Of a stretch of DNA of 64,000 bases, positions 1 through 64,000 are shown one piece after another. Numbering within the stretch: position 1 is the first letter of the stretch; every line of letters begins with the position of its first letter. The position numbers were made by a program, and so were the translations under genes. Source of the stretch: Sphingomonas anseongensis (GTDB lineage Bacteria; Pseudomonadota; Alphaproteobacteria; Sphingomonadales; Sphingomonadaceae); contig NZ_JAMGBC010000001.1 in NCBI RefSeq assembly GCF_023516495.1, positions 1,822,501-1,886,500 on the forward strand, in the 5' to 3' direction. Below the pieces are notes generated by a model. The model did not search any database. It saw only the letters and a list, made by a program, of their open reading frames with translations, and was not told the DNA's origin.

Positions 1-839
1 TCGGGTCGGGCGGCGGGATCACCCAGGTGAAGGCGGGTACGGTCGACTTCGGCGCGACCGACCAGCCGCTTTCGTCGGATGAACTGGCCGAGAGCCATCT
101 CGCGCAATTCCCGATCGTCATCGGTGGAATCGTCGCGGTCGTGAACGTTCCAGGGCTCCAGCCTGGGCAGCTGAAGCTGACCGGGCCGCTGCTCGCGGAC
201 ATCTATGCAGGCAAGGTCAAGACCTGGTCCGACCCGGCGATCGTCAAGCTGAACCCGGGCCTCAGGCTGCCGTCTTCGGCAATCGCAGTCGTGCATCGCT
301 CCGACGGTTCGGGGACGACCTTCAACTTCACCCATTACCTCAGCCAGGTCAGCCCGTCGTGGAAAGGCTCGACAGGCGAAGGGAAGACCGTTTCATGGCC
401 GACCGGAATCGGCGGCAAGGGCAACGAAGGCGTTGCCGGCTACGTCAAGCAGGTCCCCAATTCCATCGGCTATGTCGAATATGCTTATGTCGTCCAGAAC
501 CGCATGACCTACGCGCTTCTGCAAAATGCGGCCGGACAGTTCGTCAGCCCCGGCGCGGACAGCTTCTCGAGCGCAGCCGCGAGCGCTGACTGGGGCGCGA
601 CCAAGGACTTCAACCTGGTGATGACCAATGCGCCGGGTGCGACCGCCTATCCGATCACCGCTACCACCTTCATCCTGATGCCCAGGCAGCCGAAGGACAA
701 AGCGAAGTCGGATGCCGCGCTCAGCTTCTTCAAATATGCGCTGAAGCAGGGGCAGTCGCAGGCCAAGGCGCTCGATTATGTGCCTCTTCCCGACGCTCTG
801 GTGAAGCAGATCGAATCGTACATCGGCGCCAGCCTCTAG
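1..839 (+). CDS. pstS: Phosphate ABC transporter, periplasmic phosphate-binding protein PstS (5' partial)
   Basis: This is the C-terminal part, about 278 residues, of the periplasmic phosphate-binding protein that feeds the PstCAB importer. The reading frame is open from the window edge (codon phase starts at base 3), so the signal peptide and first residues lie outside. The visible start reads GSGGGITQVKAG, which fits the glycine/serine-rich phosphate-binding loop. Later segments, FGATDQPL, YAGKVKTWSDPAI and HRSDGSGTTFNFTHYL, are hallmark PstS motifs. The stop codon TAG shares its last base with the GTG start of pstC, so the two are translationally coupled. The identity is secure from motifs and operon position. 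Confidence 0.96.
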   Translation, partial: GSGGGITQVKAGTVDFGATDQPLSSDELAESHLAQFPIVIGGIVAVVNVPGLQPGQLKLTGPLLADIYAGKVKTWSDPAIVKLNPGLRLPSSAIAVVHRSDGSGTTFNFTHYLSQVSPSWKGSTGEGKTVSWPTGIGGKGNEGVAGYVKQVPNSIGYVEYAYVVQNRMTYALLQNAAGQFVSPGADSFSSAAASADWGATKDFNLVMTNAPGATAYPITATTFILMPRQPKDKAKSDAALSFFKYALKQGQSQAKALDYVPLPDALVKQIESYIGASL

Positions 840-1798
840 TGAAACCCTCCCCCACAGCGGCGCCGATCTCCGGCGCCGGCGCTGACCGGCTGTTTCGCCT
901 GGTCACCGCCGGCGCCGCTTGGCTTGTGCTCGCACTTCTCGGCGGCGCGGCGGTGTCCATGGCGTGGGGCGGGCGGCTTGCGTTCGAGACCTTCGGCTGG
1001 GGATTCATCACCGGCCGCGACTGGGACGCGGTCGCCGGAAATTTCGGGGCGCTGGTCCCGATTTACGGAACGCTGGTCACCTCTGCGATCGCGCTGATCA
1101 TCGCCGTTCCGATCAGCATCGGGATCGCACTCTTCCTCACCGATATTGCGCCGCGCTGGGCCAAGGGACCCATCGGAGTCGCGATCGAGCTTCTCGCCGC
1201 GATCCCGAGCATCATCTACGGGATGTGGGGGCTGTTCGTGTTCGCGCCGTTCATGGCGGCGCACGTTGAGCCGTGGCTGAACGAGCGGCTCGGGCCGCTG
1301 CCGGTCCTCGGACCGCTTTTTACCGGTCCGCCCATCGGGATCGGCCTTCTCACGGCCTCGATCGTGCTCGGGATCATGATCATCCCCTTCATCACCGCCG
1401 TGGCACGCGACGTGTTCGACGCGGTTCCGCGCAGCTTGAAGGAAGCGGCGGTGTCGCTCGGCTCGACGCGCTGGGAAGTGCTAAGCCGAGTGACCCTTCC
1501 GTACACGAGGTCGGCGATCATCGGCGCGATCTTCCTCGGGCTCGGGCGGGCGCTGGGCGAGACGATGGCCGTGACGTTCGTCCTGGGCAACGCGCACGAC
1601 CTTTCGCCCTCACTGCTGATGCCGAGCAATTCGATCGCCGCTGCAATCGCCAACGAGTTCACCGAGGCGGATACGGCGCTGTATCGCTCCGCGCTAATCG
1701 CGCTCGCCTTCCTCCTCTTCGTGGTCACCTTTATCGTTCTGAGCGCTGCCAAGCTGATGCTGATGCGCATCGGCAAGACTCACGGGAGAGTGCATTGA
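839..1798 (+). CDS. pstC: Phosphate ABC transporter permease PstC
   Basis: This is an inner-membrane permease subunit of the high-affinity phosphate importer, 319 residues, with about six hydrophobic segments. The cytoplasmic coupling loop reads EAAVSLGSTRWEVLSRVTLP, the EAA motif that contacts the ATPase. It is followed by ALGETMAVTFVLGN, typical of PstC. The start is GTG at 839, overlapping the pstS stop by one base (TAGTG). The order S-C-A-B with phoU behind is the usual pst operon. Expression is expected to depend on phosphate limitation through PhoB, but any Pho box would lie upstream of this window. Confidence 0.95.
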   Translation: MKPSPTAAPISGAGADRLFRLVTAGAAWLVLALLGGAAVSMAWGGRLAFETFGWGFITGRDWDAVAGNFGALVPIYGTLVTSAIALIIAVPISIGIALFLTDIAPRWAKGPIGVAIELLAAIPSIIYGMWGLFVFAPFMAAHVEPWLNERLGPLPVLGPLFTGPPIGIGLLTASIVLGIMIIPFITAVARDVFDAVPRSLKEAAVSLGSTRWEVLSRVTLPYTRSAIIGAIFLGLGRALGETMAVTFVLGNAHDLSPSLLMPSNSIAAAIANEFTEADTALYRSALIALAFLLFVVTFIVLSAAKLMLMRIGKTHGRVH

Positions 1799-1800
1799 GC

Positions 1801-2631
1801 ATGCTCCTGAGGCGCAAGGCCGTCGACCTTCTCGCCTTGCTGTTCGCAGGCGCCGCGACCGTGTTCGGTCTCACCTGGCTGATCTGGATCCTGTGGACGA
1901 CGTTCTCCGAAGGTGCAGCGGCGCTCTCGGTTTCTCTGTTCACCGAAATGACTCCCGCGCCAGGAGCGAGCGGCGGCCTTTTGAATGCCTTCTACGGAAG
2001 CGCGGTCATGGTCCTGCTCGCGCTCCTCATCGGAACTCCGGTGGGAATCGCGGCGGGAACCTATCTCGCCGAGCACGGCCGCCATTCGCGCCTGGCCGCT
2101 GCCGTCGGCTTCATCAACGACATCCTGCTGAGCGCGCCGTCGATCGTCATCGGCCTCTTCGTCTACGAACTTGTGGTCGCGCCGATGGGCCATTTTTCCG
2201 GTTTCGCCGGGGCGCTGGCGCTAGCGATCATCCTGCTGCCGATCGTGGTGAGGACCAGCGACGAGTCGCTGAGGCTGGTCCCGAACCAGATCCGCGAAGC
2301 CGCCTTCGCGCTCGGCCTTCCCGCGTGGCGGATCACGGCGCAGATCATCTACAAGGCGGCGCTGAGCGGAATCCTCACGGGAGTCCTGCTCGGGCTCGCG
2401 CGGATTGCCGGCGAAACCGCGCCGCTCCTGTTCACCGCACTCAACAACCAGTTCTGGAGCGCGGACATTGGCCAGCCGCTGGCCAACGTTCCCGTGGTGA
2501 TCTTCCAATATGCGATGAGCCCTTACGACGAGTGGCAGGCTCTTGCCTGGGCCGGAGCGCTCGTCCTCACCGTGTTCGTCCTGGCACTGAACCTGGCCGT
2601 GCGCTTCTTTGCGCGCAGGGGGAGTAGATGA
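1801..2631 (+). CDS. pstA: Phosphate ABC transporter permease PstA
   Basis: This is the second permease of the phosphate importer, 276 residues. Visible motifs are the EAA loop [19 protein letters not shown] and the PstA-type segment [22 protein letters not shown] 1801 is chosen as the start. A TTG at 1795 that overlaps the pstC stop is in frame and sits closer to the GGGAGAG ribosome-binding sequence near 1784, so translation may begin two codons earlier. The frame stays open far upstream inside pstC, but that extension is only the shadow of pstC. The stop overlaps the pstB start as ATGA. Confidence 0.95.
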
Positions 2632-3431
2632 TCGAAGTCCTTGAACGCTTCAACGAGCAGGCCGCGCCTGACGACTTGCCGCCGAAGATCGAGGTTCGCG
2701 GACTCGATTTCTTCTACGGAACGACGCGCGCTCTCCAGAGAGTCGACCTCGACGTCCAGCCGAATGCTGTGACGGCGATCATCGGTCCGTCCGGCTGCGG
2801 CAAGTCGACCCTGCTTCGAACGATCAACCGGATCTACGAGCTTTATCCCGACCAGCGGGCCGACGGCGAAATCCTGATCGACGGGCGCGACATCCTCGAC
2901 CGCAAGTACCCACTGTCGACGCTTCGCCGCTCCGTCGGAATGGTGTTCCAGAAGGCGACTCCGTTCGCCACCAGCATCCGCAAGAACGTCGCCTTCGCTC
3001 TGTCCTATTACGAGCGGCTGCCGAAGGCGGAGCTTGCCGACCGGGTCGAGGACGCGCTTCGGCAGGCCGCGCTTTGGGACGAAGTGAAGGACAAGCTCGA
3101 CGCGAGCGCACTCTCGCTGTCAGGCGGTCAGCAGCAACGGCTGTGCATCGCCCGAACGCTCGCCGTCGAACCCGACATCATCCTTCTCGACGAGCCGACG
3201 TCGGCGCTCGACCCGATCTCGACGGCGAAGATCGAGGAGCTGATCCACGAGCTTCGCCAGCGGTTCACGATCGTCATCGTCACTCACAACATGCAGCAGG
3301 CAGCGCGGGTCTCGCAGCGGACGGCCTTCTTCCACCTCGGCGAGCTGATCGAGGTCGGGGATACGTCGCAGATCTTCACCAACCCCCAAGTCCAGCGGAC
3401 GCAGGACTATATCACCGGCCGGTACGGCTGA
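2628..3431 (+). CDS. pstB: Phosphate import ATP-binding protein PstB
   Basis: This is the ATPase subunit of the phosphate importer, 267 residues, a normal family length. The Walker A motif GPSGCGKST, the signature LSGGQQQR, the Walker B motif [12 protein letters not shown] and the switch histidine in VTHNMQQA are all intact. The N-terminal 20 residues before [12 protein letters not shown] are a short extension. The start overlaps the pstA stop in an ATGA arrangement, and phoU follows 13 bases after the stop, so the complex is made from one transcript. Confidence 0.97.
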
Positions 3432-3444
3432 GCGGAGCGGACTT

Positions 3445-4122
3445 ATGGAACAAACGCAGGGCCACACATTGAAAGCTTTCGACCGGGACATGGCGGAGCT
3501 TCGCGAGCTGATCACCGATATGGGCTCCTTCGCCGAAGCGGCGATCACCGAGGCGATGCGCTGCCTCGTCGAACGGGATGCGGCAGCGGCCGCCGAGCTG
3601 GTGGAAGCGGACGTCCAGCTGGACGACCTGGAGGCGGAAGCGGAGCGCCGAGTCGTGCAGCTGATCGCTCTGCGCGCGCCGATGGCGGACGATTTGCGCG
3701 ATGTCATTGCAGCGCTGAAGATCGCCGGCGAGTGCGAGCGGATCGGCGACTATGCGAAGAACATCGCCCGGCGAGTCCGGCGGCTTCCGAAAAAAGGAGA
3801 GATCGAGCCTTTGTCGCTGCTTCCCGAAATGGCAAGGATCGCCTTGTCCATGGTCCACGACGTACTCGCTGCCTTCGTCGGCCGCGACGCGGAAGGAGCG
3901 AAGACCGTTTGCGCGCGCGACGATGCTCTCGACGATTTCTACGAAAGCATCTTCCGGACCTTGCTCACCTACATGATGGAAAATTCGCAGAATATCGGGG
4001 CGTCGACGACATTGCTGTTCGTTGCAAAGAATCTCGAGCGGATCGGCGATCACGCGACGAACATCGCAGAGACGGTCTATTTCGCGGCGACCGGCGAGCG
4101 GCTGGTGGACTCGGTGAATTGA
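3445..4122 (+). CDS. phoU: Phosphate signalling protein PhoU
   Basis: This is the negative regulator that links PstSCAB to the PhoR/PhoB two-component system, 225 residues. It consists of two similar three-helix halves. Each half carries the metal-cluster motif, seen here as ERIGDYAKNIARR near residue 97 and ERIGDHATNIAETVYF near residue 197. It is the last gene of the pst operon. No phoB follows in this window. It is predicted to be cytoplasmic and membrane-associated through the Pst complex. Confidence 0.96.
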   Translation: MEQTQGHTLKAFDRDMAELRELITDMGSFAEAAITEAMRCLVERDAAAAAELVEADVQLDDLEAEAERRVVQLIALRAPMADDLRDVIAALKIAGECERIGDYAKNIARRVRRLPKKGEIEPLSLLPEMARIALSMVHDVLAAFVGRDAEGAKTVCARDDALDDFYESIFRTLLTYMMENSQNIGASTTLLFVAKNLERIGDHATNIAETVYFAATGERLVDSVN

Positions 4123-4218
4123 GCGCAGTCACAAAAATGCAGCTTGGCCGCAACATGCCAGTCCCGGTGACGCCCTAGAGCGATGCCAACACAGACGTGT
4201 CCAACCCAAGGGGTAGAA

Positions 4219-4893
4219 ATGAAGCTCAACCTAATCGCGCTGGCCTTGCTGACCACCGCCGCAATTCCGGCTCCGGCGCTCGCCGCTTCCGACAGCCAGC
4301 TTTGGACCAACGCAGCCGTCACCGTGAAGCTTAGCGACAAGTGGCGGCTGTCGCAGGAGATCACGGGCCGCTTCAGCGACAATCGCAACGGCCTCTACGA
4401 GATCGAGTCCAACACTTTGCTCGGCTACCGGCTGAACAAGGTCGTCACCGTCTGGGCCGGCTACACGCACGATCCGCAATATTCCGGCGGCGATTTCAAC
4501 GTGATGGAGCACCGCGCCCGCGAGCAGGTGACGTTCGACGGCTTCGCGATGATCGGCAAAGGCAAGCTGAGCGGGCGGGTGCGTACGGAGCAGCGTTGGC
4601 GCGACGGAGTTGACGGCACCGGTTGGCGAGTCCGGCCCTATCTCAAATATTCGGTTCCGATCGCCGGCAAGACGGCGGTGAACCTGAGCACCGAGCCGTT
4701 CTTCAACCTCAACACCAACACGTTCCAGCGCAAGTCCGGGCTCGACCGGGTTCGCAACCTCATCACCATCTCGACTCCGGTATCGAAGACGCTGACTCTC
4801 GAAGGCGGCTACATGAACCAGCACGGCTTCATCAGCGGCGGCCCGGACACCAGCGACAACATCGCTTACTTCAACCTGGCGCTAAGCCTTTGA
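4219..4893 (+). CDS. Secreted DUF2490-like outer-membrane beta-barrel protein
   Basis: This is a 224-residue protein with a clear signal peptide (MKLNLIALALLTTAAIPAPALAA), which decides the ATG at 4219 over an in-frame ATG 36 bases upstream. The mature part alternates aromatic and charged residues in strand-like repeats (WRLSQEITGRF, YRLNKVVTVWAGYTHDP, HRAREQVTF) and ends in a beta strand, the pattern of DUF2490 outer-membrane proteins. The function of that family is not known to me. It lies 96 bases after phoU on the same strand, so it may be read with the pst operon or have its own promoter. It converges with the next gene, leaving 7 bases between stops. Confidence 0.75.
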   Translation: MKLNLIALALLTTAAIPAPALAASDSQLWTNAAVTVKLSDKWRLSQEITGRFSDNRNGLYEIESNTLLGYRLNKVVTVWAGYTHDPQYSGGDFNVMEHRAREQVTFDGFAMIGKGKLSGRVRTEQRWRDGVDGTGWRVRPYLKYSVPIAGKTAVNLSTEPFFNLNTNTFQRKSGLDRVRNLITISTPVSKTLTLEGGYMNQHGFISGGPDTSDNIAYFNLALSL

Positions 4894-4900
4894 AGCGGGC

Positions 4901-6040
4901 CTACAGCTGCTTTTCGTAGATCCGGTAACGGTGGTTGACGTAGGCGCCGGGTAGCTCCGCGATCGACAGCATCCCCTTGTTGTCCTCGAGGATCCAGCCG
5001 AACTCGCCGGTGCCGATTCCGAACTTGCCGACGCAGTCGCGGCGGGTGAACTCGATCAGCATGAAGGCAAGCTGCGAGGCGAGGCGGGTTCCGTGGAGCT
5101 TCTTGGCCACTCCCATCAGCGGCACGCGGGCGCGGCGCGTGCGCGGCTTGCGAAGGCGCCACAGCAACTTCATCCAGCCAAACGGGAAGAGCTCGCCGTT
5201 GAGGTCCTTGATCAGCTCGTTGATGTCGGGGAGCGTGATCATGAAAGCGACCGGCTCGCCGTCATATTCGGCGACGCGCACGAGTTCGTTGTAGATGATC
5301 GGCTTCAGCTTCTTGCCGGCGTAGGCGATCTCGCTCTCCGTCAGCGGGACGTAGCCCCAATTGGCCGACCAGGCGTCGTTCAGGAGGTTGAGGATGATCG
5401 CCGCTTCCTGGGCGAACTTGCGCTTGTCGACCTGCCGGATGCGGATCCTCGGATTGCGCTCGCCCATCGCGACCAGCCGGTCGATCTTCGGGTCTTCCCA
5501 GCGGGCGATGTCGACCTCGTAGGTGAGGAGGTCCTTGGCCTTTTCGTAGCCGGCGCCCTCGATCCACTGGCGATATTCGGGACGGTGGTGACCCATCATC
5601 GCCGTCGGCGGCTGGTCGAAGCCCTCGATCTCCAGCCCCGGCTCGTCCCAGATCGACAGGCTGATCGGCCCGAGCGCGCGGTTCATGTCCTGCTCGCGCA
5701 GCCAGTCCTCAGCGGTGGCGATGAGCGCTGAAGCGGCTTCGCCGTCGAGCGCCTCCAGCATCCCCCACTGGCCGGTCCCCTGCTCCATATGCTGCTGGAC
5801 GAGCTGATCGACCTGTGCGCTGATCCGGCCGACGATTTTGCCGTCCCGCTCCGCCAGCCACAGCTTCGCCTTCGCATGCTCGAACCACGGATTCTTGCCG
5901 GGCGTGATGAGGCCGTGGACCTCGTCCTTCAGCGGCGGAACCCAGGCAGGGTCGTCGCGATAGACCTCCCATGCGAAGTCGACGAAGGCCTTACGGTCGG
6001 CCTTGGTCTCGACCGGACGGATGGTAGGACTGCTTGCCAT
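4901..6040 (-). CDS. GNAT-fold protein of unknown substrate (N-acetyltransferase-like)
   Basis: This is a 379-residue cytoplasmic protein. The N-terminal third looks like a GNAT domain (RPVETKADRKAFVDFAWEVY, then KLWLAERDGKIVGRISAQVD). A central part resembles a second, degenerate acetyltransferase half (NELVRVAEYDGEPVAFMITLPD). Alphaproteobacterial homologues are commonly labelled N-acetyltransferase or, less credibly, dATP pyrophosphohydrolase. I see no motif that names the substrate. It is divergent from the desaturase at 6169, with the promoter region between 6040 and 6169. Confidence 0.7.
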   Translation of the reverse strand: MASSPTIRPVETKADRKAFVDFAWEVYRDDPAWVPPLKDEVHGLITPGKNPWFEHAKAKLWLAERDGKIVGRISAQVDQLVQQHMEQGTGQWGMLEALDGEAASALIATAEDWLREQDMNRALGPISLSIWDEPGLEIEGFDQPPTAMMGHHRPEYRQWIEGAGYEKAKDLLTYEVDIARWEDPKIDRLVAMGERNPRIRIRQVDKRKFAQEAAIILNLLNDAWSANWGYVPLTESEIAYAGKKLKPIIYNELVRVAEYDGEPVAFMITLPDINELIKDLNGELFPFGWMKLLWRLRKPRTRRARVPLMGVAKKLHGTRLASQLAFMLIEFTRRDCVGKFGIGTGEFGWILEDNKGMLSIAELPGAYVNHRYRIYEKQL

Positions 6041-6168
6041 TGCGGACGGCTAGCGTGGGGCGAAGGCGAGCGCCAGTGCGGGAATGCGCTCGTGCGCCCT
6101 CGCATGGAAGCGCGCAATCATTGATACGCCACGATGGCGCCACTATCTCCGTGCACAGGCAAGCACTT

Positions 6169-7263
6169 ATGAACAAGACGGCAACCCTTGAGCGCACTTC
6201 GGCCGCGCCCGCATCCGCGCGCGATGCCGTTCGTGCGGGCGACGACAAGGCGATGCTGAAGGCCGCCGCGAACCTCACTCGCGACCTCAACTCGCCCAGC
6301 GCCCTCATCTACTGGGCCGACCTGCTCGGCTCTGCGCTGCTCGGCTATGCAAGCCTTGCGGCGGCGATTCTTGCTCCGTCGACGGCAGTTGCAGGGGTGG
6401 CCGGGCTGGTTGCGGTACTGGCGTTGTATCGCGCCGGAAGCTTCATCCACGAGCTGACCCACCTGAAGCCGCGGGCGGTGCCCGGATTTCGCTTGGCGTG
6501 GAACCTGATCATCGGCATTCCGCTTCTCGTGCCGTCCTTCCTCTACGAAGGCGTGCACAACCAGCACCACGCGAAGACCTATTACGGGACCGCGAACGAT
6601 CCCGAATATCTGCCGCTGGCGCTGATGAAGCCGTGGACCCTGCCCGTATTCCTGGTCGCCGCGATCCTGGCGCCGGTCGGGCTGTTCATCCGCTTCGCGA
6701 TCCTCGCTCCGCTGTCGCTCCTCTCGCCCAAGCTTCGGCGGATCGTCGTCGAGCGATATTCGGGACTGCAGATCAACCCGCTCTTCCGCCGGCCAAAGCC
6801 GGAAGGCGAGTTCGCTCGCGATTGGATGCTTCTGGAGATCGCGTGCAGCGTCTGGGCGATCGCGCTTCTTGCATTGACTGCGGCCGGCATCATCCCGCTT
6901 CGCGATTTCCTGATCTTCCTTGCAGTCGCGTCGGGCGTGATGTTCCTCAACCAGGTGCGCACGCTGGTTGCGCATTTGTGGGAGAATGAGGGCGAGGCGA
7001 TGAGCGTCACCGCCCAGTATCTCGACAGCGTCAACGTTCCGCCGCCCGGCACATTGCCGGTCTTCTGGGCGCCGGTGGGCCTGCGCTATCACGCACTTCA
7101 CCATCTGCTTCCGGGACTTCCCTATCATGCGCTTGGAACGGCGCACCGGCGGCTGTGCGCGGAGCTGGAGCAGGATTCCATCTATCACCACGCAAGCCAT
7201 CGCGGTCTGTCGCCGCTGGTGCTCCGGCTCGCGGCCAGCAGCTGGCGAGGGCGCGCGGACTAG
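6169..7263 (+). CDS. Membrane fatty acid desaturase
   Basis: This is a 364-residue integral membrane di-iron desaturase. The three histidine boxes are visible: HELTH at residue 94, HNQHH at 130 and HALHH at 308, with hydrophobic segments between them. It would introduce a double bond into a membrane acyl chain or oxidise another lipid. The exact substrate cannot be read from the sequence. ATG 6169 gives the family-like N-terminus; the frame is open further upstream without good start context. It stands alone between a GNAT-like gene and a small secreted protein. Confidence 0.88.
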   Translation: MNKTATLERTSAAPASARDAVRAGDDKAMLKAAANLTRDLNSPSALIYWADLLGSALLGYASLAAAILAPSTAVAGVAGLVAVLALYRAGSFIHELTHLKPRAVPGFRLAWNLIIGIPLLVPSFLYEGVHNQHHAKTYYGTANDPEYLPLALMKPWTLPVFLVAAILAPVGLFIRFAILAPLSLLSPKLRRIVVERYSGLQINPLFRRPKPEGEFARDWMLLEIACSVWAIALLALTAAGIIPLRDFLIFLAVASGVMFLNQVRTLVAHLWENEGEAMSVTAQYLDSVNVPPPGTLPVFWAPVGLRYHALHHLLPGLPYHALGTAHRRLCAELEQDSIYHHASHRGLSPLVLRLAASSWRGRAD

Positions 7264-7266
7264 GCC

Positions 7267-7467
7267 TCACTCACATTCGACGACGCGGAGCAGGAGGAGG
7301 CGCCCCTCCTCATCGCGAATTATCCTTTCGCTGCGTTTCGATCTCGCAAGTCGGTCCCAGTCCACGGCGCGCACGCTGACCGGCCTCTCAATTCGCACGC
7401 TTGCCGTGGCTTCCGCATGGACTGCGGATGACGGAGGAACAGCAGCGAGCGCAGCGGCGAGCAACAT
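7267..7467 (-). CDS. Small secreted hypothetical protein
   Basis: This is a 66-residue reading frame with a short hydrophobic leader (MLLAAALAAVPPSSAVHAEA), followed by ASVRIERPVSVRAVDWDRL and a C-terminus RIIRDEEGRLLLLRVVECE. The alternation of strand and charged turn looks like real protein and resembles small exported proteins I associate with sphingomonads. The ribosome-binding site before ATG 7467 is weak. It fills the gap between two convergent genes and ends 3 bases from the desaturase stop. Its function is unknown. Confidence 0.5.
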   Translation of the reverse strand: MLLAAALAAVPPSSAVHAEATASVRIERPVSVRAVDWDRLARSKRSERIIRDEEGRLLLLRVVECE

Positions 7468-7525
7468 CGCCGGGCCTTGCCGGCGCAGCCCCTAATCGGC
7501 CTTTGCGCATTCCTCCGATGCGGAG

Positions 7526-8404
7526 CTAGATCGTGCCTTCGAAGTAGCGCGCGAGCGCCTCGCGCTCCTGCGGCGTGAGCTTCGTCGAAATCTCGCGCAT
7601 GCGCCCATAGACGTCGTTCTTCCGCGCGCCGGACGCAAAGTCGTTGAGCTGCTTGAGGATGTAATCCTTGCTCTGGCCGGTGATGACCGGGGTTTCGATC
7701 GGGCCGCCGGCGCCGTTGATATGACAGGCGAGGCAGGCGGGAATCCGGCGACGGCTGTCGCCTTCGCGAGCGAGCCGGTCGACGGCTGCCTCGCCGACAT
7801 ATTCGCGGGTTCCGAGCGCCGCATATTCCTTCGACGCGTTGCTGTAGAAAGCTGCGGTCGCCGCGAGGTCGGCGGGCGAGAGGGCCTTGGCCACAGGGGA
7901 CATTTGCGGGTTAATTCGAGCGCCGGAGCGGAAGTCGTGGAGCTGCTTGTAGATCGCGTAGGAGCTCTGGCCGGCGAGGCTCGGGAAGTTGGTCTGGGAA
8001 ATACCCTTGTCGCCGTGGCAGGCGACGCAGGTCTGCGCCGCGAGGTCAGCTCCGCGCCGAGTGTTGCCGGACGCGAGGATGCTCATGATCTCGGGGTCCC
8101 AGCTGACGGTGGAGACGGGGATGGCCCGGGCCGTGCTCACCGGTTGTACGACGGCGGGCGATCCGGCTTCCAGGCCGGCTGCGCGGCCCATCGCATGGCC
8201 CATCGACAGGCCGGCATTTTCGCGCTGACCCGCGGGAACGATGACGAAGCCGAGAAGGCCGGCGACGCCTAGCGCGAGGACGATGACCGCGGTTGCCCAC
8301 ACTCGCCACGGCCGGTCCAGGACGTGGTGCGCGGGGGGAGCGCCGGCCGGCGATTTCTTCGGCGAACGGCTCTTCGTCGCTTTGGGAGCGGGCTTGCGGG
8401 CCAT
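7526..8404 (-). CDS. Membrane-anchored dihaem cytochrome c (c4-like)
   Basis: This is a 292-residue protein with a basic N-terminus, one transmembrane anchor near residues 34-56 (VWATAVIVLALGVAGLLGFVIV) and two haem-binding motifs: CVACH at residue 126 and CLACH at 224. The duplicated class I fold, with a distal methionine after each haem, is that of cytochrome c4. It starts 1 base after the stop of the oxidase subunit I gene. It is therefore probably the electron donor to that oxidase, held on the periplasmic face of the membrane. Confidence 0.9.
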   Translation of the reverse strand: MARKPAPKATKSRSPKKSPAGAPPAHHVLDRPWRVWATAVIVLALGVAGLLGFVIVPAGQRENAGLSMGHAMGRAAGLEAGSPAVVQPVSTARAIPVSTVSWDPEIMSILASGNTRRGADLAAQTCVACHGDKGISQTNFPSLAGQSSYAIYKQLHDFRSGARINPQMSPVAKALSPADLAATAAFYSNASKEYAALGTREYVGEAAVDRLAREGDSRRRIPACLACHINGAGGPIETPVITGQSKDYILKQLNDFASGARKNDVYGRMREISTKLTPQEREALARYFEGTI

Positions 8405-8405
8405 C

Positions 8406-10091
8406 TTATTCGGCCAGCCTGTGGATCATCGCCTGCGGCGGCGGGTCGATGAAGAATTGCGCGATGGGATAGCCGTAGGCGACCAGCATCAGCAGCGCGA
8501 CGAGCAGATTCCACAGCCCAAATCCGTTGAGCGACGCCGGCACCCGCTCGGGCGGGTGAATGGCCTGAGCGTAGGCGATGGTCCTTGGAGCGCCCGGGAC
8601 TCCGGCGCGGTGAAGCAGCGCGATATTGTAGATGAACAGGAGTCCGCTCAGCGCGAGGATCACTCCTCCTGCAAGCGAGACGAGCACCCACGGCCCCCAG
8701 CTCGCGATCATCGGGTTGGAATAATCGAAGGCGGCGACCCGGCGCCACTGGCCCCACAGCCCGGTCCAATGCCACGGAAGCGTCATCACCATCATCCCGA
8801 TGAACCACATCCAAAGCTGGATCCGTAACGGGCGGAGGTCCTCGAACGAGCGGCCGGTGATGCTTGGCCAGATCGCATAGGCGATCGCGAAATACATGAT
8901 GACCACGGTGCCGCCGAAGATCAGGTGGAAATGCGCGGTGACCCAGCTGGTGTTGTGGACCATCGCGTTCATTCCGTAGCTCATGTTGATGAGCCCGCCG
9001 CCACCTCCGAAGAACAGCATCACGAAGGCAAGGCCGGTCGCGAGCACCATCGGGCGATCCCAGGGAAGCGTCCGGACCCAGCCGAGGAGCCCGCGGCCGC
9101 CACGCATGCGGCCAGCGATCTCGAACGAGGCGGTGATAGTGAAGATCGTCAGGAGCGTCGGGATCGTGACGAGGGCCGTCAGGAACATCTGGACGAACTT
9201 GAACCCGTTCGACTGCTCCGGGTCCATCATCAGGTGATGCATGCCGACCGGCAGCGAATAGAGAAGCAGGAGGACGAAGGCGAGCCGGCCCATCGTGTCC
9301 GAATAGAGGCGTCCGCCTGCTGCCCGCGGAGCCATTGTGTAGAAGGCGATATAGGCGGGGAAGAGCCAGAAATAGACGATGGGATGGAGCGTCCAGGAGA
9401 AGAGCGTCCGGGTCAGCCCTACGTCGATCGTCGAGTTGAAGCCGAACGCCGCAGGGATCACCTGGAACAAGAGCTCGGCGGCAACTCCGACCGTGGTCCA
9501 CAGCCACATCACCGCGTTGGCGACGGTCGCGTACATGACCAGCGGCACCGGCTTACCTCGGTTGGCGGCCTTCCACTGGCGCATGGCGACGAGCATCAGC
9601 ACGCACCATACCCACGATGCGACCACCGTCAGGGTGATCCCGATGTAGAACCAGGGCGTGGCCGTCATCGGCGGGTAGAAGGTGTAGAGGACGGACGCAT
9701 TGCCGCTGAGGACCGACAGCGCCGCCATCAGCACTCCGGCGAGGCCGACGATATAGGCGCCCCAGGCGATCGAAAGGCCCGGCAGCGGCCGCCGAAGCGA
9801 GGTCTCGGCGACATAATAGCCGAAGCCCATGATGAAGAAGGTCGTCAGCACATAGGCCATCGACACTCCGTGAAGAGTCACGGAGCGGAAGTAATTGGCG
9901 GCGGTATGGTAGGGCGCTTCGACCGGGCTGCGGGCCCACATCTGCCAGACGCCAAGAAGGATCGCGATTCCGAACGCGGCGAAGGCGAGCCACATGTGGG
10001 CGAGGACGAGCCGCGAAGTCTGGAGCTCGGCCGTTGCGGACGTGCGACCGCGGCGAGGCGCCGCCGGAGCCGGCTTAGCTAGCGTCGCCAC
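8406..10091 (-). CDS. B-family (ba3-like) haem-copper oxidase subunit I
   Basis: This is the catalytic subunit of a terminal oxidase, about 561 residues with some 13-15 membrane helices. Active-site signatures are HGVSMAYVL (low-spin haem ligand), HPIVYFWLFPAY (CuB histidine with the following tyrosine), VGMHHLM (CuB histidine pair) and VHNTSWVTAHFHLIFGG (haem ligands). The HPxVYFWLxPxY form is that of B-type oxidases rather than the A-type aa3 enzymes. GTG 10091 is preferred because GGGGAGGG lies 6-8 bases before it. An ATG at 10112 lies upstream of that ribosome-binding site. It overlaps the end of the subunit II gene. Confidence 0.9.
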   Translation of the reverse strand: MATLAKPAPAAPRRGRTSATAELQTSRLVLAHMWLAFAAFGIAILLGVWQMWARSPVEAPYHTAANYFRSVTLHGVSMAYVLTTFFIMGFGYYVAETSLRRPLPGLSIAWGAYIVGLAGVLMAALSVLSGNASVLYTFYPPMTATPWFYIGITLTVVASWVWCVLMLVAMRQWKAANRGKPVPLVMYATVANAVMWLWTTVGVAAELLFQVIPAAFGFNSTIDVGLTRTLFSWTLHPIVYFWLFPAYIAFYTMAPRAAGGRLYSDTMGRLAFVLLLLYSLPVGMHHLMMDPEQSNGFKFVQMFLTALVTIPTLLTIFTITASFEIAGRMRGGRGLLGWVRTLPWDRPMVLATGLAFVMLFFGGGGGLINMSYGMNAMVHNTSWVTAHFHLIFGGTVVIMYFAIAYAIWPSITGRSFEDLRPLRIQLWMWFIGMMVMTLPWHWTGLWGQWRRVAAFDYSNPMIASWGPWVLVSLAGGVILALSGLLFIYNIALLHRAGVPGAPRTIAYAQAIHPPERVPASLNGFGLWNLLVALLMLVAYGYPIAQFFIDPPPQAMIHRLAE

Positions 10092-10620
10092 AGCTCGCCC
10101 TCCCCTCGGCATCGGGCCGGAACTGCTCCGGCGGAACCACCTTGATCGTCGCCAGCATCTGGCTGTGGCCGAGCCCGCAATATTCGTGGCACGGCATCAG
10201 CAGGTCGCCGAGCTTCGTCAGGCGCGTGTGCACCTGCGACACATAGCCCGGAACGACCATCGTATTGACGTTGGTGCCGGTGATCAGGAGCCCGTGAATG
10301 ACGTCGGGAGACGTCACCCGGAAGGTGACGTCACGGTTCGCCGGCAGAATGATGCAGTTGGGAACGAACTCGAACTGCGTGGCGATGATCCGTGCGACGA
10401 TCCGGCCGTTCGGGTCGACGGTCGTCCCGAGATTGGCCTCGGTGAACTCGGCGGACAGGTGGAGCGTCTTGGGATCCGCATATTCGCGGTTGCTCGGCGG
10501 ATTCATGTGCATCGTGATCGCCGCGAACAGGATCGCCGCGAGGATGAGGGCGACCGTTCCCCCGACGACCAGGGCCCAGCGAACCTCCGACTTGACGATC
10601 GATTGCTCGCTGAGCGCCAT
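10075..10620 (-). CDS. B-family haem-copper oxidase subunit II (CuA)
   Basis: This is a 181-residue subunit II with one N-terminal membrane helix (residues about 15-37) and a periplasmic cupredoxin domain. The binuclear CuA site is complete: the upstream histidine in DVIHGLL and then CHEYCGLGHSQM (Cys-x3-Cys-x3-His-x2-Met). The single helix instead of two, and the short length, fit B-family oxidases. Its ATG overlaps the stop of the small upstream subunit as TGATG, and its 3' end overlaps subunit I. Confidence 0.92.
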   Translation of the reverse strand: MALSEQSIVKSEVRWALVVGGTVALILAAILFAAITMHMNPPSNREYADPKTLHLSAEFTEANLGTTVDPNGRIVARIIATQFEFVPNCIILPANRDVTFRVTSPDVIHGLLITGTNVNTMVVPGYVSQVHTRLTKLGDLLMPCHEYCGLGHSQMLATIKVVPPEQFRPDAEGRASCGDAS

Positions 10621-10814
10621 CAGCCGACCGTCCCGCGCGGGATGAAAATGAAGAAATAAAGGATCAGCCAGCCAACCAGGAGGGCGGCGACGGCGACAGC
10701 GGAAATGGCCGCAGCTCCCATCGGCGCCTCGCTTCCCGCGGCGTCAATTCTTTCCAGCTCTTCGGCGTCGCTCGAAAAATCGTGAGCCGTCGCCGGGTAG
10801 GATTCTTCAGCCAA
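10620..10814 (-). CDS. Small single-helix oxidase subunit (IIa-like)
   Basis: This is a small protein of about 64 residues with an acidic N-terminus and one C-terminal transmembrane helix (AAAISAVAVAALLVGWLILYFFIFIP). Its place ahead of subunit II matches subunit IIa of ba3-type oxidases. TTG 10814 is chosen because an AGGGGG sequence lies 5 bases before it; a GTG two codons upstream overlaps that sequence. It is translationally coupled to subunit II by TGATG. Assignment rests mainly on operon position and topology. Confidence 0.7.
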   Translation of the reverse strand: MAEESYPATAHDFSSDAEELERIDAAGSEAPMGAAAISAVAVAALLVGWLILYFFIFIPRGTVG

Positions 10815-10890
10815 GCGCACCCCCTGTCCGGCGCGTTAGATGCGTCACTAAGCAGCGGCGCGGGCGTCGCGTCAAGCTTGGGGGAATTAC

Positions 10891-11988
10891 CTATTCCTCG
10901 CTTCGGATAAGGACTGCTTCGCCGACAAGAAGGAACAAGAAGAAAGGCGCCCAGGCTGCGAGCATCGGCGGGTAGGCGCCGACATTTCCCATCGCCAGGC
11001 TGAAATTGTCCGCGACGAAATAGGCGAAGCCGAGCGCCATTCCGATGCAGGCGCGCAGGAGGACCTGGCCGGACCGCGCAAGGCCGAATGCGGCCACCGC
11101 GGCGAGGAGCGGCATCAGCAGGATCGACAATGGTCCCGAGATCTTGTGCCACATCCCGGCGCGCGCTGCGGAGGTCGTCTTTCCGGCCGCCTCCATGTCC
11201 TCGATCTTTTGCCGGAGGGGGAAGAAGCCGGTCTCGTCGGGGTCGACCTTGGCGAGCGTCAGCTCCTCGCGTGCGACGCCCTCGAGCGCTGTCGTGCGGG
11301 GCAGCTTGCGGACCAGGTTCATTCCGGCATCGTAGACTCGAACGTTGTCGAGCCTCCAGGCGGAGCCCTCCGGCACCGCTCGAGCGGCATCGACGATGCG
11401 TTTCAATTCGCCGCCCTGGCGCTCGTAGATGGTCAGCCCCTCCGCGCGGAAGCTGCTTCCGTGCCCGGCGACCTGCCTTGCGCGAACCAGGCTGCCGTCG
11501 TGGATCAGCCAGACGTTGCTGAGCACTCCGCTTTCCGGTGGAATCGGCTTGTAGTCATTGTCGGTCCAGGCGTTTACGACCCGCGCCGAGCGGACGACGA
11601 CGGTCTCGTTGAACGCGAAGGCGAGCACCGCGACGGCGACGCTTGCGACGATCAGCGGAGCGAGGATCTGGTGGGCCGAAATGCCGGCCGCCTTCATCGC
11701 AACCACCTCGCTGTTCTGGTTGAGCCCGACGAAGACGATCAGAGTCCCCAGAAGCACGGAGAACGGAAGGAAGCGCGACACGAGCAGCGGGATCCGGAGC
11801 CCGACATATTCCCAAAGCTGCGCATCGCCGTTGCCCGGGACCGCGAGGATCTTTCCGGATTCGCCGAGAAGGTCGAGCGCCATGAGGACCAGCACCAGCC
11901 CGACGAGGACGGCGAAGCTTCGGGTCAGGTAGAGGCGCACCGTGTAGAAAGCGAGCTGGCGCGACGGGAAGAATTCGAGGTTGATCAC
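10891..11988 (-). CDS. lptG: LptG-type lipid export permease (LptF/LptG family)
   Basis: This is a 365-residue permease with an N-terminal membrane helix pair, a large periplasmic beta domain (residues about 130-260, containing NVWLIHDGSLVRARQV) and three C-terminal helices. That is the layout of the LptG/LptF half of the LPS extractor LptB2FG. The GTG start at 11988 overlaps the stop of lptF as GTGA. An upstream open frame inside lptF is only a shadow. In organisms where sphingolipids replace LPS the cargo may be a glycosphingolipid; this is an inference from the neighbouring genes, not visible in the protein. Confidence 0.88.
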   Translation of the reverse strand: MINLEFFPSRQLAFYTVRLYLTRSFAVLVGLVLVLMALDLLGESGKILAVPGNGDAQLWEYVGLRIPLLVSRFLPFSVLLGTLIVFVGLNQNSEVVAMKAAGISAHQILAPLIVASVAVAVLAFAFNETVVVRSARVVNAWTDNDYKPIPPESGVLSNVWLIHDGSLVRARQVAGHGSSFRAEGLTIYERQGGELKRIVDAARAVPEGSAWRLDNVRVYDAGMNLVRKLPRTTALEGVAREELTLAKVDPDETGFFPLRQKIEDMEAAGKTTSAARAGMWHKISGPLSILLMPLLAAVAAFGLARSGQVLLRACIGMALGFAYFVADNFSLAMGNVGAYPPMLAAWAPFFLFLLVGEAVLIRSEE

Positions 11989-13184
11989 GCCGGGCGTGCC
12001 CGCGGCATCAGCGAACGGATCCGGCGGACGAGCTTGGCCGCCGCCCATTCGAGCGCTCCGATCGGCTGGCCGCCCGGCTTGTGCGCGATCACGTGGTACA
12101 TCCAGCCGATCAGCGCGACGAGCATGGTGAACGGCACCCACATCGCGAGAATGGGGTCGAGGCGCCCTTGGGCCCCGGCAAATCGACCGTACTGATTGAC
12201 CTTGTGGTAGGCGACGACGAGCACGATCCCGACGAAGATGCCGAGCGCCGACGTGCTTCGCTTCGGCGGCACGGCCAGGGCGACGGCCAGCATCGGAAGC
12301 ATCGCCATCATCAGGATCTCGACCACCCGGAAATGGAAGTTCGACTGCGCGCCGAGCATCTGCTCCCGGCTCTTCGCTTCGCCGCGATAGCCGAGGCGGA
12401 ACAGCTCGCTGAAATATAGCTCGTCATAGTCGAGGCCGCGCCCGCGGAAGGGATCGATCGCCGGAACAGTGATCGGAAGGTCGTAGCTGTTGAAGGCGAG
12501 CGTGCGGGGCGAGGCGAACTTGGGCGATTGCTGAACCAACTTACCGTTGTGAAGCCTGAACAGGATCACACGCGGGTCGTCGGTCGACAGGAAGCGGCCG
12601 CCCTGCGCGGTTGCGGCGACGCTTCCGCCGTGGCCGTCGTCGGCAGCGACGAAGATGCCCTGCAGCCGAGTCCCGTGCTCCTCGCTCCTGTCGATGCGAA
12701 GCGTAAGGCGCTTGCCGATGTGGTTGAATTCGCCGACCTTTATCGACGCTCCGAGAGCGCCCGAGCGGAGGTCGAAGCGGAGGCCTTCATATTTGTAATG
12801 AGCGTAGGGATTGAGGTAGCCGACGATCACAGCGTTCAGCACCATCAGGACCGCCGCGTACATGTAAGGCACGCGAAGGAGGCGGCCGAACCCGACGCCA
12901 ATGCCGCGCAATGCGTCGAGCTCCGACGACAGCGCCAGCTTCCGGAACGCCAACAGGATCCCCATCAGGAGCCCGATCGGGATTCCCAGCGAGAAATATT
13001 CGGGGAGTAGGTTGGCGAGCATCCGCCACACCACGCTGACGGGGCCGCCCGTGTTGACGACGAAGTCGAACAGCCGGAGCATCTTGTCGAGCACCAGAAG
13101 CATCGCCGCCAGGATGAGGGTCCCGAACAGCGGCACCGCGATCGAGCGGGCGAGATATCGGTCGATGAGCGTCAGGCGGCTCAA
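11985..13184 (-). CDS. lptF: LptF-type lipid export permease (LptF/LptG family)
   Basis: This is a 399-residue partner permease with the same family architecture: helices near residues 12-35, 60-80 and 100-120, a periplasmic domain with SYDLPITVPAIDPFRGRGLDYDELYF, then three helices near the C-terminus. The pair would pull an amphipathic lipid from the inner membrane into a periplasmic bridge, powered by LptB, which is not encoded here. It is coupled to lptG by a 4-base overlap. It diverges from the lipid kinase gene at 13297, so the two share a 112-base promoter region. Confidence 0.9.
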   Translation of the reverse strand: MSRLTLIDRYLARSIAVPLFGTLILAAMLLVLDKMLRLFDFVVNTGGPVSVVWRMLANLLPEYFSLGIPIGLLMGILLAFRKLALSSELDALRGIGVGFGRLLRVPYMYAAVLMVLNAVIVGYLNPYAHYKYEGLRFDLRSGALGASIKVGEFNHIGKRLTLRIDRSEEHGTRLQGIFVAADDGHGGSVAATAQGGRFLSTDDPRVILFRLHNGKLVQQSPKFASPRTLAFNSYDLPITVPAIDPFRGRGLDYDELYFSELFRLGYRGEAKSREQMLGAQSNFHFRVVEILMMAMLPMLAVALAVPPKRSTSALGIFVGIVLVVAYHKVNQYGRFAGAQGRLDPILAMWVPFTMLVALIGWMYHVIAHKPGGQPIGALEWAAAKLVRRIRSLMPRARPA

Positions 13185-13296
13185 TATTTGGTCGTCCCTA
13201 CACCATCATTTGGCCGCAAAGCGGGTGGAAACGGGCAAGTGGGCCAAAGCCTTTCCCGAACGGCTCGGTCTTGTCGAGGTCTAGCGGTTCAAAGCC

Positions 13297-14346
13297 ATGT
13301 CGAAAACACAGCTGAAGGAAAATGAGGCGATGCCGGTCGCGACGCCTTCGGCTGCGGCCGAGTGCCGCCGGCTGGCATCGAGGCCGCGCGTTGCCCTCCT
13401 TTCGAACCCCAGGTCCACCGGAAACATCGCCAAGCTGTCCCGGATCCGGAGCTATTGCGCCGAGCACCCCGACATCTTCCACTACGAAGTCGAGCATGTG
13501 GACCAGATTGGCGACGCACTGACGTCGATTGCGAGGGTGCGGCCCAAGATGCTGGTCATCAACGGCGGTGACGGCACCGTCCAGGCGGCGCTGACGGCGA
13601 TCCACAACGGCAATCATTTCGAAGGCTCGCCGCCTCCGGTCGCGGTCATCCCGAGCGGCAAGACCAACCTGATCGCCCTCGACCTCGGAGTGCACGGCGA
13701 CCCCATCGTGGCGCTCGAGCGGCTGGTCGAGCTCGCCCAGGGCGACCTTGGCAAGCATCTCGTGGCAAAGGAACTGATCGCGCTTCGCGAGGATGGATCG
13801 GAGCGGCCGGTGATCGGCATGTTCCTCGGCGGCGCCGGCCTTGCCGACACCATGCTTTACTGCAGGAACAAGATCTATCCGCTCGGCCTTCCCAACGCTG
13901 TAAGCCACGGGCTGACGGCGATCGCGGTCCTGTTCCGGCTGCTGTCCGGCATAAAGGCGAGCTTCCTCCCGCCAAAGGCAAGCATGCTTCAGGTCTCGAC
14001 CGGCTCGACCCATTCGATCACCGGCCGCTTCACCCTGCTCATCGTCACGACGCTCGAGAAGCTCCTCCTGTCCGGCGAGATGGGTGGCGAGGGGCGCGGG
14101 CCGCTGAAGCTGGTTGCGATCGAGGAGCGGCCGTCGTCGGTGCTCCGTGCGCTGATCGCCGGGATGACCGGCGGCTACAAGGGCCGCAAGATGCGCGGAA
14201 TCCACTTCGAGGAAGCGGACGAGATCACCATCGAAGGCGACAGCTCCAACGTCATCCTCGACGGCGAGACGTTCCGCGCCAATCGCGGAAGCCCGATCAG
14301 CCTAAGGTCGGCCCGGCCGCTGTCCTTCGTCCGCCTCGCGGCCTAG
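13297..14346 (+). CDS. Diacylglycerol-kinase-family lipid kinase
   Basis: This is a 349-residue lipid kinase of the DAGK/YegS/sphingosine-kinase catalytic family. The core begins at RVALLSNPRSTGN, where SNPRST is the nucleotide-binding strand and turn. It is followed by MLVINGGDGTVQAALTAI with the invariant GGDGT motif, and by PVAVIPSGKTNLIALDLG. The C-terminal beta domain includes GRFTLLIVTTLEKLL and a late ILDGETF turn. It would phosphorylate a membrane lipid hydroxyl using ATP. The acceptor could be diacylglycerol or, given spt 3 kb away, ceramide; motifs alone cannot tell these apart. It is followed after 10 bases by the next gene, with which it is probably co-transcribed. Confidence 0.88.
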   Translation: MSKTQLKENEAMPVATPSAAAECRRLASRPRVALLSNPRSTGNIAKLSRIRSYCAEHPDIFHYEVEHVDQIGDALTSIARVRPKMLVINGGDGTVQAALTAIHNGNHFEGSPPPVAVIPSGKTNLIALDLGVHGDPIVALERLVELAQGDLGKHLVAKELIALREDGSERPVIGMFLGGAGLADTMLYCRNKIYPLGLPNAVSHGLTAIAVLFRLLSGIKASFLPPKASMLQVSTGSTHSITGRFTLLIVTTLEKLLLSGEMGGEGRGPLKLVAIEERPSSVLRALIAGMTGGYKGRKMRGIHFEEADEITIEGDSSNVILDGETFRANRGSPISLRSARPLSFVRLAA

Positions 14347-14356
14347 GCCTTCCCAC

Positions 14357-15220
14357 ATGCGCGAGCTTAGGGACCTCGTCGCCGAGGAGCTGGATTCGCC
14401 CGTCGATAAACGGGTGGCCGAGTTCGCCGAAGCCATCGCCAAGGCGCACGGCAAGGCGGCGCGGGCGGTGCTCTTCTACGGCTCCTGCCTTCGCCAGAAG
14501 CAGCTCGAAGGGCTGATGCTCGATTTCTACCTGATCGTTTCGGACTATCGCGAGGCGTACGACCGCAAATGGCTCGCCGTCGCGAACCGGCTGCTGCCCC
14601 CCAACGTCTTCTATTTTGAGCACGGCGGGCTCGTCGCCAAATATGCGGTGCTGAGCGAGGCGGATTTCTACCGTCTCAACGGCCCGGAAGCGAGCAGCGT
14701 CTCGGTGTGGGCGCGTTTCGCCCAGCCTTCGCGGCTGGTGTGGAGCGCCGACGAGCGCGCTCGGGTGGCGGCAATTGACGCGGTATCCCGAGCAGCGCCG
14801 ACGCTGCTCGCAGCGGCCGGGCGAGTCGAGGGTGAAGTCCCGCTGGATTGGTGGCGGCGGGCGTTCGCGCTCACATATTCCGCCGAATTGCGAGCGGAGG
14901 GGCGGGCACGTGCAAGCTCGGTCGTCGACGTGGAGCGGGAGCGGTACGAGCGCTTCAGCGCCCCTGCCATAGCCGCGACACCGCCCAAGCTGCCCCGCCA
15001 GCCGAGCTGGGCATGGCGCAGGGTGGAAGGGAAATTCCTGTCGGTGGCTCGGCTTGCCAAGGCCAGCTTCACCTTCGCCGGCGGCGCCGACTACATTGCC
15101 TGGAAGATCAACCGCCACGCCGGAACGCAGATCGAGCTGAAGGGCTGGCAGCGGCGCTGGCCGCTTCTGGCAGGAATTACCTTGCTTCCGCGGCTGCTGC
15201 GGTCGGGGGCAATTCGCTAG
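14357..15220 (+). CDS. Nucleotidyltransferase-like protein of unknown function (Tam41-like pattern)
   Basis: This is a 287-residue protein without signal peptide. Near residue 36 it shows AVLFYGSCLRQ, a G-S turn, then LDFYLIVSD about 20 residues later. The GS...DxY spacing suggests a nucleotidyltransferase fold and recalls the mitochondrial CDP-diacylglycerol synthase Tam41, though the match is weak by eye. The C-terminus (GGADYIAWKINRHAG) is basic and hydrophobic, suiting membrane contact. It sits 10 bases after the lipid kinase. If the kinase makes a lipid phosphate, this enzyme could activate it with a nucleotide; that is inference. Its 3' end overlaps the convergent histidine kinase by 44 bases. 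Confidence 0.6.
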   Translation: MRELRDLVAEELDSPVDKRVAEFAEAIAKAHGKAARAVLFYGSCLRQKQLEGLMLDFYLIVSDYREAYDRKWLAVANRLLPPNVFYFEHGGLVAKYAVLSEADFYRLNGPEASSVSVWARFAQPSRLVWSADERARVAAIDAVSRAAPTLLAAAGRVEGEVPLDWWRRAFALTYSAELRAEGRARASSVVDVERERYERFSAPAIAATPPKLPRQPSWAWRRVEGKFLSVARLAKASFTFAGGADYIAWKINRHAGTQIELKGWQRRWPLLAGITLLPRLLRSGAIR

Positions 15221-17165
15221 ACTGGAGAGCGGTGGCGACTGCGGATGCTAGCGCGCCGACCGTGAATGGCTTGCGCAAAAGCTCGTGGCCGATGAGCGAG
15301 TCGCTGCCGCTTTCCCCGACATAGCCGGTGACGAACAGCACCGCGAAATCCTGCCGCTTTTCCTTCAGGATCTTGATCAGTTCAGGCCCGGTCATTTCCG
15401 GCATGATCACGTCGCTGATGACGAGGTCGAAGGTCTGCTTGTCGAAAATTCCGATCGCTTCTTCGCCGCTGGCGCAGGCGACCGGGTCGTAATCCAGGTC
15501 CTGGAGCGCCTCGACCGTGGAGGTCCGCACCCGCGGATCGTCTTCTACGACGAGGATCCGTGCTCCAGGGACTCGTTCCTCCTCGTTCATGCGACTTGTC
15601 GCGGCATGGAGCCGGATCGGTGGCTGGACCGAGCTTCGGGGCAAATAGATGGAAACGGTCGTGCCCTTGCCGACCTGGCTGTCGATCCCGACCTCGCCTC
15701 CGGACTGGTGGGCAAAGCCGAAGATCTGGCTGAGGCCGAGACCGGTCCCCTTGCCGACTGGCTTGGTCGTGAAGAACGGTTCAAACGCGCGTTCCTTCAC
15801 CTCTGGCGGCATTCCGCACCCGGTGTCGGTGACGGAGATGCGGACATATTCGCCGGGCCGAATATCGCCGACCTCGTTTGCGGAAACCTTAACGTTGGCA
15901 GTGCTGATCTTCAGCCGTCCCGCGCCGTCCATCGCGTCGCGGGCGTTCACCGCCAGGTTGACGATCGCATTCTCGAGCTGGTGCGGATCGACGTAGACGG
16001 GCCAGGTGTCTGCGGCGAGATCGACCTTTATGCGGACCCGCTCGCCCAGGGTGCGGTCGAGGAGGTCCGACATTCCCCCGACGAGTTGCCTTGGCTCGAC
16101 CCGCTCAGGCAGCAAGGGCTCGGAGCGTGCGAAGGACAATAATCTCCGGGTCAGCGCCGCGGCGCGGGTCGCGCCCTCCATCGCATTGTTGAGATGGGCC
16201 ATCACCTCTCGGCGAGGACCGTTGAGCCGCCTTCGCGCGAGATCGACTCCGCCGACGACCACGGCGAGCATATTGTTGAAATCGTGGGCGATTCCGCCGG
16301 TCAGCTGGCCTACTGCCTCCATTTTCTGGACCTGTCGCAACTGTGCTTCCGCAGCCTCGCGTTCGGCCGCTTCGGCCTTCAGCGCCTGGTTCGCCTCCCA
16401 AAGCTCGTGGGTGCGGTCTCGAACCGCCTGCTCCAAGACCTCCGCACGCTCGGATTCGTTCTCCGCCAGTCGACGCGCATAGGTGAATTGCCGAAGCGCC
16501 TGGATCGCCACCGCCCCCATCAGGATCGCGCCGATTCCGACCGCAAGCCCAAGCCAGCTCAGATAATCGGTGAAGCGGTCGGCGCGAGCGGAGAAGAACC
16601 GAGTCCGCTCCATCCGCTGCTGGAGGATCGTCCGCTCGTTCTCGGCGATCTCGCGGAGCTTGGCGTGGAGCGCGGGCTGCAGCGGCGGGTCCGCCTTCGG
16701 GCCGGCGGCCGCATAATAATAGCTGATCCCGAGGTCGCCCTGGTGGGCGGTGATCACCCGGGCGACATTGTCGAACTTGGCGCCCAGCTGGTCGTAGATG
16801 GCCTGCAGCTCCGCGAGCCGGTCCTGCTGGTCGCGGGTGGTGCTGGCGGCTCGCTTCAGCTGCCCGATCTGGTGGCCCGCAAGGCGCCAGTAGCTGAGAT
16901 AGACGTTGCCGCTGTTCTTGATATCGGCATCGAGCGCGAACCGCCCGAGCGCTGCCTCGGATCGCGACACGTTGGCGTCGATCGAGCGCGTAAGGATGGT
17001 GACGTCGTAGGCGTGGCGCTCCAGCTCGAGCGCCTTGTCGCGTTCTCCGTTGGACCAGGCGACGAGGACGACGAGGCCGAGAAGGAGGAGGACTGCGACT
17101 AGCGCGCCGGCGGCGGCTCCCCCGCGCCTCCAGTCGAAGCGTACCGCATCCCCACTCGGCGTCAT
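15177..17165 (-). CDS. Hybrid sensor histidine kinase with C-terminal receiver
   Basis: This is a 662-residue membrane sensor. Its order is: helix near residues 18-38, a periplasmic helical sensor (residues about 40-200), a second helix in [17 protein letters not shown], a coiled coil ([20 protein letters not shown]), HisKA with the phospho-histidine in [17 protein letters not shown], HATPase with [10 protein letters not shown] and GTGLGLSQI, then a receiver with [10 protein letters not shown], the acceptor aspartate in [13 protein letters not shown], and FVTGY and RKPF. ATG 17165 lies 49 bases after the spt stop, so the kinase may be the last gene of the acp-spt operon. No separate response regulator is adjacent. 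Confidence 0.9.
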
Positions 17166-17214
17166 GGCGTCAGTGTAGCCATGTCTGCAAGTCGACGAAA
17201 GTCGCCTGTCAGGA

Positions 17215-18414
17215 TCAAATGCAGCCGGTCGCCCGCCCAGCGGCTCCGAACATCGCAAGAATCTCGCCGACCTGCTCGCTGGAATGCTCGGAGCAAAGCG
17301 AGCAGCGGAGCAGCGTCTTGCCCGCGGGCGTTGCGGGCGGACGGGCTAGATTGACGTACAGGCCTTCGTTGAGGAGCGCCTCCCACATGGCAGCCCCGGT
17401 CTCCAGATCGGGCATGATGACGGCAATGATCGCCGACTGCGGCTCCTCGGTCCCCAGGGTGAAGCCGAGCTGGCGAAGTCCGGCATGCAGGCGCTTCGAA
17501 TTCTCCCACAGGTGGGCGCGCTTGTCGGCCGAGTTCATCAGCTTGCGGATCGAGGTTGCGGCGGTCGCGACGACCGACGGGGGAAGCGAGGCGGTGAAGA
17601 CGTAGGGGCGGCACACCAGCCGCAGGATCTCGAACTTGGGATGGTTGGAGACGCAGAAGCCGCCGACCGTGCCGACCGACTTCGAGAAGGTGCCGACGAT
17701 GAAATCGACGTCATCGATGACGCCCTGGGCCTCCACGACGCCACGGCCATTGTCGCCGATGAAGCCCATCGAATGGGCCTCGTCGACCAGCACCATCGCC
17801 CCGGCAGCCTTGGAAACGGCGACCATCTCCTTCAGCGGAGCGACGTCACCCAGCATCGAATAGACGCCTTCGAGGACGACAAGCTTGTCTGCCCCTTCGG
17901 GAATACGCCGCAGCCTGTTCTCGAGCGCGGCGACGTCATTGTGGCGGAACGGCACGACCTGGGCGTTTCCGAGTGCGCAACCGTCATAGATCGACGCATG
18001 GCTGTCGATGTCGAGGACGATGTAATCGTCCTTGCCCGCCAGCGTGGATATGATCCCGAGGTTCGCCTGATAGCCGGTCGAAAAGACCATCGCGTGGTCC
18101 ATCTTGTAGAAGTCTCGGAGCGCTTCCTCGACGGCGCGGTGCCCGGCATACGTCCCGTTGAGGACTCGACTCCCGGTCGTTCCCGACCCGAATTCGTCGA
18201 GCGCCTTCTTGCCGGCGGCGATCACGTCCGGATCGAAGGTCATCCCCATGTAATTGTACGTGCCCAGAAGGATCGTGCGCTTGCCGTTGCAGATCGCGAC
18301 GGTCGGGCTTTCGACCTTCTCCATCACCAGGTTGAACGGGTCGGTAAGGCCCGTGTCCAGGAGCGTCTGGCGCTGCTGGATGAGCGGGTCGAACTTGGAG
18401 AAGAGGTCGCTCAT
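17215..18414 (-). CDS. spt: Serine palmitoyltransferase (sphingolipid biosynthesis)
   Basis: This is a soluble PLP enzyme of the alpha-oxoamine synthase family, 399 residues. It condenses L-serine with a long acyl thioester to give 3-oxosphinganine, the first step of sphingolipid synthesis. The PLP lysine is K245 in GTFSKSVGTVGG. The stacking histidine is H139 in DSHASIYDG, with D211 and H214 in VDEAHSMG. Long stretches such as TILLGTYNYMGMTFDPDVI match, from memory, the enzyme of Sphingomonas paucimobilis. The N-terminus is about 20 residues shorter than in that protein. It lies 16 bases after the acyl carrier protein gene, which supports an ACP-bound acyl donor. Confidence 0.95.
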   Translation of the reverse strand: MSDLFSKFDPLIQQRQTLLDTGLTDPFNLVMEKVESPTVAICNGKRTILLGTYNYMGMTFDPDVIAAGKKALDEFGSGTTGSRVLNGTYAGHRAVEEALRDFYKMDHAMVFSTGYQANLGIISTLAGKDDYIVLDIDSHASIYDGCALGNAQVVPFRHNDVAALENRLRRIPEGADKLVVLEGVYSMLGDVAPLKEMVAVSKAAGAMVLVDEAHSMGFIGDNGRGVVEAQGVIDDVDFIVGTFSKSVGTVGGFCVSNHPKFEILRLVCRPYVFTASLPPSVVATAATSIRKLMNSADKRAHLWENSKRLHAGLRQLGFTLGTEEPQSAIIAVIMPDLETGAAMWEALLNEGLYVNLARPPATPAGKTLLRCSLCSEHSSEQVGEILAMFGAAGRATGCI

Positions 18415-18430
18415 GAACGGCTTGCGGGGC

Positions 18431-18673
18431 TCAGCCGCAGAGCTTGCGGACGGCTTCCGCGAGCTGTCCGACAGTCTCGATCTCCGCCTGCATGTTCATG
18501 CTGATGATGATGTCGAACTCGTCCTCGATGCTCGCGACGAAGTCGAGCACCGTGAGGCTGTCCCACTCCAGATCCTGCTGGAACCGCGTTTCGGGCGTGA
18601 CCGGGACCCCCTTCTTGTTGAAGGCCTCGACCTGCTCCGCCACGCGGGTGTAGATTTCGTCGCTCTCGTCCAT
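18431..18673 (-). CDS. Dedicated acyl carrier protein of the sphingolipid operon
   Basis: This is an 80-residue acidic acyl carrier protein. Ser39 in EWDSLTVLDF is the phosphopantetheine attachment site (DSL motif), followed by the usual helix III and C-terminal helix. ATG 18671-18673 is the first start that gives a normal ACP length; the open frame further upstream is a shadow. Standing directly in front of spt, it probably carries the acyl chain used by serine palmitoyltransferase, as in the Caulobacter ceramide locus. It is separate from the housekeeping fatty-acid ACP, which is not in this window. Confidence 0.93.
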   Translation of the reverse strand: MDESDEIYTRVAEQVEAFNKKGVPVTPETRFQQDLEWDSLTVLDFVASIEDEFDIIISMNMQAEIETVGQLAEAVRKLCG

Positions 18674-18749
18674 GGCAAAAGCCCCTATTCGCGAGGCCGC
18701 CCTTTCGCAACGCAATGGGGCGCGAATACGGCGGCAGTCGTCGGCAATC

Positions 18750-21133
<2,384 letters not shown>

Positions 21134-21313
21134 GTGCGAAAGGAACGGATCATTGCAGTCGGCCTGTTGACGGCTCGGGACCTCGAGCTCCTCGGCCAGG
21201 GCTTCGATCGAGTTTGGCCGGTCGATGAGGCACCCCATTTCACCGAGCTTCTGCGAGCAATCGACGACGCGGACCGTAAGCTGCAGGTGCGCAGGGAAAC
21301 CCCGAACAAATAG
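21134..21313 (+). CDS. Small conserved-looking hypothetical protein (59 aa)
   Basis: This short reading frame has a GTG start, 59 codons and a TAG stop. The protein begins MRKERIIAVGLLTARDLELL, continues GQGFDRVWPVDEAPHFTELL and ends RAIDDADRKLQVRRETPNK. The composition is that of a real small helical-sheet protein: hydrophobic periodicity, acidic helix, no low complexity. It resembles small sphingomonad proteins with a LLTxRDLxxLG pattern that I recall only loosely. AAGG lies 6-7 bases before the GTG. Overlapping minus-strand frames look random by comparison. Its function is unknown. Confidence 0.55.
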   Translation: MRKERIIAVGLLTARDLELLGQGFDRVWPVDEAPHFTELLRAIDDADRKLQVRRETPNK

Positions 21314-21597
21314 GTGCACATCGCGGCGTCCATTTAGGCCTCGTTGGTCTTTCTCAGTCGACGCGTTAGACTGTCGACTCGGCGACGGCGGCCAGCGCCA
21401 GAGGCTCAAGCCGTTGCCGACCTCCCGCGGGTGGCTTCTCCCGAACCATAGGGGAAGTCACCCGTCCTCCTCACGATGCTGCATGTTCCAAGTCGCCTTA
21501 CAGCAATTCCCCTGCGATCCCTTCTGATGGCTCAACGCATGGTCGCTGATCGCGTGACTTTAAGGAACGTAAGACGCAAGTTGCAGCGAGCGAGCGC
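21314..21597. other. Non-coding stretch between the 59-aa gene and the response regulator
   Basis: No convincing gene is seen in these 284 bases. Short open frames on both strands have composition typical of chance frames. The response regulator ends at 21598, and no clear terminator hairpin with a U-tract was found. The region may be a relic of the DNA inserted between obgE and the rplU-rpmA-GNAT block. Confidence 0.4.
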
Positions 21598-22212
21598 TCA
21601 AACCTCCACCCACTCCGCCGCACGGATTGCCAGCTCGGTGCGGTTGGCCACTCCGGTCTTCTCGAACACGCTGTGGAGATAGACCTTCACCGTCCCCTCG
21701 GTGATCCCCAGCTGTTCCGCGATATCGCGGTTGCGCAGCCCCTGGCGAACGAGCTGCACGAGCTCGGCTTCGCGCGGAGACAGAATCGCGCGGTCGCGGG
21801 CGCTCGCGGCGCGGGTCGCCTCGGCATTGAGGTGCGGGTCGATCCATTCGTCGCCGCCCCGGACGGAATCCAGGCACTCGATGAGAAGCGCCGGGTCCGA
21901 CATCTTCATGAGCACCCCATCGACCTTGAGCTTCAGCGCTTCGGCGAAGCCGGCCTCGTCGAGCGAGGCCGTGAGCAGTACGACCGGTCGCTCATCGCCC
22001 TGGCTCCTGATGTGGCGAAGGACGTCGAGGCCGGTCCCGTCGGGCATCTGGACGTCGAGAACGACCATCTCCGGGTCGTGTTGCTGGATCGCCTCGATCG
22101 CTTCGGCGCCGGTGCCGACCTTGGCGACAAGCTCATAGTCGCTCCCGCGAAGCATGGCTTCGACGGCCGCCTGGATCATCGGGTGATCGTCGGCGAGCAA
22201 TACCTTGGTCAA
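21598..22212 (-). CDS. NarL/LuxR-family response regulator
   Basis: This is a 204-residue regulator. The receiver domain has acidic residues in LLADDHPMI, phospho-acceptor D53 in VVLDVQMPDGTG, and the conserved threonine in VLLTAS. The usual lysine position reads LMKMSD. A LuxR-type helix-turn-helix occupies residues about 140-200 (LSPREAELVQLVRQGLRNRDIAEQLGITEGTVKVYLHSVFEK; quoted in family-standard pieces LSPREAELV and GTVKVYLHSVF). The TTG start at 22212 overlaps the kinase stop as TTGA, so the pair is co-translated. Target genes are unknown. Confidence 0.92.
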   Translation of the reverse strand: MTKVLLADDHPMIQAAVEAMLRGSDYELVAKVGTGAEAIEAIQQHDPEMVVLDVQMPDGTGLDVLRHIRSQGDERPVVLLTASLDEAGFAEALKLKVDGVLMKMSDPALLIECLDSVRGGDEWIDPHLNAEATRAASARDRAILSPREAELVQLVRQGLRNRDIAEQLGITEGTVKVYLHSVFEKTGVANRTELAIRAAEWVEV

Positions 22213-23831
22213 TGCCGTGCCTCCGGCTTGAGTGGCAGGGTGATCGAAAGCTCGGTACCTTTGTTATGGCTCGCGAGCATCAAAGTTCCATCGGCTTCAT
22301 CGACTCGCTCGCGAAGAGACCATGGCGACCCCTCCTTAAGCTTGTTGGCGCCGGTTCCATCATTATTGATGTCCAGCCGCAAGTCCTCGTCTTCGGTCGA
22401 GAGCACAACCGACACCGTTTTCGAACGCGCGTGGCGGACGGCGTTGGCGACAGCTTCGCGGATAAGCTGGTGGGTGTCGAGGTGAAGCCGCATCGGCACC
22501 GTCCGGTCGGGCACGTCAGCGGAAAAGCTGCACTTGATTGCCCATTGCCTGCCAAGGCGCTCGCACAAGGTGCCCAGATCCTCGGCAAGCTTGGGAAGTG
22601 TGATGGAATCGCTTCGCAGGGCGCCGATCGCCGAACGGAGATCCTGCTGCTCCTGCAGCAAAAGCTCCTTGAGCTCTTGAAGCTCGCGATCGGCGCCATT
22701 GCCGATGGCAAGGTCGCGCTTGATCGCCTCGATCCTGAAAGTCGCACCGGCGAGGAACTGCACGATGCTGTCATGGAGGTCGCGAGCGAGCGACAGGCGG
22801 GCCTTGGCGCGCGCACCGTCCTTCACCGCTGCAAGGAGTGCATGGCGCTGGACGTGGGCCGATACGGCGCGGGAGAGCATCCCGCCGAACTCGACGTGGT
22901 CGGTGCACAAGCTGTCGATGCTGCACAGGAGGAGCATCCCCTCGCCGGTGTCGGTCCGGACCGGCACCGCCAGTCCCTCTTCGATCCCGTATTGCCGGGC
23001 CAGATACGGGTCGAGACGCGACGAGGCCGTCGAAAATTGCATGGTCCTGTAGGCGCTCCGGCTGAACGCCCGGTCATGCAGCGTGTCAAACAGGAAGGGC
23101 TGGGACGGGACCTCTATTCGAGAAGCGTTTGCGGCGCCGGTAGTCACCTCGCCATTTTCCAAAGCAATGGCGACGGCTTCACGGCGCCCCCAGGAGCGCC
23201 AGAGGAAAACCGCGTGAGAGGCGGACGTCAGCTGCGCCGCCCTTCGGACGGCGGTTTCAAGCGGCGCTTCCTCGGGCGAAAGATCGCCGAACAGATCGTC
23301 CTTGGGCCAGCTCAGCGAGGAAAAACCGTGGTGGATTCCGAACCAGATCAGAATCGCCGACAAGATCACGAGATTGCCGCTTCGGATGATGAACCGCTGA
23401 AGATCGAAGGATGGGCCGGCATCGCCAACGATCAGCCCCGCACCGAAATAGCACAAGGTGACCGTCGCCGCCGTCAGGGCGGTCTCCCTCCAGCCCCAGC
23501 GGATTCCGGCCGACAGGACCAGGAAGACGAAGAAGACGAAGAAGGGGCTCGTGTAACCGTCGCTCGCAAGGACCAGCAAAGTGAAGGCGACGATGTCGAT
23601 CACGTGGGCGGGCGCTGCCAGCCGGGCGTCGAGCCACCAGCTCTTCCACGTCAGCAGCGTCACGACGACGGCCGCCGCGAGGTAGAACGCAAGAACCGAA
23701 TAGGTGGCGGCCGCGTTGCGCGCCGGCTCCAGCGGGTCCATCCACATCGCGAACAGGAAGGTCGCCGCCAGCACGGAGCGCGCCAAGGCGATCACTCGCC
23801 CAGAGCGGTGCTTCAGTACGCCGTCGAACAT
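22209..23831 (-). CDS. NarX-like sensor histidine kinase (HisKA_3, GAF-like)
   Basis: This is a 540-residue sensor. Five or six membrane helices occupy residues about 12-165, then a GAF-like domain (about 190-335) contains EEGLAVPVRTDTGEGMLLL. It is followed by a HisKA_3 dimerisation domain with the phospho-histidine H353 in LARDLHDSIVQFL, and a compact ATPase with REAVANAVRHARS. The ATPase G boxes are abbreviated (DINNDGTGAN), and I do not see a classical GxGxxG before the C-terminus, which is short. ATG 23831 follows a G-rich ribosome-binding site. It pairs with the NarL-type regulator that overlaps its stop. Confidence 0.9.
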   Translation of the reverse strand: MFDGVLKHRSGRVIALARSVLAATFLFAMWMDPLEPARNAAATYSVLAFYLAAAVVVTLLTWKSWWLDARLAAPAHVIDIVAFTLLVLASDGYTSPFFVFFVFLVLSAGIRWGWRETALTAATVTLCYFGAGLIVGDAGPSFDLQRFIIRSGNLVILSAILIWFGIHHGFSSLSWPKDDLFGDLSPEEAPLETAVRRAAQLTSASHAVFLWRSWGRREAVAIALENGEVTTGAANASRIEVPSQPFLFDTLHDRAFSRSAYRTMQFSTASSRLDPYLARQYGIEEGLAVPVRTDTGEGMLLLCSIDSLCTDHVEFGGMLSRAVSAHVQRHALLAAVKDGARAKARLSLARDLHDSIVQFLAGATFRIEAIKRDLAIGNGADRELQELKELLLQEQQDLRSAIGALRSDSITLPKLAEDLGTLCERLGRQWAIKCSFSADVPDRTVPMRLHLDTHQLIREAVANAVRHARSKTVSVVLSTEDEDLRLDINNDGTGANKLKEGSPWSLRERVDEADGTLMLASHNKGTELSITLPLKPEARH

Positions 23832-23917
23832 CCGCCCCCCGGTCCCGAGCCAACCGTTATTATCTTGCGATATAGCAGCCAAAGCGGTCGCACGTGAAGC
23901 GGCGCGCTTCCCGGGTA

Positions 23918-24478
23918 TCAAGCTGCGAGAATGGCCTCTGGCCGGAGGGTCGCCGGGAAGACGCAAGCATCGAGCGGCAAGCTGTAGAATCGGGCAGGAA
24001 GCTCCTCGCCGCGGCCGCGGCAGAAGCGCGGCGCGATTATCCCCGTGGCCGGAAAGCCGAGCTTTTCCAGCACTCGCCCGGAGGCCGGATTGTCGAGGAA
24101 ATGCGCCGCCTCCAGCGAGCGAAGCCGAAGCGTTCGCGCGATCTCAACAACCGCCGAAGCAGCTTCGGTCGCAAGCCCGCGGCCCCAGTGTGGCCGGGCG
24201 ATCCAATAGCCCAGCTCGACCGACCCCGAATTGCGGCGGTGAAGCCCGCACGACCCAATGATTCGCGGCGAAGCATTCGTCCGCTCGACGACCAGCAAAC
24301 TCGGGAGCACCCGATCGCGGGGCGTGGCGAGAAACTCCTCGGCGTCGCGAAGACCGTAGGGCCACGGCACCTGCGCTAGATTGCGGACGACCTGCTCGTC
24401 CGCGATCGCGGCGGCCAGCGCCGGGGCATCTTCCGGAAAGCCGGGCCGAAGAAGCAGCCTTGGAGTCCTTGCGAACAT
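23918..24478 (-). CDS. GNAT acetyltransferase (RimJ/RimL type)
   Basis: This is a 186-residue acetyltransferase of the RimJ/RimL group: RTPRLLLRPGFPEDAPAL at the start, VELGYWIARPHWGRGLATEA with the acetyl-CoA loop (GRGLAT, a GxGxxx variant), and NPASGRVLEKLGF near the end. Genes of this type commonly lie between rpmA and obgE in alphaproteobacteria, and it keeps the place next to rpmA here. ATG 24478 is the family-like start. An intrinsic terminator separates it from rpmA, so it is probably transcribed from its own promoter. Confidence 0.88.
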   Translation of the reverse strand: MFARTPRLLLRPGFPEDAPALAAAIADEQVVRNLAQVPWPYGLRDAEEFLATPRDRVLPSLLVVERTNASPRIIGSCGLHRRNSGSVELGYWIARPHWGRGLATEAASAVVEIARTLRLRSLEAAHFLDNPASGRVLEKLGFPATGIIAPRFCRGRGEELPARFYSLPLDACVFPATLRPEAILAA

Positions 24479-24536
24479 CGCCAATCTCCTCGCCGGCCGC
24501 CTTTGCAGGCGGCAGGTGACAGTTTGAGGAGAAGGC

Positions 24537-24573
24537 AAAGAAAAAGGGGATCGCCCTTCCGGGGCGCCCCCTT
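24537..24573 (-). terminator. Intrinsic terminator after rplU-rpmA
   Basis: Read on the minus strand, AAGGGG at 24573-24568 and CCCCTT at 24549-24544 form the outer stem. GCGCC/GGGCG pairing at 24566-24562 with 24556-24552 forms the inner stem, closed by a short loop with a small internal bulge. The stem is followed by TTTTTCTTT down to 24537. A strong GC stem with a U-rich tail about 75 bases past the rpmA stop is a textbook intrinsic terminator in position to end the rplU-rpmA transcript. Confidence 0.75.
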
Positions 24574-24624
24574 CTCCCTTTTGGTCTTGATCTGTTGAGA
24601 TCTCGTCCGGGCCGCCCCTTCAAG

Positions 24625-24649
24625 GGAACGGCCTGTCAGTGACCGTTCC
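24625..24649. repeat. Inverted repeat at the 3' end of rpmA
   Basis: GGAACGG at 24625-24631 pairs with CCGTTCC at 24643-24649 across an 11-base loop. The outer arm touches the rpmA stop codon. There is no U-tract, so it is not a terminator by itself. It may protect the 3' end of the ribosomal-protein message. Confidence 0.5.
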
Positions 24650-24915
24650 TATTTTGCTTCCGCTGCCGGCATGACGTGCACGTACTTGCGGCCGAGCTTG
24701 CCGTCTCGGAAGGTGACAATGCCGTCGGTGAGCGCAAAGAGCGTGTGGTCCTTGCCGATGCCGACATTGTCGCCCGGATGCCACTTGGTGCCGCGCTGAC
24801 GCACGATGATGTTGCCGGCGCGAGCCGACTGGCTGCCGAACAGCTTCACGCCGAGGCGCTTGCTCTCACTGTCGCGGCCGTTGCGGGACGAGCCGCCTGC
24901 TTTCTTATGTGCCAT
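24649..24915 (-). CDS. rpmA: 50S ribosomal protein L27
   Basis: This is an 88-residue large-subunit protein with the standard N-terminus [20 protein letters not shown], followed by [25 protein letters not shown] (the L27 signature region, quoted in pieces LGVKLFG and [11 protein letters not shown]). It reaches the peptidyl-transferase centre. It lies 6 bases after rplU and forms the conserved rplU-rpmA operon. The length is normal. Confidence 0.98.
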
Positions 24916-24921
24916 TGTCGC

Positions 24922-25461
24922 TTACTTCTTGGGCTTGCTGGGTTTCTTGGCGGCGCCCTTAGCAGGCGCAGCATTTTTTGTCGACGCCTTGGCAGCGGGC
25001 TTCTCCGCAGGCTTCGCAGCCTTGGCCGGAGCAGCCTTCTTTTCAGCCTTTGGCTTTTCCGCCTTCGGAGCGGCGGCGGTCGGCGCGGCTTCGGACTTCG
25101 CCGGCGAAGGAGCCGGAGCAGAAGCCTTCTCGGGCTTAGGGGCGGCCTTCTTCTCGGCCTTGTGATCGCCGATCGCGACGATTCGCAGGATCGTGTGCTG
25201 CTGGCGATGGCCCTTCTTGCGACGGTAGTTGTGGCGGCGCCGCTTCTTGAAGACGGTGACCTTCTCCCCCTTCGCCTGGGCGATGATCTCGGCCGAGACC
25301 TTCAGGCCGTCGGTCTTCTTGAGGTCGGACCCGTCGCCGGCGAGCAGGATGTCGCCAAGGGTGATGGTGTCACCGGCGTTTCCGTCCAGCTTCTCGACGA
25401 CGATCTTGTCTCCGGGGGCGACGCGATATTGCTTGCCGCCCGTGCGCACGACTGCGAACAT
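24922..25461 (-). CDS. rplU: 50S ribosomal protein L21 with long Ala/Lys-rich C-terminal extension
   Basis: The first 100 or so residues are a complete L21 ([20 protein letters not shown], then [20 protein letters not shown]). They are followed by about 75 extra residues made almost only of Ala, Lys, Pro and Glu (repeats of [17 protein letters not shown] and KPAAK types). The usual L21 is about 103 residues. The tail is low-complexity, positively charged and probably disordered, like the tails on several sphingomonad ribosomal proteins. The ribosomal function is secure; a role for the tail is unknown. Confidence 0.96.
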
Positions 25462-25549
25462 TGGCTTCTCTTCTATGCTTGCGGGGCGCGGCAGGCCGGG
25501 CCTTCGCGCGAAAGCGAGCCGCCTATGGCAGCGGCCTTAGACTGTCAAC

Positions 25550-25924
25550 CTAGTGACGGTGCTCGGGGCGGAGCCGGTAGCGCTCGCCGTCGAAGCTGTC
25601 GAACATGGTTCCGATGGCCGGGTGGTCGATCGGTTCGTCGCTCTCGTCGGGAACCAGGTTCTGCTGGCTGACGTAGGCGACGTAGCTCGACTCAGCATTT
25701 TCGGCGAGCAGGTGATAGAAAGGCTGGTCCTTGGCCGGGCGGATCGACTCCGGGATCGCCTCGTACCATTCGTCGCTGTTGGCGAACTCCGGATCGACGT
25801 CGAATATGACCCCGCGGAAATCGAGCAGCCGGTGGCGAACGACCTCGCCGATTGCGAACCTCGCCTGCGGAATTGAAAACCAGCGCACCGGATCCATGGG
25901 TAATGAACGTTCTGTCGGCGACAT
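25550..25924 (-). CDS. hspQ: HspQ-like heat shock / hemimethylated-DNA-binding family protein
   Basis: This is a 124-residue small protein of the HspQ/YccV family. Diagnostic stretches are FAIGEVVRHRLLDFRGVIFDVDPEF, quoted in pieces as IGEVVRHRLLDFRGVIFDVD, then DQPFYHLLAEN, YVSQQNLVPD and a final RYRLRPEHRH. Family members act as specificity factors for Lon protease and were first noted for binding hemimethylated DNA. ATG 25924 is taken; a second ATG nine codons later is possible. The gene stands alone between rplU and tRNA-Ser. Confidence 0.88.
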   Translation of the reverse strand: MSPTERSLPMDPVRWFSIPQARFAIGEVVRHRLLDFRGVIFDVDPEFANSDEWYEAIPESIRPAKDQPFYHLLAENAESSYVAYVSQQNLVPDESDEPIDHPAIGTMFDSFDGERYRLRPEHRH

Positions 25925-26029
25925 GGCTGCAATCTAGGGTGCCGGTCAGGCTAGGCAAGGTGGGGGACCGTTGCTACATGCCCGCCGCGACCGAAAGCCG
26001 GGTTTCCCGGCAGACGCCTTCACATCCGC

Positions 26030-26119
<90 letters not shown>

Positions 26120-26171
26120 TTGATTGAAGCGACAGGGATACGGGCAGGGCCTGTCTCGTTACCCGCGCGTA

Positions 26172-28178
26172 ATGCTCCAAGCGCTCCCGCCGCCGGACCC
26201 GCCGCAGCAGGTAATCGTCGTCACCGGCAAGGCATTGCCCGATGCGGCGGCGAGCCGGGCCTATGGCGTGGAAACGTTCGACCGCGAGCGGCTGACCGAC
26301 GCGCCGACCCACCGCCTCGACGAGATCCTCAAGCAGGTGCCGGGGCTCCAGCTGTTCAGGCGGTCGGATTCGACGAGCGGGCATCCGACCAGCCAGGGCG
26401 TCACCCTGAGGGCGCTGGGCGGCAATGCATCGAGCCGCGCCCTTCTTGTGCTCGACGGAGTGCCGCAGGCGGACCCATTCGGCGGCTGGGTGAACTGGCC
26501 CGCTTACGATCCCGCGGGCCTGGCCCAGGTTCGGGTCGTCCGGGGCGGTGGCAGCGTCGCCAATGGCCCCGGTGCGCTTGCCGGCGTGATCGACATGAGC
26601 AGCCTCACCGAACGGGGCGCGGAGGGCTCGGCCGAGGCCGGGAGCCGCGAATCTCTTGCCGCCCACGTTTACGCCGGCGCTTCGCTGGGACCCGGCCTGC
26701 TCACCATCGACGCTCAAGGCGCGCGGAGCAGCGGCTTCATCCCGGTCACGCGATCCACGCGTGGCCCGATCGACGAGCCATCGCCCTATCGCGAAGGCAG
26801 CATCCGTGCGCGCTGGGTGGTTCCGATGGCAAGCGACGTCGAGCTCCAGGCCAGCGGCCTCGGCTTCCTCGACGTGCGCAATCGCGGCGTGCCGTTCACC
26901 GGCAACCGGACCCGCGGCGCCGACGCATCGCTTCGCCTGGTCGGCACCGGCCGCTGGCAATGGTCGGCGACGGGTTACGGGCAATGGCGCAACCTCCGGA
27001 GCAGCTTCGCGAGCGTCAACGACGATCGCACCGAGGCGCATCAGGTCGCGCTCCAGGACAGCGTGCCTTCGAGTGGCTTCGGTGGAAGCGTCGAGGTCAG
27101 GCCGCCGATGGGCACCGGGTTCGAGCTTCGCCTTGGCGGTGACGCTCGGCTCACCGAGGGCGAATCGCGCGAGTTGTTCAGCTTCATCGCCGGAGATCCG
27201 ACGCGGCGGCGGGTCGCTGGCGGGAAAAGCGGCACTCAGGGCCTGTTCGCCGAAGGTGCGTGGACGACAGGCCGACTGACGCTGAGCGCCGGCGGGCGGG
27301 TCGATCATTGGTCGATCTCGGACGGCGAGCTGGTGGAGCGAGAGATCGCGACCGGAGCGCTCCTGCGCGACGACCATTATCCGCGGCGAAGCGGGTGGCG
27401 TCCGACCGGTCGCGCAGGCGCGGTGCTGGACGTGGGGAGCGGCCTGACTCTCCGCTCCGCAGCCTATCTCGGCTGGCGGATGCCGACCCTGAACGAGCTG
27501 TTCCGGCCCTTTCGCGCGGGACCCGACGCGACCGCCGCCAATCCGTTCCTCAAGCCCGAGCGGCTGGCCGGAGCAGAGGCGGGGGCCCGCTACAGCAAGG
27601 GCGGCGCGGCGTTGGAGCTGACCGCCTTCGCCAACCGTCTGTCCGACGCCATCGCCAACGTCACGCTGGGCCAGGGCCCGGGAGTCTTCCCCGGTGTCGG
27701 CTTCGTCGCGGGTAATTTCAGCCAGCGGCGAAACCTTAATTCGGTCAGGGTTCGCGGTATTGAAGGATCCGCCGATGTAACGCGCGGGCCCTGGTCGCTC
27801 CGCCTCGGCGCGAGCTACACCCGGGCGAAAGTCGAAGCGACCGGACCGGCCAGCGATCTCGACGGCCTTCGCCCCGCCCAGACCCCGAAGCTCGGGCTGA
27901 CCGGCGCGATCGGATGGCACGAAGGAGCCCGCTCTGCGTCAATCCTCCTCCGCCGGGTGGGGTCGCAGTTCGAGGACGATCTCAACCGCCTTCGGCTGCC
28001 CGGCGCCACCACGATCGACGCCTTCGCATCGTGGCCGCTCACGCGCAGGCTACAGCTCATCGCCCGCGCGGAGAACCTGCTCGATGCGACCGTCGAAGCC
28101 GGAGCCGACAGCGACGGAACCGTCGAGCGAGCCACTCCGCGAACGCTGTGGATCGGCCTCAGGCTGAGCGATTTCTGA
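26172..28178 (+). CDS. TonB-dependent outer-membrane receptor without visible signal peptide
   Basis: This is a receptor of about 668 residues. The plug domain begins almost at once (QQVIVVTGKAL, the TonB-box-like strand), continues DEILKQVPGLQLFRRSDS and DGVPQADPFGGWVNW, and is followed by a 22-strand-like barrel ending in LWIGLRLSDF with the usual terminal Phe. Homologues normally carry a 20-25 residue export signal ahead of the TonB box. Here neither ATG 26172 nor the upstream in-frame TTG 26124 gives a hydrophobic leader, because tRNA-Ser ends only 52 bases before. The gene may be 5'-truncated. The substrate cannot be named; the size and plug resemble vitamin or siderophore receptors. Confidence 0.82.
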   Translation: MLQALPPPDPPQQVIVVTGKALPDAAASRAYGVETFDRERLTDAPTHRLDEILKQVPGLQLFRRSDSTSGHPTSQGVTLRALGGNASSRALLVLDGVPQADPFGGWVNWPAYDPAGLAQVRVVRGGGSVANGPGALAGVIDMSSLTERGAEGSAEAGSRESLAAHVYAGASLGPGLLTIDAQGARSSGFIPVTRSTRGPIDEPSPYREGSIRARWVVPMASDVELQASGLGFLDVRNRGVPFTGNRTRGADASLRLVGTGRWQWSATGYGQWRNLRSSFASVNDDRTEAHQVALQDSVPSSGFGGSVEVRPPMGTGFELRLGGDARLTEGESRELFSFIAGDPTRRRVAGGKSGTQGLFAEGAWTTGRLTLSAGGRVDHWSISDGELVEREIATGALLRDDHYPRRSGWRPTGRAGAVLDVGSGLTLRSAAYLGWRMPTLNELFRPFRAGPDATAANPFLKPERLAGAEAGARYSKGGAALELTAFANRLSDAIANVTLGQGPGVFPGVGFVAGNFSQRRNLNSVRVRGIEGSADVTRGPWSLRLGASYTRAKVEATGPASDLDGLRPAQTPKLGLTGAIGWHEGARSASILLRRVGSQFEDDLNRLRLPGATTIDAFASWPLTRRLQLIARAENLLDATVEAGADSDGTVERATPRTLWIGLRLSDF

Positions 28179-28213
28179 GCCTGTGATTTTTTGAATAATC
28201 TGAATCAAGTGCG

Positions 28214-28238
28214 TGAACCTCGGTCGCGCAACAGCGTT
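28214..28238 (+). promoter_or_regulatory. Probable EcfG-type general-stress promoter
   Basis: TGAAC at 28214-28218 and CGTT at 28235-28238 are separated by 16 bases. This is close to the alphaproteobacterial EcfG consensus GGAAC-N16/17-CGTT, with one mismatch in the -35 element. It lies 55-79 bases upstream of the KGG stress-protein start. KGG proteins are common members of the PhyR-NepR-EcfG stress regulon, so position and motif agree. It was identified by eye only. Confidence 0.5.
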
Positions 28239-28253
28239 GCTTGAGCGGTCTAC

Positions 28254-28270
28254 GGCCGCTCCGAGCGGCC
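28254..28270. repeat. Short GC hairpin in the leader of the KGG gene
   Basis: GGCCGCT at 28254-28260 and AGCGGCC at 28264-28270 form a perfect 7-bp stem around CCG. It lies between the proposed promoter and the ribosome-binding site AAAAGGAG at about 28277-28284. It has no U-tract. It may stabilise the leader. Confidence 0.45.
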
Positions 28271-28292
28271 GCTGTGAAAAGGAGTATTCGCT

Positions 28293-28445
28293 ATGCCGAA
28301 TTCGAAGAACGGAGCCTCGAAGCGCGGATTTGCAGCGATGAGTCCCGAAAAGCAGCGGGAGATTGCAGCCAAGGGCGGGCGCGCCAGCCACGGCGGCGGC
28401 CGTCGCCCGGCAAGCGCTTCGGCCCAGAGCAGCTCGGTCCGCTAA
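28293..28445 (+). CDS. KGG-motif stress-induced small protein
   Basis: This is a 50-residue hydrophilic protein: MPNSKNGASKRGFAAMSPEK, then QREIAAKGGRASHGGG and a Ser/Ala-rich tail. The RGFAAMSPEKQREIAAKGG pattern is the KGG repeat found in general-stress proteins of the GsiB/YciG type, which are thought to protect cells in desiccation or stationary phase. ATG 28293 has a good ribosome-binding site (AAGGAG, about 8 bases upstream). A probable EcfG promoter precedes it. It is shorter than most gene-finder cut-offs. Confidence 0.88.
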   Translation: MPNSKNGASKRGFAAMSPEKQREIAAKGGRASHGGGRRPASASAQSSSVR

Positions 28446-28489
28446 ACTAGGGGAAACTGACCTGCACGACCCCGCGTTACGGACGCGGA

Positions 28490-29236
28490 ATGTACAGGTC
28501 GGATCTCAATGCGAGCGACAAGAGCGGCGCGATCGCCGCAGTGGTGGCGGTTCACGCCGCTCTTTTGCTCGTGCTCCTTCAGCTGTCCGGACGGGTGGAC
28601 CTGACCGAGCCGCAAAGCGTGCTTCGGGTCTTCGACGTCAACGAAGTGCCGCCTCCGCCGCCCGTGACGGTCGAGCGGCCCAAACCGCAGCAGAAACCCA
28701 AGCCCAAAGCGAGCGAAGGCGAGGCAAGCCCGCAGAATGTCCGGAGCCACGCCACGGAAATCCAGGCGCCCAGGCCGCCGATCTCGCTTCCGGTGCCGGT
28801 GCCGATCGAAACTTCAAAGACGCCGAACACGGGGACTCAGTCGACCCAAGGCGCAGCCAATCCCGGTCCAGGCACGGGTGCGGGAGGCGTGGGCACCGGA
28901 TCCGGAAGCGGCGGCTCCGGCAGTGGAACCGGCGGGGGCGGAGACGGCGGCTATGTCGTCCCGCCGAGGCTCCTGACCCCGGTGCTTCGCGGACGCGACT
29001 TCCCGCGCCAGCTGCTCGACCAATGGCCGCGGGGAGCGCAGCTTTTCGTCCGCGTCCGGGTCAGCGCCGCCGGTACGGTGAGCGAATGCATCGTCGACCG
29101 GGGGACCGGCAATCCAGGCATCGATTCGAGCGTGTGCAACCTCGTCCACGAGCGCTTCCGCTACAGCCCCGCGCGCAATCGCTCGGGCCAGGCGGTTGCG
29201 GGATGGGCCGGATACCGGCAAGTGCCCCCGCGTTAG
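28490..29236 (+). CDS. TonB-like energy-transducing protein
   Basis: This is a 248-residue protein with a short cytoplasmic start, one helix (SGAIAAVVAVHAALLLVLLQL), a proline/lysine-rich periplasmic spacer (EVPPPPPVTVERPKPQQKPK), a glycine/serine-rich linker and a C-terminal TonB domain (LFVRVRVSAAGTVSECIVDR; RFRYSPARNRSGQAV). It would couple the ExbBD proton gradient to outer-membrane receptors, possibly the one encoded at 26172-28178. ExbB and ExbD are not adjacent. The Gly-rich linker between spacer and TonB domain is unusually long. Confidence 0.85.
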   Translation: MYRSDLNASDKSGAIAAVVAVHAALLLVLLQLSGRVDLTEPQSVLRVFDVNEVPPPPPVTVERPKPQQKPKPKASEGEASPQNVRSHATEIQAPRPPISLPVPVPIETSKTPNTGTQSTQGAANPGPGTGAGGVGTGSGSGGSGSGTGGGGDGGYVVPPRLLTPVLRGRDFPRQLLDQWPRGAQLFVRVRVSAAGTVSECIVDRGTGNPGIDSSVCNLVHERFRYSPARNRSGQAVAGWAGYRQVPPR

Positions 29237-29255
29237 CCCAAGCGGGAGAAGCGAC

Positions 29256-29942
29256 GTGATCGAAGCCGAATGGTGGGACTATGATTCGGTCGAGGAGATG
29301 GCCGAGGCCGTCGCCGGCGATGTCGGCTTCATTATCGAAAGCGCTCTCGACGCTCGCGGCTCGGCGTTGATCGCGCTTCCCGCCGACGAGACTGCGCGGG
29401 CGATCTTTCCCCAGCTCGGCCAGGCCTCGCTCCAATGGAAGCAGGTGATGGTCATTCCCACCGACGACCTGATCGTCGCAGTCGACAACGAGCGGAGCAA
29501 GGCTCGGGCACTGGCCCATGCCTTCCTCTCCAAGGGTGCTCGCGTGGTTCCGATCGTCACCCCGCTGGATGACTACAGGCTCGCCGGCAATTCGGCGGAT
29601 GCGCGGCTGCAGGACCTGCCCTGGCCGCCGGATCTCGCCTGGCTGAGCGTAGGCTCGGACGGAAGCGCAGCCGGAATCGCTGCAGGGCCGGACCTCCAGG
29701 ACGCGCTCGACGCACCGAAGGCGCGCCGTGCGGTCGGAGTGATGTCCGAAAGCGGCGAGCCGCGAGTGACTCTGACGCGCTCGTCGATTCTGTCGTCGCG
29801 GACGATCCTCATCACGCTTCGCGGGCAGGACAAACGCGACATGCTCGAGCAGGCGATCGCCGACGGTCAAAGCTCGAAGCTTCCGATCGGGCGCGTGCTC
29901 GCCGAAGCCGAGCAGCCGATCGACATCCACTGGTGCGCCTGA
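29256..29942 (+). CDS. pgl: 6-phosphogluconolactonase
   Basis: This is a 228-residue cytoplasmic enzyme that hydrolyses 6-phosphogluconolactone in the pentose phosphate or Entner-Doudoroff route. It has the DevB/NagB-like fold: SALIALPADETARAIFPQL, LQWKQVMVIPTDD (substrate loop), LSVGSDGSAAGIAAGPDL and a C-terminal LPIGRVLAEAEQPIDIHWCA. GTG 29256 with GGGAGAA in front is the best start; the upstream frame overlaps the TonB-like gene. Zwf and edd are not in this window, so the gene stands outside the usual zwf-pgl-edd operon. Confidence 0.88.
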   Translation: MIEAEWWDYDSVEEMAEAVAGDVGFIIESALDARGSALIALPADETARAIFPQLGQASLQWKQVMVIPTDDLIVAVDNERSKARALAHAFLSKGARVVPIVTPLDDYRLAGNSADARLQDLPWPPDLAWLSVGSDGSAAGIAAGPDLQDALDAPKARRAVGVMSESGEPRVTLTRSSILSSRTILITLRGQDKRDMLEQAIADGQSSKLPIGRVLAEAEQPIDIHWCA

Positions 29943-29943
29943 G

Positions 29944-31599
29944 CTAGATTTCGTCGAGCTTGCGGCCCTTCGTTTCGGGCAGGAACAGCAGCGAGACGAG
30001 CACCGAAATCCCGGTGAACACCACCGCATACCAAAGCCCGGAATAGATGTTGCCGGTCGATGCGACGATCGCGACGCTGACCGCGGGAAGGAATCCGCCG
30101 ACCCAGCCGATCCCGAAATGATAGGGAAAGGACAATGCGGTGTAGCGCACGCGTGTCGGGAACATCTCGACAAGCGCCGCGGCTTGCGGACCGTAGAGCG
30201 CGGTCGCCCCGACCACGAAGAGGAGGAGGATGGTCAGGAGCAGCGGGAGGTTCATCTGCTTAGGATCGGCTGACTTGGGATAGCCGGCGGAATGAAGCGC
30301 TCCGGCGATCAGATCGCCCTCGTCGGCCTTCAGCTTCTTGAGATCCGCGGACGCCAGGCCGGCGCCCGCGGCAACGGGCACGTCGACGCTGCCCACCCGA
30401 ACCCGGGTCTGGCCGTCGGCGGATTCCTGGGTCGAGTAGGAGATTCCGCGGCTGATCAGCGCGCTCTTGGCGATGTCGCAGGCGCTGGTGAAATGGCCGG
30501 TGCCGACCGGATCGAACTGGGCGGAGCATGTGCGCATGTCCGTTTCGACCACGACGGGAGTGGAGCGCTGCGCTGCGACGAGCGCCGGGTTCGCTGCCTC
30601 GGCGATCCAGTGCGACCCCGGGAAATAGAGGATCAGCGCAAGCGCCATCCCGCCGACGATGATCGGCTTTCGCCCGACCTTGTCCGACCACCAGCCGAAG
30701 AAGACGTAAAGCGGAGCGCTGACGACCGTCATGATCACAAGCAGCAGGTCCTTGGTTGCCGCCGGGACCCCCAAAGATTTTTCCAGGAAGACCTGGAGGT
30801 AGAAGAAGGTGAAGTACCAAACCGCTCCCTGCGCCAGCATGATCCCGAAGAAGGCGATCAGGACCCGCTTCAAATTCTCGCGCTCGCCGAACGCGTCGCG
30901 AAGCGGGCGCGTGGTGACCTCGCCTTGCTCGACCAGCCGCGCGAATTCGGGGCTCTCGGAGAGCTTGAGACGCATCCAAAGCGAGACTGCCAGAAGCGCG
31001 ACTGAGACGAGGAACGGAATTCGCCAGCCCCACAGGCCGAACGCGTCTTCGCCCAGCCAGGTTCGCGAAACGAAGATGATCAGCATTGCGGCGAGCAGGC
31101 CGAAGGAGGCAGTTGACTGGATCCACCCCGTCGCGATGCCGCGCCGCTCGTTCGACGAATGCTCGGCCACGTAGATCGCCGCTCCGCCATATTCTCCGCC
31201 CAGCGCAATCCCCTGGCAGATGCGCAGGAAAATGAGCAGCGCCGGGGCGAGTGCTCCGGCTTGGGCGTAGGTCGGAAGAAGACCGATCAGGAAAGTCGCG
31301 CCGCCCATCAGGCTGACCGTGGCGAGGAATGCACCCTTGCGGCCGACGCGGTCGCCGACGATCCCGAAGATCAAGGCGCCGAGCGGCCGGAAGGCGAAGC
31401 CGGCGGCGAACAGGCCGAGCGCCGCGATGAGCGCAGGCGTGGGGTCGAGCGCTGAGAAGAAGGCCTTGCCAATCACCGGTGCGAGGCTTCCGAAGATGAA
31501 GAAGTCGTACCATTCGAAGGCGGTTCCCGCCGACGAAGCGATGACGACGCGTGTCATCGACCAGGGCCGGTGGTGCCGTGCTTCGCTCACGCTTGCCAT
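29944..31599 (-). CDS. MFS metabolite:H+ symporter (MHS/ProP-like) with a large extra loop
   Basis: This is a 551-residue transporter of the metabolite:proton symporter group, with SSAGTAFEWYDFFIFGSLAPV in the first helix and the loop signature GDRVGRKGAFLAT. Family members are about 430-450 residues. The extra length is a soluble insert (about 120 residues, from VVVETDMRTCSAQF to SAGYPKSADPK) between helices in the second half, probably periplasmic, with two cysteines. ATG 31599 has a GGGGGAG ribosome-binding site. The substrate is unknown. It converges with pgl, leaving one base between stops. Confidence 0.87.
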   Translation of the reverse strand: MASVSEARHHRPWSMTRVVIASSAGTAFEWYDFFIFGSLAPVIGKAFFSALDPTPALIAALGLFAAGFAFRPLGALIFGIVGDRVGRKGAFLATVSLMGGATFLIGLLPTYAQAGALAPALLIFLRICQGIALGGEYGGAAIYVAEHSSNERRGIATGWIQSTASFGLLAAMLIIFVSRTWLGEDAFGLWGWRIPFLVSVALLAVSLWMRLKLSESPEFARLVEQGEVTTRPLRDAFGERENLKRVLIAFFGIMLAQGAVWYFTFFYLQVFLEKSLGVPAATKDLLLVIMTVVSAPLYVFFGWWSDKVGRKPIIVGGMALALILYFPGSHWIAEAANPALVAAQRSTPVVVETDMRTCSAQFDPVGTGHFTSACDIAKSALISRGISYSTQESADGQTRVRVGSVDVPVAAGAGLASADLKKLKADEGDLIAGALHSAGYPKSADPKQMNLPLLLTILLLFVVGATALYGPQAAALVEMFPTRVRYTALSFPYHFGIGWVGGFLPAVSVAIVASTGNIYSGLWYAVVFTGISVLVSLLFLPETKGRKLDEI

Positions 31600-31764
31600 C
31601 AAAGTCTCCCCCTCGTGGCCGAAGGGATAGCGGCGCGTCGACGGCGCGCAAGTTCTCAAGCTCGCCCTATGCGTCTAAGGCGTCTCGCGGACGAATGACC
31701 GCCGTTCGTCGATGCCGCACTTGAATTTCAGGATGCAACCTTCTTTGGGCGCGCAACAGCCGAC

Positions 31765-32976
31765 ATGACGAGATCCCAGCTGAACTCCGGGCGAAAGCTG
31801 CAGCCATTGCGCGCCATCGCGATCGCGGCGGCTGCGCTTGCGCTCGCCTCGTGCGGCTCCGCGAGCGATGAAGGCGGGAAAAGCCGCGACCGGGGCCCCA
31901 CCGCGGTAAGCTATGTGGTCGTCCAGCCGACGAGCGTTCCGCTGGTCCAGAGCCTGCCCGCGCGAGTGTCGGCTTTTGAGGTCTCGCAGGTTCGGCCGCA
32001 GGTGTCGGGCATCGTCCAGAAACGCTATTTCACCGAGGGAGCGTTCGTCCGCAAAGGCCAGACGCTCTACCAGATCGATCCGAGCCAGTATCAGGCGTCG
32101 GTCGCGCAGGCTTCGGCTAATGTTCGAGCCGCCCAGGCGAGCGCGGATTCCGCTCGGGCGCTCGCTGCCCGCTATCGTCCGCTGGTCGAGATGGAGGCGG
32201 TCTCCAAGCAGGATTATACCAACGCCGTTTCGCAGGCCCGGCAAGCGGAGGCCGCGATCGCGCAGAACCAGGCGGCGCTTCGGGCCGCGCAAATCAACCT
32301 TCGATTCACCCGCGTGCCGGCGCCAATCAGCGGCAAGATCGGAATTTCGAACGTCACCGAAGGCGCGCTGGTCACCGCCAATCAGACCGATGCTCTGACA
32401 ACCATTACCCGCCTGGATCCAGTCAATGTCGATATCCAGGAATCGGCGTCCGACCTGATCACCCTTCGCCAGTCGCTCAGCAGCGGCGGGGTCGCACCGA
32501 CTGCCGCGCAGGTTCGGCTCAAGCTCCCCGACGGAAGCGATTACGGGTTCACCGGAACCGTCCAGTTCAGCGAAGTGATCGTCGACCAGAACACCGGCAC
32601 CGTCACGCTTCGAGCACGCTTCCCCAATCCCATGTCGATCCTGCTTCCGGGGCTGTTCGTCACCGCGCAATTCTCGCAGGCGGTCGACACTACCGCCTTC
32701 CTCGTCCCCCAGCAGGCCGTGTCTCGCGACCCAAAGGGCGCGGCGACTTTGTTCGTGCTCGGACCCGGCAATCGCGCCGTGCAGCGCACGGTGATCGCGA
32801 CACGCACCCAGGGGCCTTACTGGGTCGTCACGCAGGGCCTCGCAGCGGGCGAAAAGGTGATCGTGGAAGGCGCCGGCAACCTTCGCGACGGAGCGCAGGT
32901 CAAGCCGTCGCCGGCAAAGGGCAAGGCTGCGCCCAGGCCGCCGCTCAAGGTCCAGCCGCCCGCCAAGACAGGCTGA
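31765..32976 (+). CDS. RND efflux periplasmic adaptor (membrane fusion lipoprotein)
   Basis: This is a 403-residue adaptor of the AcrA/MexA group. A lipobox LALASC near residue 30 marks it as a lipoprotein. It contains the lipoyl-like half motif VSGIVQKRYFTEGAFVRKGQ, a helical hairpin rich in Ala and Gln, the second half RVPAPISGKIGISNVTEGAL, and a C-terminal barrel. The C-terminal tail is Lys/Pro-rich. It bridges the RND pump and the outer-membrane channel encoded directly downstream. No repressor gene is adjacent. Confidence 0.93.
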   Translation: MTRSQLNSGRKLQPLRAIAIAAAALALASCGSASDEGGKSRDRGPTAVSYVVVQPTSVPLVQSLPARVSAFEVSQVRPQVSGIVQKRYFTEGAFVRKGQTLYQIDPSQYQASVAQASANVRAAQASADSARALAARYRPLVEMEAVSKQDYTNAVSQARQAEAAIAQNQAALRAAQINLRFTRVPAPISGKIGISNVTEGALVTANQTDALTTITRLDPVNVDIQESASDLITLRQSLSSGGVAPTAAQVRLKLPDGSDYGFTGTVQFSEVIVDQNTGTVTLRARFPNPMSILLPGLFVTAQFSQAVDTTAFLVPQQAVSRDPKGAATLFVLGPGNRAVQRTVIATRTQGPYWVVTQGLAAGEKVIVEGAGNLRDGAQVKPSPAKGKAAPRPPLKVQPPAKTG

Positions 32977-32979
32977 CCG

Positions 32980-35900
32980 GTGTCTCGGCTTTTCATCGAG
33001 CGGCCGATCTTCGCCTGGGTCATAGCGATCATCATTGTGCTGATGGGTATCGGCGCGATCGTCAGCCTTCCGATCGCGCAATATCCCGATGTGGCCCCGA
33101 CCCAGATTTCGATCCGGACCAATTATCCGGGAGCTTCGGCGGAAACGCTTGAGAACAGCGTCACCCAGGTGCTGGAGCAGGAGCTGACCGGTCTCGAGGG
33201 GCTGCTCTATTTCAACAGCTCGTCGAGCTCGCGGGGCGCGGCAAGCGTCACTGCGGTGTTCGACAAGGGCGTCAACGCCGACATCGCGCAGGTCCAGGTC
33301 CAGAACAAGATCCAGGCCGCGATCTCGCGCCTTCCGCAACAGGTGCAGCAGCAGGGCGTCCGGGTTTCGAAGGGGTCGCCGGACTTCCTGATGATCGTCG
33401 CCGTCTATGACCGCAGCGGAAAGAGCAGCAACGTCGACGTTTCCGACTGGCTGGCCGACAATCTGCAGGACGATTTGTCGCGCACTCCGGGCGTCGGCGA
33501 CGTCAACGTCTTCGGCGCCAAATATGCGATGCGGATCTGGCTGGACCCGCACAAGCTTGCAAGCTTCCAGCTGATGCCGGCGGACGTCGTTTCGGCGATC
33601 CAGAACCAGAATGTCGATGTCGCGGCAGGCGAGATCGGCGGCGCGCCGTCGCCCGAAGGTCAGATGCTCAACGCGACCGTCACGGCGCAGTCGCGGCTCG
33701 AGACTCCCGAACAGTTCAGCAAGATCATCGTCAAGTCGGACTCGACCGGCGCGCGCGTTCAGCTGGCCCAGGTCGCGCGCGTCGAGCTCGGCGCCGAAAG
33801 CTATGGCACGATCATCCACGTCAACGGCTATCCCGGTGCCGGAATCGGTATCTTCCTGGAGCCGGGCGCCAACGCGCTGACGACTGCGGAGCTGGTCAAG
33901 GCGAAGGTGGAAGCGGCCGCTGCGCGCATGCCTGCGGGATACGAGTTCACCTACGCGAACGACTCCTCCGACTTCATCAAGCTGTCGATCTACGAAGTCG
34001 TGAAGACCCTCGCCGAGGCGATGGCCCTCGTCATCCTCGTGATGTTCGTCTTCCTGCAGAGCTGGCGTGCGACGCTGGTTCCCGGAATCGCGATTCCGGT
34101 GGTGCTGATGGGCACATTCGCAGTGCTCTATGTGCTGGGCTTCTCGATCAACACCTTGACCCTGTTCGGCCTGGTGCTCGCCGTCGGGTTGCTCGTCGAC
34201 GATGCGATCGTGGTCGTCGAAAACGTCGAGCGTCTACTGCACGAGCGACCAGAACTGACCGTCAAGGAAGCCACCGCGCAGTCCATGGCGCAGATCCAGA
34301 TGGCGCTGATTGCCATCGCGCTGGTGCTGTCGGCGGTCTTCCTGCCGATGATCTTCTTCGGCGGTTCGACGGGAGTGATCTACCGCCAGTTCTCGGCGAC
34401 CATCGTCTCGGCGATGGCGCTGTCCGTATTCGTCGCGTTGACCCTCAGCCCGTCCATCGCGGCGAATCTTCTCCGCCGGAAGCAAGCGACGGTGGAGGAG
34501 ACGTGGGTGGGCCGCCGTGCGCCGGCGGCCGCCCACGCAATCGAGCGGGCGCGCGTCAGCTTCAACACGCGCTTCCAGGCGCTCATCGACTGGTACGTCG
34601 CCAACGTCGGCAAAGTCGTTGAGCGCAAGTGGCTGTTCCTCGGAATCTACGCAGTCACCTGCCTGCTTCTGACCGTCCTGTTCCTTCGGCTTCCCACCGG
34701 CTTCCTTCCGCAGGAGGACCAGGGTGGCGCCATGGTGCAGTACCAGCTGCCCGCGGGAGCAACCATCGACCGCACCAGCGTCGTCCAGAACCGGGTGGAG
34801 GATTATTTCCTTAAGGGGCCGGACGCCAAGAACGTCCATGCGTTCTTCAGCGTCGTCGGCGGGGGAGGCGGCGCGACCGGCCAGAATTCCGGCCGGATGT
34901 ACATGAACCTGGCGCCGTTCGACGAGCGCACCGGTAGCGAAAACAGCGCCAAGGCGATCGTCCAGCGAGCGTCGAAGGAGTTCGGCAAGATCCGCGACGC
35001 GCAGGTATTTGCGCTCGTTCCTCCCGCGATCCGCGGCCTCGGCCAGTCAGCCGGCTTCACGATGGAGCTTCAGAACAGCGGCGGCCTTTCGCGCGAAGAG
35101 TTCGCTGCCGCGCGTGACCGGCTTCTTGCCCAGGCGATGGCGAACCCGGTGCTGGAGCAGGTCCGGCTAAGCGAAAATCCCGACGTCGCCAGCCTCAAGG
35201 TCGACATCGACCAGGACAAGCTCGCCTCGTTCGGCCTCGCCACGAGCGACGTGAACAGCACGATCTCGACCGCCTGGGGCGGCCGCTACGTCAACGACTT
35301 CATCGACCGCGGGCGAGTGAAACGGGTCTACGTGCAGGGCGATGCCCAATATCGCGCCTCACCATCGGACATCGACCGTTGGTTCGTTCGCAACAACCAG
35401 GGTGACATGGTGCCCTTCTCGTCTTTCTCCGGCAGCCAGTGGACGACGACTCCGACGGCGCTTTCCAGGTTCAATGGCTATTCGTCGTTCGAATTCTCCG
35501 GCCAGGGCAAGGAAGGCATCAGCAGCGGCGATGCGATGTCGGCAATGGAGAAGCTCGCCGATGCGATCCCGGGCGTGAGCGTCGCCTGGTCCGGCCAGTC
35601 CTACCAGGAGCGGCTCGCGTCGGGACAGGCGCCCATCCTTTACGGCATTTCGCTGGTGGTCATCTTCCTGTGCCTCGCCGCGCTGTACGAAAGCTGGTCG
35701 ATCCCGCTGGCCGTGCTGCTGGTGGTTCCGCTCGGCCTTGTCGGGGCGATCCTGGCGGTCACGCTTCGCGGCCTTCAGAACGACGTGTTCCTGCAGATCG
35801 GCCTTCTGACGACCATGGGCCTGACGTCGAAGAATGCGATCCTGATGAACGAATTCGCGGAGCGCGCGGAAAGGGACGGGAAACGCATCATCGAGGCGGC

Positions 35901-36168
35901 GATCGAAGCTGCCAAGATCCGGCTTCGCCCGATCCTGATGACCAGCTTCGCCTTCATTTTCGGCGTCTTCCCGCTTGCGGTCTCGACCGGGCCCGGGGCC
36001 AACGGGCGGATCGCGATCGGGACCGCAGTGATCGGCGGAATGCTGACCGCAACGATCCTCGCGGTCTTCTACATCCCGCTCTTCTACGTCCTGGTCAGGC
36101 GCGGCGTTCGCGACGGCGTCACGATCATCCGCGAACGTTGGACGCGGCGGCGGGAGGAGCGGGCATGA
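32980..36168 (+). CDS. RND multidrug efflux transporter (HAE1 family, AcrB-like)
   Basis: This is a 1062-residue inner-membrane proton antiporter. It has the typical start MSRLFIERPIFAWVIAIIIV, the first helix, two large periplasmic porter loops and twelve helices. The proton-relay aspartates are in LAVGLLVDDAIVVVENVERL. GTG 32980 follows the adaptor stop by 3 bases. The stop overlaps the channel gene as ATGA. It would export hydrophobic drugs, dyes or detergents; specificity cannot be read from sequence. Confidence 0.95.
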   Translation: MSRLFIERPIFAWVIAIIIVLMGIGAIVSLPIAQYPDVAPTQISIRTNYPGASAETLENSVTQVLEQELTGLEGLLYFNSSSSSRGAASVTAVFDKGVNADIAQVQVQNKIQAAISRLPQQVQQQGVRVSKGSPDFLMIVAVYDRSGKSSNVDVSDWLADNLQDDLSRTPGVGDVNVFGAKYAMRIWLDPHKLASFQLMPADVVSAIQNQNVDVAAGEIGGAPSPEGQMLNATVTAQSRLETPEQFSKIIVKSDSTGARVQLAQVARVELGAESYGTIIHVNGYPGAGIGIFLEPGANALTTAELVKAKVEAAAARMPAGYEFTYANDSSDFIKLSIYEVVKTLAEAMALVILVMFVFLQSWRATLVPGIAIPVVLMGTFAVLYVLGFSINTLTLFGLVLAVGLLVDDAIVVVENVERLLHERPELTVKEATAQSMAQIQMALIAIALVLSAVFLPMIFFGGSTGVIYRQFSATIVSAMALSVFVALTLSPSIAANLLRRKQATVEETWVGRRAPAAAHAIERARVSFNTRFQALIDWYVANVGKVVERKWLFLGIYAVTCLLLTVLFLRLPTGFLPQEDQGGAMVQYQLPAGATIDRTSVVQNRVEDYFLKGPDAKNVHAFFSVVGGGGGATGQNSGRMYMNLAPFDERTGSENSAKAIVQRASKEFGKIRDAQVFALVPPAIRGLGQSAGFTMELQNSGGLSREEFAAARDRLLAQAMANPVLEQVRLSENPDVASLKVDIDQDKLASFGLATSDVNSTISTAWGGRYVNDFIDRGRVKRVYVQGDAQYRASPSDIDRWFVRNNQGDMVPFSSFSGSQWTTTPTALSRFNGYSSFEFSGQGKEGISSGDAMSAMEKLADAIPGVSVAWSGQSYQERLASGQAPILYGISLVVIFLCLAALYESWSIPLAVLLVVPLGLVGAILAVTLRGLQNDVFLQIGLLTTMGLTSKNAILMNEFAERAERDGKRIIEAAIEAAKIRLRPILMTSFAFIFGVFPLAVSTGPGANGRIAIGTAVIGGMLTATILAVFYIPLFYVLVRRGVRDGVTIIRERWTRRREERA

Positions 36169-37580
36169 GACGGCTTACCGGAGCGCTCGCGTTGCTCGCG
36201 AGCGGCTGCATGTCGCTCGAGCCGCCCTACGTGCAGCCATCGCCGTCGGTGCCCGCGTCCTGGCCCGCCGGCGATGCCTATCTCGCGCAAAGCGAGGCCC
36301 CGCTTCCGGCGGTGACGTACAGGGACATCTTTCGCGACGCCCGGCTGCAGACGCTGATCGCCGAAGCGCTCGCGAACAACCGAGACCTGATGGCCGCGGC
36401 AGCGAACGTAGCAGCCGCCCGTGAGCAATATCATATCCAGCGCGCCAACCGCCTGCCGCAAGTGAACGCTCGCGCCGGAACGAGCGTGAGCGGGGAGGGC
36501 AGCGATGTCGGCGCGAGCTATTTGGCAGGCGTCGGTGTGCCGAATTTCGAGATCGACCTGTTCGGGCGCATCAGGTCGCTGAGCCATGCGCAGCTCCAAC
36601 GTTATTTCGCGACCGAGGCCGGCGCGCGGGCCACGCGGCTGGCACTGGTTGCGAGCATCGCCGACGCCTGGCTGGTCCACGCCGCGGATTCGAGCCTGCT
36701 CGGAATCGCACAGGAGACGGCGCGAAGCGCAGCGACCAGCGTCAAGCTCACCCGGGCACGGCTCGAAGGCGGAATCGCGCCCCGGACCGACCTCAGCCAG
36801 GCCGAGGGCATCCTCGCCGGCGCCGAATCCGACGTTGCCCGGCAGACGACGGCGCTCGCGCAGGACGTCAACGCGCTTCAGCTTCTGGTCGGCGGGCCGA
36901 TCGATCCGAAGCTGCTGCCCCGATCGATAGCGGAAGCGGCGCCGACGATCGCTCCGCTGCCGGCCGGGCTCAGCTCCACGGTCCTGCTACGCCGACCGGA
37001 TGTGCTCGAGGCCGAATATCAGCTTCGGGCAGCCAATGCCCAGATCGGCGCCGCCCGCGCGGCCCTGTTCCCGCAGATCAGCCTGACCGGCCTTCTCGGC
37101 GTCGCCAGCAGCGCGCTGACCAGCCTGTTCACCGGCGGAGCCTTCGCCTGGACCGCCGGCGCCGACGCGACCTACTCCATATTCAACGCTGGCGCCGGAC
37201 GCGCGAACGTGCGCCTCACCGAGGCGGAGCGGGCCGCCGCGGTCGCCAATTACCAGAAGGCGGTCCAGACCGCGTTTCGCGAGGTTGCCGACGCGCTCGC
37301 GCGGCGCGGCACGATGGGCGACGAGCTGGCGGCGCAGCAGCGGCAGGCCGCCGCAGCGGCGGACAATTTGCGCCTCAGCGAAGCTCGCTATCGAGCCGGA
37401 ATCGACAACTTCCTGGCGACTCTCGTCGCCCAGCGCGCCTCTTATTCGGCCGAGCAGCAGCTGGTCGCGACCAGGCTCGCCGAGGCTCGCAACCTGGTGG
37501 ATCTCTACCAGGCGCTGGGCGGCGACGATTTCACCCGTTTGGCACCCGTAGCTGCAGAGTTGCCCGCCCAAGGCCGATAG
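36165..37580 (+). CDS. RND efflux outer-membrane channel lipoprotein (OprM/NodT family)
   Basis: This is a 471-residue outer-membrane factor. A lipobox LLASGC lies within the first 16 residues after ATG 36165, followed by PPYVQPSPSVPASW, typical of NodT-family lipoproteins. Two tandem outer-membrane-efflux repeats follow (residues about 60-250 and 270-455). The second ends SYSAEQQLVATRLAEARNLVDLYQALGG, of which the final LVDLYQALGGDDF is a family hallmark. It overlaps the pump gene by 4 bases and completes a three-gene efflux operon. Confidence 0.94.
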   Translation: MRRLTGALALLASGCMSLEPPYVQPSPSVPASWPAGDAYLAQSEAPLPAVTYRDIFRDARLQTLIAEALANNRDLMAAAANVAAAREQYHIQRANRLPQVNARAGTSVSGEGSDVGASYLAGVGVPNFEIDLFGRIRSLSHAQLQRYFATEAGARATRLALVASIADAWLVHAADSSLLGIAQETARSAATSVKLTRARLEGGIAPRTDLSQAEGILAGAESDVARQTTALAQDVNALQLLVGGPIDPKLLPRSIAEAAPTIAPLPAGLSSTVLLRRPDVLEAEYQLRAANAQIGAARAALFPQISLTGLLGVASSALTSLFTGGAFAWTAGADATYSIFNAGAGRANVRLTEAERAAAVANYQKAVQTAFREVADALARRGTMGDELAAQQRQAAAAADNLRLSEARYRAGIDNFLATLVAQRASYSAEQQLVATRLAEARNLVDLYQALGGDDFTRLAPVAAELPAQGR

Positions 37581-37655
37581 CCCGCGTCCTTCCGGCCATT
37601 TCGGCGGCATGCTAGATTGCTCGCGCGCTGGGACTTCGACCGGGAGGAATTCCTG

Positions 37656-38042
37656 ATGATTGCAGCACTGCTCGCGCTCCAGATCACGCAGGTTCAGCCC
37701 GTCATTCGGCCGGCCGCTCCGGCGGTGGCCCACCGAAACCTCCAGGTGGCGCAGATGAGCCCTAAGCAGCGAACTGTCGCCGAGGCCCGCGCCGTTCTCG
37801 ACAGCGCCCTGAAGGTGCAGGCGACCTACGCGCCGGCGGATGGGCAGCCGACCAAGGCGGAGCTCGACGCGTCGATCGACCAAATGCGGACCGAGCTCGA
37901 TTCCATGTCGGAGATGGGCGAGACCGAATCGCTTCGGCTTCAGATGGCGATGGACCGGATGTCGAAAATGATGACGACGCTGTCGAACCTGCTCAAGAAG
38001 ATCAGCGACACGCAGAACGCGATCGTCCAGAACATCAAATAG
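37656..38042 (+). CDS. Small helical hypothetical protein
   Basis: This is a 128-residue protein of unknown function. The first 12 residues are mildly hydrophobic (MIAALLALQITQ), too short for a clear signal peptide. The rest is predicted helix. The C-terminus, SLRLQMAMDRMSKMMTTLSN then LLKKISDTQNAIVQNIK, is an amphipathic Met-rich helix pair reminiscent of small secretion-apparatus or DUF5407-type proteins. ATG 37656 has a strong GGGAGGA ribosome-binding site. It ends one base from the convergent acs stop. It may be read with the efflux operon or independently. Confidence 0.72.
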   Translation: MIAALLALQITQVQPVIRPAAPAVAHRNLQVAQMSPKQRTVAEARAVLDSALKVQATYAPADGQPTKAELDASIDQMRTELDSMSEMGETESLRLQMAMDRMSKMMTTLSNLLKKISDTQNAIVQNIK

Positions 38043-38043
38043 G

Positions 38044-39966
38044 CTACTGCCTGCCGGCCACCAGGGCGTCGACCACGCCAGGATCGGCAAGGGTCGACGT
38101 GTCGCCCAAATTGCCGGTCTCCCCTTCGGCGATCTTGCGCAGGATGCGTCGCATTATCTTGCCGGAGCGGGTCTTGGGAAGCGCGGGAGTGAAGTGGATT
38201 TTCTCCGGCGCAGCGAGCGCACCGATGTCCTTGCGAACTTCCTGGTTGAGCTCCTTGCGGAGCGCGTCGTCGCCTTCCTCGCCGGCGTTGAGCGTCACGA
38301 ACGCATAGATCGCCTGCCCCTTGATCTCGTGCGGGTAGGCGACGACCGCGGCCTCGGCGACCTTGGGGTGAGAAACCAGCGAGCTTTCGACTTCGGCGGT
38401 TCCGATGCGGTGGCCGGACACGTTGATCACGTCGTCCACCCGCCCGGTGATCCAGTAATAGCCGTCCTCGTCGCGGCGGCAGCCGTCGCCGGTGAAATAG
38501 AGGCCGGTGTAGGTGCTGAAATAGGTCTGGAAAAACCGCTCGTGATCGCCCCAGACGGTCCGCATCAGCCCGGGCCAGGCCGATGCAAGGCACAGATTCC
38601 CGCTCGCCGCACCTTCGAGGATCTTTTGCTCGGGATCGACGAGAACCGGGCGGATACCGGGTAGCGGTTTGGTCGCGGAGCCCGGCTTCATCGGGGTTGC
38701 GCCGGGGAAAGGCGATATCAGGATGCCGCCGTTTTCGGTCTGCCACCAGGTATCGACCACCGGGCAGCGGCCGTCGCCGACGACTCGCCAGTACCATTCC
38801 CAGGCTTCGGGGTTGATCGGCTCGCCGACGCTTCCAAGCAGCCGGATGGACTTGCGGCTGTATGCCTTCACCGGATCGTCGCCTTCCCGCATCAGCGCGC
38901 GGATGGCAGTTGGTGCAGTGTAGAAGATGGTCACTCCGAGCCGGTCCACCGTCTCCCAGAACCGGCCGAAGTCCGGGTAGTTGGGCACTCCGTCGAACAT
39001 GACGCTCGTCGCTCCGCAGGCGAGCGGCCCGTAGACGACGTAGCTGTGGCCGGTGATCCAGCCGATGTCGGCGGTGCACCAGAAGATGTCCTCGCGCCGA
39101 TAATCGAATACCCATTCGAACGTGGTTGCGGCCCACACCGCATAACCGCCGGTCGTGTGCACCACGCCCTTGGGCTGGCCCGTCGAGCCTGAGGTGTAGA
39201 GGATAAACAACGGGTCCTCGGCGCCCATGGCCTCGGGCTCGCACTCCGTGGCGAGCTCTTCGCGGACCGCCGAGTAGCTGATGTCGCGCCCCGCCTTCAT
39301 CGGAATGTCGGCGCCGGTGCGAGTGACGACGATCACGGTAGCGACGTCCCGCCGCTCGAGCGCGGTATCGACGTTGCGCTTCAGCGGGATTGGCTTGCCT
39401 CCGCGAACGCCTTCATCCGCGGTGATGACGGCGCAGGCATCGCAGTCGACGATTCGCCCGTGAAGGCTCTCGGGCGAGAAGCCGCCGAACACCACCGAAT
39501 GGATCGCTCCGATCCGCGCGCAGGCGAGCATCGCCGCCGCCGCTTCCGGGATCATCGGCATGTAGATCATCACCCTGTCGCCGCGCCGGATGCCGCGCGA
39601 CTTGAGCAGGTTCGCGAAGCGGCACGTCTCCTCGTACAGCTCGCGATAGGTCCAGCGGCGGCCTTCGCCGGGCTCGTCCGGCTCGAAGATCAACGCGGTC
39701 CGCTCGCCGTCCTTCGCGAGGTGACGGTCGAGGCAATTGACCGACAGGTTGAGCCTTCCGTCCGCGTACCAGTTGATGTGAAAATCGTCCTCGTCGAACG
39801 ACCAGTCTCCGGCCTGCGTCGGAAACTCGTACCAGTCGAGCCGCTTCGCCTGCTCCAGCCAGAATCGGTGAGGATCGGCCTCCACCTCCTCGCGCATCCT
39901 CGCCAGCTCATCCGGACCGATCTTCGCCTGGAAGTCTTCGGGTACCGGATGGACGGCTTCAGACAT
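38044..39966 (-). CDS. acs: Acetyl-CoA synthetase
   Basis: This is a 640-residue AMP-forming acetate:CoA ligase. The P-loop-like motif is [19 protein letters not shown]. Other core motifs are [24 protein letters not shown] (quoted in part as WWQTENGG) and [20 protein letters not shown]. The regulatory acetylation site is in [19 protein letters not shown] 39966 is preferred over the upstream frame because [12 protein letters not shown] is the normal start. It overlaps the CitE-like gene by 8 bases, so acetate activation is coupled with that gene and the MaoC gene. Confidence 0.96.
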
Positions 39967-40810
39967 CGTTGGCGACTCCACGGGCCCTGTGGAGAACGCG
40001 CTTCGCCTGTTCGAGATGCGGCCGGTCGACCATTCGCCCTTCGACGGAAACCGTGCCGGCTTCCGGTTCGGCCTCGAAAGCGGCGATGACAGCTTCCGCG
40101 TGCGCAACCTCGTCCTTGGACGGGCTGAATGCGGCGTTGATGATCGGCACCTGGGCGGGGTGGATCGCGAGCTTGCCGGTGAAGCCTTCGCGGCGAGCGG
40201 CTTCGGCTTCGCGCTTCAAGCCGGCGGAATCGCGGAAGTCGGCGAAGACGCCGTCGACCGGCTGGACTCCGGCCGCGACGGCGCCGGCAAGGCAGAGCGA
40301 CCGGGCAAGCTTGTAGGTGAAGGCAAGCTCGCCTCCCTCCTCATATTTGCTCGACGCTCCGAGCGCTGCGCCCAAATCCTCCGCGCCCCAGCTCATCGCC
40401 ACCAGCGCCGTCCTGGGCTCGCGGTAGGACAGGAGGTTGAACAGGCTCGCTGGCGTCTCCGTGACGATCGCGTGGATCGGGATGTTGCCGGTGCGGTGGG
40501 CGAGTTGAACGATGTCGGCGCCGCTCTCCGCCTTGGGAAGGACGATTCCGGCAATGTCAGCGATGCCCAGAACCTCGAGATCGTGCTTGTGGTGCTCGGA
40601 GCCGAGTGGGTTGATCCTAACCCACCAGTCGGGTCCGCCGGTTCGGCCGCCCAGCCCCTTGAGGATCTCGCGGGCCGCCGCCTTGCGCGAAGCAACGACG
40701 CTGTCCTCGAGGTCGAAAATGATCGCGTCAGCGTCGGATTCGATCGCTTTCGCAATCTTCTTCTCGCTGTCCGCGGGAACGAACAGCCAGCTTCTCGGCT
40801 CGCGCTTCAT
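39959..40810 (-). CDS. HpcH/HpaI-family CoA ester lyase (CitE-like)
   Basis: This is a 283-residue TIM-barrel lyase. [30 protein letters not shown] (metal-binding Asp/Glu) and [11 protein letters not shown] (a catalytic Lys/Glu pair) are CitE/malyl-CoA-lyase signatures. It would cleave or form a hydroxyacyl-CoA such as malyl-, citramalyl- or methylmalyl-CoA. It is translationally coupled to MaoC upstream (ATGA) and acs downstream. The trio suggests conversion of an enoyl- or mesaconyl-type CoA ester to acetyl-CoA or pyruvate plus glyoxylate; the exact substrate is uncertain. Confidence 0.85.
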
Positions 40811-41259
40811 TGCGGTTTCTTGAGAAGCAGCGCGGTGCGCGTGCACTCGCAGACCAGATCGCCGCGCTGGTTGAAGCTCCGGTGCGCCCAGGTGACGATC
40901 CCCGCATTCGGCCGCGACTTGCTCGGCCGGGCGGCGATGCATTCGGTCTCGCTCCGCAAAGTGTCGCCGATGAAAACGGGATTGGGGAACTTCAGGCTGT
41001 CGTAGCCCAGGTTCGCGACCAAGGTCCCCATCGTCGTGTCGGCGACGCTGACCCCGATCATCAGCCCGAAGGTAAAGACCGAATTGACCAGCGGCATTCC
41101 GAATTCCGATTGCGACGCGACGTCGTGGTCGAGGTGCATCGGCTGCGGGTTATGGGTGAGCGTGGAAATCAGGACATTGTCCGTCTCGGTAACCGTCCGG
41201 GTGATCGCGTGGGCGACACGGTCGCCGACCTTCCATTCGTCGAAATAGCGTCCAGCCAT
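40807..41259 (-). CDS. MaoC-family acyl-CoA hydratase
   Basis: This is a 150-residue hot-dog-fold hydratase. The hydratase-2 motif region reads NVLISTLTHNPQPMHLDHDVA with the Asp/His pair, and a conserved GDTLRSETE strand follows. The sequence resembles mesaconyl-CoA hydratase-like MaoC proteins that pair with CitE-type lyases. It is first in the operon MaoC-CitE-acs, with 4-base overlap to the lyase. It is predicted to be cytoplasmic. Confidence 0.85.
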   Translation of the reverse strand: MAGRYFDEWKVGDRVAHAITRTVTETDNVLISTLTHNPQPMHLDHDVASQSEFGMPLVNSVFTFGLMIGVSVADTTMGTLVANLGYDSLKFPNPVFIGDTLRSETECIAARPSKSRPNAGIVTWAHRSFNQRGDLVCECTRTALLLKKPQ

Positions 41260-41274
41260 GCGCGCGGGTCTAGG

Positions 41275-41859
41275 CTAGCGCCCGGCCAAATGCCAAGCGG
41301 CAAGCGCTGCCGCCGACTGCCAGGTGCGGAGCTCGTCGTTGGGCGCGAGAAGCATCCAGATGTTGAGGAACAGATTGTCGCGGATCACGACGAGCGGGAT
41401 GAGCTCCAGTGCTATGAATAGCAGGATCGCTCCCCAGAGGGGGAGCTTCCGGGCTGCAAGGAAGCCGATCGCCATCATCGCGATGTCGCTCAGGGAATTG
41501 ATGATGGAATCGCCGGCATAGCCGAGCGCCGCAGTCGCCGTCCGGTAGCGGTCGATCACCATCGGCGTGTTTTCGAGGATTTCCCACGAGGACTCGACCA
41601 GCATCGCCAGAAGGAAGCGCCATTCGACCGGAGTCCGGCGCGCTACCAGCCACAGCAAAGCATAGAAAATCAGGCCGTGGACGACATGGCTGAAGCTGTA
41701 CCAGTCGGCGAGCATCTGGCTCTGGGTCGGGCCGACCGGCCCCCACAGCGCGATCTCGCCGCACGTGCAGATCGGCGGCCGGTTCATCGCGAACAGGATC
41801 GCAGCGGCGCCGGCGAAGATCAGGATTGCGGCAAGCGCGGCGCGCGTCTGTCGGGTCAT
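41275..41859 (-). CDS. DUF2585 (UPF0314) integral membrane protein
   Basis: This is a 194-residue protein with about five membrane helices. The motifs ADWYSFSHVVHGLIFYALLW and VESSWEILENTPMVIDRYR are the DUF2585 hallmarks (a conserved SHxxHG and WE.xEN). It is preserved in alphaproteobacteria with no known function. ATG 41859 is chosen over an in-frame ATG 33 bases upstream because the first helix then starts normally. It diverges from the CorA-like gene at 41924. Confidence 0.85.
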   Translation of the reverse strand: MTRQTRAALAAILIFAGAAAILFAMNRPPICTCGEIALWGPVGPTQSQMLADWYSFSHVVHGLIFYALLWLVARRTPVEWRFLLAMLVESSWEILENTPMVIDRYRTATAALGYAGDSIINSLSDIAMMAIGFLAARKLPLWGAILLFIALELIPLVVIRDNLFLNIWMLLAPNDELRTWQSAAALAAWHLAGR

Positions 41860-41923
41860 CGCCAAGGGGTAGCAGAGCGGCGGCGCTTGCAAAGCGCAGA
41901 AGTTGAGACGATCACTCCGCGCG

Positions 41924-42901
41924 ATGTTGCGCGTTTACGGTCCCGGCTGCACCGGCCAGCTGCTCGACGCGGCTCGCGAGAAGATCCCTCTTCGAGCGAC
42001 CTGGATCGACCTCGAGGAGCCCACTCGCAAGGAAGAGCTTCTTGTCGAGCGCTGCCTGGAAATGGCGGTTCCGACTCCGGAGGAGATGGCGGAGATCGAG
42101 CCGTCGAGCCGCCTCTACCAGCGCAACGGTATCCTCTATCTCACTCTCAGTACCCTCCACGGGGTTGAAGACGGAACGCCGGCAAGCTCGCCGATCGGCT
42201 TCGTGCTGACGGCCGACCGGCTGGTCACCGTGCGGTACGTGACTCCAAAGCCGGTCCGGTCGTTCGCCGACCATGTGCGGCGGGAGCCGGAGCTTGCTGC
42301 GGATGCGGTGACGACCCTGTGCGGCCTGCTCGACGCGATCATCGACCGGCTCGCCGACGAGCTCGAACGTGTGGGCGCCGAGATCGAGAAAGTCTCGAGC
42401 CACATCTTCTCGCCCACCGTCGATGCGCGGCGGATTCCTGCCGAGCGGCTGACCGCATTGCTGACGCGTATCGGGCGGACGCAGATGCTCCTGGCGAAAA
42501 TTCGCGAGACCGAGACGAGCACAAGCCGGTTGCTCAGCTTCCTGAGCGGGAGCGGGCGGTTGAGATCACGCAAATGTGCCGATGCAAGAGAGCATGTGGA
42601 GAGCCTGGCGGCGGATACAAACTCGCTCGGCGACCACAGCATCTTCCTCGCCAACCACCTCTACTTCCTTCTAGATGCAGCCGTCGGCCTGATCAGCATC
42701 GAGCAGAATGCGGCGATGAAGCTGTTTTCTTGGGCGGCGCTGGTGTTCCTCCCGCCGACGCTCATCGCCGGGATCTACGGAATGAACTTCCACTACATGC
42801 CGGAGCTAAGCTGGAGATTCGGCTATCCGGCCGCGATCGTGCTGATCGTCGCCGCGGCCGTGCTTCCGATCTGGTACCTGAAGCGGCGCGGGTGGATTTA
42901 G
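41924..42901 (+). CDS. CorA-family divalent cation transporter
   Basis: This is a 325-residue protein with a long cytoplasmic N-terminal domain and two C-terminal helices. The pore signature is IAGIYGMNFHYMPEL, the GMN motif followed by the acidic-loop equivalent. It would carry Mg2+, Co2+ or Zn2+. ATG 41924 gives MLRVYGPGCTGQLL. A TTG 21 bases upstream is an alternative start. Its stop overlaps the convergent small gene by 4 bases. Confidence 0.92.
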   Translation: MLRVYGPGCTGQLLDAAREKIPLRATWIDLEEPTRKEELLVERCLEMAVPTPEEMAEIEPSSRLYQRNGILYLTLSTLHGVEDGTPASSPIGFVLTADRLVTVRYVTPKPVRSFADHVRREPELAADAVTTLCGLLDAIIDRLADELERVGAEIEKVSSHIFSPTVDARRIPAERLTALLTRIGRTQMLLAKIRETETSTSRLLSFLSGSGRLRSRKCADAREHVESLAADTNSLGDHSIFLANHLYFLLDAAVGLISIEQNAAMKLFSWAALVFLPPTLIAGIYGMNFHYMPELSWRFGYPAAIVLIVAAAVLPIWYLKRRGWI

Positions 42902-43086
42902 GCTTCGACGTCCACAGGGATCGTCGGCTCGCTCTCGGCGAGTTGCTTGTTCTGCCTCCGGGCGAGTGCCGAATAGGCCAGTGCGAGCTGCCCCGCGATC
43001 TCGCCGTCCTCGCCTCCGTCGCGACGGAAGGCCGCGGCCCGGGCTTCAGCAGCGCGCTTTCGGAAATACTCAGCGTCGTGGACCAC
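42898..43086 (-). CDS. Small hypothetical protein, alphaproteobacterial type
   Basis: This is a 62-residue acidic/basic helical protein: VVHDAEYFRKRAAEARAAAF, then RRDGGEDGEIAGQLALAYSA and LARRQNKQLAESEPTIPVDVEA (given in pieces). Similar short proteins (YxRRAxEE...AGQLALAYxxLARR) are widespread in alphaproteobacteria, function unknown. GTG 43086 stands 5 bases after a GGAGG sequence; the TTG just before it is too close to that site. It overlaps the corA stop. Confidence 0.6.
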   Translation of the reverse strand: MVHDAEYFRKRAAEARAAAFRRDGGEDGEIAGQLALAYSALARRQNKQLAESEPTIPVDVEA

Positions 43087-43248
43087 CAAACCCTCCTTTC
43101 CGCGTCGTTAATGGCGTGACCACCAACCTAGGCACAAACGCCAGGTAAATGGAGTCCGGTCCGTTCACCCTGTCCCGAAGCGGGAGCGTCCGAACGCAAC
43201 CGTAATCGGAAACAGCCGTTTCGACACATCGCACCCGAGGAGGCTTGA

Positions 43249-44568
43249 GTGGCCGAAGACCAGCAACGAGCGGATGAAACCCCGCGCAGCCTCGATGCTG
43301 CGGCGACTCACGCCAGGCGCAAGATCCAGCTCGGCTTCGGCCGGCTTGGCCCCGGGCTGATCACCGGCGCCGCAGACGACGATCCGAGCGGAATCGCCAC
43401 CTATTCACAGGCCGGTGCTCAATACGGTCTCAACATGCTGTGGACCGTGGTGTTCACCTATCCGCTGATGGTCGCGATCCAGGTGATCAGCGCGCGGATC
43501 GGACGGGTCACCGGCAAAGGCCTGGCAGCGAACCTCCAGGCGGTTTTCCCTCGACCGGCGGTGGCGGGCCTCGTCGCTGCATTGTTCGTCGCAAACACGA
43601 TCAACATAGGCGCCGACATTGCCGCAATGGGCGCCGCTGCAGAGCTTCTCGTTGGCTCGGGCTCACAGATTTTCACCGTCGTCGCAGCGCTTATCTCGCT
43701 CGCCCTGCAGGTGTTCGTTCCGTACCACCGCTACGTGAAGTATCTGAAGTGGCTGACGCTCGTTCTGTTCGCTTATGTCGCCGTGGTCTTCGCCGTGGAC
43801 GTCGACTGGGGGCAGGTGGCGAGCCACATGGTCCGGCCCGACGCGCAATTTTCTGCCACCTGGGTGACCATGATCGTCGCCATCTTCGGCACGACGATCA
43901 GCCCCTACCTCTTCTTCTGGCAGACCGCCGAGGAGGTCGAGGAGATGGAGTATAAGGACCAGCCGAACCTCAAGGAGATGAACCCCAAGGCGGCCCGGCT
44001 ACAGCTTCGGCGGATGGGCATCGATACGTTCACCGGGATGGCCATTTCGAACCTCATCGCCTTTTTCATCATCCTCACCACGGCAGTCACTTTGCACCAA
44101 CATGGAGTGACCGATATCCAAACCTCGGCGCAGGCGGCCGAAGCGCTCCGCCCAGTGGCCGGCAATTTCGCATTCCTTCTGTTCAGCCTCGGCATCATCG
44201 GCACCGGCTTCCTCGCGGTTCCGGTCCTTGCGGGCTCGACGGCCTATGCGGCGTGCGATGCAGGCGGCTGGGAGAAAGGATTGGAGAAGAAGCCCGGTGA
44301 GGCCAAGGCCTTCTACGGGGTCATCGTCCTTGGCATGCTCGTTGCTCTCGGCGTGCTCTTTTCGCCGCTGGACCCGATCAAGATGCTGTTCTGGTCGGCG
44401 GTCATCAACGGCGTGATCGCCGTGCCCATCATGGCCGCGATGATGGTCGTCGCTCGGCGCCACCGACAGATGGGCATGTTCGTCGCGACGACGTGGCAAC
44501 GGCTCCTGGGGTGGGCGGCGACGCTGGTGATGACCGTCGCAGTCGTTTCGATGTTCGTGGTGGGCTGA
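43249..44568 (+). CDS. NRAMP-family-like metal transporter with non-canonical metal-site motifs
   Basis: This is a 439-residue protein with about eleven helices. The first helix motif is ADDDPSGIATYSQAGAQYG (DPSG at residues 45-48). Helix six reads TTISPYLFFWQTAEEVEEME. Classical Mn/Fe NRAMPs have DPGN and MPH at these positions, so the Asn and the metal-binding Met are replaced. It clearly belongs to the superfamily, but the transported ion may differ (for example Mg2+ or another cation). GTG 43249 has a GGAGG ribosome-binding site. It stands alone, upstream of acnA. Confidence 0.88.
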   Translation: MAEDQQRADETPRSLDAAATHARRKIQLGFGRLGPGLITGAADDDPSGIATYSQAGAQYGLNMLWTVVFTYPLMVAIQVISARIGRVTGKGLAANLQAVFPRPAVAGLVAALFVANTINIGADIAAMGAAAELLVGSGSQIFTVVAALISLALQVFVPYHRYVKYLKWLTLVLFAYVAVVFAVDVDWGQVASHMVRPDAQFSATWVTMIVAIFGTTISPYLFFWQTAEEVEEMEYKDQPNLKEMNPKAARLQLRRMGIDTFTGMAISNLIAFFIILTTAVTLHQHGVTDIQTSAQAAEALRPVAGNFAFLLFSLGIIGTGFLAVPVLAGSTAYAACDAGGWEKGLEKKPGEAKAFYGVIVLGMLVALGVLFSPLDPIKMLFWSAVINGVIAVPIMAAMMVVARRHRQMGMFVATTWQRLLGWAATLVMTVAVVSMFVVG

Positions 44569-44655
44569 ACCCTCGCCTTTGCCGGTGCGTTGCCCTGTTG
44601 CTAAGGGGCTGGTCGTCGCTCCGCTGCGGCACCGCACAAAGGCCAGGGATACAGA

Positions 44656-47330
<2,675 letters not shown>

Positions 47331-47334
<4 letters not shown>

Positions 47335-47690
47335 GCGGCACCCCGGACCTGACCGCCCGCTGCCATTGCGGGGCGGTGAGGATCACGCTCCCCCGCGCTC
47401 CCGTCGAGCTCGTCCAGTGCAACTGCAGCTTGTGCGCCAAGACTAGATGGCGGGGCATCTACTTTTCGTCCGATGAGCTGGAGATCGAAGGCGAGTTCGA
47501 TTCCTACGTCAGGACCGACATTCCCGAGCCGATGATCCGCATCATGCGGTGCCGGAATTGCGGAGTGCCGACTCACTGGGAGCCGCTCGGCGAACCGCCG
47601 TACGAGCGCATGGGCGTCAATGCCAACTTGCTCGATCCGTCCGAGCTTGAGGACCTGCCTGTCCGAGAAGTCGACGGGGCGAGCTGGTGA
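47331..47690 (+). CDS. GFA-family zinc protein (glutathione-dependent formaldehyde-activating-like)
   Basis: This is a 119-residue protein with the zinc ligands of the GFA/CENP-V fold: [23 protein letters not shown] and [10 protein letters not shown]. Family members include formaldehyde-activating enzymes, but most are of unknown function. GTG start coupled to the acnA stop (GTGA). Its own stop overlaps the next gene in the same way. No formaldehyde genes are near. Confidence 0.88.
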
Positions 47691-47959
47691 CGGCGACAGA
47701 GTTTGCAGTCGAGGCCGCCGGTTGGGCCGGCGCCGCATTGATCCTCGTCGCTTATCTGTTGCTGTCGATGGGACGCCTCACCGGCCAGTCGCCCGTGTAT
47801 CAGTGGATGAATGTGTTCGGAGCGGCGGGATTCGTCGTCAACGGCTGGTGGCACGGAGCCATTCCGTCAGCCGCGCTCAACGTCTTGTGGCTGCTCATCG
47901 GGGGATTTGCACTTTGGCGCATTTGGAAAAAGCGGAGCTCGTCGACCTCAGCCACGTGA
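47687..47959 (+). CDS. Small membrane protein (CBU_0592-like, three helices)
   Basis: This is a 90-residue protein with three hydrophobic segments (AGWAGAALILVAYLLLSM, MNVFGAAGFVVNGWW and ALNVLWLLIGGFALWRIW), a layout seen in CBU_0592-type proteins of unknown function. GTG 47687 overlaps the GFA stop. Its 3' end overlaps the start of the cyclase gene by several tens of bases if TTG 47914 is used. Confidence 0.75.
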   Translation: MTATEFAVEAAGWAGAALILVAYLLLSMGRLTGQSPVYQWMNVFGAAGFVVNGWWHGAIPSAALNVLWLLIGGFALWRIWKKRSSSTSAT

Positions 47960-48588
47960 TCGAGGGGGGCATGACCACGTACAAGGGCCTGCCCGGGCCA
48001 GTCATGTGCGACTTCTGGACCCGCGAAGGAACGGCCGCCAGCTACGACGACGGCTCCACGTTCCAGATCGGCCGGATCGACATGGTCGCCAACACCGGCA
48101 CTTACGTCGACAGCCCGTTCCACCGCTATGCGGACGGCAAGGATTTGTCGGAGCTTCCGCTCGGCTCGATCGCGGACATGCCGGGAATTGTCCTTCGCCG
48201 CCCCTATGAGCAGGGCCTTGCGACCGATGCTTCGGATTTCTCCGGGCTCGATGTCCGCGGCAAGGCGGTCCTCGTCCACACCGGCTGGGACCGGCATTGG
48301 CGCACGGGAGGCTATTTCGGCGAGCATCCCTATCTGACCGGCGCCGCCGCCGACTGGCTAGCCGAAAACGGCGCGCTGATGGTCGGGATCGACAGTTGCA
48401 ACATCGACAACATGCACGTCCGCGCGCGGCCCGTTCACACTCGGCTCCTCGGCGCCGACATCCCCGTGTGCGAGCACATGACCGCGCTCGACAGGCTGCC
48501 AGACAGCGGATTTCGATTTACCGCGGCGCCGCCGAAGGTGAAGGGAATGGGGACGTTTCCGGTGCGCGCCTACGCGGTCGTCGGCTGA
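47914..48588 (+). CDS. Cyclase family protein (kynurenine formamidase-like)
   Basis: This is a protein of about 224 residues of the KynB/cyclase metal-hydrolase family. VDLSHVIEGGMTTYKGLPGP and NTGTYVDSPFHRY (a variant of HxGTHxDxPxH in which the first His is Asn and the second is Tyr) are visible, with GIDSCNIDNM and CEHMTALDRLP further on. Two metal-ligand positions therefore look substituted, so formamidase activity is doubtful. The start is uncertain: TTG 47914 keeps the VDLSH strand, whereas ATG 47971 would remove it. Confidence 0.78.
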   Translation: MAHLEKAELVDLSHVIEGGMTTYKGLPGPVMCDFWTREGTAASYDDGSTFQIGRIDMVANTGTYVDSPFHRYADGKDLSELPLGSIADMPGIVLRRPYEQGLATDASDFSGLDVRGKAVLVHTGWDRHWRTGGYFGEHPYLTGAAADWLAENGALMVGIDSCNIDNMHVRARPVHTRLLGADIPVCEHMTALDRLPDSGFRFTAAPPKVKGMGTFPVRAYAVVG

Positions 48589-49280
48589 GCCAAGGCGTCC
48601 TTCAGCCAATCGGGCATGATCGCATTGTCGGGGATCGCCTCGACCCGAACATGCGCGACGGCCAGGCCGATCTCCGGATAGGCCGCGCGGAGCCGGTCTC
48701 CATCACCCTCGAGAACGACCAGCCGCCGGTTCACTTTCGCCCGCCAGTTCATCCGCGCCGTATTTTCCTGGCCGACGTAGCAACCCTTGGTGAAGCTCAC
48801 TCCGTTCAGCTCATCGGCGTTGCATTGCAGCCAGAGCAGGTCGCCGAGCTCAGCGCGGCCTTCGCAGACGCCGAGGCGGAGCCGGTGTTCGAGCCAGCCC
48901 TTCGCAGCGTCGCCTGGGAGCTCAATCCAGCGGCGCCCGAGCTCTGCCAGCCGCGGGTCGGAAACGCCTTCCTCGCCGCCGCTCGACCAGTGAATCGTGA
49001 GCGAAGGATCTCGCGCAATGTCGATCTTTCGCCGCAGCCGGTAGATTGAGAGCCGCTTAATGAGGTCATCCGTTGCTTCGGCTTCGCAATCGAGGAGCAG
49101 GTCCTCGCCGTCGCTCCACACAAGAAAGTCGAAGAGGCACTTCCCCTGCGGAGTCAGGAGTCCCGCCCAGACAGGCAGCTCGCCCGCAACGTCGTTGGTG
49201 ACGAGCCCCTGGAGGAAGCCACGGACGTCTTCGCCCGAAAGTCGGACGATAGCGCGGTCGGTTAGGGTGGTCGCGGCCAT
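48570..49280 (-). CDS. ygfZ: YgfZ/GcvT-domain folate-binding protein (Fe-S cluster/tRNA modification helper)
   Basis: This is a 236-residue protein of the CAF17/YgfZ group. The signature KGCYVGQENTARM is present, with FLQGLVTNDV near the start and a compact aminomethyltransferase-like fold. Family members bind folate and support Fe-S enzymes such as MiaB. The gene overlaps the convergent cyclase end by 19 bases and diverges from pyrC at 49303, leaving only 22 bases between the starts. Confidence 0.9.
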   Translation of the reverse strand: MAATTLTDRAIVRLSGEDVRGFLQGLVTNDVAGELPVWAGLLTPQGKCLFDFLVWSDGEDLLLDCEAEATDDLIKRLSIYRLRRKIDIARDPSLTIHWSSGGEEGVSDPRLAELGRRWIELPGDAAKGWLEHRLRLGVCEGRAELGDLLWLQCNADELNGVSFTKGCYVGQENTARMNWRAKVNRRLVVLEGDGDRLRAAYPEIGLAVAHVRVEAIPDNAIMPDWLKDALAQPTTA

Positions 49281-49302
49281 GCCCCTCAGTTAAGGAGCCG
49301 CC

Positions 49303-50337
49303 GTGGCAATGCAAACGCTGACGATCCGCCGCCCCGACGACTGGCACGTCCATTTGCGCGACGGCGAGATGCTGAAGCTCGTCGCCCCGTTCACCGCCCG
49401 GCAGTTCGCCCGAGCGATCGTGATGCCAAATCTCGTCCCGCCGCTGACTGCGATCGGCCCCGCCGCCGCCTATCGGGAGCGTATCTGGGAGTCGACCGGG
49501 CGTGACTTCCGGCCGCTGATGACCTGCTATTTGACCGACGAGACGGACCCCGACGTCCTCGCTCACGGATTCGACGACGACGTGTGGGTCGCGGCAAAGC
49601 TCTATCCAGCCAACGCCACCACCAACTCCACCTTCGGAGTTACGGACGTCCGCAACATCTACCCGGCGCTCGAGCGGATGCAGCGCACGGGGATGGTGCT
49701 GTGCATCCACGGCGAAGTCACCGATCCGGAAGTCGACGTCTTCGATCGCGAAGCTGCGTTCATCGACCGCATTCTCGGCCCGCTGATGCGCGACCTTCCG
49801 GAGCTGAAGATCGTGCTTGAGCATATCACCACGGAGCAGGCCGCCGATTTCGTCGAAACGGCAGGGCCGAACCTGGCTGCGACGATCACTCCGCATCACC
49901 TGATGATCAGCCGCAACGCCATGTTCGATCGCGGCTTGAGGCCGCACTTTTACTGCCTTCCGGTCGCGAAGCGGGAGAAGCACCGGCTGGCGATCCGCAG
50001 GGCGGCGACCTCGGGTTCGCCCAAATTCTTCCTCGGCACCGACAGCGCGCCTCACTCGCGAAAGGCGAAGGAATCGGCCTGCGGCTGCGCGGGAATCTTC
50101 AACGCGCCCTACGCCCTCGAAGCCTATGCAACGGTGTTCGACGAAGAGGGAGCGCTCGACCGGCTCGAAGGCTTTGCCTCGGTGCATGGCGCGAACTTCT
50201 ACGGGTTGCCGCTCAACGAAGGGACCGTGACCCTGGAAAAGAATGAAACCGAGGTTCCGGACTCGCTCGGCCTCGGCACCATCGAGCTGGTGCCGTTCCT
50301 TGCCGGAAGCGAACTTGGCTGGAGTCTCGCCGACTGA
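49303..50337 (+). CDS. pyrC: Dihydroorotase (class II)
   Basis: This is a 344-residue zinc enzyme of pyrimidine synthesis that closes carbamoyl aspartate to dihydroorotate. The zinc motif is DDWHVHLRDGEML. The carboxylated lysine is in AAKLYPANATTNS. Further ligands are in CIHGEVTDPEVDVFDRE, VLEHITTEQAA, ITPHHLM and LGTDSAPHS. GTG 49303 lies 5 bases after AAGGAG; ATG two codons later is possible. It converges with the Crp-type gene with no gap. Confidence 0.96.
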   Translation: MAMQTLTIRRPDDWHVHLRDGEMLKLVAPFTARQFARAIVMPNLVPPLTAIGPAAAYRERIWESTGRDFRPLMTCYLTDETDPDVLAHGFDDDVWVAAKLYPANATTNSTFGVTDVRNIYPALERMQRTGMVLCIHGEVTDPEVDVFDREAAFIDRILGPLMRDLPELKIVLEHITTEQAADFVETAGPNLAATITPHHLMISRNAMFDRGLRPHFYCLPVAKREKHRLAIRRAATSGSPKFFLGTDSAPHSRKAKESACGCAGIFNAPYALEAYATVFDEEGALDRLEGFASVHGANFYGLPLNEGTVTLEKNETEVPDSLGLGTIELVPFLAGSELGWSLAD

Positions 50338-51108
50338 TCAGAGGCAGTCGCTCGCCGGCGGACGGCCGCTCCCGCTGGTCCCGATGATGTCGGCGAAATG
50401 GCTTTCGATTGCCTGGTAGCATTCACAGGCGCGCCGCTTCAGACCGACGGTATCGAGAATCTGGATTGCGCCTCGGCGCGATCCGATCAGCCCTTCGTCC
50501 TGAAGCACGCGCACCACCGCGTTGACGGTCGTCCGCTGCACTCCGAGCAGGCCCGCCAGCGCCTCCTGAGTCAGCTCGATCCGGCTTCCTGCGCGGTCTT
50601 GGGCGGTCAGCAGCCAGCGCGCGGCGCGCTGCTCGATAGGATGGAAGGCGTTGCACGCAACCGACTGCATCACCTGCGAAAGGAGGTAATCGGAAAAGCG
50701 GCAGAAGAGGTTACGGATATGCCCGGACCGCATTTTGGCGTCCTCGAGCGCCTTCATTTCGACGCGCAGGGCGCGGCCGGGGACGAGCACCTCGGAGCGG
50801 GTGAAAGCGGGCGCGTGACCGCAGCTGACGATCCCGCCGACTGCGCCTTCATGTCCAATCGATGCAACCTCGATCGACCGGCCCTTCGCCATGTCGACGA
50901 CTAGTGAAATCATCGCCGGGCCGAAGGGAAAATAGGTGGATTCTACGTCGGACCCGCGCTTGTGGACGGTTGCGCCGAGCTGCAGCTCGACCAGCTCGCC
51001 CGCCGGCTCGATCAGCGCCCTTGCCTCGGCAGGGAAGGTTGACAGCAGCCGGTTGCCCGCAAAGGCTTCGTCCAGGCGGTCCAGCTCGTCGGTCACTGTT
51101 GGGTTCAT
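50338..51108 (-). CDS. Crp/Fnr-family transcriptional regulator
   Basis: This is a 256-residue regulator with a cyclic-nucleotide-like beta-barrel N-terminus and a C-terminal winged helix (ELTQEALAGLLGVQRTTVNA then VVRVLQDEGLIGSRRGAIQI). I see no N-terminal cysteine cluster for an Fnr iron-sulphur centre and no conserved cAMP-pocket pattern, so the signal is unknown. ATG 51108 is used; an in-frame GTG lies 21 bases upstream. It precedes the galactose cluster but points away from it, and a regulatory link is only possible. Confidence 0.88.
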   Translation of the reverse strand: MNPTVTDELDRLDEAFAGNRLLSTFPAEARALIEPAGELVELQLGATVHKRGSDVESTYFPFGPAMISLVVDMAKGRSIEVASIGHEGAVGGIVSCGHAPAFTRSEVLVPGRALRVEMKALEDAKMRSGHIRNLFCRFSDYLLSQVMQSVACNAFHPIEQRAARWLLTAQDRAGSRIELTQEALAGLLGVQRTTVNAVVRVLQDEGLIGSRRGAIQILDTVGLKRRACECYQAIESHFADIIGTSGSGRPPASDCL

Positions 51109-51174
51109 TGGTCGCACACTCCAGTGCACAGAGAGTCGCGGCGGGGGCGATTTGTTCCCAAGCCGTAACGCAGT

Positions 51175-52104
51175 TTAGACGTCGATCGGTTCGACCGTCT
51201 CGCTGGTGCCGACCAGCAGGCAATCGGCGACGAGCCGAAGCGGTCGAACGTCGACATCGCTCCGGCGCTCGTCGATGAGCTCGACGAAGCGCCGGTAGAT
51301 GTCGGGATATTCGCCAATCCCCGACACCGGCTGCTCGGTTCCATCGACGAACAACCGCGCTCCGCCTTCCGTCAGGAGCACTTCCGACCCCGTCGCGGTA
51401 CGGGTGCGGATCGTCCATTCCTCGCCTTCGGTCCGCCGCCAGTCGAGGCTGCAAGCCAAATCGCCGCAGCTCTCCGCGCTCTCGAGCACGATGTCCGCCG
51501 CTATGGGCGTCTGCGCGCCTTTGGGGACGGTTAGCTTGGCTCCGGCAACGAACAGGCTTCCCGGGAAGATGGCGGTCGCGATCGACAAGGCGTTGATTCC
51601 CGGATCGAAGACCCCGAAGCCCCCGGCGTCCCAGATCCAGGTCTGCCCGGGGTGCCATTTGCGCACGTCCTCGTGCCACTTGATTTCCATCGATTCGATC
51701 TGCTGGCCGGCGAGCGCCTGCGCGGCTGCAGGAACCGCGGCATTATGCCTGGCGTGCCAGGTCGCGAACAAAGTTCGTTGCCGGGCGTCGGCAAGGCAGG
51801 CTAGGTCCTCGATCTCCGACAGCGTGGCGCAGGGCGGCTTTTCGAGGAGGACGTGGAGCCCTGCGGCAAGGCACTCGCGAGCGATCTCGTAGCGCGGCTT
51901 CGGCGGGGTTGTGATCGCCACGGCTTCCAGCCCGTCCACCGACCGGAGCATTTCTCGCCAGTCGGTGAACGCGGGCTTCGGCCCTTTGCCCGAGCGGCTC
52001 GAGCTTGCCGCGAGCTCGAGGCGCGGATTGCCGCGGATCGACGGCTCGTGCTGGTCGGCGGCGATCTTGCCATAACCGATAATGGCGATCCGGATCGGTC
52101 TCAT
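51175..52104 (-). CDS. gal: D-galactose 1-dehydrogenase (Gfo/Idh/MocA family)
   Basis: This is a 309-residue NAD(P)-dependent sugar dehydrogenase. The Rossmann start is RIAIIGYGKIAADQHEPSI, the catalytic lysine is in VLLEKPPCATLSE, and WHEDVRKWHPGQTWIWDAGG with GVFDPGINALSI matches, as I recall it, the Pseudomonas fluorescens galactose dehydrogenase. It oxidises galactose to galactono-1,4- or 1,5-lactone, the first step of the De Ley-Doudoroff route. It is third in the operon dgoK-dgoA-gal, overlapping the aldolase gene by 4 bases. Confidence 0.9.
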   Translation of the reverse strand: MRPIRIAIIGYGKIAADQHEPSIRGNPRLELAASSSRSGKGPKPAFTDWREMLRSVDGLEAVAITTPPKPRYEIARECLAAGLHVLLEKPPCATLSEIEDLACLADARQRTLFATWHARHNAAVPAAAQALAGQQIESMEIKWHEDVRKWHPGQTWIWDAGGFGVFDPGINALSIATAIFPGSLFVAGAKLTVPKGAQTPIAADIVLESAESCGDLACSLDWRRTEGEEWTIRTRTATGSEVLLTEGGARLFVDGTEQPVSGIGEYPDIYRRFVELIDERRSDVDVRPLRLVADCLLVGTSETVEPIDV

Positions 52105-52730
52105 TGCCCAAGAGCCTCGACGTAGGCGCGCGCCTTGGCGAGGCTATCCTCCGGCGACTGCCCGGGCCTGTAGAGGCCTCCGCCGAGGCCGAAGCCGTCA
52201 GCGCCGCCTTCGCGCCACGCCCCCATGGAGTCCGGCGTGATGCCGCCCACCGCCATCACGGTTACATCCTTTGGAAGGACTGCGCGGATGGCCTTCATTA
52301 CCTTCGGCGACGCCGCTTCGGCGGGGAACAGCTTCAGCACATGAGCGCCGGCTTCGAGCGCTGCGAAAGCTTCGCTCGGCGTGAAGAATCCCGGAGATGA
52401 GATCAGCCCCGCATCGACCGTCGCGCGGATAACGTCGAGGTTCGCGTTCGGCGCAACAATGATCTGCCCGCCCGCTTCGGCGACTCGATGGACGTCGGAA
52501 GGGTCGAGCACGGTGCCCGCGCCCACGAGCGCGTTGTCGCCCAGCGACTCGGCGATCGCCCGGATGCTGGCCATCGGATCCGGCGAGTTCAGCGGCACCT
52601 CGATGATCCGAATTCCGCCCTCGTAAAGCGCTCGGCCGATCGCTTCCGCTTCGTCGGGACGCACGCCGCGGATGATCGCGACCAGCGGGCATTGGGCGAA
52701 ATAGACGTGGAACAGCTCCTTCGGGTTCAT
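52101..52730 (-). CDS. dgoA: 2-dehydro-3-deoxy-6-phosphogalactonate aldolase
   Basis: This is a 209-residue class I KDPG-type aldolase. The Schiff-base lysine is in HVLKLFPAEAASP, with the general-base region IIEVPLNSPDPMASI and the C-terminal GGITPDSMGAW phosphate loop. It splits KDPGal into pyruvate and glyceraldehyde 3-phosphate. The kinase upstream and galactose dehydrogenase downstream, both overlapping by 4 bases, favour the galactonate over the gluconate aldolase. Confidence 0.92.
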   Translation of the reverse strand: MNPKELFHVYFAQCPLVAIIRGVRPDEAEAIGRALYEGGIRIIEVPLNSPDPMASIRAIAESLGDNALVGAGTVLDPSDVHRVAEAGGQIIVAPNANLDVIRATVDAGLISSPGFFTPSEAFAALEAGAHVLKLFPAEAASPKVMKAIRAVLPKDVTVMAVGGITPDSMGAWREGGADGFGLGGGLYRPGQSPEDSLAKARAYVEALGQ

Positions 52731-53611
52731 TGAATTTGCTCCACGATGTTGCGCGCGCCGGCAATGAATGCGCCTTCGCCGTCGAGCGACTCGCTCTCGA
52801 TTCCGGCTACTTCAAGGGCAGATGAGTAAAGCGACGTAAGCTCCGGCCGCCCCATCACGATGACTCGCGCGCCCGGCTTCTCGGCGAGCCCCACGCGAAT
52901 GTCTTCGCCGATCAACAGGCCGCTGACCCTGGATGCGCCGTCGGCGGGATCGATCTGGCCGAGAAGGAAGCCGGCCCGCACTTCGAATAGCTGCGACGTT
53001 ATGCCCGCGCCCGACAGGCCTCGGGCGACTCCCTCTCTAAAAGCCTCGCGGGGAGTAACCCGGCGGGCGAGGAGGTCCGACAGGATGCTCCGCTTTTTCA
53101 GCATGCTGAATAGCTCGCCGGTCATCACCGTTCGGAAGCTTTCGATGCGGCCATTGCGGACGCGCACCCATTTGTTGTGCGTGCCCGGGTGGCAGACGAG
53201 GCAATCGCGCGGAATCTGTCCGGAGGCGATTGCGCCGACAAGCTGCACTTCCTCCCCGCGCATCACGTCCGGGCGGCCGTCGCCAAGCGATACTCCGGGA
53301 ACAATCGCCACATCGTCACCGATCCGCACCAGCGCGCGCGCCAGGTCTTCGCCGCTCGCCGGACAGGGAACATAGGGCGCCTCGACCCAGCCGCGGTTGG
53401 AGCCGACCATCCCGGCAAGCAGCATCGGCCACTCGCCAAGCCTCTCTCGAATCTCCGCGATCGCGGCTTCGAACTCGCCGCGTCCGACGGACAATATGCC
53501 CTTGCCGTCCTCGAACTCGGCGGAACTTTGCCCGCCCTTTTCGATCAAATAGGCACGGCGATTGGTGGTCCCCCAATCGACTGCGATGAAACCATCTGCC
53601 CAGCGCTTCAT
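52727..53611 (-). CDS. dgoK: 2-dehydro-3-deoxygalactonokinase
   Basis: This is a 294-residue sugar-acid kinase. FIAVDWGTTNRRAYLIEKGG is the phosphate-binding start of the family. LLAGMVGSNRGWVEAPYVPC and CHPGTHNKWVRV are DgoK hallmarks. It phosphorylates 2-keto-3-deoxygalactonate with ATP. ATG 53611 opens the minus-strand galactose operon and lies only 27 bases from the opposite-facing lactonase start. Confidence 0.93.
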   Translation of the reverse strand: MKRWADGFIAVDWGTTNRRAYLIEKGGQSSAEFEDGKGILSVGRGEFEAAIAEIRERLGEWPMLLAGMVGSNRGWVEAPYVPCPASGEDLARALVRIGDDVAIVPGVSLGDGRPDVMRGEEVQLVGAIASGQIPRDCLVCHPGTHNKWVRVRNGRIESFRTVMTGELFSMLKKRSILSDLLARRVTPREAFREGVARGLSGAGITSQLFEVRAGFLLGQIDPADGASRVSGLLIGEDIRVGLAEKPGARVIVMGRPELTSLYSSALEVAGIESESLDGEGAFIAGARNIVEQIQ

Positions 53612-53638
53612 TTGCCCTCATAACTGCGGGAGAGCGAC

Positions 53639-54526
53639 ATGGCTCCGTCTGCCCACGTCACTGACGCCATTCGGTGCATAGCCGACGTTCGCGCGAATGT
53701 CGGCGAAGGACCCGTTTGGGTCGAGAGCGAACAGGCGCTCTACTGGGTAGACAACAAGGGCAACCGAATCTTCCGCCTTGGCGAGAGCGGCGACGTCGAG
53801 ACGCTCGAAACGCCGTTCCAAGTCTGCTGCCTCGCACCCAAAAGCAGCGGCGGCTTCATCGCGGGCACGGACCGCGGATTCGCCGCCGTCGATCCTGCAC
53901 ACGCCCGCTTCGACATCATCGCAAATCCCGAAGCGGCGCTTCCCGGTAACCGCTTCAACGACGGCAAGACCGACGCCCAGGGGCGTTTCTGGTCAGGCAC
54001 GATGGACAATGCGGAAAAGGCGACGACGGGATCGCTTTACAAGCTCGATCCAGACCTGCGCTGGACGAAGATGGACAGCGGCTATCACGTCACCAACGGC
54101 CCCGCGTTCGATCCGCAGCGCGGCCGGATGTACCATACCGACTCCGCTCCGCGGACGATCTACGCGTTCGACGTTTCCGATTCGGGCGATCTCGGCGGCA
54201 AGCGGGTCTTCCTGCAGTTTGAAGAGGCCGATGGGCACCCGGACGGGATGACGGTGGATTCCCGCGGCGACCTTTGGGTTTGCTTCTGGGACGGCTGGTG
54301 CCTTCGCCGGATTTCGCCCGAGGGCGAAGTTCTTGACCGCATCGCAATGCCGGTCCAGCGGCCTACGAGCTGCGCGTTCGGCGGTCCCGATCTCGACCGT
54401 CTCTACGTCACTTCTGCGTGCAAGGGATTGGATGCGGAATCGCTCGCGATGCAACCTTGCGCGGGTGGACTGTTTTTAGTGGAGACGGACTCGCGCGGAG
54501 TTGCGCAAGCACCGTTCGCGGGCTGA
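53639..54526 (+). CDS. SMP-30/gluconolactonase-family lactonase (probable galactonolactonase)
   Basis: This is a 295-residue six-bladed beta-propeller. The metal-site glutamate lies in ANVGEGPVWVESEQALYWVD. NRFNDGKTDAQGRFWSGTMD and EEADGHPDGMTVDSRGDLWV are the SMP-30 hallmarks. It would open galactonolactone made by galactose dehydrogenase to galactonate. ATG 53639 is preceded by GGGAG. It heads the plus-strand operon lactonase-glycosidase-galactonate dehydratase. The assignment to galactonolactone is by context. Confidence 0.9.
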   Translation: MAPSAHVTDAIRCIADVRANVGEGPVWVESEQALYWVDNKGNRIFRLGESGDVETLETPFQVCCLAPKSSGGFIAGTDRGFAAVDPAHARFDIIANPEAALPGNRFNDGKTDAQGRFWSGTMDNAEKATTGSLYKLDPDLRWTKMDSGYHVTNGPAFDPQRGRMYHTDSAPRTIYAFDVSDSGDLGGKRVFLQFEEADGHPDGMTVDSRGDLWVCFWDGWCLRRISPEGEVLDRIAMPVQRPTSCAFGGPDLDRLYVTSACKGLDAESLAMQPCAGGLFLVETDSRGVAQAPFAG

Positions 54527-54569
54527 AGAGAAACGGCGACAGCCGGGGAGATCAATCATCGCCAACTTT

Positions 54570-55865
54570 ATGTTCGCGACGGGAATCGAAAACAGCATCC
54601 CGACGATCAACAACGGCAAGACCCGCGTCGACGAGATGGAGCTGTGCGGCCATTATACGCACTGGCGCGAGGACTTCGACGCGGTCCAGGAGCTGGGAAT
54701 CCAGTTTCTTCGCTATGGGCCGCCGCTGCATCGCACGTTCCTCGGCCCCGACCGCTACGACTGGGACTTCGCCGACATCACTTTCGCCGAGCTCAAGCGG
54801 CGCGACATCACTCCGATCGTCGACCTGTGCCACTTTGGGGTCCCGGACTGGATGGGCAATTTCCAGAACCCGGATTTCCCCCGGCTGTTCGCCGATTATG
54901 CCGGCGCCTTCGCAGACCGCTTTCCCTGGGTGCAGGTCTACACTCCGGTCAACGAGATGTTCATCTGCGCGGTCTTCTCCGCGAAATACGGCTGGTGGAA
55001 CGAGCAGCTTCGCTCCGACCAGGGCTTCGTCACTGCGCTCAAGCATGTGGTCAAGGCGAACGTCCTGGCAATGCTCGCAATCCTGAAGAGGCGCGCCGAC
55101 GCGATCTTCATCCAGTCGGAATCGTCGGAATATTTCCACGCCGACAGCCCCAAGGCGATCCACATCGCCGAGCAACTCAACTCCCGCCGCTTCCTCAGTC
55201 TCGACCTTAACTATGGCCGGCGCGTCGACAGCGACATGTTCGAATATCTGATGGATAACGGGATGACGTCGGAGGAATATCATTTCTTCCTCCACAACCG
55301 CCTCAAGCAGCACTGCATCCTCGGCAACGATTATTACCGCACCAACGAGCACCGCGTGTTCGAGGACGGGCGCACGACATCGTCCGGCGAAGTGTTCGGC
55401 TACACCGAGATCACCCGCCAATATTATAACCGCTACCGCCTTCCGGTGATGCACACGGAGACCAACCTGTCCGAAGGGCCGGTGGGCGACGAGGCCGTTC
55501 AGTGGCTGTGGAAGGAATGGGCGAACGTTCTTCGCCTCCGCAACGTCGGAATCCCCACCGTCGGCTTCACCTGGTACTCGCTGACCGACCAGGTCGACTG
55601 GGACACGGCGCTACGGGAGCAGAACGGGCATGTGAACCCGCTCGGCCTCTACGATCTCAACCGCAACATCCGGAACGTCGGCCGCGCGTACAAAAGGCTG
55701 ATCCGCGACTGGCGCGAGGTGCTTCCGGCCTCCAGCCTGTGCCTGACCGTGCCAATCGTCTCGCCGGCGCATTACGAACTTCAGCACGCGCGCGAGCAGG
55801 AAGCGGAAGCGAAGGAACGGCTCCGCCATGAGGAAATAGATCTCGGCAGGGAAGATGGCTCATGA
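54570..55865 (+). CDS. GH1-like beta-glycosidase (probable beta-galactosidase)
   Basis: This is a cytoplasmic glycosidase of about 431 residues. It begins MFATGIENSIPTINNGKTRV. The acid/base Glu is probably in VYTPVNEMFICA (the TxNE motif of GH1), and the nucleophile Glu in PVMHTETNLSEG (replacing the usual ITENG). There is no signal peptide, so the galactoside must be imported; no importer is nearby. The start is uncertain: a strong GGGGAG at 54545 lies 19 bases before ATG 54570, and only ATC codons stand at optimal distance. A TTG at 54501 is the next alternative. The stop overlaps dgoD as ATGA. Confidence 0.8.
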   Translation: MFATGIENSIPTINNGKTRVDEMELCGHYTHWREDFDAVQELGIQFLRYGPPLHRTFLGPDRYDWDFADITFAELKRRDITPIVDLCHFGVPDWMGNFQNPDFPRLFADYAGAFADRFPWVQVYTPVNEMFICAVFSAKYGWWNEQLRSDQGFVTALKHVVKANVLAMLAILKRRADAIFIQSESSEYFHADSPKAIHIAEQLNSRRFLSLDLNYGRRVDSDMFEYLMDNGMTSEEYHFFLHNRLKQHCILGNDYYRTNEHRVFEDGRTTSSGEVFGYTEITRQYYNRYRLPVMHTETNLSEGPVGDEAVQWLWKEWANVLRLRNVGIPTVGFTWYSLTDQVDWDTALREQNGHVNPLGLYDLNRNIRNVGRAYKRLIRDWREVLPASSLCLTVPIVSPAHYELQHAREQEAEAKERLRHEEIDLGREDGS

Positions 55866-57001
55866 AGATCGGTCGGATCGAGACCTTCTACGTCGCTCCG
55901 CGCTGGCTGTTCGTCAGGGTCGAGAGCGACGACGGCGCCATCGGCTGGGGCGAAGCTAGTCTGGAGGGCCATGCCGAGGCGGTGGATGGCGCGTTCGAGG
56001 CGCTTCGGGACCGCTTCATCGGCGAAGACCCGTTCCGGATCGAGCACATCTGGCAGGTCGGCTACCGAAGCGGCTTCTATCGCGGCGGAGCGGTCCTGAT
56101 GAGTGCGCTCGCGGGGCTGGAGCAGGCGCTCTGGGACCTCAAGGGCCGGGCGCTTGGGCTGCCGGCGTGGGAGATGCTCGGCGGACGAGTGCGCGACAAG
56201 GTGCGCGCTTATGCCTGGATCGGCGGCGATCGCCCCCATGAGATCGCCGACGCAGCGAGGGGAAGGCGCGACCAAGGTTTCTCCGCGGTCAAGATGAACG
56301 CCACGGCCGAGCTCGACTGGATCGGCACGCCCAGGCTGTTCGACGAGGTGATCGAGCGGGTGAAGGCGGCGCAGGATGCGGGGATGGATGTCGGCCTCGA
56401 TTTTCACGGGCGAGTCCACCGGCCGATGGCGAAGCAGCTGGCCAAGGCGCTCGAGCCGCTAGGGCTTTTGTTCATCGAAGAGCCGTTGCTGTCGGAGAAC
56501 CCGGAAGGGCTGAGACAGATTTCGGAGCTCGTCAGCACGCCGATCGCGCTCGGCGAACGGCTCTACTCGCGTTGGGACTTCAAGCCCTTCTTCGAGGCCG
56601 GAGCGGTGGACATCATCCAGCCGGACCTAAGCCACGCCGGCGGAATTCTCGAGGTGCGAAAGATCGCGGCAATGGCGGAGGCCTACGATATCGCCGTTGC
56701 CCCGCACTGTCCGCTCGGCCCGCTGGCTCTTGCTTCGTGCCTCCAGGTCGCGGCCTGCTCGCCCAATGTCGCGATTCAGGAGATGAGCCTCGGCATCCAC
56801 TACAATGTCGGGGCCGACCTGCTGACCTACTGCAAGCACAAGGAGCAGCTGAGTCCCGTTGATGGCTATTTGCCGGTTCCGAGCGCGCCCGGGCTAGGCG
56901 TCGACATCGACGAGGACGCTGTTCGCGAGTCGAACAAGGACCGGCATCGCTGGCGCAACCCGGTCTGGCACCTGAAGGACGGCAGCTTCGCCGAGTGGTG
57001 A
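55862..57001 (+). CDS. dgoD: D-galactonate dehydratase
   Basis: This is a 379-residue enolase-superfamily enzyme of the mandelate-racemase group. The metal ligands are spread over VGLDFHGRVHRP (Asp plus the His characteristic of DgoD), LLFIEEPLL and IALGERLYSRW. VAPHCPLGPLALASCLQ carries the catalytic His. It dehydrates galactonate to 2-keto-3-deoxygalactonate. It is coupled to the glycosidase by a 4-base overlap and ends the plus-strand operon. Confidence 0.94.
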   Translation: MKIGRIETFYVAPRWLFVRVESDDGAIGWGEASLEGHAEAVDGAFEALRDRFIGEDPFRIEHIWQVGYRSGFYRGGAVLMSALAGLEQALWDLKGRALGLPAWEMLGGRVRDKVRAYAWIGGDRPHEIADAARGRRDQGFSAVKMNATAELDWIGTPRLFDEVIERVKAAQDAGMDVGLDFHGRVHRPMAKQLAKALEPLGLLFIEEPLLSENPEGLRQISELVSTPIALGERLYSRWDFKPFFEAGAVDIIQPDLSHAGGILEVRKIAAMAEAYDIAVAPHCPLGPLALASCLQVAACSPNVAIQEMSLGIHYNVGADLLTYCKHKEQLSPVDGYLPVPSAPGLGVDIDEDAVRESNKDRHRWRNPVWHLKDGSFAEW

Positions 57002-57048
57002 CGCCGAGGCCGATGGAGCAACTGTAGCGGCCCGGGCGTTCCAGGATC

Positions 57049-58821
57049 ATGAACGTCGGGGATTTCCTGATCGATCGCCTCAAGACCTGGGGCGTCACCC
57101 GGATCTACGGCTATCCCGGCGACGGGATCGACGGAGTCATCGGATCGCTCCAGGACGATGGCGGAATCGACCTGATCCAGGTCCGGCATGAGGAGATGGC
57201 CGCGTTCATGGCGGTCGGCCACGCCAAGTTCAGCGGCGAGCTCGGAGTCTGTCTGTCGACCGGGGGCCCGGGCGCCACGCACCTGATCACTGGCCTCTAC
57301 GATGCGAAGCTCGACCACATGCCCGTCGTTGCGATCGTCGGCCAGGCCGAGGCAACGGTGCGCGGCGGAAGCTACCAGCAGGAACTGAACCTCGACCGCA
57401 TGTTCTCCGACGTGGCCGGCTATGTGCAGGAGGTGACGCAGCCGGCGCAGCTTCGCCACGTGATCGACCGGGCGGTGCGGATCGCGATTTCGCAGCGCTG
57501 CCCGACCGTCGTCATTCTCCCGAAGGACGTGCAGGAGCGGAAGTTCGAGGAAACGCCCCGCGCCCATGGATTCACTCGCTCGGGTCCCGGCTACGCTTTT
57601 CCAAAGATGGTCCCGCAGGACGCGGAGTTGCTGAGGGCCGCCGATCTCCTGAATTCGGGCGAGCGCGTCGCGATGCTGATTGGCGCAGGAGCGATCGGCG
57701 CGTCGCGAGAAGTGATCGCGGTTGCGGAAAAGCTGGGCGCGGGCGTCGCAAAGGCACTGCTCGGCAAGGCGGCGCTTCCCGACGATCTGCCATTCGTGAC
57801 CGGTTCGATCGGCCTTCTCGGAACCCGCCCAAGCTCTGACCTGATGAACGAGTGCGACACGTTGCTGATGGTCGGTACCGGCTTTCCCTGGTCGGAGTTC
57901 CTCCCGGAGGAAGGCAAGGCTCGGGCCGTCCAAATCGACGTCGATCCGTCAATGCTTTCGCTTCGCTACCCGTGCGAGGTGAACCTCCACGGCGACTCGG
58001 TGGAGACTCTCCGGGCGCTCCTGCCGCTTCTGAAAGCCAAGACTGACCGCTCATGGCGGGAGCAGATCGAAGGCTGGATGAAGGATTGGTGGGCGACCCT
58101 CGAAGCGCGGGCCAAAACCTCGGCGCACCCGGTGAACCCGCAGCGTGTCGTATGGGAAATGTCGCCGCGCCTTCCGGCGGACGCGATCGTCACCAGCGAC
58201 AGCGGATCGTGCGCCAACTGGTATGCGCGCGACTTCCGCGTCCAGGCCGGACAGATGGCGTCACTGTCCGGCGGGCTGGCGTCGATGGGCGCGGCGGTGC
58301 CTTACGCGATCGCCGCCAAGTTCGCCCATCCGGACCGGCCCATCGTCGCACTGGTTGGCGATGGCGCCATGCAGATGAACAACATGGCCGAGCTCATCAC
58401 CATCGCCAAGTATCGGGACCGATGGGCCGACCAGCGGCTCGTGGTCTGTGTCTTCAACAACGAGGACCTGAACGAGGTCACGTGGGAGCAGCGGGTGATG
58501 AACGGCAATCCGCGGTACGACGCGAGCCAGGACATCCCCGACGTCCGCTACTCCCAATTTGCCGAGATGATCGGGCTCAAGGGCATTTTCGTCGACGATC
58601 CCGAGCGGCTGGGCGATGCTTGGGATCAAGCTCTATCGGCCGATTGCCCGACCGTGCTCGAAGTGAAGACGGACAGGGAAATCGCGCCGCTTCCGCCGCA
58701 CATCACCTTCGCCCAGGCGAAGAAGTTCGTCAGCTCGATGGCGCGCGACGATTCCGCCGGTCACGTCATCCGCGACACCGCCCGGCAGGTTTTCAACGCT
58801 GTGTTCGAAAAGACGGACTGA
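57049..58821 (+). CDS. Thiamine-diphosphate-dependent enzyme (pyruvate oxidase/acetolactate-synthase-like)
   Basis: This is a 590-residue ThDP enzyme with the three canonical domains. It has the activating Glu in QVRHEEMAAFMAVGHAKF, GVCLSTGGPGATHLITGLYD in the Pyr domain, a central FAD/regulatory-like domain, and the ThDP motif VALVGDGAMQMNNMAELIT with NNEDLNEVTWEQ in the PP domain. It resembles PoxB-type pyruvate oxidases often called thiamine-pyrophosphate-requiring protein. It follows dgoD by 47 bases and may handle pyruvate made by the galactose route, but this is inference. It has no obvious membrane-binding tail like E. coli PoxB. Confidence 0.87.
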   Translation: MNVGDFLIDRLKTWGVTRIYGYPGDGIDGVIGSLQDDGGIDLIQVRHEEMAAFMAVGHAKFSGELGVCLSTGGPGATHLITGLYDAKLDHMPVVAIVGQAEATVRGGSYQQELNLDRMFSDVAGYVQEVTQPAQLRHVIDRAVRIAISQRCPTVVILPKDVQERKFEETPRAHGFTRSGPGYAFPKMVPQDAELLRAADLLNSGERVAMLIGAGAIGASREVIAVAEKLGAGVAKALLGKAALPDDLPFVTGSIGLLGTRPSSDLMNECDTLLMVGTGFPWSEFLPEEGKARAVQIDVDPSMLSLRYPCEVNLHGDSVETLRALLPLLKAKTDRSWREQIEGWMKDWWATLEARAKTSAHPVNPQRVVWEMSPRLPADAIVTSDSGSCANWYARDFRVQAGQMASLSGGLASMGAAVPYAIAAKFAHPDRPIVALVGDGAMQMNNMAELITIAKYRDRWADQRLVVCVFNNEDLNEVTWEQRVMNGNPRYDASQDIPDVRYSQFAEMIGLKGIFVDDPERLGDAWDQALSADCPTVLEVKTDREIAPLPPHITFAQAKKFVSSMARDDSAGHVIRDTARQVFNAVFEKTD

Positions 58822-58828
58822 AGCCTGT

Positions 58829-59146
58829 CTAGGCGACCCGGCGAATCCGCTTGGGTTGGTCTTCCTCATAGGGAATCTTGTCGAGCTTCTTGCGTAGCTC
58901 GTCGATGTTCGGATCCGGCTCGACGACTCCGCCGGTGTAGCGGGCGTCGCACTCGGCTTCCTCGGCCGTCAGCTCGCGCAGGTAGGAGATGGTCAGCCGG
59001 CGTCCGAAAATGTCGTCGCCGCGAAGCTTGAGCTCGGGCTCAGCCTCGTCGGGAAGGCTGTCGCGGATCGCGACCAGCGTGTTGATCAGGCTGTCCAGCG
59101 ACGTGTAGTCGCTGATCTCGATAAAGTCTTTGACGCGTCGACCCAT
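58829..59146 (-). CDS. Small conserved-looking hypothetical protein
   Basis: This is a 105-residue acidic cytoplasmic protein: GRRVKDFIEISDYTSLDSLI, then VAIRDSLPDEAEPELKLRGD and a basic C-terminus KRIRRVA. I do not recognise a domain. ATG 59146 follows GGGGAG by 6 bases; the GTG one codon upstream is less well placed. It converges with the ThDP enzyme (7 bases between stops) and diverges from the mutarotase. Confidence 0.72.
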   Translation of the reverse strand: MGRRVKDFIEISDYTSLDSLINTLVAIRDSLPDEAEPELKLRGDDIFGRRLTISYLRELTAEEAECDARYTGGVVEPDPNIDELRKKLDKIPYEEDQPKRIRRVA

Positions 59147-59274
59147 CACTCACTCCCCGTCCCGCGGGGCCCAATTACCGTCGCGCCAAATGGCGGCGCA
59201 ACGTCCAATGCAGATTTATCCCCAAGGAAGTTTAGCCCTGGTGAACAAGTTGGTTGGCTGAGGTTTAGGATGGC

Positions 59275-60159
59275 ATGGCAAATCCACTCCTGAGGCTTTC
59301 CGCGGACGCTCTCGAGCTTGGGCTTAGTCCTTCAATTGGCGGGGTAATATCGGATTTCACCTTGACCGGAGAGGGTGGGCGAACCCCGATATTGCGCCAG
59401 AGCCACAGTTCGCTCGAAAAGGCTGTCGACGCCGCGTGCTTCCCGCTTGTTCCCTTCGTGAACCGGATTCGCGGCGGATGCTTTGACTTTCGCGGTCGGC
59501 AGGTGCGGCTCGCTCCGAACATGGCCGGCGACCCAAGCCCGCTTCACGGGCAGGGCTGGACCAGCGCCTGGGAAATCGAACAATCCTCGGCGTCCAGCGC
59601 GACCCTCGCGTTCGACCATCAGGCAGGCGAATGGCCGTGGGCCTATCGCGCAGTGCAGGAGCTCCGGCTCGACGGCGAAGCGCTCCAACTTCGGCTTCTC
59701 TGCACGAACGAATCGCGCGAGCCGATGCCGTGCGGGCTTGGCCTTCACCCTTATTTCAACTGCGGCCCCGACACTCGAATCCAGACCGAAGTCGACCAGG
59801 TGTGGACCGTCGACGAGAAGGTCCTGCCGGTGGCCCGGATGGCCGCAGAAGGACGCTATGCGATCGGCGATGATCCCGTCTGTGGCCGGGGCCTGGACAA
59901 CGGCTATTCGGGCTGGAGCGGAAGCGCGATCTTCACCGATCCGGGCTGGCCGTTCGAGATCGAGCTGACTTCGCCCGACGCGCGCTTTTTCCAGCTCTAT
60001 TCGCCCGAGGAAGGCGGGCTGTTCGTTGCCGAACCGGTCACCCATGCCAATGCGGCGATGAACGAGCCGGAGGAGGATTGGCCCTCGCTCGGGCTTCGGG
60101 TGCTCGCGCCGGGCGAGTCGATGGATCTCCACGCCAGGATCGCGGTCCGGCGAGCCTGA
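59275..60159 (+). CDS. Aldose 1-epimerase (mutarotase)
   Basis: This is a 294-residue galactose-mutarotase-fold protein. FPLVPFVNRIRGGCFDFRGR (substrate-binding Asn/Arg), PLHGQGW with the binding His, PCGLGLHPYFNC with the catalytic His, and the late EPVTHANAAMNEPE with the catalytic Glu are all present. It would interconvert anomers of galactose for the dehydrogenase of the galactose cluster 7 kb away. A GTTTAGGA ribosome-binding site precedes ATG 59275. Confidence 0.9.
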   Translation: MANPLLRLSADALELGLSPSIGGVISDFTLTGEGGRTPILRQSHSSLEKAVDAACFPLVPFVNRIRGGCFDFRGRQVRLAPNMAGDPSPLHGQGWTSAWEIEQSSASSATLAFDHQAGEWPWAYRAVQELRLDGEALQLRLLCTNESREPMPCGLGLHPYFNCGPDTRIQTEVDQVWTVDEKVLPVARMAAEGRYAIGDDPVCGRGLDNGYSGWSGSAIFTDPGWPFEIELTSPDARFFQLYSPEEGGLFVAEPVTHANAAMNEPEEDWPSLGLRVLAPGESMDLHARIAVRRA

Positions 60160-60218
60160 ACGCCTCGGTTGATACGCTGGAAAGCCACCTATATAGCCCG
60201 CGGCTCCTGAGCCGCTGC

Positions 60219-60311
60219 GGAGACGTGGGTGAGTGGCTGAAACCAGCGGTTTGCTAAACCGCCGTACGGGGTATTCCCGTACCGAGGGTTCGAATCCCTC
60301 CGTCTCCGCCA
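60219..60311 (+). tRNA. tRNA-Ser (GCT)
   Basis: This 93-base gene has an encoded CCA. The acceptor stem GGAGACG pairs with CGTCTCC. The anticodon stem GCGGT/ACCGC encloses the loop TTGCTAA, giving anticodon GCT for AGC/AGU serine codons. A long variable arm (GTACGGG...CCCGTAC) and the T-arm GGTTCGAATCC are present. It lies 59 bases after the mutarotase. Confidence 0.97.
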
Positions 60312-60557
60312 CCTTTCTGCGCGCGTTGGCCGCCCCAACAGGGTAAACAAAGCCGCAACCGCGATTGTTGTCTTCGCGGTAAACTGCTCCAGACTAAACC
60401 TGCAGGTGGACGTGGACCGTCGGGGGCCGAGTGGACCGGCGTTAGCCTGCATAAGCGGGCGGCGCTGTCGTTTCCCGAACGGATGATCCGGACGCGAGCT
60501 GGCTCGCGACCGTATCCTGTCGTCCGCTGCCGATGTCTTGGCAGGGGGACCAGAGAG

Positions 60558-60839
60558 ATGAATTCGACTAGTGACCTTTCTACCTGCATCCGCACCGGCC
60601 GGCAGCGGCGGGTGACGCTGAATTGCGACGCCGTCGTCACCGAATCCGACGGTTGCACCATCGACGTCGTGATCGTGGACGTTTCGCTCGAGGGCTTCCG
60701 CTTGCGCTCGCCCGAAGAGTTCGAGCTCGGATCGACCATCACGCTGCAGATGCACGAGACCCGGCCAGTGCGCGGCGAAATCCGCTGGGCTTGCGGTCAC
60801 GAGGCCGGCGGCGTCTTCCTCGATCCGATCAGCGTTTAG
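60558..60839 (+). CDS. PilZ-domain protein
   Basis: This is a 93-residue single-domain protein. The c-di-GMP-binding motifs are [10 protein letters not shown] (the RxxxR type) and [10 protein letters not shown] (DxSxxG). It would bind cyclic di-GMP and act through a partner protein. ATG 60558 has a purine-rich GAGAG sequence in front. Its stop overlaps the end of the convergent monooxygenase gene by 4 bases. No cyclase or phosphodiesterase is in the window. Confidence 0.85.
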
Positions 60840-63142
60840 GCCCTGAGCGCCGCCGCGGCGGCTTCGGCCTCGCGCTTGAGGTTGCGGGCGAGCTGCGCCT
60901 GCCCATTGAGATATTGCGGCGGCACATGGATGTCGCGGTAGTCGAGCGCGGCGGCGGCTCGCAAAGTCCAGAACGGGTCGACCAGGTGGGGGCGCGCGAG
61001 CGCGACCAGATCTGCTCGGCCGGCTGCGAGGATCGAATTGGCATGGTCGGGCTCGTAGATGTTGCCGACTGCCATCGTCGCCAGCTTCGCCTCGTTTCGA
61101 AGCTTGTCGCTGAATGGCGTCTGGAACATCCGCCCGTACACCGGCTGGGCATCCGTCGAAGTCTGACCCGCCGAAACGTCGATCAGGTCCGCGCCTTCGC
61201 GGGCGAAAGCCTCGCCGATGGCGACGGCATCGTCGGGGGTGATCCCCTGCTCGCCTGCCCAATCCGTCGCCGAAATGCGGACGGACATCGGGCGGTCTTT
61301 CGGCCAAACATCGCGCATCGCGCCGAACACTTCGAGCGGGTAGCGGAGCCGGTTCTCGAGCGACCCGCCATATTCGTCGGTGCGCTTGTTCTGCAGCGGG
61401 GTGAGAAAGCCCGACAGCAAATAGCCGTGGGCGGCGTGAAGCTCGACCATGTCGAAGCCGCACTCGACCGCCATTTCCACCGCCGCGACGAACTGGTCGC
61501 GGACCGCATCCATGTCGGCGCGGGTCATCGGCGTCGGCACCTGGTTGACCGGCGACCAGGGTAAATCGCTTGCCGCCATCACCGGCCAGTTGCCCTGGTC
61601 GAGCGGGACGTCATTGCCTTCCCAGCCGACCTTCGTGGAACCCTTGGCGCCCGAATGGCCGAGCTGCAGGCAGATCTTGGCCTTGCTGTTCGAATGGACG
61701 AAATCGACGATCCGCTTCCAGGCGGCGACATGGTCGGCGTTCCACATGCCGGTGCAGCCGGGGCTGATGCGGCCCTCCGGCGAAACGCAGGTCATTTCGG
61801 TGAACAGAAGCGCGGCGCCGCCGAGCGCACGCTCGCCGTAATGAACGAAGTGGAAGTCGTTGGGCACTCCGTCGACCGCCGAATACATCGCCATCGGCGA
61901 GACGGTGATCCGGTTCTCCAGGCTCATTTCGCGAAGCTTGAAGGGCGCGAACATCGGAGGCGCAGTCTTGTTCGACCGGCCCTCGGTCGCGCGCTTCCAG
62001 AACCAGCGCTCGACGCCTTCCAGCCAGTCGCGGTCGCGAAGGCGGAGGTTTTCGTGGCTGATCCGCTGACTTCGGGTGAGCAGCGAATAAGCGAATTGCA
62101 GAGGCTCGAAATGAAGGTAGCGGCCGAACGTCTCGAACCATTCGGTCGAGTTGCGCGCGCTATTCTGGAGCTTGAGCACCTCGAGGTTGCGCTCCGCCTG
62201 ATATTCGAACAGCGCCGCGTCGCGCGTGAGGCCGGGGCGGTTCAGAACCTCCGCAAGCTTAATCGCGTCCTCCAGCGCAAGCTTGGTCCCCGAGCCGATC
62301 GAGAAATGCGCGGTGTGCGCGGCATCGCCCAGGAGGATGGTGTTGCCGACGGCCCAATTGTCGCACTTGATCCGGCGGAAGTTCAGCCAGGCGGCCGAGC
62401 CGACGAGGTGGCTGGCGTTCGACTGAAGCGGGTGTCCGTCGAGATATTTGGCGAACAGCTTTTCGCACGCTGCGATGCTGTCCGCCTGCGACATCGTGTC
62501 GAAGCCGAAGCGGCGCCACGTGTCTTCCGAGCATTCGACGATGAACGTCGAGCAGTCGGGCGCGAAGCGATAGGCGTGCGCCCAGATCCAGCCGTGCTCC
62601 GTCTCCTCGAACGCGAAGGTGAAGGCGTCGAACACCTTCGACGTGCCGAGCCAGACGAACTTGTTGGCGCGGACGTCCACGTCCACGGCGAAGGCGTCTT
62701 CATGCGTCTCGCGAAATCGCGAATTGGCGCCGTCGCCGGCGATGACGAGATCGTAGGACTGCCACTTCGGATCGGCGGGATCGCACTCGGTTTCGAAGTG
62801 CAGCGTGACTCCAAGCTCAGCCGCGCGGTCCTGGAGAATCTCGAGCAGCCGCTTCCGCCCAATTCCGATGAAGCCGTGGCCGGAAGAGGTGATGACCTCC
62901 CCCTTGAAATGGACGTCGATGTCATCCCAGTGCGCGAATTCGGACGCGATGACGTTCGCGGATTGCGGATCGTTGGCGGTGAGGTTCTCGACCGTCTGGT
63001 CGGAGAAGACGACTCCCCAGCCCCAGGTGACCCCGCGCGGATTGCGCTCGAACACTTCGATCTCGTGAGCGGGATCGCGAAGCTTCATCGAGATCGCGAA
63101 ATAGAGTCCTGCAGGCCCGCCGCCGATGCACGCGATCTTCAT
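60836..63142 (-). CDS. Bifunctional FAD monooxygenase / FMN oxidoreductase (salicylyl-CoA 5-hydroxylase or 2-aminobenzoyl-CoA monooxygenase/reductase type)
   Basis: This is a 768-residue fusion. The N-terminal half (about 1-380) is an aromatic hydroxylase: [20 protein letters not shown] (FAD GxGxxG), then the DG-like [13 protein letters not shown] and [20 protein letters not shown]. The C-terminal half (from about 395) is an old-yellow-enzyme domain: [30 protein letters not shown] and [20 protein letters not shown]. The fusion is known from salicylyl-CoA and 2-aminobenzoyl-CoA pathways. No aromatic CoA ligase or ring-cleavage genes are adjacent, so its substrate here is open. It overlaps the upstream gene by ATGA. 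Confidence 0.9.
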
Positions 63143-63750
63143 TCGGCCTCAGTGAACGCAACCATGACGTTCTGAACGGAACGGCTCGGTTTGCCCTCTG
63201 AATCCAGCACCTGCACCGGCTTCCATTGGGCCTTAATCGTGTCGCAAGCGACAGAAACGAGTGCCGGATTGTCCGGTTTAGGTTTTGTTGAGCGTGGCTC
63301 GTCGACACAATCCGTGATGGTCCCGTTGGCTTCCGCGGCAATCGCCACATTCACGGTGGCTGGTGATTTTTCCCCCTTTGGCAGCTGCTGCACTGAAATA
63401 TCGATGTCACGCACAGTCGGCAGTCGGTCCCCAAACACCAGGAAGATGATGGCTGTGCGATATACTCCTGGGACCGGGGTGCCATCGGTCCAGGTGGCGG
63501 GCTTGAAGGCGCCCCTCTTCAGGATAATCGCGCAGGCAAGCGCATCTATTTTTGCGCTCCCGGAGGGAGCCTCAATGCGGCAGCCCCGAATCTTCCCGCT
63601 GGAGTCGACGGCCGTTTCTGTAACAGGCTGAAACGCTGTTTGGTTGCCTCCCAAGACTTCCGCCGGATAGTCATCGCCGCCGAACCAACGCCCGAACTCG
63701 ATCGGCGTCGGAGCGGACAGCAGGGAGCTGGCGGCTAATAGCGAAAGCAC
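63139..63750 (-). CDS. Secreted protein with TonB-C-like repeats
   Basis: This is a protein of about 203 residues. From GTG 63750 it begins [20 protein letters not shown], a plausible short signal sequence. Two similar parts follow, resembling tandem TonB C-terminal domains: [20 protein letters not shown] with [20 protein letters not shown], and [18 protein letters not shown] with [20 protein letters not shown]. There is no proline-rich spacer or membrane anchor as in true TonB. The start is uncertain; the frame is open further upstream but overlaps the YdeI-like gene. It is coupled to the monooxygenase gene by ATGA. Confidence 0.72.
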
Positions 63751-63839
63751 GGCGCTACTGTGCGGATCGATGGCGATGCTGTCCAGAGAAGCCGATTGTG
63801 TGGAATTCGAGCGACACGCGGCTTGTCTTGTCGGTGTTC

Positions 63840-64000
63840 TCAGCGGTGCGGGCATCCCGGCCAGCAGCAGGGGCGGCGCTTTCCCTCGCTCAGATTCTCG
63901 CAGCCCCAGCGGATGCGCTTCTGCCGAGTCTCCGCTTTCTTCGCGGACTCGATCCAGCAGATCCATTCGTTGCGCGCGAGCGGGGTGATGTCATTCCAGG
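63840..64000 (-). CDS. YdeI/OmpD-associated-family protein (3' end only)
   Basis: The last 53 codons of a minus-strand gene run in from the right edge of the window. They read WNDITPLARNEWICWIESAK, then KAETRQKRIRWGCENLSEGK and RRPCCWPGCPHR before TGA at 63842-63840. The PLARNEWICW...KAETRxxRI...GKRRPCCWPGCPHR ending is what I associate with the YdeI/OmpD-associated (bacteriocin-protection-like) family. The function is uncertain. The rest of the gene lies outside the window. Confidence 0.7.
   Translation of the reverse strand, partial: WNDITPLARNEWICWIESAKKAETRQKRIRWGCENLSEGKRRPCCWPGCPHR

Follow-up and report, generated by a model that had tools for sequence, protein, structure and literature searches.

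With anionic phosphosphingolipids, some bacteria can live without LPS, and sensitivity to polymyxin is set by these lipids. In Caulobacter crescentus, the formation of ceramide phosphoglycerate (CPG) needs both CC_1160 and CC_1161; CC_1159, CC_1153 and CC_1152 act later, and neither CpgA nor CpgD is required for CPG to form (PMC11324152). CpgB (CCNA_01218 / CC_1160) is a proven ceramide kinase whose activity in vitro on diacylglycerol (DAG) is close to that on ceramide, and deletion of cpgB leaves phosphatidic acid levels unchanged (PMC10331486). CpgC (CCNA_01219 / CC_1161) carries an InterPro domain of the CDP-DAG-synthase type, and an NDP-ceramide has been suggested (Olea-Ozuna et al. 2024, PMC11324152); papers of 2025 and 2026 state its mechanism as unidentified (PMC12275187, PMC13228409). 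CpgD is a CDP-glycerate synthase (PMC12275187). The genes CC_1162 to CC_1159 are ordered spt-cpgC-cpgB-cpgA (PMC11324152). Tam41 is a peripheral CDP-DAG synthase found in mitochondria and in certain bacteria. A Tam41 from Firmicutes has this activity, and in published structures the Tam41 active site retains just one acid where three are usual (PMC11646218).

We analyzed a 64,000-nucleotide stretch of Sphingomonas anseongensis DNA (the window, taken at its full length) in which the gene for a lipid kinase (P1) is followed by one for a nucleotidyltransferase-like protein (P2). The pair corresponds to Caulobacter cpgB/cpgC and is therefore not new to the literature, and the idea of activation is already in print as speculation (Olea-Ozuna et al. 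2024, PMC11324152); a literature search for a bacterial pathway under the term CDP-ceramide found no paper. The fold, motif, neighborhood and co-occurrence evidence added here supports the NDP-ceramide idea and makes it specific, in the form of a Tam41-type CTP:ceramide-1-phosphate cytidylyltransferase.

The lipid kinase and its Tam41-like partner

The earlier note had described two genes 10 bases apart, the first encoding a lipid kinase and the second possibly a Tam41-like protein. We confirmed both open reading frames (349 and 287 amino acids) on the same strand, with the 10 bases GCCTTCCCAC between the stop of P1 and the start of P2 (Table 1). P2 is not a chance open reading frame: of 61 related genomes, 51 have its frame intact, and it lies with the kinase inside one block conserved across about seven families of the order.

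Table 1. Positions of the pair and of neighboring genes in the window, with the evidence for each assignment
Feature	Coordinates	Strand	Evidence
CerS (bacterial ceramide synthase)-like GNAT-fold protein	4901..6040	-	PF00583 1e-5
Fatty acid desaturase/hydroxylase family protein (pathway role speculative)	6034..7263	+	PF00487 3.3e-26
LptF/LptG-family permease (LptG2-like)	10891..11985 (ORF extends to 12141)	-	PF03739 2.7e-70; conserved
LptF/LptG-family permease (LptF2-like)	11985..13184	-	PF03739 1.9e-60; conserved upstream of pair
P1, lipid kinase, predicted ceramide kinase (CpgB-like)	13297..14346	+	PF00781, GGDG/DGE, single copy, cpgB position
P2, Tam41-like nucleotidyltransferase, predicted CTP:ceramide-1-phosphate cytidylyltransferase (CpgC-like)	14357..15220	+	AF2 model, Foldseek/VIA, PF09139 homologue, motifs
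Hybrid histidine kinase	15177..17258	-	HisKA, HATPase_c, receiver
Serine palmitoyltransferase (Spt)	17215..18414	-	NF047603 801 bits, cut-off 670
Dedicated acyl carrier protein (ACP; AcpR-like)	18411..18710	-	PF00550 E 4.7e-9
CerR-like NAD-dependent epimerase/reductase	18750..19853 (ORF; true start probably near 19661)	-	PF01370/PF13460

P1 is, as had been proposed, a lipid kinase; it belongs to the DAG kinase family (DAGK_cat, E 3.5e-14, 52.9 bits), and a profile search returned YegS / DgkB-type lipid kinases as its closest solved relatives. Its GGDG motif (G90 G91 D92 G93) is invariant among 23 homologues, and its DGE motif is invariant too. Similarity to relatives begins only at about residue 28, which leaves the start codon uncertain. 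The CxxxCxxC motif of eukaryotic CERK, as defined in PMC10331486, is absent from the P1 translation, where the cysteines are isolated only. A search of the genome found one copy of this type of kinase, located where cpgB stands in complete clusters. P1 is very probably a ceramide kinase. Like CpgB, it is of the DAGK type with GGDG and without CxxxCxxC, lies beside the cpgC position and spt, and occurs in the class sample in Spt-bearing genomes only; the two were likened by description and position rather than by direct alignment, and, unlike at the CpgB locus, CpgA is not adjacent in the window genome.

Profile searches place P2 at the edge of recognition. P2 itself matched nothing in Pfam at E up to 1, PF09139 (Tam41) included, the whole genome yielded no PF09139 match at E up to 10, and the sole trace in NCBIfam was a very weak one to the lincosamide nucleotidyltransferase LnuH (E 0.22). 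A P2 profile run against PDB sequences gave only a short nucleotidyltransferase (E 0.13 and 0.045), so Tam41 homology is not visible by that route. PF09139 was reached by a full-length P2 homologue, with 29 bits against a cut-off of 24; two further homologues scored 23.2 and 21.9 bits, and four of the 42 P2 family members matched the model at E up to 1. With the homologue above the cut-off as a bridge, the P2 family is by sequence profile homologous to PF09139, and P2, below the cut-off on its own, counts as a remote homologue of Tam41 and not as a filed member of PF09139. A P2 homologue also aligned with the solved SpTam41 over KYxVxS...RFxxP, at an E of 1.5 that is not significant alone.

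The earlier note had picked out a motif by eye as GS...DxY. Its GS and D hold, and its precise form is GS...DFY, within FYGSC(x11)LDFY. Across 42 homologues the invariant residues of P2 are Y41 G42 S43, D56, P82, K95, R120, Q123 P124 and E177-x-R179-x-E181. After the GS motif only one acidic residue, D56, is invariant, which fits the Tam41 active site reported in PMC11646218.

We predicted the structure of P2 with AF2 and made an alignment of 23 homologues (A1). For the resulting model (pLDDT 89.8, pTM 0.87), the five best PDB matches in Foldseek were all Tam41 (E 1.1e-7 to 2.3e-6). VIA-align matched model residues 14-240 to a bacterial Tam41 with CTP-Mg (7ecd) at Z 17.2 over 215 residues and the model to fission yeast Tam41 at Z 14.6 and 14.2, and the next family, aminoglycoside nucleotidyltransferase, followed at Z 7.7. 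The nucleotidyltransferase core, on which the earlier suggestion depended, is present in the predicted model, and the match to 7ecd covers both this core and the Tam41 domain that follows it. The model and the PF09139 homologue together bear out the suggestion and support P2 as a predicted nucleotidyltransferase that is Tam41-like by a wide margin.

With Tam41/TAMM41 (PF09139; PDB 6ig2, 6ig4, 7ecd), P2 shares the predicted fold (Z 14-17), the one acid after the GS motif, the K-Y-x-V-x-S and R-F-x-x-P segments and a helical C-terminal part. It differs in its identity of only 14-17%, in its score under the Pfam model and in its predicted substrate, ceramide-1-phosphate rather than phosphatidic acid. 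The likeness to CdsA / CTP_transf_1 (PF01148) lies in the type of reaction predicted for P2, from lipid phosphate and CTP to CDP-lipid, whereas CdsA is an unrelated integral membrane protein with its own copy in the genome.

Sphingolipid genes around the pair and across genomes

We read the substrate as ceramide because Spt, ACP, CerR, LptF/LptG and CerS-like genes are all in the window. The ACP gene adjoins Spt in most loci examined within the order, the CerR-like gene beside Spt-ACP is conserved, and the CerS-like GNAT protein is 40-46% identical to the product of the GNAT gene in complete sphingolipid clusters. About seven other families of the order share the block LptG-LptF / kinase-P2 / Spt-ACP-CerR, with P2 at ~35-46% identity. 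Most of the other families in the order have P2 and Spt directly facing each other. A hybrid histidine kinase gene lies between them in the window, and its product is CckA-like but scores far under the CckA cut-off. The CerS-like gene and the desaturase-family gene stand back to back; by analogy with CC_0202 of Caulobacter, a proposed ceramide fatty-acid hydroxylase, the latter could encode such an enzyme.

Elsewhere in the genome, at ~2.007 Mb, a CpgA-like gene (40-42% identity) is directly followed by a CpgD-like gene (30-37%). The CDP-alcohol transferases of the genome are PgsA-like, PssA-like and CpgA-like only, and an ordinary CdsA gene is present, so CDP-DAG formation does not require P2.

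A more distant genome carries a fuller cluster (L161), in which AasR-CerR-ACP-Spt is followed by P2-kinase-CDP-alcohol transferase and then by a metallophosphatase, LptF, LptG, and CerS- and CpgD-like genes; its P2 is 46% identical to ours. The spt-P2-kinase-transferase run in L161 and in a further locus (L162) has the order of CC_1162 to CC_1159, and P2 in L161 thus lies, like CpgC, between spt and the ceramide kinase gene, whereas in the window the histidine kinase gene stands between spt and P2. From gene order and the published description, we infer that P2 is orthologous to CC_1161. In some clusters, a second CDP-alcohol phosphatidyltransferase gene follows LptG (L161, 15615-16823, + strand). 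Its product is a candidate CDP-ceramide-using enzyme, and the window genome has no obvious second transferase of this kind.

Across 385 alphaproteobacterial genomes, the kinase and P2 were found in exactly the same 42, a co-occurrence as strong as possible. The two genes are adjacent and co-directional in 38 of these, with 15 to 95 bases between the matched ends, and in the other four both are present, unlinked or on separate contigs. Spt scored over threshold in 49 genomes. Of the 42 genomes with the pair, 41 are among these, and the remaining one has an Spt open reading frame beside the pair, bringing Spt to 42 of 42. The Fisher p-values for co-occurrence (4e-57 and 6e-46) are indicative only, as they ignore shared ancestry. 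Eight Spt genomes are without the kinase and P2, which suits a head-group branch on a common ceramide core; these eight probably make only other (e.g. glyco-) sphingolipids. The pair was also found in one genome of the phylum outside the Alphaproteobacteria.

A probable route through CDP-ceramide and its alternatives

We estimate a probability of roughly 0.7 that the pair provides the first two steps of a phosphosphingolipid head-group branch running via CDP-ceramide. The neighboring Spt-AcpR-CerR set and CerS would supply ceramide, which the DAGK-family kinase P1 would convert to ceramide-1-phosphate. P2, which probably uses its helical C-terminal part to lie on the membrane, would then transfer CMP from CTP to ceramide-1-phosphate, yielding CDP-ceramide and pyrophosphate. 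Addition of glycerate, or of an alcohol like it, by a CMP-releasing transferase would lead to ceramide phosphoglycerate. CpgA and CpgD would extend this product, and the adjoining LptF/LptG-type permeases would probably export it. The finding that CPG needs cpgB and cpgC and does not need CpgD is as expected if CpgC activates ceramide-1-phosphate. It is fairly probable that a Tam41 branch has shifted from phosphatidic acid to ceramide-1-phosphate, with P2 and CpgC as its CDP-ceramide synthases. The earlier note had pictured a kinase-to-CDP-lipid module serving either CDP-ceramide or a salvage route. The Spt neighborhood supports the ceramide alternative, the salvage alternative went unsupported, and we infer both the CDP-ceramide reaction of P2 and CPG as the product of this sphingomonad. 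The CpgC step thereby becomes a specific prediction, CTP + ceramide-1-phosphate -> CDP-ceramide. If it is true, bacterial phosphosphingolipids are made by the full Kennedy/CDP-lipid logic of kinase, cytidylyltransferase and CDP-alcohol transferase, with CDP-ceramide as the intermediate.

Since Tam41 enzymes are CDP-DAG synthases (PMC11646218) and CpgB accepts DAG in vitro (PMC10331486), the pair could also be read as a phospholipid salvage route, with P1 as a DAG kinase and P2 as a CDP-DAG synthase acting on phosphatidic acid. We consider this unlikely: the genome has a normal CdsA, the pair is restricted to Spt-bearing genomes whereas phospholipids are universal, and the unchanged phosphatidic acid of the Caulobacter cpgB deletion (PMC10331486) argues against it. 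P2 as a replacement for CdsA was rejected because the CdsA gene is present.

A different division of labor was the one first proposed for CpgC, in which P2 itself would couple glycerate or phosphoglycerate to ceramide-1-phosphate, through an enzyme-bound CMP-ceramide or another activated donor. It would account for genetics having placed only CpgB and CpgC before CPG, with no separate transferase found, but Tam41 enzymes release their CDP-lipid, and condensation without activation has been called 'energetically not very favorable' (PMC11324152); we hold one-enzyme coupling to be quite improbable. The faint similarity to LnuH, and ANT4 and HalB as the next structural matches after Tam41, would suit an antibiotic-modifying enzyme, an MNT antitoxin or another signaling nucleotidyltransferase whose adjacency to the kinase is incidental. 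The similarity of ANT4 and HalB, however, lies mainly in the core domain and does not exceed Z 7.7, whereas Tam41 reaches Z 17 across 215 residues, and P2 and the kinase co-occur perfectly even where unlinked, so such a role is very improbable.

Plasmid-borne clusters and annotation

IncP plasmids also carry CPG-type sphingolipid clusters. We found them on pDCB2 (NZ_CP065408.1), a conjugative plasmid of Diaphorobacter with a Tn3 transposase and mer genes, and on pPNP1 (NZ_CP073662.1), a Pseudomonas plasmid with a class 1 integron. The clusters contain an Spt-type PLP enzyme, an ACP, an acyl-AMP ligase, LptF/LptG, a lipid kinase, a P2 homologue, a CDP-alcohol transferase and a CpgD-like gene. 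This lipid branch seems horizontally mobile. NCBI labels the plasmid P2 homologues 'hypothetical protein', so the link made here helps to annotate a gene that occurs across the Alphaproteobacteria and also in some members of the Beta- and Gammaproteobacteria.
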